Below are positions 1 through 43,701 of a DNA stretch of 43,701 nucleotides, piece after piece. Origin of the DNA: Candidatus Omnitrophota bacterium (GTDB taxonomy: Bacteria > Omnitrophota > Omnitrophia > Omnitrophales > JACQQS01). The DNA is taken from assembly GCA_016206925.1 (NCBI GenBank), contig JACQQS010000067.1:1-43701 (forward strand), given 5' to 3'. The translations under genes and the position numbers were made by a program. The first letter of the stretch is position 1. Every line of letters starts with the position of its first letter. The notes beneath the pieces are model-generated. The model ran no database searches and was not told where the DNA came from. It was given only the letters and a program-made list of their open reading frames with translations.

Positions 1-922
1 CGGATGAATGCGGCACCCAGCCCAACTTAAATTTGGACCGCTTTAGCGACACCGCAGCCTCTCGAAACAACCGCACGGCTTTCTGCACCGGAAGCAAACG
101 TGTTGATCGCTTTCCAAAGGAAGTCCGGTAAGCCAAAACGGGAAAAACCCCGGCGGACGTAAGTTTCTGAATAATATTTGAAACTCGATCTTCGTTCCGA
201 TCGTCCAGGTAAATGAGTGACGCGACGCTTCCGGCCGAAAAAATGTTTACGGCGTATTTAAGCGCATTTTGGCAAATTCGGAAGCGCTCCTTGTTTTGGT
301 CCTCTTCATCAACGTAGAGCAAATTATACGCAATGGCGTCCACACCGGATCCATAAGCTGCGTTGATGAGCCCCAAATCTTCGGGCGGTTCAATCGTGAG
401 CGATACATGGGTGTCCACGTGCTTCTTAATGACCTTGATGAGTTTTAGAACTTTTTCGATATTCTCCCCGCCGAAATTGGAATCTTCATATATGCTCACA
501 TATTCTGCCCAGCCCTTCTCCAAAGAGCTTCGCACGACTTCAAGAATATCATTTTCGGAAAAAGGGGCGTCCTTATGCAATGCCGCCGGCAGGATTTCAA
601 CATAGTTGGCCCGGATGAGCGCCATCTGCTCAAAAAGTTTCCCGGCAGAAGTGCGCCCGTTGTAAAAATCCGGACTCCGCCTGACTTCGACATGAATACG
701 CTCATCACCGCGGACAATATAGGAAAACTCCTGCTCTTGAATCAGTTCATATTCTGCCGAAGGGCAATTAAAATCCTCTCCGGCAAGCGAAGTCCAAACT
801 CCCTTCGGAAAAATAATGTCAATGAACGGAACGCTGCCCAGCGCAGCATTTACGGTGATGCCGCTCCGGAGGAGTTCGACCTTTACGCGGGCAAATTCGG
901 AAGCCGTTTGTGCCTTAGGCAT
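1..922 (-). CDS. Partial radical-SAM-like TIM-barrel protein (runs off left edge)
   Basis: An uninterrupted frame runs on the minus strand from ATG at 922 to the window edge (about 307 residues), so the gene is truncated by the window. The visible protein has no signal peptide or membrane segment. Its second half alternates beta strands and helices (IEPPEDLGLINAAYGSGVDA, then FSAGSVASLIYLDDR, then LTSAGVFPVLAYR), which reminds me of the C-terminal half of biotin-synthase-like radical SAM barrels. No CxxxCxxC iron-sulfur motif is visible in the part seen. It follows the YdjC-type gene on the same strand after a 46-bp gap and is probably the last visible gene of that operon. There is no clear ribosome binding site. 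The ORF is sure; the family assignment is weak. Confidence 0.45.
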   Translation of the reverse strand, partial: MPKAQTASEFARVKVELLRSGITVNAALGSVPFIDIIFPKGVWTSLAGEDFNCPSAEYELIQEQEFSYIVRGDERIHVEVRRSPDFYNGRTSAGKLFEQMALIRANYVEILPAALHKDAPFSENDILEVVRSSLEKGWAEYVSIYEDSNFGGENIEKVLKLIKVIKKHVDTHVSLTIEPPEDLGLINAAYGSGVDAIAYNLLYVDEEDQNKERFRICQNALKYAVNIFSAGSVASLIYLDDRNEDRVSNIIQKLTSAGVFPVLAYRTSFGKRSTRLLPVQKAVRLFREAAVSLKRSKFKLGWVPHSS

Positions 923-968
923 GGCACATTCTAGCAATCAACATATTGCAAATCAACAAGTTAGGAAA

Positions 969-1757
969 TCAGGAGACGGGGGTGTTTAGAATTCCGTAAT
1001 GAGTGAGTTCAATATGAGAGTCGGATAGAAGCGTGCGGAGGGTACTGTCGCCTAGCGCTTCGAGCTCTTCAGCGCGTGGCTCGACAAACGAACTGATTTT
1101 ACGCAATTCATTATCGATAACGGCCGGATGGGTCATTAATTCATTTACGCCTTCCGGCAGTGTACTTAAAACTTCTTTCAGGCGGGCGCGCGTAAAATGC
1201 GGGAAGGGATCGATATCCGGAAACAAATGGTCAGCCAGCGCAATTCCGCGTTCCTCCACATTATCGCGAACGGCAAGATCGACGCATTCGGACAAGCGGA
1301 ACGGTATTCCGTATTCCTCGGCAATCTCCAAAAGCACTTCAAACACAGGTGGAAAACGGTGCAGGTGATGATGTGTGTCAACGTGCGTCGGGGGTTTGCC
1401 GAGCCAATCTTCGAATTTTTCAATCTGCGCTTTGTATTCCAGATAAAGCGCTTTGCGGTCAATCCGCTTAAAAAATGTTTCATCGTGTTTCCCAAATTTT
1501 TCCCCGGCCAGTATCGGCCGCACATCGGAAAGCGGTGCAACAGGATTGCCGAGCGTGATATTCAAGTGAACGCCGAGGCCGAGGCCCGGACGTCCGGAGA
1601 AAGCTTCCTTAAGTTCTCTAGTGAGGGCTACATTAGCAAAAATGGTCGTGCTCGTCACGATACCCCGGTCGTGGGCGAGCAAAACACCTTTAATGACACC
1701 GGCCGTGAGATTGCCGTCGTCGGCATTGACAATCAGCTTGCGGAAAGCAGGGTTCAT
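969..1757 (-). CDS. YdjC/ChbG-family carbohydrate deacetylase
   Basis: 262 residues. The N-terminal VNADDGNL motif (residues 10-17) with paired Asp, and the His-rich THVDTHHHLH segment near residue 125, are the metal-binding signatures of the YdjC/ChbG family. Members remove acetyl groups from N-acetylated sugars (chitooligosaccharides, or HpnK in hopanoid modification). A further ELMTHPAVID segment near residue 208 fits the family's third conserved block. The length matches typical family members (about 250-290). There is no signal peptide, so it is probably cytoplasmic. Its ATG overlaps the stop of the upstream acpS-like gene by four bases, suggesting translational coupling. The substrate cannot be told from sequence; a lipid- or glycan-linked amino sugar is a reasonable guess. 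Confidence 0.85.
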   Translation of the reverse strand: MNPAFRKLIVNADDGNLTAGVIKGVLLAHDRGIVTSTTIFANVALTRELKEAFSGRPGLGLGVHLNITLGNPVAPLSDVRPILAGEKFGKHDETFFKRIDRKALYLEYKAQIEKFEDWLGKPPTHVDTHHHLHRFPPVFEVLLEIAEEYGIPFRLSECVDLAVRDNVEERGIALADHLFPDIDPFPHFTRARLKEVLSTLPEGVNELMTHPAVIDNELRKISSFVEPRAEELEALGDSTLRTLLSDSHIELTHYGILNTPVS

Positions 1758-2140
1758 TTGTCCCTGCTGAAAAGCACGAAAGCAATCGCGCCGTCGCGTT
1801 CATGCGCCAAACTCAGATTACACTGGGCATCTTTCCACGCTGTTTCCCCAAGAAGCTCTTGGTCGATCTTTAGACAAGGTTGTCCGCTTGGTTTGCGCAC
1901 AACTTCGATTTGGCGGAATAACGCCGAATCGGCCGGGCGGCCGAGCGCTTTAAAACAGGCTGTTTTTGCCGCGTAACGCGCTGCGAAATGTTCCGCGCGG
2001 TTACGCTTGCCCATGCAATAGGCAATCTCGCGGGGTGTAAAATGAGTTTCGAGAAAATTTTTGGACCGAGCTCTCAGCTTCTTTTCGATATCTTCAATGG
2101 GAACAACGCTCACGCCGCTCGCCAAATCGATCGTGATCAT
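1754..2140 (-). CDS. AcpS-like 4'-phosphopantetheinyl transferase homologue with altered metal site
   Basis: 128 residues, the usual length of holo-ACP synthase, which transfers 4'-phosphopantetheine from CoA to acyl carrier protein. Recognisable blocks are GVSVVPIEDIEKKL (residues 9-22), FTPREIAYC (34-42), HFAARYAAKTACFKALG (51-67) and NLSLAHERDGAIAFV near the C-terminus. The two canonical Mg2+ ligands are replaced: the Asp of the G-[IVT]-D block is Ser11, and the Glu of the AAKEAxxKA block is Thr60. I checked both codons on the DNA (AGC and ACA). It overlaps greA and the YdjC gene by four bases each, so it sits in a coupled operon. It may be inactive, use metal differently, or be specialised. 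The fold assignment is firm; activity is doubtful. Confidence 0.75.
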   Translation of the reverse strand: MITIDLASGVSVVPIEDIEKKLRARSKNFLETHFTPREIAYCMGKRNRAEHFAARYAAKTACFKALGRPADSALFRQIEVVRKPSGQPCLKIDQELLGETAWKDAQCNLSLAHERDGAIAFVLFSRDK

Positions 2141-2604
2141 CGCGAAACATTTTCAACCTTGTACTTCAAGGTCCCAGCCGGAATTTTGACTTCCACCGTT
2201 TCGCCAGCACCTTTTCCCAAAAGTGCTTTCCCGACCGGCGAATCGATTGAAATCCTGCCGGCTTTGAAATCGGCTTCCTCTTTCGAAACCAGCACATAGG
2301 TTAATTGTTTGCCATTGTCCATATCTTTGAGCGCGACGGTCGCGCCGATAAAAGCCTTGGATTGATCCATACGGCTCTCATCGATGATATCCACGCGGCT
2401 GAGTTGATCGGATAGTTCGGCAATTCGTTTTTCAAGATGGCCCTGCGCTTCCTTTGCGGCATCGTACTCCGCATTTTCGCGCAAATCCCCTTTTTCCCGG
2501 GCGCGTGCAATGGCTTCGATTGCTTCTCTTCGTTTGACGGTCTTCAGGTAGTTCAATTCTTGCTGAAGTTTTTCCAAACCCTGTTTCGTTAAACGAACGA
2601 CCAT
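2137..2604 (-). CDS. greA: Transcription elongation factor GreA
   Basis: 155 residues, matching GreA (about 158). The N-terminal coiled coil (residues 6-75) carries the acidic tip GDLRENAEYDAAKEAQ with Asp40 and Glu43, the residues that stimulate transcript cleavage in backtracked RNA polymerase. The C-terminal FKBP-like domain (residues 80-155) contains VALKDMDNGKQLTYVLV, ISIDSPVGKALLGKGAGE and VKIPAGTLKYKV, all typical of the family. It is encoded between the small HTH gene and the acpS homologue, with a four-base ATGA overlap with the latter. Nothing unusual is visible in the protein. Confidence 0.97.
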   Translation of the reverse strand: MVVRLTKQGLEKLQQELNYLKTVKRREAIEAIARAREKGDLRENAEYDAAKEAQGHLEKRIAELSDQLSRVDIIDESRMDQSKAFIGATVALKDMDNGKQLTYVLVSKEEADFKAGRISIDSPVGKALLGKGAGETVEVKIPAGTLKYKVENVSR

Positions 2605-2656
2605 ACTTTACTCCGGCAATTTGGAAACGCACGCGTGTTTGGAAATCGGCACGGGA

Positions 2657-2941
2657 TTATTGAAGGGCAAAATAAAGGACAAGAATCAGAAGACCGGTTG
2701 AAATCAGATAAAAACCGTTATAACGCCAAAAATCGAGGGTGCGGCCCTGCCAGCTTACACGCTGAATCTTTTTTTTCTGCTGAGTCCTCAGCGTAATGAC
2801 CTGATCCTTGGGATAGCGCAAATAGGTGCCGCCGATTTTAAAACACGGCAACTTTTTCGCCTGTACCAAGCGGTCGATCTCATCCTGATCGATTCCGAGA
2901 TATTGCCGCACTTCTTCTGCGGTAAGTAAACCTTCGGTCAT
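2657..2941 (-). CDS. Tail-anchored excisionase/MerR-type HTH protein
   Basis: 94 residues. Residues 5-50 (LLTAEEVRQYLGIDQDEIDR ... IGGTYLRYPKDQV) match the helix-turn-helix 17 / excisionase-like pattern, in which a small HTH is followed by a wing ending in an aromatic-Arg-basic segment. A basic linker (TQQKKKIQRVSWQGR) leads to one hydrophobic segment at the very C-terminus (residues 76-93, GFYLISTGLLILVLYFAL), so the protein is predicted to be membrane-anchored with its HTH in the cytoplasm. The start is supported by GAAGGAAAT just before ATG. It sits directly downstream of the bactofilin-HTH gene, whose C-terminal domain is of the same type. Function unknown. Confidence 0.75.
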   Translation of the reverse strand: MTEGLLTAEEVRQYLGIDQDEIDRLVQAKKLPCFKIGGTYLRYPKDQVITLRTQQKKKIQRVSWQGRTLDFWRYNGFYLISTGLLILVLYFALQ

Positions 2942-3011
2942 ATTTCCTTCGGTCAGATAGTCAGATGAGCGAATGACGGTTCAGGGAAGGTTAGAAATTT
3001 TCTACAAAATC

Positions 3012-3554
3012 TTAGACGTTAACTCTTTCCTGCTCGACCCATTTTTCGATTTCCGTGCGGCGAAATCTCCAATGACCGTCCTCCTGAAACGCGGGGATTT
3101 TCTTTTTATGCGCCCATTCCTCAAGTACCTTCTCCTCTACTTCGAGAAATTGCGCAACATCCCTGAGATCCAACATGTCGGTCAGAAACGGAGATCCTTG
3201 CTTTTCTTTCGCGGAAGTCATGCTGATTCGGCCATCAAATATGGAGCCGTCCGCAATGCTCAGTCTTGGCGCCGCAATGTCGCCTCGGACAAGCGCGGGG
3301 GCTACTATGGAAATGCTTTCGGTCGCGTTGATGTTGCCCGTCACTTTTCCTGCAATGATTACTCTGTCGCCGTTAATGTTGGCTTTCACGCGGGCATTTT
3401 CGCCGATCGTCAAATTACCTTTTGCATCAAGCTTCCCTTCAAAACTGCCATTAATTCTAAGATTGACAGGATCTTTGAACGCAATTGTTCCCTGCATGCT
3501 GGCATCAACATCCAGGATTTTCTCTTCTCTCTCGTCGTCTCTTTTCTTGGCCAT
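3012..3554 (-). CDS. Bactofilin fused to a C-terminal excisionase-type HTH
   Basis: 180 residues. Residues about 12-112 are a bactofilin (DUF583) domain: short hydrophobic beta-repeats with regularly spaced Gly and Ile (MQGTIAFKDPVNLRINGSFE, GNLTIGENARVKANINGDRV, GKVTGNINATESI), expected to form a polymerising beta-helix. Residues about 124-175 (LTDMLDLRDVAQFLEVEEKV ... GHWRFRRTEIEKWV) are an HTH-17/excisionase-like domain. Bactofilins are cytoskeletal scaffolds that locate envelope enzymes; the added HTH is not part of the usual family architecture. GGAG precedes ATG by about 8 bases. First gene of the minus-strand operon, behind a putative promoter at 3641-3668. What the HTH binds (DNA or protein) is unknown. 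Confidence 0.85.
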   Translation of the reverse strand: MAKKRDDEREEKILDVDASMQGTIAFKDPVNLRINGSFEGKLDAKGNLTIGENARVKANINGDRVIIAGKVTGNINATESISIVAPALVRGDIAAPRLSIADGSIFDGRISMTSAKEKQGSPFLTDMLDLRDVAQFLEVEEKVLEEWAHKKKIPAFQEDGHWRFRRTEIEKWVEQERVNV

Positions 3555-3640
3555 ACGGATTCTCCGTACGTTATGGGGTGGGGTTATTGATTAATTCCAA
3601 CTGAATCGGTGTCGTAAACGCTTCTCTTAACGCCGATTAC

Positions 3641-3668
3641 GGTATCACAGCCTTCTGGATTTTGTCAA
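3641..3668 (-). promoter_or_regulatory. Putative sigma-70 promoter for the bactofilin-greA operon
   Basis: On the minus strand TTGACA (3668-3663) is followed after 16 bases by GATACC (3646-3641), preceded by TGT as in an extended -10. It lies about 90 bases upstream of the bactofilin start codon. The -35 is perfect and the -10 is moderate. Confidence 0.5.
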
Positions 3669-3823
3669 CGGTTTCAATAGCTTTTAATTCGGTAAAGCAA
3701 TAAGAAAACTATTTAGAGAGGTAATTTGTAGCTCTATTTGGCACATGTTAGACTTCATACGGACATTCAATGGGGCCCGGAGCCTGCCACCCGACCTGTT
3801 GCAGAGCTCCGGAAGGACGTCAA

Positions 3824-4537
3824 ATGACCGAATGGATTCAGAGAAATAGGCTTGGAATTAAAAAACTCCGCAAGCGCTTACGCGGCATAGCGCTGTATGA
3901 AACCCTGCTGGCTACTTTTCTTTTCACCGCAACGACATTGGCTCTGGTTGCCTCCACGGCGGGTATTTACCGTTTGAATGAAGACAAAAGCGCCTTAAAC
4001 TCGGCGGTGGCCGGATCCCATTCCCTGATCGAGCAGATACTGGCTTCCGACTTCAACAGTTCTCTCTTTTATAACCCGAATGGTTCATCCATTACCATTG
4101 CGGGGACAGAGGTACCCGCTACGGCCAATATCCTCGGTCTTCAATACCAGCTGACCTGGTCGAAGGTAGATGACTGCACCCGTATTTACCACCTCAAATG
4201 CACCTGGATGGACGGTGAAACACAGCGGGAATACAAAACCAACACCATCAAGACCTGCCTTGAGTTTGATAAAAATGTGGCTTTCTCCTTCGGGCCTAAC
4301 GGTGAACCTTTAAACGATGAAGTGTACGATAAAATACTAAAGGGTATGGGGCTTAAGGAGCCCGATCCTACACCCAGCGCCACACCCACGCCTACACCAG
4401 CACCCACGGCTACGCCTTTACCCACTCCAACGCCGCCCTCCATACCTACACCGACTCCAAGGCGAGAAGGTGGACCTAAAGAGGGCGAATTCTTTGGAAC
4501 CGACATTGATCCGGCGCCGTTGCCACCAACGGGGTGA
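3824..4537 (+). CDS. Pseudopilin/PilV-like protein with Pro/Thr-rich tail
   Basis: 237 residues from ATG at 3824, chosen over an upstream in-frame ATG (3770) because GGAAGGA sits 7 bases before it. The N-terminus is a class III (prepilin) signal: basic leader ending RKRLRG, then [20 protein letters not shown], with Gly21 as predicted cleavage site and Glu26 at mature position +5. It would be processed by prepilin peptidase and assembled or exported by a type IV pilus or type II secretion-like machine. The middle region has two Cys pairs near [11 protein letters not shown] and KTCLEF. The C-terminal 70 residues include about 30 residues of Pro-Thr repeats, a likely extended linker, followed by an acidic tail. 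First of three pilin-like genes in this cluster. Confidence 0.8.
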
Positions 4538-4700
4538 TCCCTAAGAGACATAGTAGCTTTATTTTATGTAAAGCGCCTAAAGCAATATCTTTACATATCT
4601 ATGCAAAGATGAGCACAACTTGCATTTTGGGCATGAGCCTGTTACGCTTTACATGTAGTTATACGGACGATCTTTGTTAGGTAATTTGCAAATTCTTGCT

Positions 4701-4815
4701 AAAGGCAAAGCTAGCGTAAGCTAGCGACGTTCGGTGCAGACACCTGCACCGGACCCACGGAGTAAAACCTCCGGGGGCAAAGCCATAGGGCCCCTCCCAC
4801 GGGCAGCCTGGCCGC
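4701..4815 (+). ncRNA. Candidate GEMM-I-like (cyclic dinucleotide) riboswitch with a 48-nt insertion
   Basis: The left part reads GGCAAA (4704-4709), then GCTAGC-GTAA-GCTAGC (4710-4725), a hairpin capped by a GNRA tetraloop, then GACG (4726-4729). The right part reads CAAAGCCATAGGGCCCC (4778-4794) and GGGCAGCCTGGCCGCC (4801-4816). These blocks, in this order, are what I recall of the c-di-GMP-I/GEMM consensus (GGCAAA, GNRA hairpin, GACGCAAAGC, GGG-C, AGCC-GG-NCC). In the consensus GACG and CAAAGC are contiguous; here 48 nt (4730-4777) are inserted. The insert folds into two hairpins, 4730-4753 (10 bp, ACAC loop) and 4755-4777. GEMM riboswitches commonly control pilin genes, which fits the gene downstream. 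A covariance-model search is the decisive test. Confidence 0.55.
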
Positions 4816-4816
4816 C

Positions 4817-4849
4817 AAGAAACGAAGTTCGCAATTGCGAACAGTTTTC
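4817..4849 (+). promoter_or_regulatory. Hairpin between aptamer candidate and terminator
   Basis: The sequence contains a perfect inverted repeat GTTCGC-AATT-GCGAAC (4827-4842), extended outward by AAGAAAC pairing with GTTTTCTT. It lies between the riboswitch candidate and the terminator at 4860-4901, where an expression platform would be expected. Its role is inferred only from position. Confidence 0.4.
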
Positions 4850-4859
4850 TTTCCGCGAA

Positions 4860-4901
4860 GCCGGGTATCCATGTGGGGGTTGGATACCCGGCATTTTTTT
4901 T
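4860..4901 (+). terminator. Strong intrinsic terminator in the leader of the second pseudopilin gene
   Basis: A 12-bp perfect stem (GCCGGGTATCCA at 4860-4871 with its complement at 4881-4892) encloses a 9-base loop and is followed by A and eight T (4894-4901). The start codon of the next gene is only 11 bases beyond the T-run. The position between riboswitch candidate and gene suggests regulated read-through rather than a simple end of the previous transcript. Confidence 0.85.
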
Positions 4902-4911
4902 GGACACTAAC

Positions 4912-5790
4912 ATGAAACTGATGAAAAGCATTTCAAAAATTTATAACTGGACCGAGGAGCGCCGAGAAGGCTGTGTGACCCGCACTGTCCTCGCTCGAAG
5001 AACCGGAGTTTTGAGCCGCCTCAAAAATTGCCGCGGCTTTAACATTGCCGAGGTTATGGTTTCGGCAAGCGTTCTTTCCACATTCATGGCTTTAAGCTGC
5101 GGCAGTCTGGTTCAATATCAAACCGCTTTCGGGCGCGTAGAGCGCACAATGACCTACACCCAGCAGCTTCAAACCGGCCTGGATCTCATGGCACAGGATA
5201 TTTCGGAAAGCAATCTCAACACATTTACCGACGAACGCGGCGTGGCACTGGAATTTCCAATCGACCTTTCGTCAGGACCTGCTTACTTCAAAGTAGCTAA
5301 CGGAACAAACGCTCACGGAGCCAATCGCTACAGCAATTATCGAATTGGCTTATCCGTAAACCCCGATAAGCAACTCGTGCGGGAAATCGTTTTCGACTTG
5401 GGGCCGCTTGCACGAGTTACTTCGACAAAAATACTCGCAACCCACGTGGAAAGAGTAATTCTATCGCGCGTTGCCGAAGACAGTTCAACCTTCATATCAA
5501 ACGCTTTGTCTGCGCACATTGCTTCTACGTCAATTCTTTCGACCAAGGAGCAAGCTATGCGCGATTCCGCCTCACAGTCCAGCAGCCAAGGCCAAACCTG
5601 CGGGGAAGGCGAGGAAGCCAAAATCGTGCAGATAGGAGGACGAGAAGTCAGATTGTGTGTAAGAGTTGGAAATTTGGGAACCAACGGCACAAATGAAGGC
5701 CAAGGGGTGGTGGAAGGAACATCCACAAACACAAACTCCAACGAAAAAACGAATGTCACTTTGGAGCGTGTTGTACGTCTGAACAACTAA
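4912..5790 (+). CDS. Pseudopilin (PilW/PilV-like) with long leader
   Basis: 292 residues from ATG at 4912; the ATG at 4873 lies inside the terminator loop and is rejected. No convincing ribosome binding site precedes 4912. Residues 36-63 (RLKNCRG then FNIAEVMVSASVLSTFMAL) form a prepilin signal with Gly42 as cleavage site and Glu47 at mature +5. A 42-residue leader is unusually long. The mature region (QQLQTGLDLMAQDISESNLN, then beta-rich) resembles PilW/GspJ-type minor pseudopilins that help initiate pilus or pseudopilus assembly. The C-terminal third is rich in Ser, Gln, Thr and Asn and contains two Cys near GQTCGEGEEAK and VRLCVRVG. Probably co-transcribed with the PilX-like gene 26 bases downstream, behind the riboswitch-terminator leader. 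Confidence 0.8.
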   Translation: MKLMKSISKIYNWTEERREGCVTRTVLARRTGVLSRLKNCRGFNIAEVMVSASVLSTFMALSCGSLVQYQTAFGRVERTMTYTQQLQTGLDLMAQDISESNLNTFTDERGVALEFPIDLSSGPAYFKVANGTNAHGANRYSNYRIGLSVNPDKQLVREIVFDLGPLARVTSTKILATHVERVILSRVAEDSSTFISNALSAHIASTSILSTKEQAMRDSASQSSSQGQTCGEGEEAKIVQIGGREVRLCVRVGNLGTNGTNEGQGVVEGTSTNTNSNEKTNVTLERVVRLNN

Positions 5791-5816
5791 TTTAAGGAAA
5801 AGGCGGTCTTGCAGGG

Positions 5817-7301
5817 ATGTCCAACCTAAGAAAATCGGCGGGAAATAATCGAGGAAGCGCACTTCTCATCGCGATGGGAATGGTGTTCCTAGTAGGCGCC
5901 ACCACAAGCGGCCTCTTCTACCAGGGAATCACTCATTCCCGGTTCGGTGAACGGACGCTCGCGCAAACCAGGGCGCTTGAACTCGCAAACTCCGGCCTCG
6001 AGCTGGCTCGTTACACATTGAGGCATTCGGCCAGCGACTGTTTCAGCAGCGAAATTTCCAGCCGGACGATCTTTGACCGGATTCCTCTGGGAGATGACGG
6101 GCATTTCAGGGTGGAAGTATTTGCAATTCCAAATGATTCCTACACCGCCCGCGTCGTCAGCACGGGCACGTACACGCTGAGTGACACAAAGACCCAGGTG
6201 GAAGCAAAGATGACCTGCGGCTACCTAAGCGCCCTAGACAGCTATGCCATTGTCTCGGGCGGCGATTTATTCGTGAGCGGCTCTGTGACGGTGGAGAATG
6301 GCGATTACGAATACAATGGAATACACGCGGAGGGAACGATTACCTTTCTCGGCAGTGTAGAGTTGCCGTCAAACGGGTTTACCATTACGCAAACGGCACC
6401 GGTTACAACCCCCCCACCGGGAGGTGCTGCCGTAACGCCGGCAACAACTCCGCCGGTCATTCCTTCGGCAAATACTTCGGCTCCAGCAAATGCTTCGGCT
6501 CCGGCAGGTGTTACCGTAACGCAGACAACGACTCCGCCGGTCATTCTTTCGGTAAATGCTGCAGCTTTTGAAGAGCATAAAACAACGTATTTCCCTGGGA
6601 TCGCGGGGAAAACGCAATACAATTTCAAAGCTGATGGAAGCGTGACGGACGGCGACGGCCAATTAGTTCAGTCCGCCTGTTTGCCCTGCACGGCCCGAGA
6701 CACACACAGCTACAAGGGCGTAGCTTACACTCCACCTCCCGCAGGTTCGAGCAGCGACGCTGCCTGGTCCGTCGTTGATCCATCGGCCGTCACGGAAAAC
6801 GCAACCTATAGATTCAAGGATGTCAATCTGAATGTGACTCGGGAAGTCGGTACCGATCTCAATCCCTTTCCCATCTTGCTTGTCGTGGAAAACGGAAACC
6901 TCACTGCATCTAAAAAAATGGTCCTGACCGGGCTGGACGATATGCAAACAAAGATTTCGCGGCCTCTCAGTATTCTTGTCGAGGGTACCTCCACATTCGA
7001 GAAAGGCCTAAGCCTTCACAACACTACCCTCGTTAACGGCGGTGCGACGGTAATCGCCAAGACACTGAATTTAGCCGACAGCGCATTAATTACTTCAGAC
7101 GATGTGACGCTGGCCGCTCTTCATTTTGAGGAAAGCTACGACGGCAGTCCTATTATTCACAATGAAGAGAAGCACGGCGATATGCTCAAAAAGGAAGGGG
7201 TATACTCCGAGTATTCATTCGGCGAACGGGTCGCGGAAGATGTTACGGTAAAAACGCCATTACAAGAGAAAATGGACCGCGGCCAAACCGCCGCACAATA
7301 A
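5817..7301 (+). CDS. PilX-like secreted protein with Thr/Pro repeat region
   Basis: 494 residues. Residues 12-32 (RG then SALLIAMGMVFLVGATTSGL) resemble the N-terminus of PilX/GspK-type minor pseudopilins, which lack Glu+5 as here. Residues 40-125 carry helical and beta segments ending in a Cys at MTCGYL. Residues 130-185 are Gly-rich beta repeats (AIVSGGDLFVSGSVTVENGD). Residues about 190-245 are a low-complexity Thr/Pro/Ala segment built from imperfect repeats (TTPPVIPSANTSAPANASAP and a second copy). The remainder is beta-rich, compatible with a beta-helix or adhesin-like fold. Third gene of the pilin cluster, probably an exported tip or adhesin component. Function beyond that is unknown; the start is chosen as the first ATG, with poor RBS support. 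Confidence 0.7.
   Translation: MSNLRKSAGNNRGSALLIAMGMVFLVGATTSGLFYQGITHSRFGERTLAQTRALELANSGLELARYTLRHSASDCFSSEISSRTIFDRIPLGDDGHFRVEVFAIPNDSYTARVVSTGTYTLSDTKTQVEAKMTCGYLSALDSYAIVSGGDLFVSGSVTVENGDYEYNGIHAEGTITFLGSVELPSNGFTITQTAPVTTPPPGGAAVTPATTPPVIPSANTSAPANASAPAGVTVTQTTTPPVILSVNAAAFEEHKTTYFPGIAGKTQYNFKADGSVTDGDGQLVQSACLPCTARDTHSYKGVAYTPPPAGSSSDAAWSVVDPSAVTENATYRFKDVNLNVTREVGTDLNPFPILLVVENGNLTASKKMVLTGLDDMQTKISRPLSILVEGTSTFEKGLSLHNTTLVNGGATVIAKTLNLADSALITSDDVTLAALHFEESYDGSPIIHNEEKHGDMLKKEGVYSEYSFGERVAEDVTVKTPLQEKMDRGQTAAQ
6431..6557 (+). repeat. Two 43-bp direct repeats inside the PilX-like gene
   Basis: Segments 6431-6473 and 6515-6557 differ at about 5 of 43 positions and are offset by 84 bp (28 codons), so the repeat preserves the reading frame. 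They encode the TPPVI-type Thr/Pro-rich units of the protein. Confidence 0.75.
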
Positions 7302-7399
7302 GTTTCCGCTCCGCATCTATTCCTAGGCCTGTTTCCGGTTTTTCTATTCATCCCAATCATTCCAAACAAAATGATCATCCTGATAACCTGATTTTCTGC

Positions 7400-7428
7400 T
7401 TGCGTATGTAAGTTCGATTTCGTATTAT
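7400..7428 (+). promoter_or_regulatory. Putative promoter of tRNA-Glu
   Basis: TTGCGT (7400-7405) and TATTAT (7423-7428) with a 17-base spacer, 31 bases before the first base of the tRNA. Confidence 0.6.
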
Positions 7429-7459
7429 GAAGCCTCTTTTTTTACGCAAGCAATTCTAC

Positions 7460-7533
7460 GTCCCCATCGTCTAGCCTGGTTAGGACTTCAGATTTTCGAT
7501 CTGACAACAGGGGTTCAAATCCCCTTGGGGACG
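7460..7533 (+). tRNA. tRNA-Glu (anticodon TTC)
   Basis: 74 nt. The acceptor stem GTCCCCA (7460-7466) pairs with TGGGGAC (7526-7532), with discriminator G at 7533. The anticodon arm is TCAGA-TTTTCGA-TCTGA, giving anticodon TTC. The T arm contains GGTTCAAATCC. The 3' CCA is not encoded, so it must be added after transcription. Confidence 0.95.
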
Positions 7534-7567
7534 CTTTTATACGCACCGCCGAACGGGCGGTGCGATT

Positions 7568-7605
7568 AAAGCGTACTTTTTCGAACGGAAAAAGTGCGCT
7601 TTTTT
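7568..7605 (+). terminator. Intrinsic terminator downstream of tRNA-Glu
   Basis: A 15-bp stem (7568-7582 with 7588-7602, one G-T pair) with a five-base loop ends in a T-run (7600-7605). A separate 9-bp GC-rich hairpin (7542-7550 with 7556-7564) precedes it. Confidence 0.8.
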
Positions 7606-7663
7606 ATACACGAGCCGAAAGGGTGCGTGAAGAAAAGTACTTTTTCAAACCGAAAAAGTGCGC
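7573..7663 (+). repeat. Two copies of a 27-bp hairpin repeat
   Basis: Positions 7573-7599 and 7637-7663 are 27-bp copies that differ only at two loop bases (GTACTTTTTC, a variable AAC loop, then GAAAAAGTGCGC). The first copy forms the core of the terminator; the second lies between it and the next gene. Confidence 0.8.
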
Positions 7664-7736
7664 GTTTGGAGCCCCCGGGTTCTTCTGGAATTTTACAAAC
7701 ACCGGACGGCTTTAACAAACCAGTTTCAGGAAATTT

Positions 7737-8612
7737 ATGTCGCATCTCCTGATCGTTGAAATAACCTCGATTCTTCTCTTTGTGTGGGGATTTTGCCAAG
7801 TCCGGTCAAACGGCGCCGGACGCTCGCTTGAATACGTAATGATTTTCTTCTACGGTATCATTCTCGAAGAACTGGATATGCGCATCTTCAAGACCTACCA
7901 TTACTCGTCCGAATTCCTCCTGATGGCCTGGAAAGCGCCCCTCTCGATCGCATTTCTCTGGGCCGTAATTCTAGCCGGCTCGATGACCATTTCAGACCGG
8001 ATCGGGCTTCCGGCTTTGGCGCGGCCTTTTCTGGATGCGCTCCTCGCCGTCTGGATTGACCTGGCGCTGGATGCCGTGGCCATCCGGCTGAAATATTGGA
8101 CCTGGATTATTCCGCTGGATGCCGGCTGGTTCGGCGTGCCGCCTGCGAATCTTTATGCTTGGATGTGGGTAGCGTTTTCTTACTCAATGCTTGCGCGGAT
8201 TGTTCGATTTCTCATTCAAAAAAATGAGCGGTGGAAATGGGCATACATTCCCCTTCCGATTCTTGCCTACAGCGGGCTTTTCTTTACGATGAGCAGTTTC
8301 GGAGGGATTGCAAATGCGCTGGGGCTTAAAACGCAAAATGAGCGGCTGATTATTTTCTGGGTGCTCTTCCTTATCTTTCTCTTCGCGGTGCTTATTTTCT
8401 GGAAATGCAGAAAAGGCCGCTCCGAATCGCTCCCCTCCGTCTGGCCTCAAAGTCGACTTCTCATTCACGCGTACTTCCTGGCCGCATTTTTTATTGGGGG
8501 AATGTACCGTAAACTACCTTTGCTTGGAATGATTGCGGCCGCTGTCCTGGCTTTAGAAGTCCTGTTCTTAAGAACATTCTGCCTCAAACCTACTCAACAC
8601 CGCCCGTCATAA
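7737..8612 (+). CDS. Carotenoid biosynthesis (CruF/DUF422-like) membrane protein
   Basis: 291 residues with about seven or eight hydrophobic segments and no signal peptide, hence an integral inner-membrane protein. The segment DLALDAVAIRLKYWTWIIPL, followed by GWFGVPPANLYAWMWVAF (residues about 102-141), matches the hallmark of the CruF/DUF422 family (Asp, aromatic WxW, G-x-FGVP-x-N-x-xxW). Characterised members hydrate carotenoid ends (1',2'-hydratase). AGGAAA lies before the ATG. It is not in an operon with other carotenoid genes, so the substrate is uncertain. Its 3' end overlaps the convergent lipoprotein gene by 23 bases. Confidence 0.65.
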   Translation: MSHLLIVEITSILLFVWGFCQVRSNGAGRSLEYVMIFFYGIILEELDMRIFKTYHYSSEFLLMAWKAPLSIAFLWAVILAGSMTISDRIGLPALARPFLDALLAVWIDLALDAVAIRLKYWTWIIPLDAGWFGVPPANLYAWMWVAFSYSMLARIVRFLIQKNERWKWAYIPLPILAYSGLFFTMSSFGGIANALGLKTQNERLIIFWVLFLIFLFAVLIFWKCRKGRSESLPSVWPQSRLLIHAYFLAAFFIGGMYRKLPLLGMIAAAVLALEVLFLRTFCLKPTQHRPS

Positions 8613-8970
8613 AGCCGTATGCACATTCCTTGGGATGTTTCTTGCAGTAAGCTGCGTAGGCCTCTTCAAACACCCGTTTGCCTTTGAAATTTTCCGCGTT
8701 AAAACAGCTCGAAGCCGCTTCTTCCATTCGCCCGGCGGTAAACAAATGCTCGGCGCGCCCGTAAACGCTCACATATATGTCGCAGGCTTTGCTGTAATAA
8801 ATCTGCCTTTCTTCAAAGGGTACTTTCCTGTCCTTCATCTTCACGGTCTTCCACGTAATCTGCTCGGCCCTGAACAAATCGAACCTCGCGCGGATGTCAT
8901 TTTGGATTTTGGAACAGCCGGCGGAAGCAAAGCAAACGTAAAACAGCAATAATCTCGTTATGATCGGCAT
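8590..8970 (-). CDS. Small putative lipoprotein of unknown function
   Basis: 126 residues. The N-terminus MPIITRLLLFYVCFASAGC is a short hydrophobic signal ending in a lipobox-like SAGC, so Cys19 would be lipidated. The mature part is mostly charged helices (MKDRKVPFEERQIYYSKACD, then RMEEAASSCFNAENFKGKRV) with several further Cys, which suggests a helical periplasmic-facing domain. I do not recognise a family. No strong ribosome binding site. It converges on and overlaps the 3' end of the CruF-like gene. Confidence 0.6.
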   Translation of the reverse strand: MPIITRLLLFYVCFASAGCSKIQNDIRARFDLFRAEQITWKTVKMKDRKVPFEERQIYYSKACDIYVSVYGRAEHLFTAGRMEEAASSCFNAENFKGKRVFEEAYAAYCKKHPKECAYGFMTGGVE

Positions 8971-8983
8971 GGCATCTTTCTGA

Positions 8984-9222
8984 CTCAGGATGAGTAGTCC
9001 CGTTTTCGAGAAGTCCTGTGATGGATGGAGGTGTAACTAAAAACGGGACGCGTTGTCGACCTCAAGTCCACCCTCCGCGCCCGTCCCCTTCTTCGTGCGA
9101 TTCATCCTGAATGTTTTGTACACTACGGGGACTGCTCATCCTGAGCCCGGTTGGAATCGAACCAACGGCAGCCACCTTAAAAGGGTGGTGCTCTACCGAC
9201 TGAGCTACGGGCTCAGGATGAG
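8984..9222. repeat. REP-like CTCAGGATGAG repeats around tRNA-Lys
   Basis: CTCAGGATGAG occurs at 8984-8994 and 9212-9222, and its inverse CTCATCCTGAG at 9135-9145, with a related TTCATCCTGAA at 9104-9114. The 18-bp segment 8984-9001 is the inverse of 9128-9145 with one mismatch. A separate 10-bp inverted repeat (8997-9006 with 9040-9049) lies inside. The pair 9135-9149 and 9208-9222 forms a perfect 15-bp stem that extends the tRNA-Lys acceptor stem by 8 bp. Confidence 0.75.
9142..9214 (-). tRNA. tRNA-Lys (anticodon TTT)
   Basis: 73 nt on the minus strand. The acceptor stem GAGCCCG (9214-9208) pairs with CGGGCTC (9149-9143), with discriminator A at 9142. The anticodon arm is CCACC-CTTTTAA-GGTGG, giving TTT. 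The T arm has GGTTCGATTCC. CCA is not encoded. Confidence 0.95.
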
Positions 9223-9500
9223 CCGCACCGCCTACGTGCGAGGCACAGGATGTGCCGTTGCATCCAAAGGCGGTGGCGGGCGAAACAATCTAATCATGGG
9301 CGGTACTGCCGTCCATGGACTGCCCCCGCAGCAACCAAGCAGTTCAGGACGGCCTGCTAAACGAAGGGGGTAGACAGGCAATTTCATCGAAATTTGTGAC
9401 ATCTTAGCATACCGAAAAGCATACGCGATGAAATTTTTTAGAGTCAGGAAATCCTGGAAGAAAATCTTTTGGCGGTCGATACGGAGAACCCGATCAGGCA
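9215..9500. other. Intergenic region without a recognisable gene
   Basis: Between tRNA-Lys and frr I see no supported gene. The part 9250-9380 is GC-rich with short self-complementary stretches (for example GGCGGTACTGCCGTCC near 9300), similar in texture to the pyrH-frr repeat mosaic. The part 9380-9500 is more AT-rich and includes AATTTCATCGAAATT, a small inverted repeat. Confidence 0.5.
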
Positions 9501-10073
9501 TTAAACGGTCTGAAGTTCCGTCTCTTTCCCCTTCAGAGTATCATCGATCTTCTTGGTGTGATCATCCGTGATTTTCTGAATGTGCTTCTGGCTCATACGT
9601 GAGTCGTCTTCCGAAACTTTTTTTTCCTTCTCAAGCTTTTTGACGGCCTCAATCGCTTCGTGCCGGCAGTTGCGTACAGAAATTCTACCTTCCTCAGCCG
9701 CGCGGCGCACTTGTTTGGTCAGCTCCTGACGTTTCTCGGCTGTCAACTGCGGCATCTGGATGCGAATACATTTCCCGTCATTTACCGGGTTTGTTCCAAG
9801 GTCGGCGGACTGAAGCGATTTCACGATTTCCTCAAGGACGTTGACATCCCAGGGTTGAATGATAATGGTCTTATGATCCGGCGTTGAAACGCTGGCAAGA
9901 CCTTTGATAGGCGTGGGCTGGCCGTAATAGCTGACCGTCACATGATCAACAAGCGTTGTTGACGCCGTCCCAGCATGCACGGATTTAAACTCCCGCTGGA
10001 CAGCCTCAATCGATTTGTCCATCCGTTTTGCGACTTCTTTTTCGATATCGCGTGTCGTTTTTAGTGTCTGCAT
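9501..10073 (-). CDS. frr: Ribosome recycling factor
   Basis: 190 residues from ATG at 10073, supported by AAAGG six bases upstream. The frame stays open further upstream only because it passes through the repeat mosaic. RRF, with EF-G, splits post-termination ribosomes. Family features seen are the N-terminal long helix (DIEKEVAKRMDKSIEAVQRE), the HAGTAS and YYGQPTPIKGLASVSTPD beta-domain motifs, IIIQPWDVNVLEEIVKSLQ, and the C-terminal helical bundle with RRAAEEGRISVRNCRHEAIE. Usual length is about 185. Last gene of the rpsB-tsf-pyrH-frr order known in many bacteria. Confidence 0.96.
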   Translation of the reverse strand: MQTLKTTRDIEKEVAKRMDKSIEAVQREFKSVHAGTASTTLVDHVTVSYYGQPTPIKGLASVSTPDHKTIIIQPWDVNVLEEIVKSLQSADLGTNPVNDGKCIRIQMPQLTAEKRQELTKQVRRAAEEGRISVRNCRHEAIEAVKKLEKEKKVSEDDSRMSQKHIQKITDDHTKKIDDTLKGKETELQTV

Positions 10074-10089
10074 AAGACCTTTAAACGTA

Positions 10090-10281
10090 AGTGGCGGTCT
10101 GCGGGGCTGGAAACCCCGCCTACAGATTGCACCGTAATTTTGTAGGCCGGCACTGCGCCGACCGCGCAGTACCGCAGAACCAAGCGCCCGACCGGCGCTC
10201 GGCCAAGCAGCATCTTGCCCGGCGATTGCAGGGCGAGACAGCGCCAACAGCCAGTCCCCGTGGGACGCCCTGTCTACGTGG
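10090..10281. repeat. GC-rich palindromic repeat mosaic between pyrH and frr
   Basis: About 190 bp made of hairpin-forming blocks, including GCGGGG-CTGGAAA-CCCCGC (10102-10120) and a GGCCGGCACTGCGCC block (from about 10146), with flanking CTAC/GTAG words. It has the look of dispersed extragenic repeats of the type GTAGG-CGGGG-TTTCCAG-CCCCG. It separates two genes that are usually adjacent in this operon. Confidence 0.6.
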
Positions 10282-11001
10282 TTAGTGAACCAGCGTACCA
10301 ATCTTTTCGCCGGTCGCCACGCGCTTAAGCGAACCCGGCTTGAGCAGATTAAACACTACGATGGGAATGTTATTTTCCATGCAAAGCGTTACTGCTGTTG
10401 CGTCCATGACCTTCAACTGGCGCTTGACGACTTCCATATAGTTGATCTCGTCGAACCGCTTCGCATCCGGATTCTTCTCCGGGTCAGACTCAAATACGCC
10501 GTCGACTTTAGTTGCTTTTAAAACGGCATCGGCGCTGATTTCGTTGGCGCGAAGTGCAGCCGCCGTATCCGTAGTGAAGTAAGGGCTGCCGGTGCCGGCC
10601 GCGAGAATGACGACTCTTCCCTTTTCAAGATGCCGAATGGCGCGCCGGCGAATATACGGTTCGGTCAGCTGGCGCATTTCAATAGCGGAGAGTACTCGGG
10701 TCGCCACACCGCTCCTTTCGAGCGCATCTTGAAGGGCCATGGCATTGATGACCGTCGCAAGCATGCCCATATAATCAGCTGTCGCGCGGTCTATGCCCTG
10801 GTCGGAGGCCTGTAACCCACGGAATATGTTGCCGCCGCCGATTACCACAGCCACCTGCACGCCCAATGCAGCAATCTCGGCTATTTCCTCGGCAATCGAG
10901 CGGGTAACGCCGGGATCGATCCCGAATTTCTTTTGTCCCTGGAGTGCTTCACCGGTAAGCTTTAATACAATTCTCTTGAATCGAACGGAAGAATTTGCCA
11001 T
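10282..11001 (-). CDS. pyrH: UMP kinase
   Basis: 239 residues, typical length. PyrH phosphorylates UMP to UDP for RNA, DNA and cell-envelope precursor synthesis; it acts as a hexamer and belongs to the amino-acid kinase fold. Seen are KLTGEALQG (residues 14-22; usually KLSGEAL), [11 protein letters not shown] (about 51-61), [20 protein letters not shown] (about 76-95), [19 protein letters not shown] (about 136-154) and [17 protein letters not shown]. No strong Shine-Dalgarno is visible before the ATG. It is located between tsf and frr on the same strand. Confidence 0.97.
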
Positions 11002-11052
11002 GGGATAGAATTTTAAAACTTTGGTTAAAAAATAAACGCTTAAAATGGAGAC

Positions 11053-11622
11053 CTACATTTCTCCCAATTCAAAGCGGACAAAACGCTTGATTACGATATT
11101 CTCTCCGATCTTGGCAATAGCAGCCGCAACAAGATCCTTGATTCGCTGGCCCGGATCGCGGATGGAAGCCTGATCCAAAAGACAGAACTGCGCGAACCAT
11201 TCCTCCAAACGCTTCTCCGCCGGGGTGTCTTCTTGCTTGAACGCCTTGCGTATTTTTGCAACTTCTTCGGCCGGGACCTGCTCCCGCGAAACGTAGCGCG
11301 GCGCCATGGAAGCGACTTGAAGCGTAAGTTCCTTACCTAAATTCTGAAGATCCGTACAGCGGGCCACAAAATCTGTCTCACATCCAATTTCAACAAGCAC
11401 GCCCACGCGCCCGTTGTGGACGTAGGAGGTAATCAAACCTTCCTTGGTTGTTCGGGTTGCTTTCTTCTCGGCTTTGGCCAGACCTCTTTCTTTCAGAATG
11501 CGAGCGGCTGCCGAAAAATCGCCCCGCGCTTCCTCCAGCGCCCGTTTACAATCCATCATCGGAGCGCCGGATTGCTCTCTTAGATTTTTGACCAATTCGG
11601 AAGAAATGACTGCTGCCATCAT
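11053..11622 (-). CDS. tsf: Elongation factor Ts (short form)
   Basis: 188-189 residues (two adjacent ATG codons at 11622 and 11619). EF-Ts is the nucleotide exchange factor of EF-Tu. The N-terminal UBA-like domain (LVKNLREQSGAPMMDCKRAL) and the core with GCETDFVAR (residues about 79-87), whose TDF contacts EF-Tu, are conserved. It is shorter than E. coli EF-Ts (283) and resembles the compact form found in many other bacteria, with a single core subdomain. It lies between rpsB and pyrH. Confidence 0.96.
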   Translation of the reverse strand: MMAAVISSELVKNLREQSGAPMMDCKRALEEARGDFSAAARILKERGLAKAEKKATRTTKEGLITSYVHNGRVGVLVEIGCETDFVARCTDLQNLGKELTLQVASMAPRYVSREQVPAEEVAKIRKAFKQEDTPAEKRLEEWFAQFCLLDQASIRDPGQRIKDLVAAAIAKIGENIVIKRFVRFELGEM

Positions 11623-11637
11623 AGACGGGGTGAAATG

Positions 11638-12492
11638 TTAAGAATTTTCCTCTTCTTCGATTTCCTCTTCAGCTTCCTCATCTTTCAAAAACGACGCGGG
11701 GATATTCGCAACTGCCGGTATCGCGGGTATCGCTTTAACGGGCACAGATTCAAGCGCTGCTTCTCCCTCGACCGTTTCCAACTCTTCGGCGGGACGGGTG
11801 GACAAATAATTCTGCCTGGCCTGGGAGACAACTTGCCCGATGATGGTTGCAATCAGCCGGATAGAGCGAATGGCATCGTCATTACCGGGCAAGGGGTAAG
11901 TAACGAGATCGGGGTCTGAATTGGTGTCAATCAAGGCAACGACGGGGACATTTAGCTTAATCGCCTCTTTAACGGCATTTTCCTCTTTCTTCGGATCGAT
12001 AATGAAAAGTGCACCGGGTAGCCGCTTTAGACGCCGTATACCTTCTAGATTCTTGCTCAATTTTTCGCGCTCTTTCTGCAAACCGGCCGCCTCTTTCTTC
12101 GTAAAAAACTTGAGCGTACCTTCCTCGGCCATTTTCTCGAGCTGTTCCATCCGGGCCACGCTTTTCCGGATGGTTTCAAAATTGGTCAGCGTACCCCCGA
12201 GCCATCTTTCGGCTACATAATGCATTCCGCATTGCTGCGCAATATCTTTAATAGTATCCTTTGCCTGACGCTTCGTCCCTACAAAGATCACCTCTTGGCC
12301 TTTCGAAACCAATTCGTTCAGAAAAACGCAGGCCGATTCAATACATTTAAGGGTCTTCTCCAGATCAACAATGTAAATCCCGTTCCGGGCGCCGAATATA
12401 AACCGCTGCATTTTGGGATTCCACCGTTCGGTCTGGTGCCCAAAATGCACGCCCGCTTCCAAAAGCTGTTTAAGTGTCACATCTAATTTCAT
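11638..12492 (-). CDS. rpsB: 30S ribosomal protein S2
   Basis: 284 residues from ATG at 12492 (MKLDVTLKQLLEAGVHFGHQ); an upstream in-frame ATG at 12531 only adds a non-homologous stretch. Family motifs include GVHFGHQTERWNPKM, IYIVDLEKT, VGTKRQAKD, ERWLGGTLTNF, LPGALFIIDPKKEENAVKEA and ALIDTNSDPDLVTYPLPGND. The last 60 residues are an Ala/Pro/Glu-rich extension ending in a very acidic tail (DEEAEEEIEEEENS). First gene of the translation operon, downstream of a promoter at 12599-12626. Confidence 0.97.
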   Translation of the reverse strand: MKLDVTLKQLLEAGVHFGHQTERWNPKMQRFIFGARNGIYIVDLEKTLKCIESACVFLNELVSKGQEVIFVGTKRQAKDTIKDIAQQCGMHYVAERWLGGTLTNFETIRKSVARMEQLEKMAEEGTLKFFTKKEAAGLQKEREKLSKNLEGIRRLKRLPGALFIIDPKKEENAVKEAIKLNVPVVALIDTNSDPDLVTYPLPGNDDAIRSIRLIATIIGQVVSQARQNYLSTRPAEELETVEGEAALESVPVKAIPAIPAVANIPASFLKDEEAEEEIEEEENS

Positions 12493-12598
12493 AAAGTTGA
12501 TCCCGATCCCCTCATCCCCTGGCGGGGGCATGGTTTAAAAAGGATTTGCTTCGTAACTGATGAAAACATTTGGTCTTATGTAAAGAAAAACGGCCGAC

Positions 12599-12626
12599 AG
12601 TATATCACAACTTTTTTATACAGCAA
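12599..12626 (-). promoter_or_regulatory. Putative sigma-70 promoter of rpsB-tsf-pyrH-frr
   Basis: On the minus strand TTGCTG (12626-12621) and TATACT (12604-12599) are separated by 16 bases. The leader to the rpsB start codon is about 100 bases, room for S2 autoregulation, though I could not identify a defined leader motif. Confidence 0.6.
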
Positions 12627-12640
12627 GAGTAAAAGGCACT

Positions 12641-14395
12641 TTAGGTATGAAACTGCAAGTCGTAAAGGCGCTTATAGATACCGCCTTCGGACAGAAGTGA
12701 ATCATTGGTGCCCGTCTGGACGATCTTTCCGTTCTCGAGCACTACAATCCGGTCGGCATGTTTTATCGTGGAAAGCCGATGGGCAATTACAAAAACTGTT
12801 CTGCCGGAAAATAGCGACTCGAGCGCCTCTTGAATCTGCTTCTCGCTTTCCGTATCCAGCTGGGATGTTGCTTCGTCCAGGATTAAGATCGGAGCGTTTT
12901 GATAAAAGGCCCTTGCAATGCTTAAGCGCTGGCACTGCCCGCCCGAAAGGGTTGAGCCGCGCTCGCCGATTACCGTCTCATACCCTTGGGGCAGTTGTTT
13001 AATAAATTCATGCGCGCGCGCCGCCCTGGCAGCGCGCTGGACATCATCGAGACGCGCACGGGGATCGCCGCAGGCAATATTGCTCGCGATGGACTCATGG
13101 AAGAGAACGGTATCCTGCGTGACGATTCCAATTTTCTGGCGGAGGGATTGGATCGTGTAATCCCGGATATCCCTGCCGTTGATCAAAAGTTCGCCGGCCG
13201 AAACATCGTAAAACCGGAGGATCAAATTGACCAGCGTTGATTTGCCGGCGCCGCTCAGACCCACCAGCGCTACGACATCTCCCTGCTTGACATGTAAATT
13301 GATGTTATTCAGCACAATTCTCTCCGCACGGTAAGCGAACGACACCTGATTAAAAACAATCTCTTTGACGGGCGGTTTGAGTTCAACCGCGCCCGGCCGG
13401 TCTTGAATAGTCGGCTTTCGGTCAATAACTTCAAATATGCGCTGCCCGCACGCCATCGCATGCTGGATGGTAATATGCACCTTGCTGATCTTCTTTACGG
13501 GTTCATATAGAACAAAGAGAGAGGCGATGAACGCGACAAATCTTCCGGGCTCCAGATAACGGTAACCGTAAGCGATCGCAAACGCCACACCCACACCGGC
13601 CATAATCTCGATAAGCGGCCGCTGCACAATTGTAATTTTTAAAACCCTCTTCACGAAGGCCAGAACGCGTCCGAGGTTTTTATCAAAACGCTCGACTTGA
13701 CGCGCTTCCATGGTGTAGGCCTTAATCACCTGAATTCCGGAAAATATTTCCTGGAGCATCGACATAATGTCGGCGTTGGTTTGGGCGATTTTCATACTGG
13801 TCTTACGCATTTGCCGGCCGAGCATAATAATGGGCACCGCCACCACCGGAAAAACAATAACGGCAAAGACCGCCACTTTTCCTCCCCAGAAAAACACCAG
13901 AGGAATATTAATCAAAATCACCAACGGCTGTTTGAATAAATCCAAAAGCACGGTTGTGATGCCGTTTTCGATTCCCTGCACATCACCCATGATCCGGCTG
14001 ATCAAATCCCCTGTTCTTTCCTGATCATAAAAATCATGCGACAACCCCGTCAAATGCTTAAATAGATCCCGGCGGACATCGTTTACGGCGTGGAGACCGA
14101 CACTCGCCATAAAATAATTGGAAATGTAGTCAAAAATCCCTCGAGCAAGGACCGCGAAGAAAACCAGATGGGGAATCAAACTGACGGGAAACGAAAGATT
14201 CTGTAAGAAACCTACCTTGGGAAGGTTTTCGATGACAACGGAGCCGCCGGACTCTTCGAACCCTTTGAAAATGATATAGGCCACGCCGGAAACCATAGAA
14301 TGGCAAACCGAATAGGCGCCCGTGGCCATAAAAGACACCAAGAGCTTCCACCGATAAGGCTTCACATAACGCAAAAGGCGAGTGTATTCGTGCAT
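12641..14395 (-). CDS. MsbA-type ABC exporter (fused membrane and ATPase domains)
   Basis: 584 residues from ATG at 14395 (MHEYTRLLRYVKPYRWKLL); the longer frame upstream lacks homology-like sequence. Residues about 15-310 form six transmembrane helices of the ABC type 1 exporter fold, with SVGLHAVNDVRRDLFKHLTG and DFYDQERTGDLISRIMGDVQ as typical coupling-helix regions. The ATPase has Walker A GLSGAGKST, Q-loop IVTQDTVLFHES, signature LSGGQCQRLSIARA (a Cys replaces the usual residue between the two Gln), Walker B ILILDEATS and the H-loop in VIAHRLSTI. Length and layout match lipid A/phospholipid flippases of the MsbA group, plausible since the window encodes lpxB. Drug or peptide export cannot be excluded. 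Confidence 0.88.
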   Translation of the reverse strand: MHEYTRLLRYVKPYRWKLLVSFMATGAYSVCHSMVSGVAYIIFKGFEESGGSVVIENLPKVGFLQNLSFPVSLIPHLVFFAVLARGIFDYISNYFMASVGLHAVNDVRRDLFKHLTGLSHDFYDQERTGDLISRIMGDVQGIENGITTVLLDLFKQPLVILINIPLVFFWGGKVAVFAVIVFPVVAVPIIMLGRQMRKTSMKIAQTNADIMSMLQEIFSGIQVIKAYTMEARQVERFDKNLGRVLAFVKRVLKITIVQRPLIEIMAGVGVAFAIAYGYRYLEPGRFVAFIASLFVLYEPVKKISKVHITIQHAMACGQRIFEVIDRKPTIQDRPGAVELKPPVKEIVFNQVSFAYRAERIVLNNINLHVKQGDVVALVGLSGAGKSTLVNLILRFYDVSAGELLINGRDIRDYTIQSLRQKIGIVTQDTVLFHESIASNIACGDPRARLDDVQRAARAARAHEFIKQLPQGYETVIGERGSTLSGGQCQRLSIARAFYQNAPILILDEATSQLDTESEKQIQEALESLFSGRTVFVIAHRLSTIKHADRIVVLENGKIVQTGTNDSLLSEGGIYKRLYDLQFHT

Positions 14396-14531
14396 AGCGC
14401 GGCATTCTAACATAGAGGTATGGGGGGCACAAGAAATCGAATTATTCAGGCGTATCCAATTATTCATCAGACATCGTAATAGCAAACAGTTATGCAGGGA
14501 AAAATGAGAGCAAAGAAGGAACAATACCGTA

Positions 14532-17500
14532 CTACCTTCGATGTTGTACGCGTTCTAAGTCGCGACGGCTATATCGTGGACCTTTTGTAGTTTCCCACTT
14601 CGGTCTTGACTCTTCATCAACTCTTCGGGAGGCTCGAACCGCTGCCTTTTTAGCCTTGTACCTTTCTATTCCACGCAAGTTTTCTAACTCGCGGCGAATT
14701 TTTGTAAGGGGATCGATCCGCACCTTGGGATCGAATAATGTCACGAGCGTCTTTCGAGAAAGCGGACCTGAAACATTAACATCATTGAGAGGACTTGTAC
14801 CGGTAATTTGATCCGCCGCCAATTCCATCAAAATGCCGGCGACCTTACTTTTCTTTGTCTTATTTCCCTTGCCCCCGTAAGTTTTGCCTATTAGGTAGAC
14901 CCCAGCGTTGATTAGCGTGTTTATGATCAGCGCTGGATCAAGTCGACCTGTTGTTCCAACTTCAACAGCTGCAACCAATGGACTAACCGGAGCTAAGAGT
15001 GTATCAATCGCTAATTGGTCAGTACGGATGGTACCGGTCTCCTCTAATTGCGCTCCTGCACTGTAGACAAGACCTCCTGAACCACTACCTGCCAAGTACC
15101 CTAATCCGAGGCCAGCAGCAGCGGAGAGGCCGGGAATGGTAACGACAAGGCCTGCGGTTAAAACGGATGCAAAGCCTGACGCCATCGCTGGCAATACATT
15201 TTGTTGCACTGGCTGTTCGGTCGCAACGTTGACAACCGCCTGGGTGCTACCGGCAAGAAGGCTAACTGCTAGTGCTGCGAGAAGTAAGGGAGGAATTTTT
15301 CCAGTCGGATCGGTTAAAGTTGCGGGATTGTTACCAACATAGGTGTAAGAATTCCCCAGATTGTTCATATCATCCCAGGCGCCAATGGGATCGCGCTGGA
15401 GGAAACGGCCAGTCACAGGATCGTAGTGGCGGTTCCGGTAGTCGTAGCAACCCGTTTCGCAATCGTAATATCGGCCGGTGAAGGTGTAGTAAGGACTGGA
15501 ATCGGCGGCGGCTTGTGTCGCTTGACTGCTTGCAATAAATCCAGCAGAACTACAAGGCGAAGGCAGAGAAGTCAGCGGATTTCCGAAGGCTCCGTAACTG
15601 TAAGAGGATGAAACATCCAATGGGACAACTTCGCCTGAGGCATCCGTCATCCGGCCTGTGGAGCTCAGATCATCAGTATGGTAATAGAAGTGCTCAAATG
15701 CGGTTTCGGAGGTATATCGATCTGTCCGTAAAACTTCATCAAGGTCGCTACCAAAAATATACTGCTTATGGAGCGCGCCTTGGATCTGCGACCTCTCCTC
15801 AATCGCGTGTTGGCCGTCATAAATGAAGATCATGCTAAAATTAGGTGCGGACGACAGCGCTTTTGCTACCCGCCGGTTCAGCGCATCGTAACCAAACGAA
15901 GCTATCTGACTATTGTCTGACTTCCTTTTCTCCCCGACGCGCCGATTGAATGCGTCATACTCGAAGCGATAGCTGCCATCATCGGCAAGGTTACCGTTGA
16001 TGTCATAGCTCCGGTCGATCTGCGGTGCCGGGACTGGAGGAACAATCCGCGTGTACTGGTTTAAATTGTTTACGCTGAAAACTGTGGCTTGCCCATTTTT
16101 TGAAGACAGTACCCGATTGCCGACACCATCCACAAAAAGGTACTGAGTAACACTGGCTTGGACAGAGCCGCCGTCTTCACTGGTTCCTTCAACGCGCTCA
16201 CTTGCCAACCGCGAGAGGCTGTCATAGCTAAAAAACTGGCTCCTTGGCAAAGCAATGCCGCGATGGTGCTGCACTTTCGAAGTCCGGTTGCCGGACTGGT
16301 CGTAGCCATAGTCAAACTCTGTGATGGTCACAAAAGATATTGGACTGATTTGCTTCCAGTGCCGCTGTTGATTAACCCGCTTGATGCCATCGTAGTCAAT
16401 CGATACTCCTGTGCCATTTCCATGGACCCGCTTAAGGATCCTGTCCGGACCAATGTAGCTATAATCCGCAATGACGGTGGGTGAACCGGCGCAACTGTCT
16501 TTGATCAAATCTAGCCTTTCAAGACTGTCATAAGTCATTGAGATGCAACGGTCACTGGGATAGATAAGTTTTGTTTTATTGCCCACGCCGTCAAAACTTC
16601 TAGAAACAATAAATGGGCTAAAAGGAAATAATCCGTGCGTCTGCTTCTCCTCAACCACGTGGCTCAACGAATCATAGAAAAGCGCGAGTTCTGAATCATT
16701 CGAATTGCCGGAAACACCGTCGTTATTGTCGGTCGCTCTGGTAAGCCGGCTCAGACCATCGTATTCAAATATCTGTTCTGTCGTGCCCTGAACATTCATG
16801 CCGATTGAGCGAAAGATATCGCGCTTGATAAGGCGATTTACAACATCATAGGTGAAACTCAGTACCGATTCGTTCGCATCTGTTTTGGAAATTTGATTAT
16901 CGTCTACGTCGTAACTCCAAGAGTGACCACTGAAATCATCAAAAATTTCCTGTACGCGCCGATTGAGATCGTCGTATACATAGCGGGTGGCATTCCCTTG
17001 TGGATTGGTCGTTTCAATCACAGCGATGCTTGTGTTCTGATCGCCTGAAACGCTGCCGTCATCTGTCTGTGCGACAAGGCGGTCATTTCCATCCCAGTCA
17101 AAGTCGATCACGACCTTACCATCTGGATTTGCAGAATTGTTGACCTGGAGTCGATCGCTCCGAACACTCCCTTGAGCATCAAAGATTGGTCCCAATCCAT
17201 CAGTTGTGATGTACCTCACTTCAGAAATTTTACGGCTCAACCCATCATAGACATAATCGATACCATTTCCCGGCGCATTTATGTTTCCAACACCGCTCGC
17301 GCCTAAAGAGCCAAAGAAACCGAGAGGATCCGTAAACGTGGATATATTCCTGGCATCGGTTGTACGGATAGGGTTATCGCGGCTGTCGTATTGGATTCGT
17401 GTGGTCTGGCCAAGGTTGTCGCTTGTGCGAATCAACCGGTTGAGGGCATCGTAGACATTGTAGGTGTCGTAAACCTCGGCGGTTCCTGTAGGATTATCGC

Positions 17501-20500
17501 CGGACCGCTCAAATTCAGAAAGCGCGGTGAGGTTTCCGTTGTCATCGTACCGATAGCGCAGTTCGTTCGAAAGTGCGTCAACAGATTTCACCAAACGGTC
17601 TGCACCGTCGTACTCATTCAGCGTCACGTGACTGTTGTCATTGATAACATGGCTGAGGCGGCTTCTGCGGTCATACTCAAAGATTGTGGCCACCGTGCCG
17701 TTGCCGCCAATGGCTACGTCGCTACCGTACACGTTCGTAGCACGGTTAAGAACGATCCCTTGCGCAAGAAACCAATCGTCCACCACACGAAATCGGCGAT
17801 TCAGTTCGTCATAATCGTAGCTCGTGCTTGCCAGATCCACATTGCTACTTATGTCGTTCGCTGTTGGACTCGGTCCACCAATCGTCCCGCGGCGGTTAAT
17901 GCTCACAACATTATCTGCAGGATCATAGGCTTGAATCGTTTCGCTGCCAACCGCATCGATTGTTTTAACCAGCCTGTCAAAACCGTCGTAGACGTAGAGA
18001 GTGCTTTCCGGCTTTGTGTCTGCGTCTTGGCTACTGTCAGCACCGTCAATGAATTCCACAAGGTTCTCATTTTTGTCATAATTGCGTGTAAACGTTGAAA
18101 TGTCCTGGCTGTTTGGAAGCGCCGCTACCCCTGGAATTTGATCGTGGGCGTCAAGAGCTTTAAATTGGTCAGTCAAACCGCCACGTGTGGAAATGAAGAG
18201 CAAATCGCGCTCGTCAAAAACAGAAGAGGTTGCGTTACTCGGCTGGTGGCCAGAAACAGAAACCGGACTGATTTCGAGCACTTGGTTTTCGTTTCGGTCG
18301 TAACGGTAGCGCGTGACGCGGTCTTCATAGTTGGTGCCGTTTGAAATCTCTTCGATTTCCTCAACTACGTTGTCGAGAATATCGTAATACGACACGCTGT
18401 CGACAAACGCCGGATCGCCCGGTGGATCCGCATCGGTAGGATAACCCAGAGGAAAGAGTGGGAAATTAATATCTCCCTCAAAACTCGGCCGAGCGGGCTG
18501 TCCAACCGGACGTGGATCTCGATCTTCTACTTGTTGCAAAATTACATTGTCATTGAAATCGTAAAATGTTCGCGTGACGAATGCAAATGGGACCATGCCT
18601 TGCGTGCACTCGACAAGTCCCGGGTTGTTACAGCCGGTCCAACTCGGTTCTTCCGGATCGCTCAGACCCTGTGAAACATCAGCGGCTCTCGCGACAGAGA
18701 CAACTTGATTAAGTTGATTTACTTCATAATGTGTCTCAACGCCACGGCTGTCACGTTCGCGAATGATATTTCCCACCTTATCGTAGAAATATTCGGACCG
18801 AATCAAGAGGGCTTGGTTATCAAAATTGTCGGTCGCAGTGGTGTCTTTCAAAATCTTGCCAAGATACCCGCCGAGTTCGGGCGGCGTGTCCGCATCTGGA
18901 AATGCACCACCTCCACCGTGAGGATTAGATTCCGGAAAGTACGCAAATTCATCCCTGCTTCCATCAGGATCCGCACGGAATAAGAGCTGACCGCGTGAGT
19001 TGTAACCAAACAGTGTCGTGATCTCCTGAGTAGTGTCACCTTCACGCTGGTTTTGAAACGATCCCGGTAGGAGATGCACCGTGGGAGCTTGGTTACGAAT
19101 GACATTTCCGCTTTTCTGGTTCCTTAAACCATCCCCATTAATGTCCGTGTTAAGAGTCAGACGTATTATCTCAAGAACCGTAGCTCCTGCGTCTTCAGCA
19201 AGAACTAAATTCAGAATATCCTGAGCAGTTCCCTCCTGATAATCAAATTCGTGGCTAGTTCTGTAGCGATCACAGCCCTTTTCCACTGGATCGATCGGCG
19301 GCGCAAAAGCGACATCATTCCCTCTGGGATCGCATACGGTCTTCACTTGGTTAAAAATGGGTTCGTAGGTATACGTCGTGACAATATCATTGACGGCTGA
19401 TCCCGCACCATCTCCTCCGCGCTGCATGTCGGCAATGTTGCGTTCCTCAAGCAAATTACCCTGCTGGTATCGGTCAGGATTGGCTTCATCGTAATCGTAA
19501 AATGTTCGGTTTCCCTCGGGATCGTCGACTTCAGTGATCTCTCCTTCGACGTTGTAAGCATAAAACGTTTGGTAACAAGGGGGGTCGGAAGCACGCAATA
19601 GAGGAATTGTAAACGCCCAAGGATTGGTCTGGTCGCATGTGTTGTCAAAGGAAGGAAGCACAACCCTGAGATCGTAGTGGTTAATTGTTGGATCCAGATC
19701 CACACGGCCTGTAAATTCCCGGTACTGAAGGTGCTGGCCTTGAATGTTGTGAAGATAGTCGGCCACGTTTCCATTTCGGTCGATGACAACTGATCGATTG
19801 CGCGGAACGGTCAAATCAGCCGGATTGCCGCCGGGATTAAGTTGGTCGTAATAGTAATGCAATCGCCCACCTGCCGGAATGCCTGTCATATTCACTCCGC
19901 CAAAATCCTGCATAATCACCTTGTCCAACTCATACGAACGCAGAGGATCTTCTTCGTAACTATTGAGCAGAACGGGCGACGGATTTGTAGCATCGTCGGC
20001 AACTTCATTAGGTCGCGCAATGCTTAGAAGGTTATGATTAAGTTGTGGGGTTGGACTATTTCCGGAATACGTGTATTTGGTCGTTTTACCAAATGGGAAA
20101 TCGTTTCCCGTAGACGTATTCAAAACCACTGGTGATGTTGCAGAAATCAGATCACCGCTGCTGCCGTCGTAGCCGAAAATGACCTCGCGGCCTGAAAAGT
20201 CTGTGGCCTTGTTAATTCTGTCGCTTAAATCATAACTATACGTGACTTGACGTCCCAATGTGTCTGTAACCGTTCTGAGAAGCCCCTTTGAATCATAGGT
20301 AAAGCTCATCATGTTTTCATTGCGGTCAGTGATTGAGGCTAAAAACAGACGGTCGGCGTCAGCTCGAAGTTCGAAGAATAAGTACTTCATTCCGTGCCGG
20401 TCGCGCAGCTTGTACGAGCCATCTGGTTGTCGCCTAAGCTGAGTGTAGAAACCGCGCGGGGATTTAAAAGTCCCGTCGCCGTTCGACACGTAAAGATCTT

Positions 20501-21959
20501 GCCGACCAGAACCTGCCGCAAGGAGCATGTGTCCTGTTAGTTGATTCGAGGCGTTACGGTGACGCATCAGGCGCATGTTGTAATTGTGATCCCAATTGAA
20601 TCCGAGCGGACCGTTGTAAGAAATGCGGCTCTTGTAGGTCCGTGTAAATCTAAAGGGAAACCCGCGTCCGGGAATTTCGAGATCCACAACGCTTAAAACA
20701 AACTCGCCGCTATTGAGCAAAACGTTTCCAACGGCATCGGCTCTCATTCCTCCTGAATATCCTTGCGGCGGAGGCTGGCCCGTGCCGTCCACTGCACTGT
20801 CAAATGGCGGATGGGTCGCTGTTTGAGGTTCGGGGGTGTAAACTGTGGTCACACGTGGCGAGAGAATTGGCGGCCTCGGATCGGTATCGTTGAAAACACC
20901 TATGCCGTCAGCATAGACTTGGGCCCAGAAGCGGTTGTCGAGCGGTGGGTTCGTAAACGTCGTTGTAAAGTTAGCTCCAGTACCTGATGTGGGATCGGCA
21001 TGGGTGCGCATATCGCCTATTGTGTCGACACGCCAAGACACGTTTTGCTCAAAGTTTGGCGGATCGGTCGTAGCCGTAAAGATGATGGGATATCCGTACC
21101 ACACCGTTTGTCCAAACATACTGCCCCAAGTTACTGTGAGGTTGTAGATTTCAAATTGAAGACTTGAAGTCGATCCGGCTTTAAGCGTGTATGCGCCTTT
21201 CGTGTTGTAGGCTGTTGAAAAAGTGAAGCCCACACCGCTTTCAGGCATTCCGCCGCCGGTCCATTGGATGAGATGCCTGTAATCGGTACCGGAAGGTGAT
21301 GATGTAATACCATGTAACAGCCAATGTTTCCCGGCAGGCCCTGTCATAGGACTGTCATTTTCCTCCGCAATCCTTATCGTCACTTGTGAAGCATCGTCAC
21401 TCGTTACATTAACCGTAATGGGTTTGGCTTTATTGCCGATCGGTTGAAAAGTCCCATCGGGCATCTTTTTCATGGGGGTTACTTTCACCGTGTAAGTCGT
21501 CGGTAGAGTAGCTGTAGTCGTGGCGGCGCTTGTTAAAGAATCACCGGCATCCGCGGTTGTTGTGGTAAGCTTTTGAGCAATTGGGCGTGCGGAAGCGGAA
21601 AACGAAACGCTTGCCGTCGATGAGGTGCTTGTCTGTGACAACTCTGTTGCCCCAAACCAAGCGAAGTCATCGACAATGAGATTAGCTCTCGCCTCGAAAG
21701 TTACCATTACACCGCGTGGTACAGTCAGAGAGGGAGGGGCAATTTGCTGGATAGACGTGAACGGAGTGACGGCGTTAAGATGCAAAGTAAGACTTAATTG
21801 CGGTGGAGGCGGAGGGCAAAAATCGGGAGAAAACCAACACGGATTAACAACAGATTCGGCCCGTGAATTGATCGTTGCGTAGACGGGTGGCTGAAACAAC
21901 AAGCATACTGTTAAACAAACCGCCAGCCGTTTCTGGAACTTACTAAACCAGGACTTCAT
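14532..21959 (-). CDS. Giant secreted RHS/YD-repeat protein
   Basis: 2475 residues. Residues 1-28 are a Sec signal peptide (basic start, hydrophobic LAVCLTVCLLF, cleavage near VYA). Residues about 50-400 are Ser/Thr-rich beta domains. A DUF6531-like entry (GEFVLSVVDLEIPGRGFPFR, then TYKSRISYNGPLGFNWDHNY) precedes roughly 1600 residues of YD repeats (Y-D-x-x-x-R/N-R/L, many copies). The RHS-associated core (residues about 2157-2221) ends GRFLQRDPIGAWDDMNNLGN ... DPTGK. The final 254 residues are a hydrophobic Gly/Ala-rich stretch followed by a strongly basic tail. RHS shells encapsulate a C-terminal toxin or adhesin; I do not recognise this tail. No immunity-like gene follows: next downstream is the ABC exporter. 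GGAG precedes the ATG. Confidence 0.9.
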   Translation of the reverse strand: MKSWFSKFQKRLAVCLTVCLLFQPPVYATINSRAESVVNPCWFSPDFCPPPPPQLSLTLHLNAVTPFTSIQQIAPPSLTVPRGVMVTFEARANLIVDDFAWFGATELSQTSTSSTASVSFSASARPIAQKLTTTTADAGDSLTSAATTTATLPTTYTVKVTPMKKMPDGTFQPIGNKAKPITVNVTSDDASQVTIRIAEENDSPMTGPAGKHWLLHGITSSPSGTDYRHLIQWTGGGMPESGVGFTFSTAYNTKGAYTLKAGSTSSLQFEIYNLTVTWGSMFGQTVWYGYPIIFTATTDPPNFEQNVSWRVDTIGDMRTHADPTSGTGANFTTTFTNPPLDNRFWAQVYADGIGVFNDTDPRPPILSPRVTTVYTPEPQTATHPPFDSAVDGTGQPPPQGYSGGMRADAVGNVLLNSGEFVLSVVDLEIPGRGFPFRFTRTYKSRISYNGPLGFNWDHNYNMRLMRHRNASNQLTGHMLLAAGSGRQDLYVSNGDGTFKSPRGFYTQLRRQPDGSYKLRDRHGMKYLFFELRADADRLFLASITDRNENMMSFTYDSKGLLRTVTDTLGRQVTYSYDLSDRINKATDFSGREVIFGYDGSSGDLISATSPVVLNTSTGNDFPFGKTTKYTYSGNSPTPQLNHNLLSIARPNEVADDATNPSPVLLNSYEEDPLRSYELDKVIMQDFGGVNMTGIPAGGRLHYYYDQLNPGGNPADLTVPRNRSVVIDRNGNVADYLHNIQGQHLQYREFTGRVDLDPTINHYDLRVVLPSFDNTCDQTNPWAFTIPLLRASDPPCYQTFYAYNVEGEITEVDDPEGNRTFYDYDEANPDRYQQGNLLEERNIADMQRGGDGAGSAVNDIVTTYTYEPIFNQVKTVCDPRGNDVAFAPPIDPVEKGCDRYRTSHEFDYQEGTAQDILNLVLAEDAGATVLEIIRLTLNTDINGDGLRNQKSGNVIRNQAPTVHLLPGSFQNQREGDTTQEITTLFGYNSRGQLLFRADPDGSRDEFAYFPESNPHGGGGAFPDADTPPELGGYLGKILKDTTATDNFDNQALLIRSEYFYDKVGNIIRERDSRGVETHYEVNQLNQVVSVARAADVSQGLSDPEEPSWTGCNNPGLVECTQGMVPFAFVTRTFYDFNDNVILQQVEDRDPRPVGQPARPSFEGDINFPLFPLGYPTDADPPGDPAFVDSVSYYDILDNVVEEIEEISNGTNYEDRVTRYRYDRNENQVLEISPVSVSGHQPSNATSSVFDERDLLFISTRGGLTDQFKALDAHDQIPGVAALPNSQDISTFTRNYDKNENLVEFIDGADSSQDADTKPESTLYVYDGFDRLVKTIDAVGSETIQAYDPADNVVSINRRGTIGGPSPTANDISSNVDLASTSYDYDELNRRFRVVDDWFLAQGIVLNRATNVYGSDVAIGGNGTVATIFEYDRRSRLSHVINDNSHVTLNEYDGADRLVKSVDALSNELRYRYDDNGNLTALSEFERSGDNPTGTAEVYDTYNVYDALNRLIRTSDNLGQTTRIQYDSRDNPIRTTDARNISTFTDPLGFFGSLGASGVGNINAPGNGIDYVYDGLSRKISEVRYITTDGLGPIFDAQGSVRSDRLQVNNSANPDGKVVIDFDWDGNDRLVAQTDDGSVSGDQNTSIAVIETTNPQGNATRYVYDDLNRRVQEIFDDFSGHSWSYDVDDNQISKTDANESVLSFTYDVVNRLIKRDIFRSIGMNVQGTTEQIFEYDGLSRLTRATDNNDGVSGNSNDSELALFYDSLSHVVEEKQTHGLFPFSPFIVSRSFDGVGNKTKLIYPSDRCISMTYDSLERLDLIKDSCAGSPTVIADYSYIGPDRILKRVHGNGTGVSIDYDGIKRVNQQRHWKQISPISFVTITEFDYGYDQSGNRTSKVQHHRGIALPRSQFFSYDSLSRLASERVEGTSEDGGSVQASVTQYLFVDGVGNRVLSSKNGQATVFSVNNLNQYTRIVPPVPAPQIDRSYDINGNLADDGSYRFEYDAFNRRVGEKRKSDNSQIASFGYDALNRRVAKALSSAPNFSMIFIYDGQHAIEERSQIQGALHKQYIFGSDLDEVLRTDRYTSETAFEHFYYHTDDLSSTGRMTDASGEVVPLDVSSSYSYGAFGNPLTSLPSPCSSAGFIASSQATQAAADSSPYYTFTGRYYDCETGCYDYRNRHYDPVTGRFLQRDPIGAWDDMNNLGNSYTYVGNNPATLTDPTGKIPPLLLAALAVSLLAGSTQAVVNVATEQPVQQNVLPAMASGFASVLTAGLVVTIPGLSAAAGLGLGYLAGSGSGGLVYSAGAQLEETGTIRTDQLAIDTLLAPVSPLVAAVEVGTTGRLDPALIINTLINAGVYLIGKTYGGKGNKTKKSKVAGILMELAADQITGTSPLNDVNVSGPLSRKTLVTLFDPKVRIDPLTKIRRELENLRGIERYKAKKAAVRASRRVDEESRPKWETTKGPRYSRRDLERVQHRR

Positions 21960-21989
21960 ATGGCAGGCTCCAAATCAGACGTGGCGGGA

Positions 21990-22020
21990 ATCATAGCACA
22001 ATGTCCGAGATACTTGTCAA
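21990..22020 (-). promoter_or_regulatory. Putative promoter of the RHS gene
   Basis: On the minus strand TTGACA (22020-22015) is followed by TATGAT (21995-21990) with a long 19-base spacer. It lies 31 bases before the start codon. Confidence 0.5.
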
Positions 22021-22070
22021 ATTACCTCCCCGCTCTAGAAGCTTTCTAAAAGTTGTTGTTCTAAAGTTGT

Positions 22071-22099
22071 TTGACGCGCCAGCCAAGAATTGTTATAAT
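22071..22099 (+). promoter_or_regulatory. Strong sigma-70 promoter for oxidoreductase-lpxB
   Basis: TTGACG (22071-22076), a 17-base spacer and TATAAT (22094-22099), 49 bases before the start codon of the oxidoreductase. It is divergent from the RHS promoter. Confidence 0.8.
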
Positions 22100-22147
22100 T
22101 CGCGGCTTTTTTGAGCATAACTCTTTACGGCAGAAGGATTTCCTAAA

Positions 22148-23098
22148 ATGTCTAAACTAAAAGTAGGGGTTGTCGGTTCCGGGCACATCGGAAAATTCCA
22201 CGCGAGAATTTATAAGGAACTTCCGGACATTGAATTGGCCAAAATTGCCGACATAAACCCCGAGCGAGAAAAAGTTGCGCAGAAATTAAAAGTCCCGTTC
22301 ACTCAATCTTACCGCGACTTGATCGGAAATGTGGACGCCGTAAGTATTGCCGTACCCACCCGCCTGCATTACGAAGTAGCGCGTGAATTTCTCGAGGCTG
22401 GAGCGCACGTCCTCATTGAGAAGCCGGTCACCGCAACGCTCGAAGAAGCGGACCATTTAATAGAGATTGCCGAAAAAAATGATTTGGTGCTCGCCAGCGG
22501 GCACGTTGAGCGGTTTAATAACGCTTGGCTTGAAGTCCAGAAAATTCTGAAAGAACCCCGGTTCATTGAAGTGCACCGCCTCGGCCCGTTCCAGGAACGA
22601 GCGGCGAGCTGCGGCGTGGTTCTGGATTTAATGATTCACGACATCGATATTGTGCTCAATCTCGTGAAATCGCCCATTACCCGGACGGACTCTGTAGGCA
22701 TCCGCGTGCTGAGCGATTACGAAGATTTGGCGAACGCGCGCCTCCGTTTCGAAAGCGGCTGCGTTGCCAATATCACGGCCTCGCGTCTCACGCCAGAACC
22801 GCAAAGAAAGATCCGCATTTTCCAAGACGACGCATACGTTTCGATCGATTACGGAAATCAGGAAGTCAAAATCTACACCAAGGACGGTCCTAAAATATCT
22901 TACCGGCATATCCACGTTGAAAAATCGACCGAACCGCTCAAGCGGGAACTTATGAATTTTATCGAACAGATCCGGCTTCCCGCAAACCAGCGCCAGGCCG
23001 ACCGCGCTTCCCGGGATGCTTTGAATGTTGCCCTCGATATTACCGTCCAGATCAAAGATAACTTCGAAGCGCTCCTGACCAGCTCCCGCAAGCCATGA
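22148..23098 (+). CDS. Gfo/Idh/MocA-family NAD(P)-dependent sugar oxidoreductase
   Basis: 316 residues. The N-terminal Rossmann fold starts with VGVVGSGHIGKFHARIY (residues 6-22), followed by ADINPER, VDAVSIAVPTRLH and the active-site EKPVTATLEEA. The C-terminal alpha/beta domain carries DLMIHDIDIVLNLV, the GxxxDxxxH-like block of this family, with catalytic-type Asp and His. The stop codon overlaps the lpxB start in ATGA, so translation is coupled. In some bacteria a family member (GnnA) oxidises the 3-OH of UDP-GlcNAc to make amino-linked lipid A, always with an aminotransferase partner GnnB, which is not adjacent here. A role in lipid A sugar chemistry is therefore inference. Confidence 0.85.
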   Translation: MSKLKVGVVGSGHIGKFHARIYKELPDIELAKIADINPEREKVAQKLKVPFTQSYRDLIGNVDAVSIAVPTRLHYEVAREFLEAGAHVLIEKPVTATLEEADHLIEIAEKNDLVLASGHVERFNNAWLEVQKILKEPRFIEVHRLGPFQERAASCGVVLDLMIHDIDIVLNLVKSPITRTDSVGIRVLSDYEDLANARLRFESGCVANITASRLTPEPQRKIRIFQDDAYVSIDYGNQEVKIYTKDGPKISYRHIHVEKSTEPLKRELMNFIEQIRLPANQRQADRASRDALNVALDITVQIKDNFEALLTSSRKP

Positions 23099-24267
23099 AG
23101 CAACCGTTTTTCCTCGTTGCGGGCGAACACTCCGGCGACCAGCGCGGCGCCGATCTCATCACGGCATTAAGGAAGCTCGACCCCTCTATATCATTTACCG
23201 GCCTCGGCGGACATTTGATGGAAGCGGCCGGCTGCACAATCATATTTAACCTGCCTTCCATTGCGGCGCTCGGCTTCACCGACGTGATCAGGCAATACGG
23301 AAAGTTCCAAAAAGTTTTCTCGCAAGCGTTGAATGCCGTCGACCGCTTGAAACCCGCTGCCGTCATTTTGATTGATTTCCCCGGATTCAATATCCGTCTG
23401 GCCAAAAAAATCAAGAAGCGTTTCCCCGTCATTTACTATGTATCGCCGCAAATTTGGGCCTGGGCTCCCTTCCGGAAATACACCATTGCGCGCTCGGTGC
23501 ACAAAATGCTTACGTTATTTAAATTCGAACGAGAAGCTTACCGGGGCACAGGATTGGATGTGGAATGGGTGGGGCATCCGCTCATAGATCAAATAAACCG
23601 GAATCTCAAAGCGAGCGAGATCCGCGCACGATACGGTGTTTCAGAGAAAGAGACCGTCATCGGCCTTCTACCGGGCTCAAGAGAAAAGGAAGTAACGCGC
23701 GTTCTGCCGGTAATGCTCGATGCTGGAAAAATCATTGCCGAAAGCCGGCCGAAGACGGTATTCTTTGTAAGCTGTTCTGGAACGGTTAAGAAGCCGGTTT
23801 TCGATAAGATTCTGGCTGATTTTAGCGGTTTAAAAATTGTCCGTGTAAACGGCGGATCGCAGGAACTGCTTACGGCCGCTGACTTTTCTCTGGTGTGTTC
23901 CGGCACGGCTACTCTTGAGGCGGCTATTCTTCAAGCTCCGTTCCTGCTCATCTATAAAACCGCATATTTGACCTACCTCTTTGCGCGAAATCTCATGCAA
24001 ATCCCGTTCATCGGAATGGCAAACGTCCTTGCTAAGCGGATGATTATCCCCGAATTTATTCAGCACAAGGCCCGCCCCGAGGCCATTGCCCAAAGAGCCT
24101 TGTTTTATCTGAACAATCCGGAGTCGATACAAAAGATGAAGCGAGATTTGAAATCCGTTTTGGGTGAGCTGGGAGACGGACGTGCGGCTGATCGTGCGGC
24201 GGGGGCTATTTTTAAATTTGTTCAGACAACCGCCGGATCCTTCTCGGGAACCTTTTTGACCAGATGA
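23095..24267 (+). CDS. lpxB: Lipid-A-disaccharide synthase
   Basis: 390 residues, typical length (about 380). LpxB (glycosyltransferase family 19) joins UDP-2,3-diacylglucosamine to lipid X to form the beta-1,6 disaccharide of lipid A at the cytoplasmic face of the inner membrane. Motifs seen are VAGEHSGDQRGADLI (residues 8-22), IDFPGFNIRLAKK, YYVSPQIWAWAPFR, VEWVGHPLIDQ, GLLPGSREKEV and SLVCSGTATLEAAILQAP (family SGTATLE). The start overlaps the preceding oxidoreductase stop by four bases. The final 15 codons overlap the convergent lipoprotein gene by 46 bases. It shows that the organism makes lipid A. Confidence 0.97.
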   Translation: MKQPFFLVAGEHSGDQRGADLITALRKLDPSISFTGLGGHLMEAAGCTIIFNLPSIAALGFTDVIRQYGKFQKVFSQALNAVDRLKPAAVILIDFPGFNIRLAKKIKKRFPVIYYVSPQIWAWAPFRKYTIARSVHKMLTLFKFEREAYRGTGLDVEWVGHPLIDQINRNLKASEIRARYGVSEKETVIGLLPGSREKEVTRVLPVMLDAGKIIAESRPKTVFFVSCSGTVKKPVFDKILADFSGLKIVRVNGGSQELLTAADFSLVCSGTATLEAAILQAPFLLIYKTAYLTYLFARNLMQIPFIGMANVLAKRMIIPEFIQHKARPEAIAQRALFYLNNPESIQKMKRDLKSVLGELGDGRAADRAAGAIFKFVQTTAGSFSGTFLTR

Positions 24268-24947
24268 TCCAATCCGCTTATCTCACCTTTTATCTCACCT
24301 TCCGTCGTCGGTGCCGGCGAAGGGTTTGGATTCGTTGTCAAAGCGATGCCCGGAGACGCCTCAAGCGTTGTTTCAGGGATGGGTGAGGTGACAACGGCCG
24401 GCAACGGTGCCTGGAGCATATGTGCTTTAGGCGGTGAAGCGGCTGTCTCTGCGGCGGCGAGAGAAATTTTTTCTTGCTCCTGCTCAAATTCAACGAGCAC
24501 CTTGAGCTCGTCTTCCAAAACGCGCGAAAGTTCATGGAAACATCCGTACTGCGGGCAGCTAACTCTGTAAGGGACCATGGACTTCTCCGAGCGCGAGGCT
24601 GCCCGGCTGATGAATTCGTCTGCCGTCCTTACATCTGGATAAAATTTCCTCATTTTCCAGCGGAGCCACCCCGCGCCTTCACGGCCGGTGTATGTCGCGC
24701 CGTTTCTCCAAAAATTGAGATTCGAATATTCCATCCGCCACAGCAAATAGGAAATACGCGCCCTTTCTCCCGGAACCAGCGTCTTGTATTCCTTGTAGGC
24801 CCGGGTTTGGCCGACAGCAGTATCGTCAAACCTTAACATTTCATGATCGGGAAACCGCTTCACCCCCAGCCGTACGCAGGCATTCAAATACGCGACGAGA
24901 ATGGCCAGAAGCAGGAGTCCAGAAAAAAGTTTTCCAACTTTAAACAT
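24222..24947 (-). CDS. Putative lipoprotein of unknown function
   Basis: 241 residues from ATG at 24947; a TTG start at 24989 in the same frame is possible but gives a less compact signal. MFKVGKLFSGLLLLAILVAYLNAC is a signal peptide with a lipobox-like LNAC. The middle region is rich in Arg, Trp and Tyr (LLWRMEYSNLNFWRNGATYT) with a Cys pair in SCPQYGC. The C-terminal 90 residues are low-complexity Pro/Ala/Thr with acidic ends, a likely linker. No family recognised. It converges on lpxB, overlapping its 3' end. Confidence 0.55.
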   Translation of the reverse strand: MFKVGKLFSGLLLLAILVAYLNACVRLGVKRFPDHEMLRFDDTAVGQTRAYKEYKTLVPGERARISYLLWRMEYSNLNFWRNGATYTGREGAGWLRWKMRKFYPDVRTADEFISRAASRSEKSMVPYRVSCPQYGCFHELSRVLEDELKVLVEFEQEQEKISLAAAETAASPPKAHMLQAPLPAVVTSPIPETTLEASPGIALTTNPNPSPAPTTEGEIKGEISGLDHLVKKVPEKDPAVV

Positions 24948-25176
24948 GCCGGTAATATTAACTTTCCGTAACTGTGAATTCAAATTCAATAATTGCTGGC
25001 GATGCTCATTGCCCTTTAATTATCGGATATTAAGGCCTTTTCCCATACCCGCTGGGCCTGCCCTAAACAGTTCTTGAATCAAAAAGGACGACCAAATACA
25101 ATTTAAGCGCTTTAGTTCTTGTGCCGAATATCTATTTAGCTTAACGATAGAGGCAAGGAATATTAAAACACACTCA

Positions 25177-27069
25177 TTGTCCCGAAACACTCTCTTTAGA
25201 CTAGCTTCCCACCTATCGGCCCTCATTTTATACAGCTTGCTGGCATGCGAGCCTCTTTTTGCAAACAACACAGGCATCGTGCTTGCCGCTGATTCATCTC
25301 GAGACATTGCTCTCGTAGATATCGCGAGGGACATTCATATATTTTCCGGAGACACCGCTGTTTTGACAAAAGGCAGTGCGGAAATCGCCCGTGGTATTGT
25401 ATCAGAAGTCTACAGCGATTCATTGCGCATATCGGTCAGCGGAATTCCGGATGACATAAGCGGCCTGGAAATTCAAGTGATCCCGTCTGAAGAAACGCTT
25501 GTCAAGCGTGCCCGTAAACTCCTCGAAGAAAAATTCTCCGGATCCTTCGCGACTGGTGTAGATTCTCACCGTCGGGAGGGCAACGGCAATAGAAGTTTCT
25601 ATGAACACGGCTTCTTCTTTTATCACGACCTCGATTTGAACTATCGCGACCGTCTTACGGAAAACGTTAACGTGGACATGAACGCCAATATCCGCGTAAC
25701 GGACAATCGTTATTATGAGATCAAAAACTTCTCCGCTAAGCGCCTGCGGCTTGCCGTTAAAGAAAAGGATGATCAATACGGGCTCGTCCTAGGCGATGAA
25801 TACACTTATTTTTCGCATTACACGTTGAGCCAGTCGCTCAAAGGCGTAAAGGCCTACCATCATATCAAGACTTCCGCAGGCCAAACGGGCATCACGGCCG
25901 TCTTTGGCGTAAACAAGCCACGCTGGGATGATTTTTACGACGATCAGGAATTTGAAGCCTTTCAACGTTATGTGAGCGGCGTGCGCATCGAGCAAGATGT
26001 TAACGAGCATGTAAAGTTTGGCTGCAACTTTGCTGACTCCAGGGACGATGAGGCAACCTCCGACAGCTCGGGCGCCACTCCGGACCATCACGATATTTTC
26101 AGCAATGACGTTGAGGTCCATCTTTTCGACCGTTTCAATGCGCGCGGAGAATTTGCCTACGCGTGGACCGATGCAAACGCCAAAGACCTAAGAGTAAAAA
26201 ATAAGGGAGATCTCGGCGCACGAACCGATATGGACCTGTTGATTACAGATCATAAATATTTCACAAGCCGTTCTTATTACGGGTACGAATACGCCGGAGA
26301 GAATTTTGCAGCACTGAGCGGCATTTTAAAAACAGACCGAGAGGAGCATTATTTCCGGCACAAAGTGGAAATCGGCCAATATGTGTCAACAAAATATCAA
26401 TTTAATTATTTCCACAACAACACAAAGGATGGTCTGGCGGCCACCACCAAAACCCGAAAGCACGATCTGGAATTCACGATCCGGCCCATCCCCGGTCATA
26501 CGGCCACGGAGCTCATCGCGGAATTCTACCTGACGCGCCGGAAGTCGGGTGACCATGTTACTACAGACAATAATACACGCAGCATGTACTGGAAAGCGCA
26601 GACGAAGATCAAAAACACAACGGCTTGGGGAGGCTACAGGCGGGTTCAGAAAAGGGATGATATTACGCTGACAAGCGACCGGCGGGCTCACGTGGTCGAT
26701 GCGGGGCTCAAGGGATATTTCGCTGTCGGCGATTTCAGGTTTTCCCCCCTCGGTTCGGTAGAGGTAGAGCAGGAAGCCAATCCCACTACGCGAAATTGGG
26801 ACAACATGGTGCGGCTCCGTCTCGGCTGCGAGATACGCGGCAAAAACACGAATCTTCGTTTTTACTACCTGCTGCGCGATGAAAACAACCAGATTCTCGG
26901 CGATGTCGAAGAGAGGAATATATTTGATATCGAGATCGAGCATTACCTCTTCGGGGATCCGAGCCGTACGGTCGAAGCCTCATTCCGGAGAGACGACCGT
27001 AATAACAAGAACACCACGCGCGATTATGGCGAAGACATATTCACGCTGAGATTTACACAGTTTTTCTAG
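25177..27069 (+). CDS. Outer-membrane beta-barrel protein of unknown function
   Basis: About 630 residues. The start is uncertain: TTG at 25177 gives MSRNTLFRL plus a Sec signal (HLSALILYSLLACEPLFA) cleaved before NNTG, but no RBS is close. Residues about 32-115 form a small beta domain (GIVLAADSSRDIALVDIARD). From about residue 130 to the end there are alternating amphipathic strands rich in Tyr, Phe, Arg and Asp (FYEHGFFFYHDLDLNYRDRL, SYYGYEYAGENF), and the protein ends in FTLRFTQFF. A terminal aromatic residue after alternating hydrophobics is the classic Bam recognition signal. First gene of a three-gene plus-strand cluster with two secreted proteins; it may be a porin or export channel. 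Confidence 0.7.
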   Translation: MSRNTLFRLASHLSALILYSLLACEPLFANNTGIVLAADSSRDIALVDIARDIHIFSGDTAVLTKGSAEIARGIVSEVYSDSLRISVSGIPDDISGLEIQVIPSEETLVKRARKLLEEKFSGSFATGVDSHRREGNGNRSFYEHGFFFYHDLDLNYRDRLTENVNVDMNANIRVTDNRYYEIKNFSAKRLRLAVKEKDDQYGLVLGDEYTYFSHYTLSQSLKGVKAYHHIKTSAGQTGITAVFGVNKPRWDDFYDDQEFEAFQRYVSGVRIEQDVNEHVKFGCNFADSRDDEATSDSSGATPDHHDIFSNDVEVHLFDRFNARGEFAYAWTDANAKDLRVKNKGDLGARTDMDLLITDHKYFTSRSYYGYEYAGENFAALSGILKTDREEHYFRHKVEIGQYVSTKYQFNYFHNNTKDGLAATTKTRKHDLEFTIRPIPGHTATELIAEFYLTRRKSGDHVTTDNNTRSMYWKAQTKIKNTTAWGGYRRVQKRDDITLTSDRRAHVVDAGLKGYFAVGDFRFSPLGSVEVEQEANPTTRNWDNMVRLRLGCEIRGKNTNLRFYYLLRDENNQILGDVEERNIFDIEIEHYLFGDPSRTVEASFRRDDRNNKNTTRDYGEDIFTLRFTQFF

Positions 27070-27076
27070 GAAATTT

Positions 27077-27841
27077 ATGGAAAAACGTAGTCACAAGCCG
27101 CGGTTAATGCGAAAAGCAGCAGCGGCCGTTCTTCTTTTCATGCTCTCCGTCGCGGCATCTCCCGATTTAGGCGTAGACCGTGTAACGGTGAACCACATCC
27201 CTGCCCCCATGCTCGGCGAAGTTCAACTCACCGATAGAGATCTGATCGCGGGACGGATTCAATTTTCAGGTTTCACCGATGCCTCAGAAATAGAGTACTT
27301 GCTCAGCGCGGGAAAGACCTGGGAGACAGCCGTTGTTACGGACAGCCGGTTTACGTTTGAGTTTGATCCCGGCGAAGGTTCGCGTGACTTCACGGTTCTC
27401 ATCCGGCGCGGGGCGGGTGCCGCTAACTACGCGGTTGTTATCCGCTTCCAAAACCGCCGGCTCTACGAAATCTTTCAATCTCTGTTTGACGAAATTCGTG
27501 ACGTATACACCGATGAACGGCTCAGCCAATTCCTGGGATATTTTGATAAGGAAAACTACGATAATTTCGTTTTATTCCAGGAACGAATGGAGGATACCTT
27601 CGATCTTAACGCGGCGCTCAATCTTCAGATTCAGATCGCGGAAATTGAAGTTAAGGACGACGTAGCCTTGCTGCGGGTGGATTTTCGAAAGCGATGGGAC
27701 GACGCCTCCCAAAGGCGCGGGGCAAATAATATTGTCCGTTTTCGGAAGGTGGACGGCCGCTGGCTTATTACGGATATCGAGGATGAGGCTTTGTATATTA
27801 TTGGAGCGGGAACATTCCGAGGCAACCTCACGGATCGTTAA
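27077..27841 (+). CDS. Secreted protein with NTF2/SnoaL-like C-terminal domain
   Basis: 254 residues. AGGAAA precedes the ATG, 7 bases after the barrel gene stop. Residues 1-28 are a signal peptide (basic start, AAAAVLLFMLSVAA). Residues about 35-125 form a beta domain with HIPAPMLGEVQLTDRDLIAG and IEYLLSAGKTWETAVV, resembling an Ig-like or carbohydrate-binding sandwich. Residues about 132-250 (LYEIFQSLFDEIRDVYTDER, then IAEIEVKDDVALLRVDFRKR and FRKVDGRWLITDIEDEALY) have the helix-then-curved-sheet order of NTF2/DUF4440-like domains. Likely periplasmic or surface partner of the preceding barrel; function unknown. Confidence 0.65.
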   Translation: MEKRSHKPRLMRKAAAAVLLFMLSVAASPDLGVDRVTVNHIPAPMLGEVQLTDRDLIAGRIQFSGFTDASEIEYLLSAGKTWETAVVTDSRFTFEFDPGEGSRDFTVLIRRGAGAANYAVVIRFQNRRLYEIFQSLFDEIRDVYTDERLSQFLGYFDKENYDNFVLFQERMEDTFDLNAALNLQIQIAEIEVKDDVALLRVDFRKRWDDASQRRGANNIVRFRKVDGRWLITDIEDEALYIIGAGTFRGNLTDR

Positions 27842-27851
27842 AGGAAGCTCA

Positions 27852-28445
27852 ATGGAACATAATCTCTTAAAAAAATGGGTAATATCTATCGCTCCCATAC
27901 CGGTATATATTCTTTTGACGCTGGTCGCTTCTTCTCCCGCTGCCGACACTTTAACGGCATTCAACACAACGGTTCAAAAGCTCGAGGTTTCGAAAGACGG
28001 CGGGGCCACATTTTTTACGGTTTTTGACAATAACACTGCGGCGCTCGATCTGGTGGCTTTAAGCGGCCAAAATGTGGGTACATTCCTCGGAGAAGCCAAA
28101 ATCCCGGAAGGGACTTACAATTTCTATCGGGTTCTCGTTACCAGCGCTTCCTTAACTTTCAGGGTAGACGGAACCGGAGAGACCAGCGGTTCGACAAACT
28201 TAAACGCGAATACAACCGGCACGCTTACCGTCAATCTCAATAACTTCGCGTGCTGCCCACGCACAGAAACAGGCACCATGAATGTGTCTTGCAAGGAAGG
28301 CGGGGTAACCGAAGCGGTTATCAATTTCGATGCGGCTACCTCGGTAAATGGTCTTCAATATCAAGATGCAGACGGCGCGGGAAGCGGTACAACAGTTGTT
28401 TTCCAAGGCGTCACATTTGCCCCCGTCATAAACGTCGCCACTTGA
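27852..28445 (+). CDS. Secreted DUF4382-like protein
   Basis: 197 residues from ATG at 27852, with AAAGGAAG just upstream; the frame is open further upstream but overlaps the previous gene. The N-terminal hydrophobic stretch (WVISIAPIPVYILLTLVASS) is a signal peptide cleaved near PAA. The mature part is beta-rich, with LDLVALSGQNVGTFLGEAKI followed by PEGTYNFYRVLVTSASLTF. This Leu-rich strand, loop and PxGxY pattern is what I associate with DUF4382 domains. A Cys-Cys pair (FACCPRTE) and one more Cys follow. Third gene of the barrel cluster, ending at a hairpin terminator. Confidence 0.65.
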   Translation: MEHNLLKKWVISIAPIPVYILLTLVASSPAADTLTAFNTTVQKLEVSKDGGATFFTVFDNNTAALDLVALSGQNVGTFLGEAKIPEGTYNFYRVLVTSASLTFRVDGTGETSGSTNLNANTTGTLTVNLNNFACCPRTETGTMNVSCKEGGVTEAVINFDAATSVNGLQYQDADGAGSGTTVVFQGVTFAPVINVAT

Positions 28446-28485
28446 CACCCATACACGTTTCTGATTAATCCAAGGCTAGAGACAA

Positions 28486-28519
28486 AAAACCCGAAGCACG
28501 TTTCCGCACTCCGGGTTTT
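28486..28519. terminator. Bidirectional terminator between the secreted-protein cluster and glnA
   Basis: AAAACCCG (28486-28493) pairs with CGGGTTTT (28512-28519), giving A-rich and T-rich flanks in both orientations. It serves two convergent transcripts. Confidence 0.75.
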
Positions 28520-28541
28520 GCAATTCTTTAATCGAATAAAA

Positions 28542-30035
28542 TTAAACGTCGTGATACAGGTGGAACTCGTAGGGATGCGGCCTCAGTTTCATCGGCTCGA
28601 TTTCCTGCGTCCATTTGTATTCAATCCAGGTCTCGATGACGTCCTTGGTAAAAACATCGCCCTTCAGCAAGAACTCATGATCCTTCTCAAGCGCATTAAG
28701 CGATTCCTCGAGAGATCCGGGAACGTTTTTAATCCCCCTCTTCTCCGATTCGCTCAATTCATAGAGATTCTTGTCAACTGGCTGGCCCGGATCGATCTTA
28801 TTCTGAATTCCGTCGAGACCGGCCATCAACATTGCCGCAAAGGTAATGTAACCGTTGCAGCTCGGATCCGGAGAACGGAATTCGATCCTCTTTGCCTTCG
28901 GACTTGCCGAATACATCGGAATACGGCAGGCGGCCGAACGGTTTCTGGCCGAGTAAACCAAATTCACAGGAGCTTCAAAACCAGGCACGAGCCTTTTGTA
29001 TGAATTGGTTGTCGGCGCCCCAAATGCCAGAATGGCCGGCGCATGCTTTAGAAGGCCGCCGATGTAATATTTGCACATCTCGGAAATCTGCGCGTAGCCT
29101 TTCGGATCGTGGAAAAGCGGAACACCGTCCTTCCACAAACTTTGATGGCAGTGCATTCCCGAACCATTATCGTTAAAGATCGGCTTCGGCATGAACGTAG
29201 CCACTTTGCCATACCTTCGTGAAACGTTCTTAATGACATATTTGTACATCATGAGGTTGTCTGCCATCCGGACAAGCGATTGGAAACGCATATCGATTTC
29301 GCACTGACCGGCGGTGGCTACTTCATGGTGATGAACTTCTACAGGCACTCCGGCGCGGCGCAATTCAAGAATAATCTCGGAACGGATATCTTGCAATGTG
29401 TCGTGCGGAGGAACCGGGAAATAGCCCTCTTTAAACCGCGGCTTGTAGGCCAGGTTGGGCTTTTCATCGCGGCCAGTGTTCCAGCTGCCTTCCACCGAAT
29501 CCAAGTAGTAAAAGGAGTGGTTCTCGGCCGTATCAAAACGGAGATCGTCAAATATGAAGAATTCCGCTTCCGGGCCCCAATAACTGGTATCCGCAATTTT
29601 GGTTTTCTTTAGGTACTCTTCTGCTTTTTTTGCAATATACCGGGGATCGCGAGAATAAGCTTCCTTCGTAATGGGATCGTAAATATCGCATATCACCGAA
29701 AGCGTAGGGTACTTACAAACGGGATCAACAACAGCCGTGGCCGGATCGGGGATAAGAATCATATCCGACTCCTGGATTTTCTGAAACCCGCGGATGCTGG
29801 AACCGTCAAATCCGATACCTTCCTGCCAAATGCTGTTCTTTACGTTGTCATACTCAACGAGGTCCTCAACAGGAATGCTAAAGTGCTGCCAGAGACCGGG
29901 TAAATCATTGAATTTAAAATCAACCAGCTTCAGGTTGTGCTGTTTGCAATATTTCCTAACTTCTTCAGGATTGGTCGGGCGCGCCAGTTCCCCGGCCGCT
30001 CCCTGCCGATCCGTTTCAGTAACCAATGTCGTCAT
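28542..30035 (-). CDS. glnA: Glutamine synthetase, type I
   Basis: 497 residues from ATG at 30035, supported by GGAGG 8 bases upstream. GlnA makes glutamine from glutamate, ammonia and ATP as a cytoplasmic dodecamer. Seen are [11 protein letters not shown], the metal-binding [48 protein letters not shown] (ATP/metal site), [12 protein letters not shown] and [31 protein letters not shown] corresponds to the segment carrying the adenylylated Tyr in enterobacterial GS, with the Tyr present, so adenylylation control is possible. A 36-bp inverted repeat lies upstream in the leader region. Confidence 0.97.
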
Positions 30036-30347
30036 TTTGTCTACCTCCGGTGAAGTACTTTGTTGATCATTAGCGTTGGTGGTAAAAAAACAGGGCGGTA
30101 GTCTAACAAAAGCTCCCAGCCAATGCAAAATAATTTTGGACGTCACACAGCTTGCCGTGCGACGTCCAAACAGACTACATTTTCTTCACTCCAGCAATTA
30201 GCATGCCCATTGACATCCATCGTCCTAGGATGCTGAAAAGATTACGTTTGCGGAAATGATGTTTTATTGAGTAGTTCTTTGAATTGAACAAGATTGTTGC
30301 CGATTTACAAATTTGTCGCTGCCAAGCTCCATGGAAAAGCAAGAATT
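30036..30347 (-). other. glnA upstream region with a strong hairpin
   Basis: No gene is visible between glnA and pheT. The main structure is an inverted repeat TTTGGACGTC/GACGTCCAAA (30133-30168) whose interior is also largely self-complementary. On the minus strand it is followed by an AT-rich run, so it may terminate pheT transcription or sit in the glnA leader. The rest shows no clear signal to me. Confidence 0.5.
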
Positions 30348-32411
30348 TCAGCGGATTTGGGCATTGAAATTGTTTGTCAATTCCGTTCCGATTTTCCGGT
30401 GCAGATCATTTACTTCTTCCGATGTGAGTGTCCGTTCCTCAGAACCATATTCCACAGAGAATGCCAAGCTTCTTTTACCTTCAGGAATGGATCCGCCCTG
30501 GAACACATCGAACACTTCGACCTTACGTACCCATTCTCTTCCCATGCGTTTAATGCATTCCGCAATCGAACTGCTCGAAACATCCTCGCCCACGATAAGC
30601 GCGATATCTCTCTTTGCAGAGGGAAACCTGCACGGCTGAACGTATTTGACAATCTTGCTGCAATGCGGCACGAGCCGTGTAAGGTTGATTTCGGCAAAAC
30701 ACCCGCCTTCCTTATATCCAAAGACCGCTTGGGGCTCGCGGCCAAGCGCGCCGAAATAGCCTACGGCTTCACCGCCGACAAAAACCTCAAGCGCTTCGCC
30801 TTCCGCAAAAAGTTTATGCGAGTACGGCCGGAAATCATACGTTTGAATGTTTAGCGTCTCTAGAAATGATTCGACCAAACCCTTTAAATCAAAAAAGCCC
30901 GCCTTCCGGTTTGATCCTCCCCAGCCAGAATCTTTCTTGCCCGATAAGATAAAGGCCGCGTGCGCTTCCTCTGCCGGCAATTTTCCCTCGCTTTCCGGGC
31001 CAAAGACACGGGCGATCTCGAAAAGCCGGATGCTTTCCGCACCGTGATCTGCGTTCAGCGCAAAAGCACGCAAAAGGCCGGGCGCAAGCGAGGGCCGCAT
31101 CACCGTTAATTCCCTATTCTGCGGATTGACGATTGTCGTTGCATCGGCGGCAAGAAAACTCAGACGGCGAAGTACGTCATCATTTTCCAGACTGAAGCTC
31201 ACCGCTTCAAAGTACCCCGCGCCCGCCAAAAATTGCGCTGCCGCCTCTTCTATTTCCAAAATCTTTACCTCGGACGCGCCAGGAAGCAACCCCGTCGGAA
31301 TCGTTTCGGGAATGCGGTCATATCCATAAATCCGCGCTGCTTCCTCAACCAAATCAATGGGTCTGGTTAAATCCGGGCGAAAGCTTGGCACGGTAACTTC
31401 GATAACACTCTTCGTCTTCGGGCGAACACCGAGACCCAGACGGAAAAAGATTTTTCGAACGGCCGGCGGCGGAATCTTAAGGCCAAGTATGCGGTCCATA
31501 TCAGGAAGGTGAAGGGTGATTTTACGTTTTTCAAAAGCAACACGCCCTGCTTTGTGCACATGTGAGATTTTTTCGAGCGATCCGTATTTTGCAATCAGAT
31601 AAACGGCGCGGTCCCTTGCCGCATCAACCAAAAGCGGATCGACCCCCCGCTCAAACCGGTAAGACGATTCACTCATAAGCGCAAGACGCTTCGAGGTCAC
31701 GCGCACGGTCCGCGGCTGGAAATAAGCCGACTCAAGCAGAACTCTTTTTGTCTTGTGACCAAACTCCGATTCCATACCTCCCATAACCCCGGCAATGGCT
31801 ACGGGATGATTGTGGTCGGCAATGACGAGATCTTCCTTAGCGAGCGCGTATTCTTTTCTGTCTATGGCCCGGATTTTTTCGCCCGGCCGTGCAGTGCGGA
31901 CAATGATTTCACGCTCCGTCAAAAGATCCAGATCAAAAGCGTGAAGCGGCTGGCCCAATTCGAGCAGAACATAATTCGTTACGTCAACCACCAGACTCAC
32001 CGGCCGGAGACCACAGGTCGTAAGGCGGTCATGCATAAATTTTGGGGAAGGCTCATCTTTTACGCCTTCCAGAACAACGCAGGAGTAATAAGGACAGCGC
32101 TTTTTATCTTCGATGCGGACCCGGATCGTTTCGCCGGATAATTCCCACGGCATTTTGCCTTTCGGAAACTTAGAACCCGGCAGATTAAGTTTTCCCCCGC
32201 TCACGGCGGCAATCTCGCGAGCAACGCCCACGTGTGAAAGCCAGTCCGGGCGGTTGCTGGTAACTTCCGTATCAAAAACGGCAAGGCCGGATCCCCGGTC
32301 ATCAACGGAAATATGCGCCTCTAAACCGCGCATCGTCAAGCGTTCGGCAAGCATCGGCGGCTTGTCCTTGACATTCACGTAATCTTTCACCCAATCGAGG
32401 CAGACTTTCAT
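30348..32411 (-). CDS. pheT: Phenylalanyl-tRNA synthetase beta chain (short form)
   Basis: 687 residues against about 795 in E. coli. After the first 40 residues (KVCLDWVKDYVNV ... GLEAHISV) the sequence goes directly into FDTEVTSNRPDWLSHVGVAR (B1/B2 core), so the EMAP/tRNA-binding OB domain is missing. The B3/B4 editing domain (LRPVSLVVDVTNYVLLELGQ, PLHAFD) and the catalytic-like core are present. The last 90 residues (PSAKRDIALIVGEDVSSSSI ... FSVEYGSEERTLTSEEVN) are the FDX-ACB anticodon-binding domain. The start overlaps the pheS stop by four bases. Confidence 0.96.
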   Translation of the reverse strand: MKVCLDWVKDYVNVKDKPPMLAERLTMRGLEAHISVDDRGSGLAVFDTEVTSNRPDWLSHVGVAREIAAVSGGKLNLPGSKFPKGKMPWELSGETIRVRIEDKKRCPYYSCVVLEGVKDEPSPKFMHDRLTTCGLRPVSLVVDVTNYVLLELGQPLHAFDLDLLTEREIIVRTARPGEKIRAIDRKEYALAKEDLVIADHNHPVAIAGVMGGMESEFGHKTKRVLLESAYFQPRTVRVTSKRLALMSESSYRFERGVDPLLVDAARDRAVYLIAKYGSLEKISHVHKAGRVAFEKRKITLHLPDMDRILGLKIPPPAVRKIFFRLGLGVRPKTKSVIEVTVPSFRPDLTRPIDLVEEAARIYGYDRIPETIPTGLLPGASEVKILEIEEAAAQFLAGAGYFEAVSFSLENDDVLRRLSFLAADATTIVNPQNRELTVMRPSLAPGLLRAFALNADHGAESIRLFEIARVFGPESEGKLPAEEAHAAFILSGKKDSGWGGSNRKAGFFDLKGLVESFLETLNIQTYDFRPYSHKLFAEGEALEVFVGGEAVGYFGALGREPQAVFGYKEGGCFAEINLTRLVPHCSKIVKYVQPCRFPSAKRDIALIVGEDVSSSSIAECIKRMGREWVRKVEVFDVFQGGSIPEGKRSLAFSVEYGSEERTLTSEEVNDLHRKIGTELTNNFNAQIR

Positions 32412-33409
32412 GAAAATTGTCTCAGGAAGTTTAGATCGTTTTCGTAGAACAATCGAATGTCCTGGATACCGTGACGAAGCATGGCGATCCGCTCGACGCC
32501 CATTCCGAAGGCAAAACCCCGATATTTCCCGGAGGGATAGCCGACGCTCTGGAATACGGCCGGATCTACCATTCCGGCACCCATAATTTCAAGCCAGCCT
32601 GTACGTTTACAAGTCATACAGCCTTTTCCACCGCAAAGAATACAGCTCATGTCTACTTCGACGCTCGGCTCTGTAAACGGGAAGAAATGCGGGCGGAAGC
32701 GGCTCTTTACATTCTTTCCGAAAAACTGCCTCAAGAACAGGTTGATGACACCCTTCAGATCGCTAAAGGTGGATCTATCGTCGACCAAGAGGCCTTCGAT
32801 TTGGTGAAACATGAAAGAATGAGAAGCGTCAACCGTATCCGGACGGTAAACGCGGCCGGGCGCGATGATGCGCAGCGGCGGCTTGCGTGTTTCCATGACC
32901 CGGATCTGAACGGTGGAGGTTTGAGAGCGCAAAAGATTTTTTCCTTTGGTGTAGAACGTATCGAACGCATCCCGTGAGGGGTGGTCCAGGGGAATGTTCA
33001 GAGCGGTAAAATTATGAAATTCGGTCTCTACTTCCCGGCCTTCCACAAATTCAAAGCCGAGGCGGCGAAAAACGGCGCGGGCATCCTGAATGACCTGCCG
33101 CACCGGGTGAAATGCTCCTCGAAGAGGCCGGATGCCTGGCAACGTTGTATCAATTTTAGATTTTTTAGGTTGGTGGGCAATTCTGGAAAATTGTTCGGTC
33201 AGGGCTGCTTCAACTTTTTCACGGGCGGCATTGGCTTCCTGGCCGGCCTCAGACCTTTGATCCGAAGGAAGACTGCCGATGGAGCGGAGAAGCTTCGTAA
33301 TCTGTCCGTTCCGTCCGAGATATTCGATGCGGACGGATTCAAGAATGTCCGGCGCAGAAGCCCGGCTTATTTTTTCCAGAGCTTCGTCAATCAGATTCGT
33401 GATATCCAT
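32408..33409 (-). CDS. pheS: Phenylalanyl-tRNA synthetase alpha chain
   Basis: 333 residues from ATG at 33409 (MDITNLIDEALEKISRAS); the frame extends upstream through rplT but without homology. The N-terminal coiled coil (IRIEYLGRNGQITKLLRSIG region) is followed by the class II core: HPVRQVIQDARAVFRRLGFE, motif 2 with FHQIEGLLVD, SHSFMFHQ, GKGCMTCKRTGWLEIMGAGM and GFAFGMGVERIAML (motif 3). Charges tRNA-Phe as an alpha2beta2 complex with PheT. It is encoded after rplT and overlaps pheT by four bases. Confidence 0.97.
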   Translation of the reverse strand: MDITNLIDEALEKISRASAPDILESVRIEYLGRNGQITKLLRSIGSLPSDQRSEAGQEANAAREKVEAALTEQFSRIAHQPKKSKIDTTLPGIRPLRGAFHPVRQVIQDARAVFRRLGFEFVEGREVETEFHNFTALNIPLDHPSRDAFDTFYTKGKNLLRSQTSTVQIRVMETRKPPLRIIAPGRVYRPDTVDASHSFMFHQIEGLLVDDRSTFSDLKGVINLFLRQFFGKNVKSRFRPHFFPFTEPSVEVDMSCILCGGKGCMTCKRTGWLEIMGAGMVDPAVFQSVGYPSGKYRGFAFGMGVERIAMLRHGIQDIRLFYENDLNFLRQFS

Positions 33410-33468
33410 GACCGGTGCGTTTCGCTGATGGAGAAAGGACGTTTCGGCCGCCCGAAAAACCAGACGGG

Positions 33469-33855
33469 TTAACGAGCAGAGGCCGGAGCGGTTTCGGTTT
33501 GACGCAAATGCTCCTTGGCGATTTCTACGAGCTTTGCGAATGTGGAAGCGCTTCGAACCGCCAGCTCGGCAAGCACTTTCCTGTCCAGCTCGACGCGCGC
33601 CTGTTTTAACCCTTTCATAAACCGGGAGTAGCTTATACCGTTCTGCCGGCACGCCGCATTGAGGCGCACGATCCACAACCGGCGGAAATTACGCTTCTTG
33701 GCCTTGCGGTCGCGATAGGCATAGACGAACGACCGGTTAACGGTTTCTTGAGCCGTTCGATAAAGCTTACGCCGCCCTCCGACAAAGCCTTTGGCACGCT
33801 TCAAGACTTTCTTGCGGCGGCGTCTCGACGCGGGCGCATTGGTAGAACGTGGCAT
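33469..33855 (-). CDS. rplT: 50S ribosomal protein L20
   Basis: 128 residues. Basic N-terminal tail ([20 protein letters not shown]) followed by the globular part with [23 protein letters not shown] and [20 protein letters not shown], all typical of L20. Slightly longer than usual at the C-terminus (TETAPASAR). Position in the order infC-rpmI-rplT-pheS is the standard one. Confidence 0.97.
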
Positions 33856-33957
33856 GGATTAAAACCTCCTCAATTAAAGTAAAAATTCAAAACGAAAAAG
33901 TCCAAAGAGTAAAAAATGACTTACTGTTTTTCGCACTTTACCTTCTACCTTTCGATG

Positions 33958-34161
33958 TCAGCTGGCTAAAAGCGCCTTGATCACGCGGGCAGAAACACGG
34001 TTGGAAAGGGACCCTTTGCGCAAACGCCGCTTGCGGCTTGAATTCCGGCCCGAAAGCAGGTGGCGCCGAAACGGTTTCATATGCAAAACTTTCCCTGTCG
34101 CCGTGACTTTGAAGCGCTTTCGCGCTGCTTTATTTGTTTTGAGTTTTATTCGCTTTCCCAT
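33958..34161 (-). CDS. rpmI: 50S ribosomal protein L35
   Basis: 67 residues, the usual size. LKTNKAARKRFKVTATGKV and RRHLLSGRNSSRKRRLRKG are the family's conserved basic blocks. The gene begins 8 bases after the infC stop, and 102 bases of AT-rich non-coding sequence separate it from rplT. Confidence 0.96.
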   Translation of the reverse strand: MGKRIKLKTNKAARKRFKVTATGKVLHMKPFRRHLLSGRNSSRKRRLRKGSLSNRVSARVIKALLAS

Positions 34162-34169
34162 ATTTACGC

Positions 34170-34826
34170 CTACTCCTGAACATCTTCATCGCCAGAACCA
34201 TCAGCGCCAACGTCATTGAGGCTGGAATTTTCCTCGTCCGCGTTTTCCTGGCTTGCGTTTGTATTGGTTTTCTGATCCAAACCAACGGATTTTGTCACTG
34301 TTTTCCTGCTGGACTTTTTCCTGGGTGCAAGTATATTCACGATCGATTGGTTGTCGAGCGTATAATTTTTCTCGACCTCCGAGTAATCATTCAAATCCTC
34401 CAGAAGCCGCTCAAGCACCCGAATGCCTCCCTCTCGGTGCGCCGCTTCCCGTCCCCTGAACATCATCGTGACTTTAACCCGGTCGCCCCGCTCAAGAAAC
34501 CGGATGGCGCTTCTAAGCTTTGTCTGGTAATCATGCTCGCCGATCTTTGGCCGAAAGCGCAGCTCCTTCACGTGCACTACAACCTGTTTCTTTCGGGCCG
34601 AGCGCTCTTTCTTCTCGACTTCATATAAATACTTGCCAAAATCAATGATCCGGCAAACCGGCGGGTTGGCGCTCGGTGCAACTTCTACCAGATCCAAACC
34701 GGCTTTCTCGGCGCGCTCAAGCGCCTGTTGAATGGGCAGAACGCCGATCTGTTCACCTTTTTCTCCAATAACTCTCACCGTCTGACTTCGAATACGATCA
34801 TTAACGCGTATGTTTACCGTAGCAAT
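34170..34826 (-). CDS. infC: Translation initiation factor IF-3 (ATT start codon)
   Basis: 218 residues from an ATT start at 34826. The conserved N-terminus TVNIRVNDRIRSQTVRVIGE lies upstream of the first GTG (34778) and is part of IF-3, so the start must lie upstream of it. ATT is preceded by GGAGGAGG at six bases and followed by GCT ACG GTA. The N domain (VRVIGEKGEQIGVLP, LDLVEVAPSANPPVCRIIDF, GKYLYE), linker and C domain (KELRFRPKIGEHDYQTKLRS, GDRVKVTMMFRGRE) are complete. A Ser/Asn/Asp-rich tail of about 45 residues is added. AUU starts on infC are known to allow IF-3 to repress its own translation. Confidence 0.95.
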   Translation of the reverse strand: MATVNIRVNDRIRSQTVRVIGEKGEQIGVLPIQQALERAEKAGLDLVEVAPSANPPVCRIIDFGKYLYEVEKKERSARKKQVVVHVKELRFRPKIGEHDYQTKLRSAIRFLERGDRVKVTMMFRGREAAHREGGIRVLERLLEDLNDYSEVEKNYTLDNQSIVNILAPRKKSSRKTVTKSVGLDQKTNTNASQENADEENSSLNDVGADGSGDEDVQE

Positions 34827-34853
34827 AGCAGTCCTCCTCCTCTTTTTTATTTC

Positions 34854-36587
34854 CTACAGCGCTTTTACTTCAACTTCTTTCCCGATTTTGGAAATCAAAT
34901 CATCGATTTTAAAACTGCCTAAGTCCCGGCGGCCTCGGCCGCGCAAAGCAACCTGTTTCGATTCTGCTTCCCGGTCTCCTACCACGGCAATATAGGGGAC
35001 TTTTCCGGCTTCAGCCTCACGGATTTTGTAACTTATCTTGGCCGCCCGGATATCCAGTTCTGCTCGCACGCCTGCCGCAAAAAGCTGTTCACAAACTTTG
35101 GAAGCAACCTCCTCCTGCTTCTCGGAAATGCTTGCAACCACCACCTGAACCGGCGAGAGCCATACCGGAAAGGCCCCGCCAAAATGCTCGATTAGTATAC
35201 CAAAAAAACGCTCAACGGAACCAAATATAGCCCGGTGAACCATGACCGGACGGTGATCTGTCCCGTCCGTACCGGTATAGGCCAGGTCGAGACGCTCGGG
35301 CATCTGGAAATCCAGTTGAATGGTCCCGCACTGCCAGGTGCGGCCAAGCGAGTCTTCCACTTCAAAATCAATCTTGGGACCGTAGAAGGCGCCCCCGCCT
35401 TCCGCAATCGTATAATCCAACTTATTATTCTGAAGAGCCTGCTTGAGGCCGCTCGTAGCTTTTTCCCAAATCGCATCCGAACCCATTGACTCGGTCGGGC
35501 GGGTGGAAAGATGCACCTGAATGGACTCGAATCCATAAACTTTGTACATTTCGCGGATCAAGCGAATCACGGCCGCTACTTCATCGCCGATCTGCTCTTC
35601 GGTGCAGAAAACATGGGCATCGTCGATCGTAAAGGCCTTGGCACGAAATAAACCATGAAGCGCTCCGCTGACTTCGTTCCGGTGAACCAGGCCAAGTTCC
35701 GCCATTCGAATGGGCAGATCTCTATACGACCGCTTCGCGCTCTTATAAATCAGCGTGCCGCCTGGACAGTTCATCGGTTTAATGGCCAGAGGGCGCTTGT
35801 CGCTCTCCGTGAAAAACATGTTTTCCTTGTAATGATCATAATGGCCGCTTTTTCTCCACAACTCATCCGAAAGCACCATTGGCGTTTTCACCTCAATGTA
35901 GCCGGCCTGCCGGTGAACGGCCCGCCAATGATCGAGGATGATTTGAAGAATGGTCTGGCCTTTGGCATGATAAAATGGCATGCCCGGCGCTTCCACATGA
36001 AAACTGAAGAGATCCAGCTGTTTCCCCAGAATGCGGTGATCGCGCTTCCTAGCGAGCTCCAGCCTATCCAGATATTCTTTCAGATCCTTCTCAGCCGCAA
36101 ACGCCGTGCCGTAAATGCGCGTGAGCATCGGATTGGTTTCTTTGCCCCGCCAGTAAGCACCGGCGGTATTTAGAAGCTTGAAGGCCTTAACCAGCCCCGT
36201 ATGCTCAACATGAGGCCCACGGCAAAGGTCTACAAATTCACCCTGATCAAAAAGGGAGACTTCCGCGTCCGCGATTCCTTTGATGATTTCGACCTTGTAC
36301 GGCTCTCTTTTCTTTTCAAAGAACTTGACCGCTTCTTCGCGCTTCATGAAGAGTTGTTTGAATTTCGAACGCCGCTCGACAATGCCCCGCATGGCTTCTT
36401 CGATGCGCGGCAGAACATCTTCTCCTACGGGCTCGGGAAAATCGATGTCGTAATAAAACCCGTCTTTAATTGCGGGACCGATGGCCAGCTTCGCGGCGGG
36501 GTAAAGCTTTTTTACGGCCTCCGCCATAATATGGGAGGCGCTGTGCCTGAGCTTATCGAGTTCGTTCGTTACAAAAATTTCACTCAT
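34854..36587 (-). CDS. thrS: Threonyl-tRNA synthetase lacking the TGS domain
   Basis: 577 residues against about 640 for the full form. The protein starts directly with the editing domain: LRHSASHIMAEAVKKLYP (HxxxH), the FYYDID motif and DLCRGPHVEHTG with its conserved Cys/His. The class II core follows (MNCPGGTLIYK, motif 2 FRAKAFTIDDAHVFC, motif 3 HRAIFGSVERFFGILIEH), then the anticodon-binding domain. The usual ~60-residue N-terminal TGS domain is absent and could not be encoded upstream, since tRNA-Val ends 30 bases before the ATG. No Shine-Dalgarno is evident. It heads the thrS-infC-rpmI-rplT-pheS-pheT order. Confidence 0.97.
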   Translation of the reverse strand: MSEIFVTNELDKLRHSASHIMAEAVKKLYPAAKLAIGPAIKDGFYYDIDFPEPVGEDVLPRIEEAMRGIVERRSKFKQLFMKREEAVKFFEKKREPYKVEIIKGIADAEVSLFDQGEFVDLCRGPHVEHTGLVKAFKLLNTAGAYWRGKETNPMLTRIYGTAFAAEKDLKEYLDRLELARKRDHRILGKQLDLFSFHVEAPGMPFYHAKGQTILQIILDHWRAVHRQAGYIEVKTPMVLSDELWRKSGHYDHYKENMFFTESDKRPLAIKPMNCPGGTLIYKSAKRSYRDLPIRMAELGLVHRNEVSGALHGLFRAKAFTIDDAHVFCTEEQIGDEVAAVIRLIREMYKVYGFESIQVHLSTRPTESMGSDAIWEKATSGLKQALQNNKLDYTIAEGGGAFYGPKIDFEVEDSLGRTWQCGTIQLDFQMPERLDLAYTGTDGTDHRPVMVHRAIFGSVERFFGILIEHFGGAFPVWLSPVQVVVASISEKQEEVASKVCEQLFAAGVRAELDIRAAKISYKIREAEAGKVPYIAVVGDREAESKQVALRGRGRRDLGSFKIDDLISKIGKEVEVKAL

Positions 36588-36617
36588 GAAGAATCGTGCC
36601 GCGTACGGCTTTTTCCG

Positions 36618-36691
36618 TGGGCGTAAGAGGACTCGAACCTCTGACCCCTACCATGTCAAGGTAGTGCTCTAACCAACTGAGCTATACGCCC
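36618..36691 (-). tRNA. tRNA-Val (anticodon GAC)
   Basis: 74 nt on the minus strand. The acceptor stem GGGCGTA (36691-36685) pairs with TACGCCC (36625-36619), with discriminator A at 36618. The anticodon arm is CTACC-TTGACAT-GGTAG, giving GAC. The T arm contains GGTTCGAGTCC. CCA is not encoded. Only 30 bases separate it from thrS. Confidence 0.95.
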
Positions 36692-36784
36692 GTAACGTTA
36701 AAACTGGCAATCCCTGAAAATTTCCGCGATTTTTATTCCGAAATTTTCATGGGATACGCCCGCTTAAAATACGCCGTCCCCGTC

Positions 36785-37036
36785 CTAATCTGGACCAGGT
36801 TCTACAGGATATTGCTCTGAATCTCTTGGCGGCTGAAACGGGCTGGGACGAAATGCGCAGATTACTAGAATCAAGGATGGAACACCACCAAAAATCATGA
36901 AGAAAACAGTATAAAATAAAGATCGAGACCATCTTAAAAAAATGAAAAACATAACCCCATTAACAATGACCAGACCAACTATGAGGAAAAGTTTAGCAAT
37001 CCACGATTTCCTCGCTGGCGCTTTATCCTTCTCCAT
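36785..37036 (-). CDS. Small two-helix membrane protein of unknown function
   Basis: 83 residues. AAGGAGA lies just before ATG at 37036, a good ribosome binding site. Two hydrophobic segments are visible: residues 15-33 (AKLFLIVGLVIVNGVMFFIF) and 40-61 (LFYTVFFMIFGGVPSLILVI). The C-terminal 20 residues are Pro-rich and hydrophilic. It lies between HepT and tRNA-Val on the same strand. No family recognised; it could be a third gene of the toxin-antitoxin locus or unrelated. Confidence 0.55.
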   Translation of the reverse strand: MEKDKAPARKSWIAKLFLIVGLVIVNGVMFFIFLRWSRSLFYTVFFMIFGGVPSLILVICAFRPSPFQPPRDSEQYPVEPGPD

Positions 37037-37062
37037 TAACGTCTCCTTAAAGCAACCTTTAC

Positions 37063-37398
37063 TTAACCGTCGAGGATTCGCTTAACTTGGTTCAACAATA
37101 CCGGAAGTTCATTCTGGACAATATCCCAAACTATGTCGTTATCGATGCCGAAATATTCGTGAACGAGGATGTCTCTCAAACCAGCTATTTTCTTCCAATT
37201 TACCCGAGGATGCTTGGAACGAAAATCGGCTGGTAAGTTTTTAACTGCTTCCCCAATTATTTCTAGATTGCGAACGACAGCATCGATGGTTTTGGAATCT
37301 CTTCCGAAACCTGCAAGGTCAAGCTTGGTAGTATAAGAATTTATCTTGTTAGCCGCTTCAATAATATCGTCTAAATAAACCCGGTAATCACGCGGCAT
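37063..37398 (-). CDS. hepT: HepT-like toxin (HEPN ribonuclease, DUF86)
   Basis: 111 residues. The helical HEPN fold contains the diagnostic RX4HXY motif RDILVHEY (Arg75, His80, Tyr82), the ribonuclease active site of HepT. Other family features are the N-terminal LDDIIEAANKINSYT and LEIIGEAVKNLP helices. In characterised pairs the MntA partner neutralises HepT by AMPylating the Tyr of this motif. The gene overlaps the mntA-like gene by 11 bases, with antitoxin first, as is usual for this system. Likely a chromosomal stress or defence toxin. Confidence 0.88.
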   Translation of the reverse strand: MPRDYRVYLDDIIEAANKINSYTTKLDLAGFGRDSKTIDAVVRNLEIIGEAVKNLPADFRSKHPRVNWKKIAGLRDILVHEYFGIDNDIVWDIVQNELPVLLNQVKRILDG

Positions 37399-37681
37399 CT
37401 ACCAGTTCCCCAAGTATCCTGTCACGTAACCGAGGCTTGATAACATCCGGTAGAACTAAGTCGACCCGACAATTAAAGAGTTCTTCTAAAAAATTCTTCA
37501 ATCCCATGTAGGCATCAAATGACTTATGATCAAATTCCACCACAAAATCAATATCGCTCGAAAATCTACCTTCTCCTCGAGCATGAGATCCAAACAAAGC
37601 TAAACGTTTAACATGGTACTTTTGCACAATGGTGCTTCGATTTTCTCTGATTTTGTTTAGAATCTTATCTTTATTGAGCAT
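37388..37681 (-). CDS. mntA: MntA-like nucleotidyltransferase antitoxin
   Basis: 97 residues with the minimal nucleotidyltransferase signature GSHARGEGRFSSDIDF: Gly31-Ser32, ten residues, then Asp43-x-Asp45, exactly the GSX10DXD motif of MntA. A third acidic residue lies in the VDLVLPD strand. It is expected to transfer AMP to HepT and block its ribonuclease activity. It is the first gene of the pair; the stop overlaps the hepT start. The preceding sequence holds the rdgB terminator, so the pair probably has its own promoter. Confidence 0.88.
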   Translation of the reverse strand: MLNKDKILNKIRENRSTIVQKYHVKRLALFGSHARGEGRFSSDIDFVVEFDHKSFDAYMGLKNFLEELFNCRVDLVLPDVIKPRLRDRILGELVDAA

Positions 37682-37706
37682 GCCGAATGCCTCTTAGCAC
37701 AGATTG

Positions 37707-37763
37707 AAAAAGGCCAGCGCTCTTATCCGAATATCCATATTTCGGGAAGACAAGCTGGCCTTT
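37707..37763 (-). terminator. Intrinsic terminator downstream of rdgB
   Basis: On the minus strand AAAGGCCAGC (37763-37754) pairs with GCTGGCC plus T-run (37718-37707). The loop contains a second short hairpin (CCGAATATCC/ATATTTCGG, 37727-37745). It is placed about 50 bases after the rdgB stop. Confidence 0.75.
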
Positions 37764-37814
37764 GTTGCGATTATCGTAAGTCATGAAGTAGCAAGGAATT
37801 CTACACAATATCGG

Positions 37815-38435
37815 CTACTTGTCCAGGGGTTTTTTCCGGCCTGTGAGATAACGTGGGAGCTCTTTTCTTAATGCAACCAGCGCCAAGGCACGATGGGAAA
37901 TTCGGTTCTTTAGATCGGCAGGGATTTCTGCAAATGTCTGATTTAACTCCGGATAGAGAAATAAGGGATCATAGCCGAATCCATTCTTTCCCCGGAGTTC
38001 CTCAATGATAATTCCTTTCACACTTCCGGAAAAAGTTGCGATAAGTGCTTCGGGGTCAGCCAGGGCAATCCAGCATTCGAATCCGGCGGAACGCTTTTCG
38101 CGCGGGACACCTTTAAGCACCTTGAGCAGTTTCTCGCAATTTCTGTGCGCATTCTGCTCTTCTCCCGCGAATCTGGCCGACAAAACTCCGGGAGCGCCGC
38201 CCAAAACATCCACACACAGTCCCGAGTCATCCGCAACGGTCATCAAGCCGCTCTGCCTCGCGTACGAAACGGCTTTCTTGATCGCGTTTTCTTTTAAACT
38301 CTTGCCGTCTTCTTCAACGGGCTCCAGACCTGAAATTTCCTTCGGCGTGATAATGTGAAGCGCGGGAATGCCGGAAAGAATCCCCTTTAATTCCCGGGCT
38401 TTATGCGGATTCGTGGTTGCGATCAGAAGACGCAC
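37815..38435 (-). CDS. rdgB: XTP/dITP diphosphatase (RdgB/HAM1 family)
   Basis: 206 residues. House-cleaning enzyme that hydrolyses non-canonical purine triphosphates (dITP, XTP) to monophosphates. Seen are the N-terminal LLIATTNPHKARELKGIL (Ser/Thr-x-Asn-x-x-K), LKENAIKKA, the catalytic VADDSGLCVDVLGGAPGVLS, GKNGFGYDPLFLYPEL and ISHRALAL. Length is typical. It starts 3 bases after the rph stop, an arrangement (rph-rdgB) common in bacteria. Confidence 0.96.
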   Translation of the reverse strand: MRLLIATTNPHKARELKGILSGIPALHIITPKEISGLEPVEEDGKSLKENAIKKAVSYARQSGLMTVADDSGLCVDVLGGAPGVLSARFAGEEQNAHRNCEKLLKVLKGVPREKRSAGFECWIALADPEALIATFSGSVKGIIIEELRGKNGFGYDPLFLYPELNQTFAEIPADLKNRISHRALALVALRKELPRYLTGRKKPLDK

Positions 38436-38438
38436 TGG

Positions 38439-39167
38439 CTAAATTTTCACCAAACGACGCTGATGGGCAATCAGCTTTGAGATGCCTTTTTTTGCGAGTT
38501 GAAGCAATACCATTAACTGTTTTTCATCGAACGGCGTACGTTCCGCGGTTCCCTGTACTTCGACAAGACGGCCGTCGCCGGTCATGACAATGTTCATATC
38601 CACATCGGCGCTTGAATCCAGTTCGTAGTCCAGATCAAGCACCGGTTTTCCGCGTACCATACCAACGCTGACCGCAGCCACAAAATCTTTTATCGGGTTG
38701 ACCGCCAACGCGCCGCGCGATAAGAGATTTTCAACAGCCTGCCCCAGCGCCACAAAGCACCCGGTAATGGCCGCGGTTCTTGTCCCACCGTCACCCTGAA
38801 TCACATCCGCATCTACGGTGATCGTACGTTCTCCCAAAAGATTCAAATCAACGACGGAACGCAGCGCGCGGCCGATCAGGCGCTGAATTTCCTGCGTACG
38901 GCCTGAAACTTTGTTCCGTTCGCGGGCGATGCGCTCCGCGCACGAGGCGGGAAGCATTCCGTATTCAGCCGTCACCCAGCCTTTCCCGCTGCCCCGGAGA
39001 AACGGCGGAACGCTGTTCTCCACGGAAGCGCTGCAGATAACCTTCGTATCCCCGCTCTCGATGAGGCAGGAGCCGTTCGCGTACTTGAGAACACCTTTCC
39101 GGATATGCACTTTACGCAAGGAATTCGGCGCGCGAACCGTCTTTTGTTTCTGAATTGTATTGGCCAT
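38439..39167 (-). CDS. rph: Ribonuclease PH
   Basis: 242 residues, typical size. RNase PH is the phosphate-dependent 3'-5' exonuclease that trims tRNA 3' ends. Since the tRNA genes here lack CCA, trimming before CCA addition fits. Seen are [59 protein letters not shown] and the C-terminal [20 protein letters not shown]. The start overlaps the queE stop by one base (TAATG). Confidence 0.97.
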
Positions 39168-40030
39168 TATCGAATCCCCATGGCAATGTGTAACCGCGGA
39201 ATAATGCGCACATTCGGCAAAAATTGAAGCGCGGTCCTTTGAAGATCGAGCAATGTCTTGTTCATGTCATCCCCGCGAAAGCGGGGATCCAGTTCTGTGG
39301 ATTCCCGCGTGCGCGGGAATGACAGATGATCCGACGTAACCCCCTGCAAAACCAGAAGGGTTTCGCGGCTTTCTTTGCTCATCAGGCGAACGCCTTCGAG
39401 AAATTCATCCATATCCACTTCCGGACCCACCACCATTTTCACGAATACTTCTCCCGCACGTTTGGATAAACGCAGGAATTCCCGGTGCTCCTCAAAATAA
39501 TTCCGCGCTTCCTTCGTAATGCTCTTCAACTTGATATCCATGGCAACAACGTCAACCCCACCCACGATCCTGAGAAGCGCCTTGGGAAGAATACCGCTCG
39601 TCTCAAGGTAGATTCTAAACCCAGCCGTTTTCAAATGCCCGGCAAGGGGTTCGAGAAAATTCACATAAAGAAGCGGTTCCCCGCCGGTCAAAGACACGAA
39701 CGCATGCGGCCCGCGTGATTTCTCCAAACTTATTACTTCGTTCAAAACTTCCTCCAAGCCCATGGAAACGGCCGGCTTGCCCAACTCGTCGCAATAGGCG
39801 CAGTGAATGTTGCATTCTTCAAAGCGCACAAAAATATGCGGTTCGCCGACATGCGGTCCTTCGCCCTGGAGCGAGGAAAATATTTCGGTAATTCCAACCG
39901 GCTTGACAGCGGAGGACACTCCGGGCGTGCCCGGGGTTTCCGGAGCAGTACCTGCCCGTGGTTCCAGGCCACGGGCAGGTGGCGGCGACGCAAAGCGGCG
40001 CCGGCCCTTGACGCCCGTTGCGGTGTTCAT
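39167..40030 (-). CDS. queE: 7-carboxy-7-deazaguanine synthase with two translated palindromic repeats
   Basis: 287 residues. QueE is the radical SAM enzyme that makes 7-carboxy-7-deazaguanine for queuosine. Seen are [20 protein letters not shown], the cluster motif CNIHCAYC (Cys73, Cys77, Cys80) and [11 protein letters not shown]. Two features are unusual. Residues about 1-42 are a Pro/Gly/Arg-rich extension before the conserved start, encoded partly by a palindrome (39950-39980). Residues about 236-255 are encoded by a 60-bp palindromic repeat (39265-39324), giving SFPRTREST and LDPRFRGDD. The ATG overlaps the murI stop in ATGA. The conserved core is intact, so the enzyme may still work. 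Confidence 0.9.
39265..39324. repeat. 60-bp palindromic dispersed repeat inserted in frame within queE
   Basis: The element begins TGTCAT and ends ATGACA. It contains two hairpins, CCCCGC-GAAA-GCGGGG (39271-39286) and TTCCCGCG-TG-CGCGGGAA (39302-39319). Its length is 20 codons and the frame is kept. It resembles the well-known dispersed ATTCCCGCG...GTCAT elements seen in many bacterial genomes. Confidence 0.85.
39950..39980. repeat. Palindrome in the queE N-terminal extension
   Basis: ACCTGCCCGTGG (39950-39961) and its exact complement (39969-39980) flank a seven-base loop, TTCCAGG. It encodes about residues 17-27 of QueE. A CCGGGCGTGCCCGG palindrome (39921-39934) lies just beside it. The TTCCAG loop is also found in the GCGGGG hairpin between pyrH and frr, in the opposite orientation. 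Confidence 0.75.
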
Positions 40031-40842
40031 GACCAGCTCACCTTTTTTACGCCCAAAAGCCTTTCCCCGAGAAACCGCTCGCCAATGCGTTTAAAATCTT
40101 CCGGGGCGTCACTCACGTAAACCTTTAATTTACCCAACCGGCCGTTCGCCGAGAACAGAAGTCCGGATCGTGAAAGACTTCGTTTGAGGCCGTCGGCAAG
40201 CAAAGGGGCGGCATCAATAATCTGGGTCCCTCCTCCGACGCATTCTCGGATAGTCTCCTTCAGCAAAGGAAAATGCGTACAGCCCAAAATAAGCGTGTCG
40301 ATCTTCTGCGCCAAAAGGGGACCGGTGTAGCGCTCTATCACGTCCCGTGTCACTTGATCACGCAGCCATCCCGCTTCAACCAAAGGCACGAGAAGCGGCG
40401 CAGCCACGGAAAACACCCGGAAAGATTTCCCGAAGCCGGACTTCTTGATGTATTTCTCATACAACCTTGACCGCACGGTGGCTTGCGTACCCATGATCCC
40501 GATGCGCCCATTTTCCGTAACCCGGACCGCTTCGGCCGCCGCGGGCCGGATTACGTCTGCGATAATGGGAATCTTGTAACAATTTTGAAGAACGTCCAGA
40601 CTTGCGCTGGCCGAGGAATTGCACGCCACCACAAGCGCTTTTATGCGCTTCTCCATGAGAAACTCGGTATTGTCCTTTGAACAGCGCAAAATCTGGGCGG
40701 GGCTTTTGATGCCGTACGGCAGTCTGGCAATATCGCCGAAATAAACGATGTCCTCATTCGGAAGAGCTCTCCGGATTGCCCGGACCACCGTCAAGCCGCC
40801 AAGGCCGGAATCGAAAATGCCTATGGGCCTCCTTGCGTTCAT
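40027..40842 (-). CDS. murI: Glutamate racemase
   Basis: 271 residues from ATG at 40842 (MNARRPIGIFDSGLGGLTV), with GGAG 11 bases upstream; the upstream open frame reaches into the amidase gene and is not used. MurI converts L-glutamate to D-glutamate for peptidoglycan. Catalytic cysteines lie in VVACNSSASA (Cys74; family usually ACNTASA) and LILGCTHFPLL. The Asp-Ser of IFDSGLGG and the YFGDIARLPYG motif are present. It follows the amidase gene, another peptidoglycan enzyme, and overlaps queE. Confidence 0.95.
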   Translation of the reverse strand: MNARRPIGIFDSGLGGLTVVRAIRRALPNEDIVYFGDIARLPYGIKSPAQILRCSKDNTEFLMEKRIKALVVACNSSASASLDVLQNCYKIPIIADVIRPAAAEAVRVTENGRIGIMGTQATVRSRLYEKYIKKSGFGKSFRVFSVAAPLLVPLVEAGWLRDQVTRDVIERYTGPLLAQKIDTLILGCTHFPLLKETIRECVGGGTQIIDAAPLLADGLKRSLSRSGLLFSANGRLGKLKVYVSDAPEDFKRIGERFLGERLLGVKKVSWS

Positions 40843-40954
40843 GCGGCCGGTATCTCCGGCTTCAAAATAAAAGCCCCGGTCGTCCAGGGATGCGATGGCC
40901 GGCACGTGCACACGCCGCGACGTTCCTTTATAAGAAGCGGCCTCGACGAAAAAT

Positions 40955-42070
40955 CTAGATCGTGAATCTGTTGGTCGTTTCATATTCTTCGAGATATTCC
41001 AGTATTCCTTCCTCCAGCACAAGCACAAGCTGCCGTTGATAAGCCGGGTCGGCCAAATTTCTGGCTTCCTGAGGATTGCTTACAAAACCAAGCTCAAGCA
41101 GCAACGCGGGCACCCGCGTGTTCATCAGGACACGGAACTCGGCGCCCTTTACGCCGCGATTCTTTGTAAGTCTGGATCTGGTCAAACGGCCGCTCATCAA
41201 TTTAGCCAGCATGATCGACTCGCGCCGCTTTTCCGTCAAAAGAATATCCCAGACCGTGGGATCCACCGGGGGTTTCTCTGCCTTATCAACTTCAAACTCG
41301 ACGGCTGAATTTTCATAAGCCGCCACCGCGCGCGCATAGTCATCGATGGCTTCGGAGAGATAGTAAATTTCAAAACCGCTTGCGGCCTTGCTTTTTGCCG
41401 CGTTGGCGTGAACGCTGATGAACAGACCGCCCTCGCTTTGAGCGGCCATTTTGGAACGCTCTTCAAGCGGAACAAAACGGTCGTCCGTCCGTGTCATCAC
41501 AACTTCCATGCCGGCACTGCTCAATTGGCGCGCAAGCTCATTTGAAATTTGAAGCACGAGCTCTTTCTCCATTAAGCCGTAAGCGCCTACCGCGCCTTGG
41601 TCAAATCCTCCGTGCCCCGGATCAATAACGATCCGCTGCTTCTTGGGCTCAAGCGGCCGAGCAGGCGTAATCTCTTTCGTCTCGCCCGAAAATTTCCAGG
41701 GCCACCAATCGGCACGCGTGAATGCTTCGGGTATCAGCAATGCGCCAAACTGTTCCTTGGGCGCTTGATCCAAAGGCCGCACGGCCCCGTCAATATTGGC
41801 CAACGTAACGTCCGGCATTAAAGTTAAAAAACGTCCGGCTTTTCGAAAAATAACTCTCCTTGCGACACCGTCCCATTCGGCATCGATTCCATTTTCAAGA
41901 CAGAACGGCAGAACGGGCAAAAATGTTTTGTCTCCGATTTTAACGGCATAGGTAAAAGAGCTGGCGAACTTGCCGACTTGTGCCCACGAAGACGAAAGGA
42001 GAAATGAAAACAGGAGAAATACTGAAACCGGGAGAATTACAAAACCGCTTATGAAGGATTTATTCGACAT
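40955..42070 (-). CDS. N-acetylmuramoyl-L-alanine amidase (AmiC-like) with N-terminal copper-amine-oxidase-like domain
   Basis: 371 residues from ATG at 42070, with AAGG upstream. A signal peptide (residues 1-30, FVILPVSVFLLFSFLLSSSWA) exports it. Residues about 35-115 (YAVKIGDKTFLPVLPFCLEN, IDAEWDGVARRVIFRKAGRF) resemble the copper-amine-oxidase N-terminal-like domain often found before envelope hydrolases. Residues about 140-365 are Amidase_3: VIDPGHGGFDQGAVG (Zn His), a metal Glu in LMEKELVLQI, FISVHANAA (Zn His) and LLLELGFVSNPQEA (catalytic Glu). It cleaves stem peptides from glycan strands, mainly for daughter cell separation. First gene of the run amidase-murI-queE-rph-rdgB. Confidence 0.9.
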   Translation of the reverse strand: MSNKSFISGFVILPVSVFLLFSFLLSSSWAQVGKFASSFTYAVKIGDKTFLPVLPFCLENGIDAEWDGVARRVIFRKAGRFLTLMPDVTLANIDGAVRPLDQAPKEQFGALLIPEAFTRADWWPWKFSGETKEITPARPLEPKKQRIVIDPGHGGFDQGAVGAYGLMEKELVLQISNELARQLSSAGMEVVMTRTDDRFVPLEERSKMAAQSEGGLFISVHANAAKSKAASGFEIYYLSEAIDDYARAVAAYENSAVEFEVDKAEKPPVDPTVWDILLTEKRRESIMLAKLMSGRLTRSRLTKNRGVKGAEFRVLMNTRVPALLLELGFVSNPQEARNLADPAYQRQLVLVLEEGILEYLEEYETTNRFTI

Positions 42071-42181
42071 ATTTACCTTATCGGAATGGGGAATTCTAAC
42101 ACGCATGCCTATCATAGGCAATCCGATAACCGTACAAACAAGTTGTGGATTAAAGGCTAGTTCAACTGCAGTATTTGAATA

Positions 42182-42400
42182 TTACGATGCGCTGACGTGG
42201 GCTGTACGAACTACGTTACGGGCTTGAAGACCCTTCGAACCTTCGACGGTTTCAAAAGAAACTTCTTCGCCATCCTTCAACGTCTTGAAACCTTCGCCCT
42301 GAATGACCGTGTAGTGTACAAAAACCTCCGGACCGTCTTCGACCTCAATAAATCCATAACCCTTGCGGTCGTTAAACCACTTCACTTTTCCAATAGGCAT
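42182..42400 (-). CDS. Cold-shock-domain protein (CspA family)
   Basis: 72 residues. The RNA-binding motifs KGYGFIEV (RNP1) and VFVHY (RNP2) follow GKVKWFNDR, all in the expected order of a five-strand OB fold. The usual VFVHxS/T reads VFVHYT. AAGGAATA precedes the ATG. Acts as a nucleic-acid chaperone; whether it is cold-induced cannot be said. It stands alone between the aminotransferase and amidase genes. Confidence 0.95.
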
Positions 42401-42459
42401 GCCTTATTCCTTTCGTATCTTTATATTTTGCAAATTCCATTGGTTGATCGTATGCGCAT

Positions 42460-43527
42460 TTATAAAACGCTGACTTTTTTCATGGCCTGGCGGATCCGTT
42501 CTAAGCCTTCCTCCATTTGACGGATATCCAGTGCATAGCTCAGGCGGATACGATCCGGTGCGCCGAACCATTCTCCAAGATAGGTGATGACTTTGTACTC
42601 GGTATAGAGGAGCTGCAAGAACTGGCGGGCATTTTTACACTTTGGAAATACATAAAAAGCGCCCTCGGGTTTCCAAAGATCAAAACCCAGATCCGAAAGT
42701 ACCCGGTAGATAAAGTCACGGCGCTCGCGCCAGATCTTCTGCTGGCGGCCGATGTATTCCTTGGGCGCTTTCATAGCGCTCATGGCCATATCCTGTCCCA
42801 CCAGATTGGTGTTCATCGACGTATGCGTTTTTATTTCGCACACGTTATTCACGAGATTCTTATCGGCGCTCCACAGATACCCCACGCGCACGCCGCACAT
42901 GCAATACGTCTTGGAAAATGAGTTGACCGTGATCACGTGGTCGCCTTGAATATGGTAATTTTCGCGCTCGTAGATCAGGTCTTTGTAGACTTCGTCCGAG
43001 ATGACGTACGCACCTAGCTTCTGCGTCACTTTTTCAATTTCTTTTAGCGTCTCGACCGCTTCAACGCGCCCTGTCGGATTGGACGGCGAATTGATCAGTA
43101 CGGCATGGCAGCCTTTTATTTTTTGCTTGAAATCATCCGGATCAATCCGCCCATCGACTAAGTTAGTATAGACTGGCACCATGCCGGCCATTTCTACAAT
43201 CGGAGGGTAGGAATAATAATACGGCCGCGGCAAGAGCACCTTTTGGCCCTTGCCCCAGCTTCGGAATATCAGATCCAGCGCTTCGGAGGCGCCGTTGGTA
43301 ATGACAAAATTCTTCGCCGTGGAACCCGGATACTCCCCAGCCAACGATTCCCGCAGCTTCAGTTCACCCTGGATCAGACCGTACCTCAGATCGCGCTTCA
43401 GATCGATTCCCTCAAAAACCTCCTTGGGCGGTGGAAGATCGGGCTGGCCGGAACCAAAACTGATCACACCATTTCCCTGTTTACCAATAAAGACCGCGGG
43501 ACTTTTCAAATCAAGTATTTGATTCAT
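42460..43527 (-). CDS. Class I/II PLP-dependent aminotransferase
   Basis: 355 residues from ATG at 43527; a GTG at 43536 in the same frame has AAGG nine bases upstream and is an alternative. Fold type I motifs are ISFGSGQPDLPPP, YGLIQGELKLRESLA, ITNGASEALDLIF, INSPSNPTGR, VISDEVYKDLIY and SFSKTYCMCGVRVGY (the Schiff-base Lys in SFSK). RIRLSYAL near the C-terminus holds the substrate-carboxylate Arg. Close to aspartate/aromatic aminotransferases, but the substrate is not determined by sequence here. Confidence 0.9.
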   Translation of the reverse strand: MNQILDLKSPAVFIGKQGNGVISFGSGQPDLPPPKEVFEGIDLKRDLRYGLIQGELKLRESLAGEYPGSTAKNFVITNGASEALDLIFRSWGKGQKVLLPRPYYYSYPPIVEMAGMVPVYTNLVDGRIDPDDFKQKIKGCHAVLINSPSNPTGRVEAVETLKEIEKVTQKLGAYVISDEVYKDLIYERENYHIQGDHVITVNSFSKTYCMCGVRVGYLWSADKNLVNNVCEIKTHTSMNTNLVGQDMAMSAMKAPKEYIGRQQKIWRERRDFIYRVLSDLGFDLWKPEGAFYVFPKCKNARQFLQLLYTEYKVITYLGEWFGAPDRIRLSYALDIRQMEEGLERIRQAMKKVSVL

Positions 43528-43624
43528 TGTGCGCACATCACAGAACCTTAATTAGGGCAGGCGTTAAAAAGCGGTATTCTACAGTGCTTTGCTGCAATAT
43601 ACAAGAATCTGTGCGCAGTCCGCA

Positions 43625-43692
43625 TTGACTCACATTAAATGTAACCCTGCGAGCCTGAAAAAGTAATCGTTGACTCATAATAAAAGGTAACC
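43625..43692 (+). repeat. Two imperfect direct repeats at the right edge
   Basis: TTGACTCA followed by an AT-rich block and GTAACC occurs at 43625-43646 and 43670-43692, spaced 45 bases. It may be the start of a longer repeat or a pair of operator sites upstream of the aminotransferase gene; the window ends here. Confidence 0.5.
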
Positions 43693-43701
43693 GAAAGAAA
43701 G

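Follow-up and report, generated by a model that had tools for sequence, protein, structure and literature searches.

A probable two-hairpin subtype of the class-I c-di-GMP riboswitch in the Omnitrophota, with a ligand pocket predicted to be intact

In the class-I c-di-GMP (GEMM-I) aptamer Vc2, the partner of C44, a base of a P2 internal loop, is G83, which bulges out of P3; G45 forms a pair with C22 and is contacted by A49, and the bases that touch the ligand are G20, C92, A47 and A48 (PMC3764141). The cGAMP GEMM-I RNAs are known specificity variants of this class (PMC7266159). In Rfam, the c-di-GMP-I family RF01051 combines a P1-P2-P3 junction, a GGCAAA block, a GNRA-capped P2, GAC joined directly to GCAAAG, and a P3 with an AGCC/GCC end, and its members sit in the leaders of pilin and surface genes, where they are coupled to terminators. 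A second family, c-di-GMP-I-GGC (RF03167), has the consensus CGAAG with G47 as its hallmark, and cGAMP variants are expected to carry A20.

The window analyzed here is a 43,701-nt stretch of the forward strand of a Candidatus Omnitrophota contig (JACQQS010000067.1), in which a leader lies between the end of one gene (3770–4537) and the ATG of the next at 4912, all features being on the plus strand. The original prediction had read positions 4701–4901 as a GEMM-type leader, and folding and alignment recovered every core block that it named, together with a 6-bp P1 that it had overlooked. The 5′ strand of this P1, TTCTTG (4693–4698), is a perfect complement of CAAGAA at 4816–4821. It is followed by GGCAAA (4704–4709, positions 10–15 of the RF03167 model), which provides G20 (4704 G), G21, C22 (4706 C) and A23–A25 and pairs as G21–C46 and C22–G45, and then by P2 (4710–4725), a hairpin of 6 bp with a GTAA loop of the GNRA type that covaries in relatives. 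GAC (4726–4728) ends in C44 (4728 C), whose expected tertiary partner, following the pairing in PMC3764141, is G83 (4806 G). In the alignment to RF03167 and RF01051, and with the numbering of the same paper, GCAAAG (4777–4782) supplies G45 (4777 G), C46, the ligand-stacking base A47 (4779 A), A48 and A49. P3 (4782–4812, paired at 4782–4784/4810–4812 and 4787–4789/4807–4809) carries the A4805–G4806 bulge that contains G83, and J3/1 with C92 (4815 C) and the P1 3′ strand complete the aptamer (4813–4821). Further downstream, a linker hairpin, GTTCGC/GCGAAC (4827–4842), and an intrinsic terminator (4860–4901; GCCGGGTATCC ... GGATACCCGGC followed by a T-run, with arms at 4860–4870 and 4882–4892) are found by folding, and the leader has a folding z-score of -6.0 relative to dinucleotide shuffles.

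Between C44 and G45, a position in the P2 internal loop in Vc2 numbering, sits an insert of 48 nt (4729–4776) that folds into two flush hairpins, an arrangement adopted by only 6 of 200 shuffles of the same insert. Hairpin A (4729–4754) has 11 bp and an ACAC loop, and an equivalent helix is present in the 98 inspected relatives; hairpin B (4755–4776) consists of 2 bp, a bulged A and 5 bp, and abuts both hairpin A and G45. The hairpins had been predicted at 4730–4753 and 4755–4777: the pair itself stands, with its edges moved slightly, and the G at 4777 is part of the core, as G45.

At gathering thresholds, Rfam reported tRNAs alone in the window and not the aptamer. The best family at relaxed thresholds was RF03167 (27.1 bits, E 1.4e-4, cut-off 59), with a match covering the full length of the model and reading the insert as an unmodelled gap; the window was absent among the RF01051 matches at E <= 0.001 in a whole-genome search, and it scores under the cut-offs of both families (35 bits for RF01051). 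R2, a covariance model whose nine source aptamers all lie outside the window's order, matched the leader at 68.6 bits (E 3.2e-17) as its sole match in the 43.7 kb, and scored two sister loci in the same genome, C45 and C8, at 74–80 bits. The P1/P2/P3 plan, the GNRA loop, the ligand contacts G20, A47 and C92, and the bases for the C44–G83 and C22–G45 pairs are all shared with RF01051. In contrast to that family, GAC and GCAAAG are not directly joined, and because the insert separates them we file this aptamer as a structural variant of RF01051 and not as a plain member. RF03167 differs in its CGAAG and in having no insert, whereas the window reads CAAAG; the cGAMP variants have the same fold, while the window carries G rather than A at position 20.

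Judged by its sequence, 4693–4821 is a class-I c-di-GMP aptamer with all of the usual core blocks. Even a leader lacking an aptamer would have this terminator and strong hairpins, and the region might then be just a stable pseudopilin mRNA leader; with c-di-GMP-I family models matching at full length and every ligand-contact block retained, we consider this very improbable. To the whole reading, in which the leader would work in cis as a class-I c-di-GMP riboswitch, of a subtype with two flush hairpins and an intact pocket, and is predicted to act as a pseudopilin OFF switch, we assign a probability of roughly 0.78.

In the window's own genome, RF01051 gives a good score to a single ordinary aptamer (C53, 56 bits) and lower scores to several others. 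Two loci of this genome, C45, which lies just above the threshold at 35.2 bits, and C8, carry the same two-hairpin insert, with sequences unrelated to that of the window. A covariance model made from these three members (R1) recovered 24 aptamers with the insert from 14 genomes of the window's order, and many long matches across 384 genomes of the phylum, 60 of which were retrieved and read. A further 13 phylum members read by eye agree with the two-hairpin plan, for an inspected total of 98 (24 from the order, 73 from the rest of the phylum and a single one from a genome that lies outside the phylum). Inserts into riboswitch loops are common, and an ordinary aptamer could have acquired one by chance at a single locus; this explanation is refuted by the recurrence of an identical position and two-hairpin plan in the 98 inspected members, and we leave it almost no probability. 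The original prediction of a GEMM variant with a two-hairpin domain beside the ligand pocket is supported, and neither of the outcomes that it had named as refuting was seen: the leader matches a covariance model, and its blocks are conserved in relatives. Of 20 strong members tested, 5 had their insert aptamer recognised at Rfam gathering thresholds, scores of the subtype falling mostly below the 35-bit cut-off, and because curated models miss the other 15, the phylum's c-di-GMP regulons are under-annotated.

Outside the home phylum sample, one insert-bearing aptamer (L297) comes from a genome reached via an Elusimicrobia record. GEMM aptamers occur in tandem at L193:1378-1654, L247:1355-1626 and L008:1103-1617, where a copy that is a variant or carries the insert stands beside an ordinary or weaker one. 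A looser sequence-pattern scan of genome contigs returned 120 records that proved to be chance matches or ordinary tandem aptamers and were set aside.

All 24 order members carry the insert between GAC (C44) and GCAAAG (G45), and 23 of their 24 folds have two top-level hairpins. Counting pairs by script from the hairpin ends, not from the MAFFT alignment, the outer five pairs were formed in 119 of 120 cases for hairpin A and in 106 of 120 for hairpin B, with many pair types, and the split-optimised pairing score was 224.4 against 171.5 +/- 3.7 in shuffles (maximum 183.6 of 500). In the phylum set, the inserts fold as two stems in 58 of 60 members and have zero nucleotides between the hairpins in 59 of 60, though the constancy of two hairpins is partly selected for, because the matches read were those of long span and high score picked by R1, which itself includes both hairpins; of the two exceptions, L260 reflects a parsing error. 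Across the inspected members, a linker is nearly always lacking both between the hairpins and toward the core. In the R2 alignment, 91% of cells pair against 70.9% when shuffled, and double-sided changes are seen in both insert helices. The covariation score of this alignment is 0.647, against 0.238 shuffled and <=0.17 when the pairing is slid by 1–3 columns; covariation in the two hairpins, which the original prediction had put forward as a check, was thereby found. This phylum-wide covariation indicates selection on the pairing of the insert. At the level of sequence, these comparisons establish the subtype as widespread in the phylum, with core blocks and insert position kept, insert stems that covary and loops that vary.

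The contacts of the pocket are conserved alongside the insert. A rough scan found G20 unchanged in 75 of the 79 members scored, and C92 in 79 of 80; A47, for which that scan was confounded by hairpin loops, was read directly in the parsed set, whose search pattern requires A47. In four members (L248, L249, L278 and L279) C22–G45 is replaced by U22–A45, and because both bases switch together, this pair still closes over the insert. Retention of G20, A47 and C92, of the GNRA loop and of G83 makes c-di-GMP our best guess for the ligand. We infer that the insert points outward, as a structural appendage that stabilises the junction and leaves the pocket intact, and for this reason the ligand would remain c-di-GMP. 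Two flush hairpins in one strand of a helix would create an arrangement like a four-way junction that lets the host helix keep its coaxial stacking; with one inserted hairpin this would be less easy, which could be why two are kept. The original prediction had suggested that the insert possibly alters ligand choice or adds a second input; such an input could be another ligand, a protein or an RNA contact. Its proximity to A47 and G20 and the A20 of a few members (L199, L221 and L288) would suit such a role or a shift in specificity, for example to cGAMP, but the window and nearly all relatives keep G20, A47 and C92, and in the members read no conserved sequence able to form a second pocket was found in the insert loops, the inner stems or most insert bases. 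The suggestion is thus unsupported, and we regard it as improbable.

A search of the literature, with subscription papers and Rfam full alignments outside its scope, found no description of a two-hairpin GEMM-I insert, and we rate the insert-bearing aptamers, structurally a variant within an established riboswitch class, as new. They matter because a ligand pocket that has been studied in depth accommodates a large insertion of two helices no more than two base pairs away from its ligand, and in this phylum often carries one. The rule of two hairpins without a linker is a testable principle of RNA domain insertion that could guide aptamer engineering.

A different question is where the hairpins came from. 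REPIN and Rickettsia palindromic elements are small paired palindromes that spread in genomes and within RNA genes, and the hairpin pair, which resembles them in being a pair of small palindromes, could be the trace of such doublets landing in structured RNAs and intergenic DNA, tolerated there and not functional. REP families have been described (PMC3733652). Several observations point in this direction: in several relatives, CCGCCA..TGGCGG palindromes are enriched genome-wide over a control (55/0 in G205, 15/0 in G286 and 10/0 in G008), flush doublets also occur outside riboswitches, as in tRNA-like D-loops (L319, L331, L350 and L363), palindromes specific to a lineage reappear among its riboswitch hairpins (L242, L246, L249 and L262; L273, L283, L288 and L289), and a second insertion site in P2 also holds two hairpins. 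Against this, many insert-bearing genomes have no CCGCC doublets (0 in G230, G181, G106 and G245), and the window's insert is single-copy in its genome and unrelated to its two sister inserts; some relatives do have the multiple copies expected of a dispersed doublet, but for the window a REP origin was rejected as unsupported. Moreover, unlike REPIN and Rickettsia elements, the hairpins are fixed at one riboswitch position while being unrelated in sequence within a genome, and their stems covary across the phylum at that exact position, which neutral relics would not keep. We consider a purely tolerated relic possible but doubtful.

Origin and present role are separate matters, and because riboswitch hairpins resemble the repeat family in doublet-rich lineages, they may originally have been captured mobile palindromes whose role is now structural. 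Tentatively, and with a probability well short of even, the phylum-wide subtype could have arisen through structured RNAs capturing mobile palindromic doublets again and again. A flush doublet would then enter a helix as a four-way junction with the fold unbroken, in tRNA D-loops and at the second P2 site as well, and structured RNAs would be a landing ground for palindromic doublets.

Dispersed CCGCC/GGCGG palindromes or doublet junctions are present in G205, G286, G291, G272, G008 and G029, and also in G018, G011, G122, G007 and G012; they are strongly enriched over reversed-pattern controls and are possibly a REPIN-like element family. The doublet TCCGCC..GGCGGA CCCGCC..GGCGGG was seen in the D-loop (AGCTCAGT-insert-GGTTAGAGC) of tRNA-like fragments or degenerate copies (L319:217-420, L331 on the minus strand, L350:1470-1600 and L363:270-420), which adjoin intact or normal-looking tRNAs. 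The second GEMM-I insertion site lies in the P2 5′ strand and is filled with hairpins, mostly two, in L008 (own contig C83), L009 (own contig C40), L214, L207, L223 and L296; L207 has inserts at both sites.

Folding of the leader points to how the aptamer could control transcription. The terminator 5′ arm can alternatively pair with the P3 3′ strand (4806–4812) as an antiterminator, with a duplex energy of -14.6 kcal/mol. When the growing transcript is folded, P1 and P3 are formed to about 4845, the P3 3′ strand can leave the aptamer once the terminator 5′ arm appears, and the full transcript forms the terminator. In the unbound state, the P3 3′ strand would pair with the terminator 5′ arm and RNA polymerase would read through, while c-di-GMP would lock P3 and P1, letting the terminator form and turning the downstream pseudopilin genes off. 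Because the P3 3′ strand competes for the terminator arm, a ligand that locks P3/P1 should favour termination, and thermodynamic folding of this one leader, whose terminator alone is very stable, predicts an OFF switch. Among the relatives, a terminator-like hairpin lies within about 200 nt downstream in 57 of 82 members, compared with 6 of 82 equal upstream stretches; a simple scan found no such site in 25 of the 82. The genome encodes five GGDEF domains.

The terminator had been placed just before a pseudopilin gene, and this was confirmed for a gene best called pseudopilin-like: hairpin (4860–4892) and T-run precede the ATG of 4912–5790, the presumed regulated gene, whose product (GFNIAEVMVSASVLSTFMALSCG) has a prepilin-like N-terminus. 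That product has a weak NCBIfam match to TIGR02599 (E 0.0014, far below cut-off) and no match found in Pfam, and its identity as a pseudopilin is weakly indicated. The next gene (5817–7301) has a weak match to GspK-like minor pseudopilins (NF037980, E 4.5e-4, below cut-off), and the translation of the upstream gene (3770–4537), for which no Pfam match was found, likewise begins with a prepilin-like N-terminus. Downstream of 75 members we found prepilin-motif proteins (8), response regulators (4) and DPBB/RlpA proteins (3), as well as transglutaminase-like and LapG-type proteases and many secreted proteins; the pseudopilins, response regulators and transglutaminase-like or LapG-type proteases would suit control by c-di-GMP. 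Small proteins with the motif RVVTFLNRxExDFLDKxxKD recur as the downstream ORFs of L242, L246, L277, L283, L285 and L286, where they adjoin insert-bearing riboswitches; they have no convincing match in Pfam or NCBIfam and are perhaps a new family of c-di-GMP-linked regulators.
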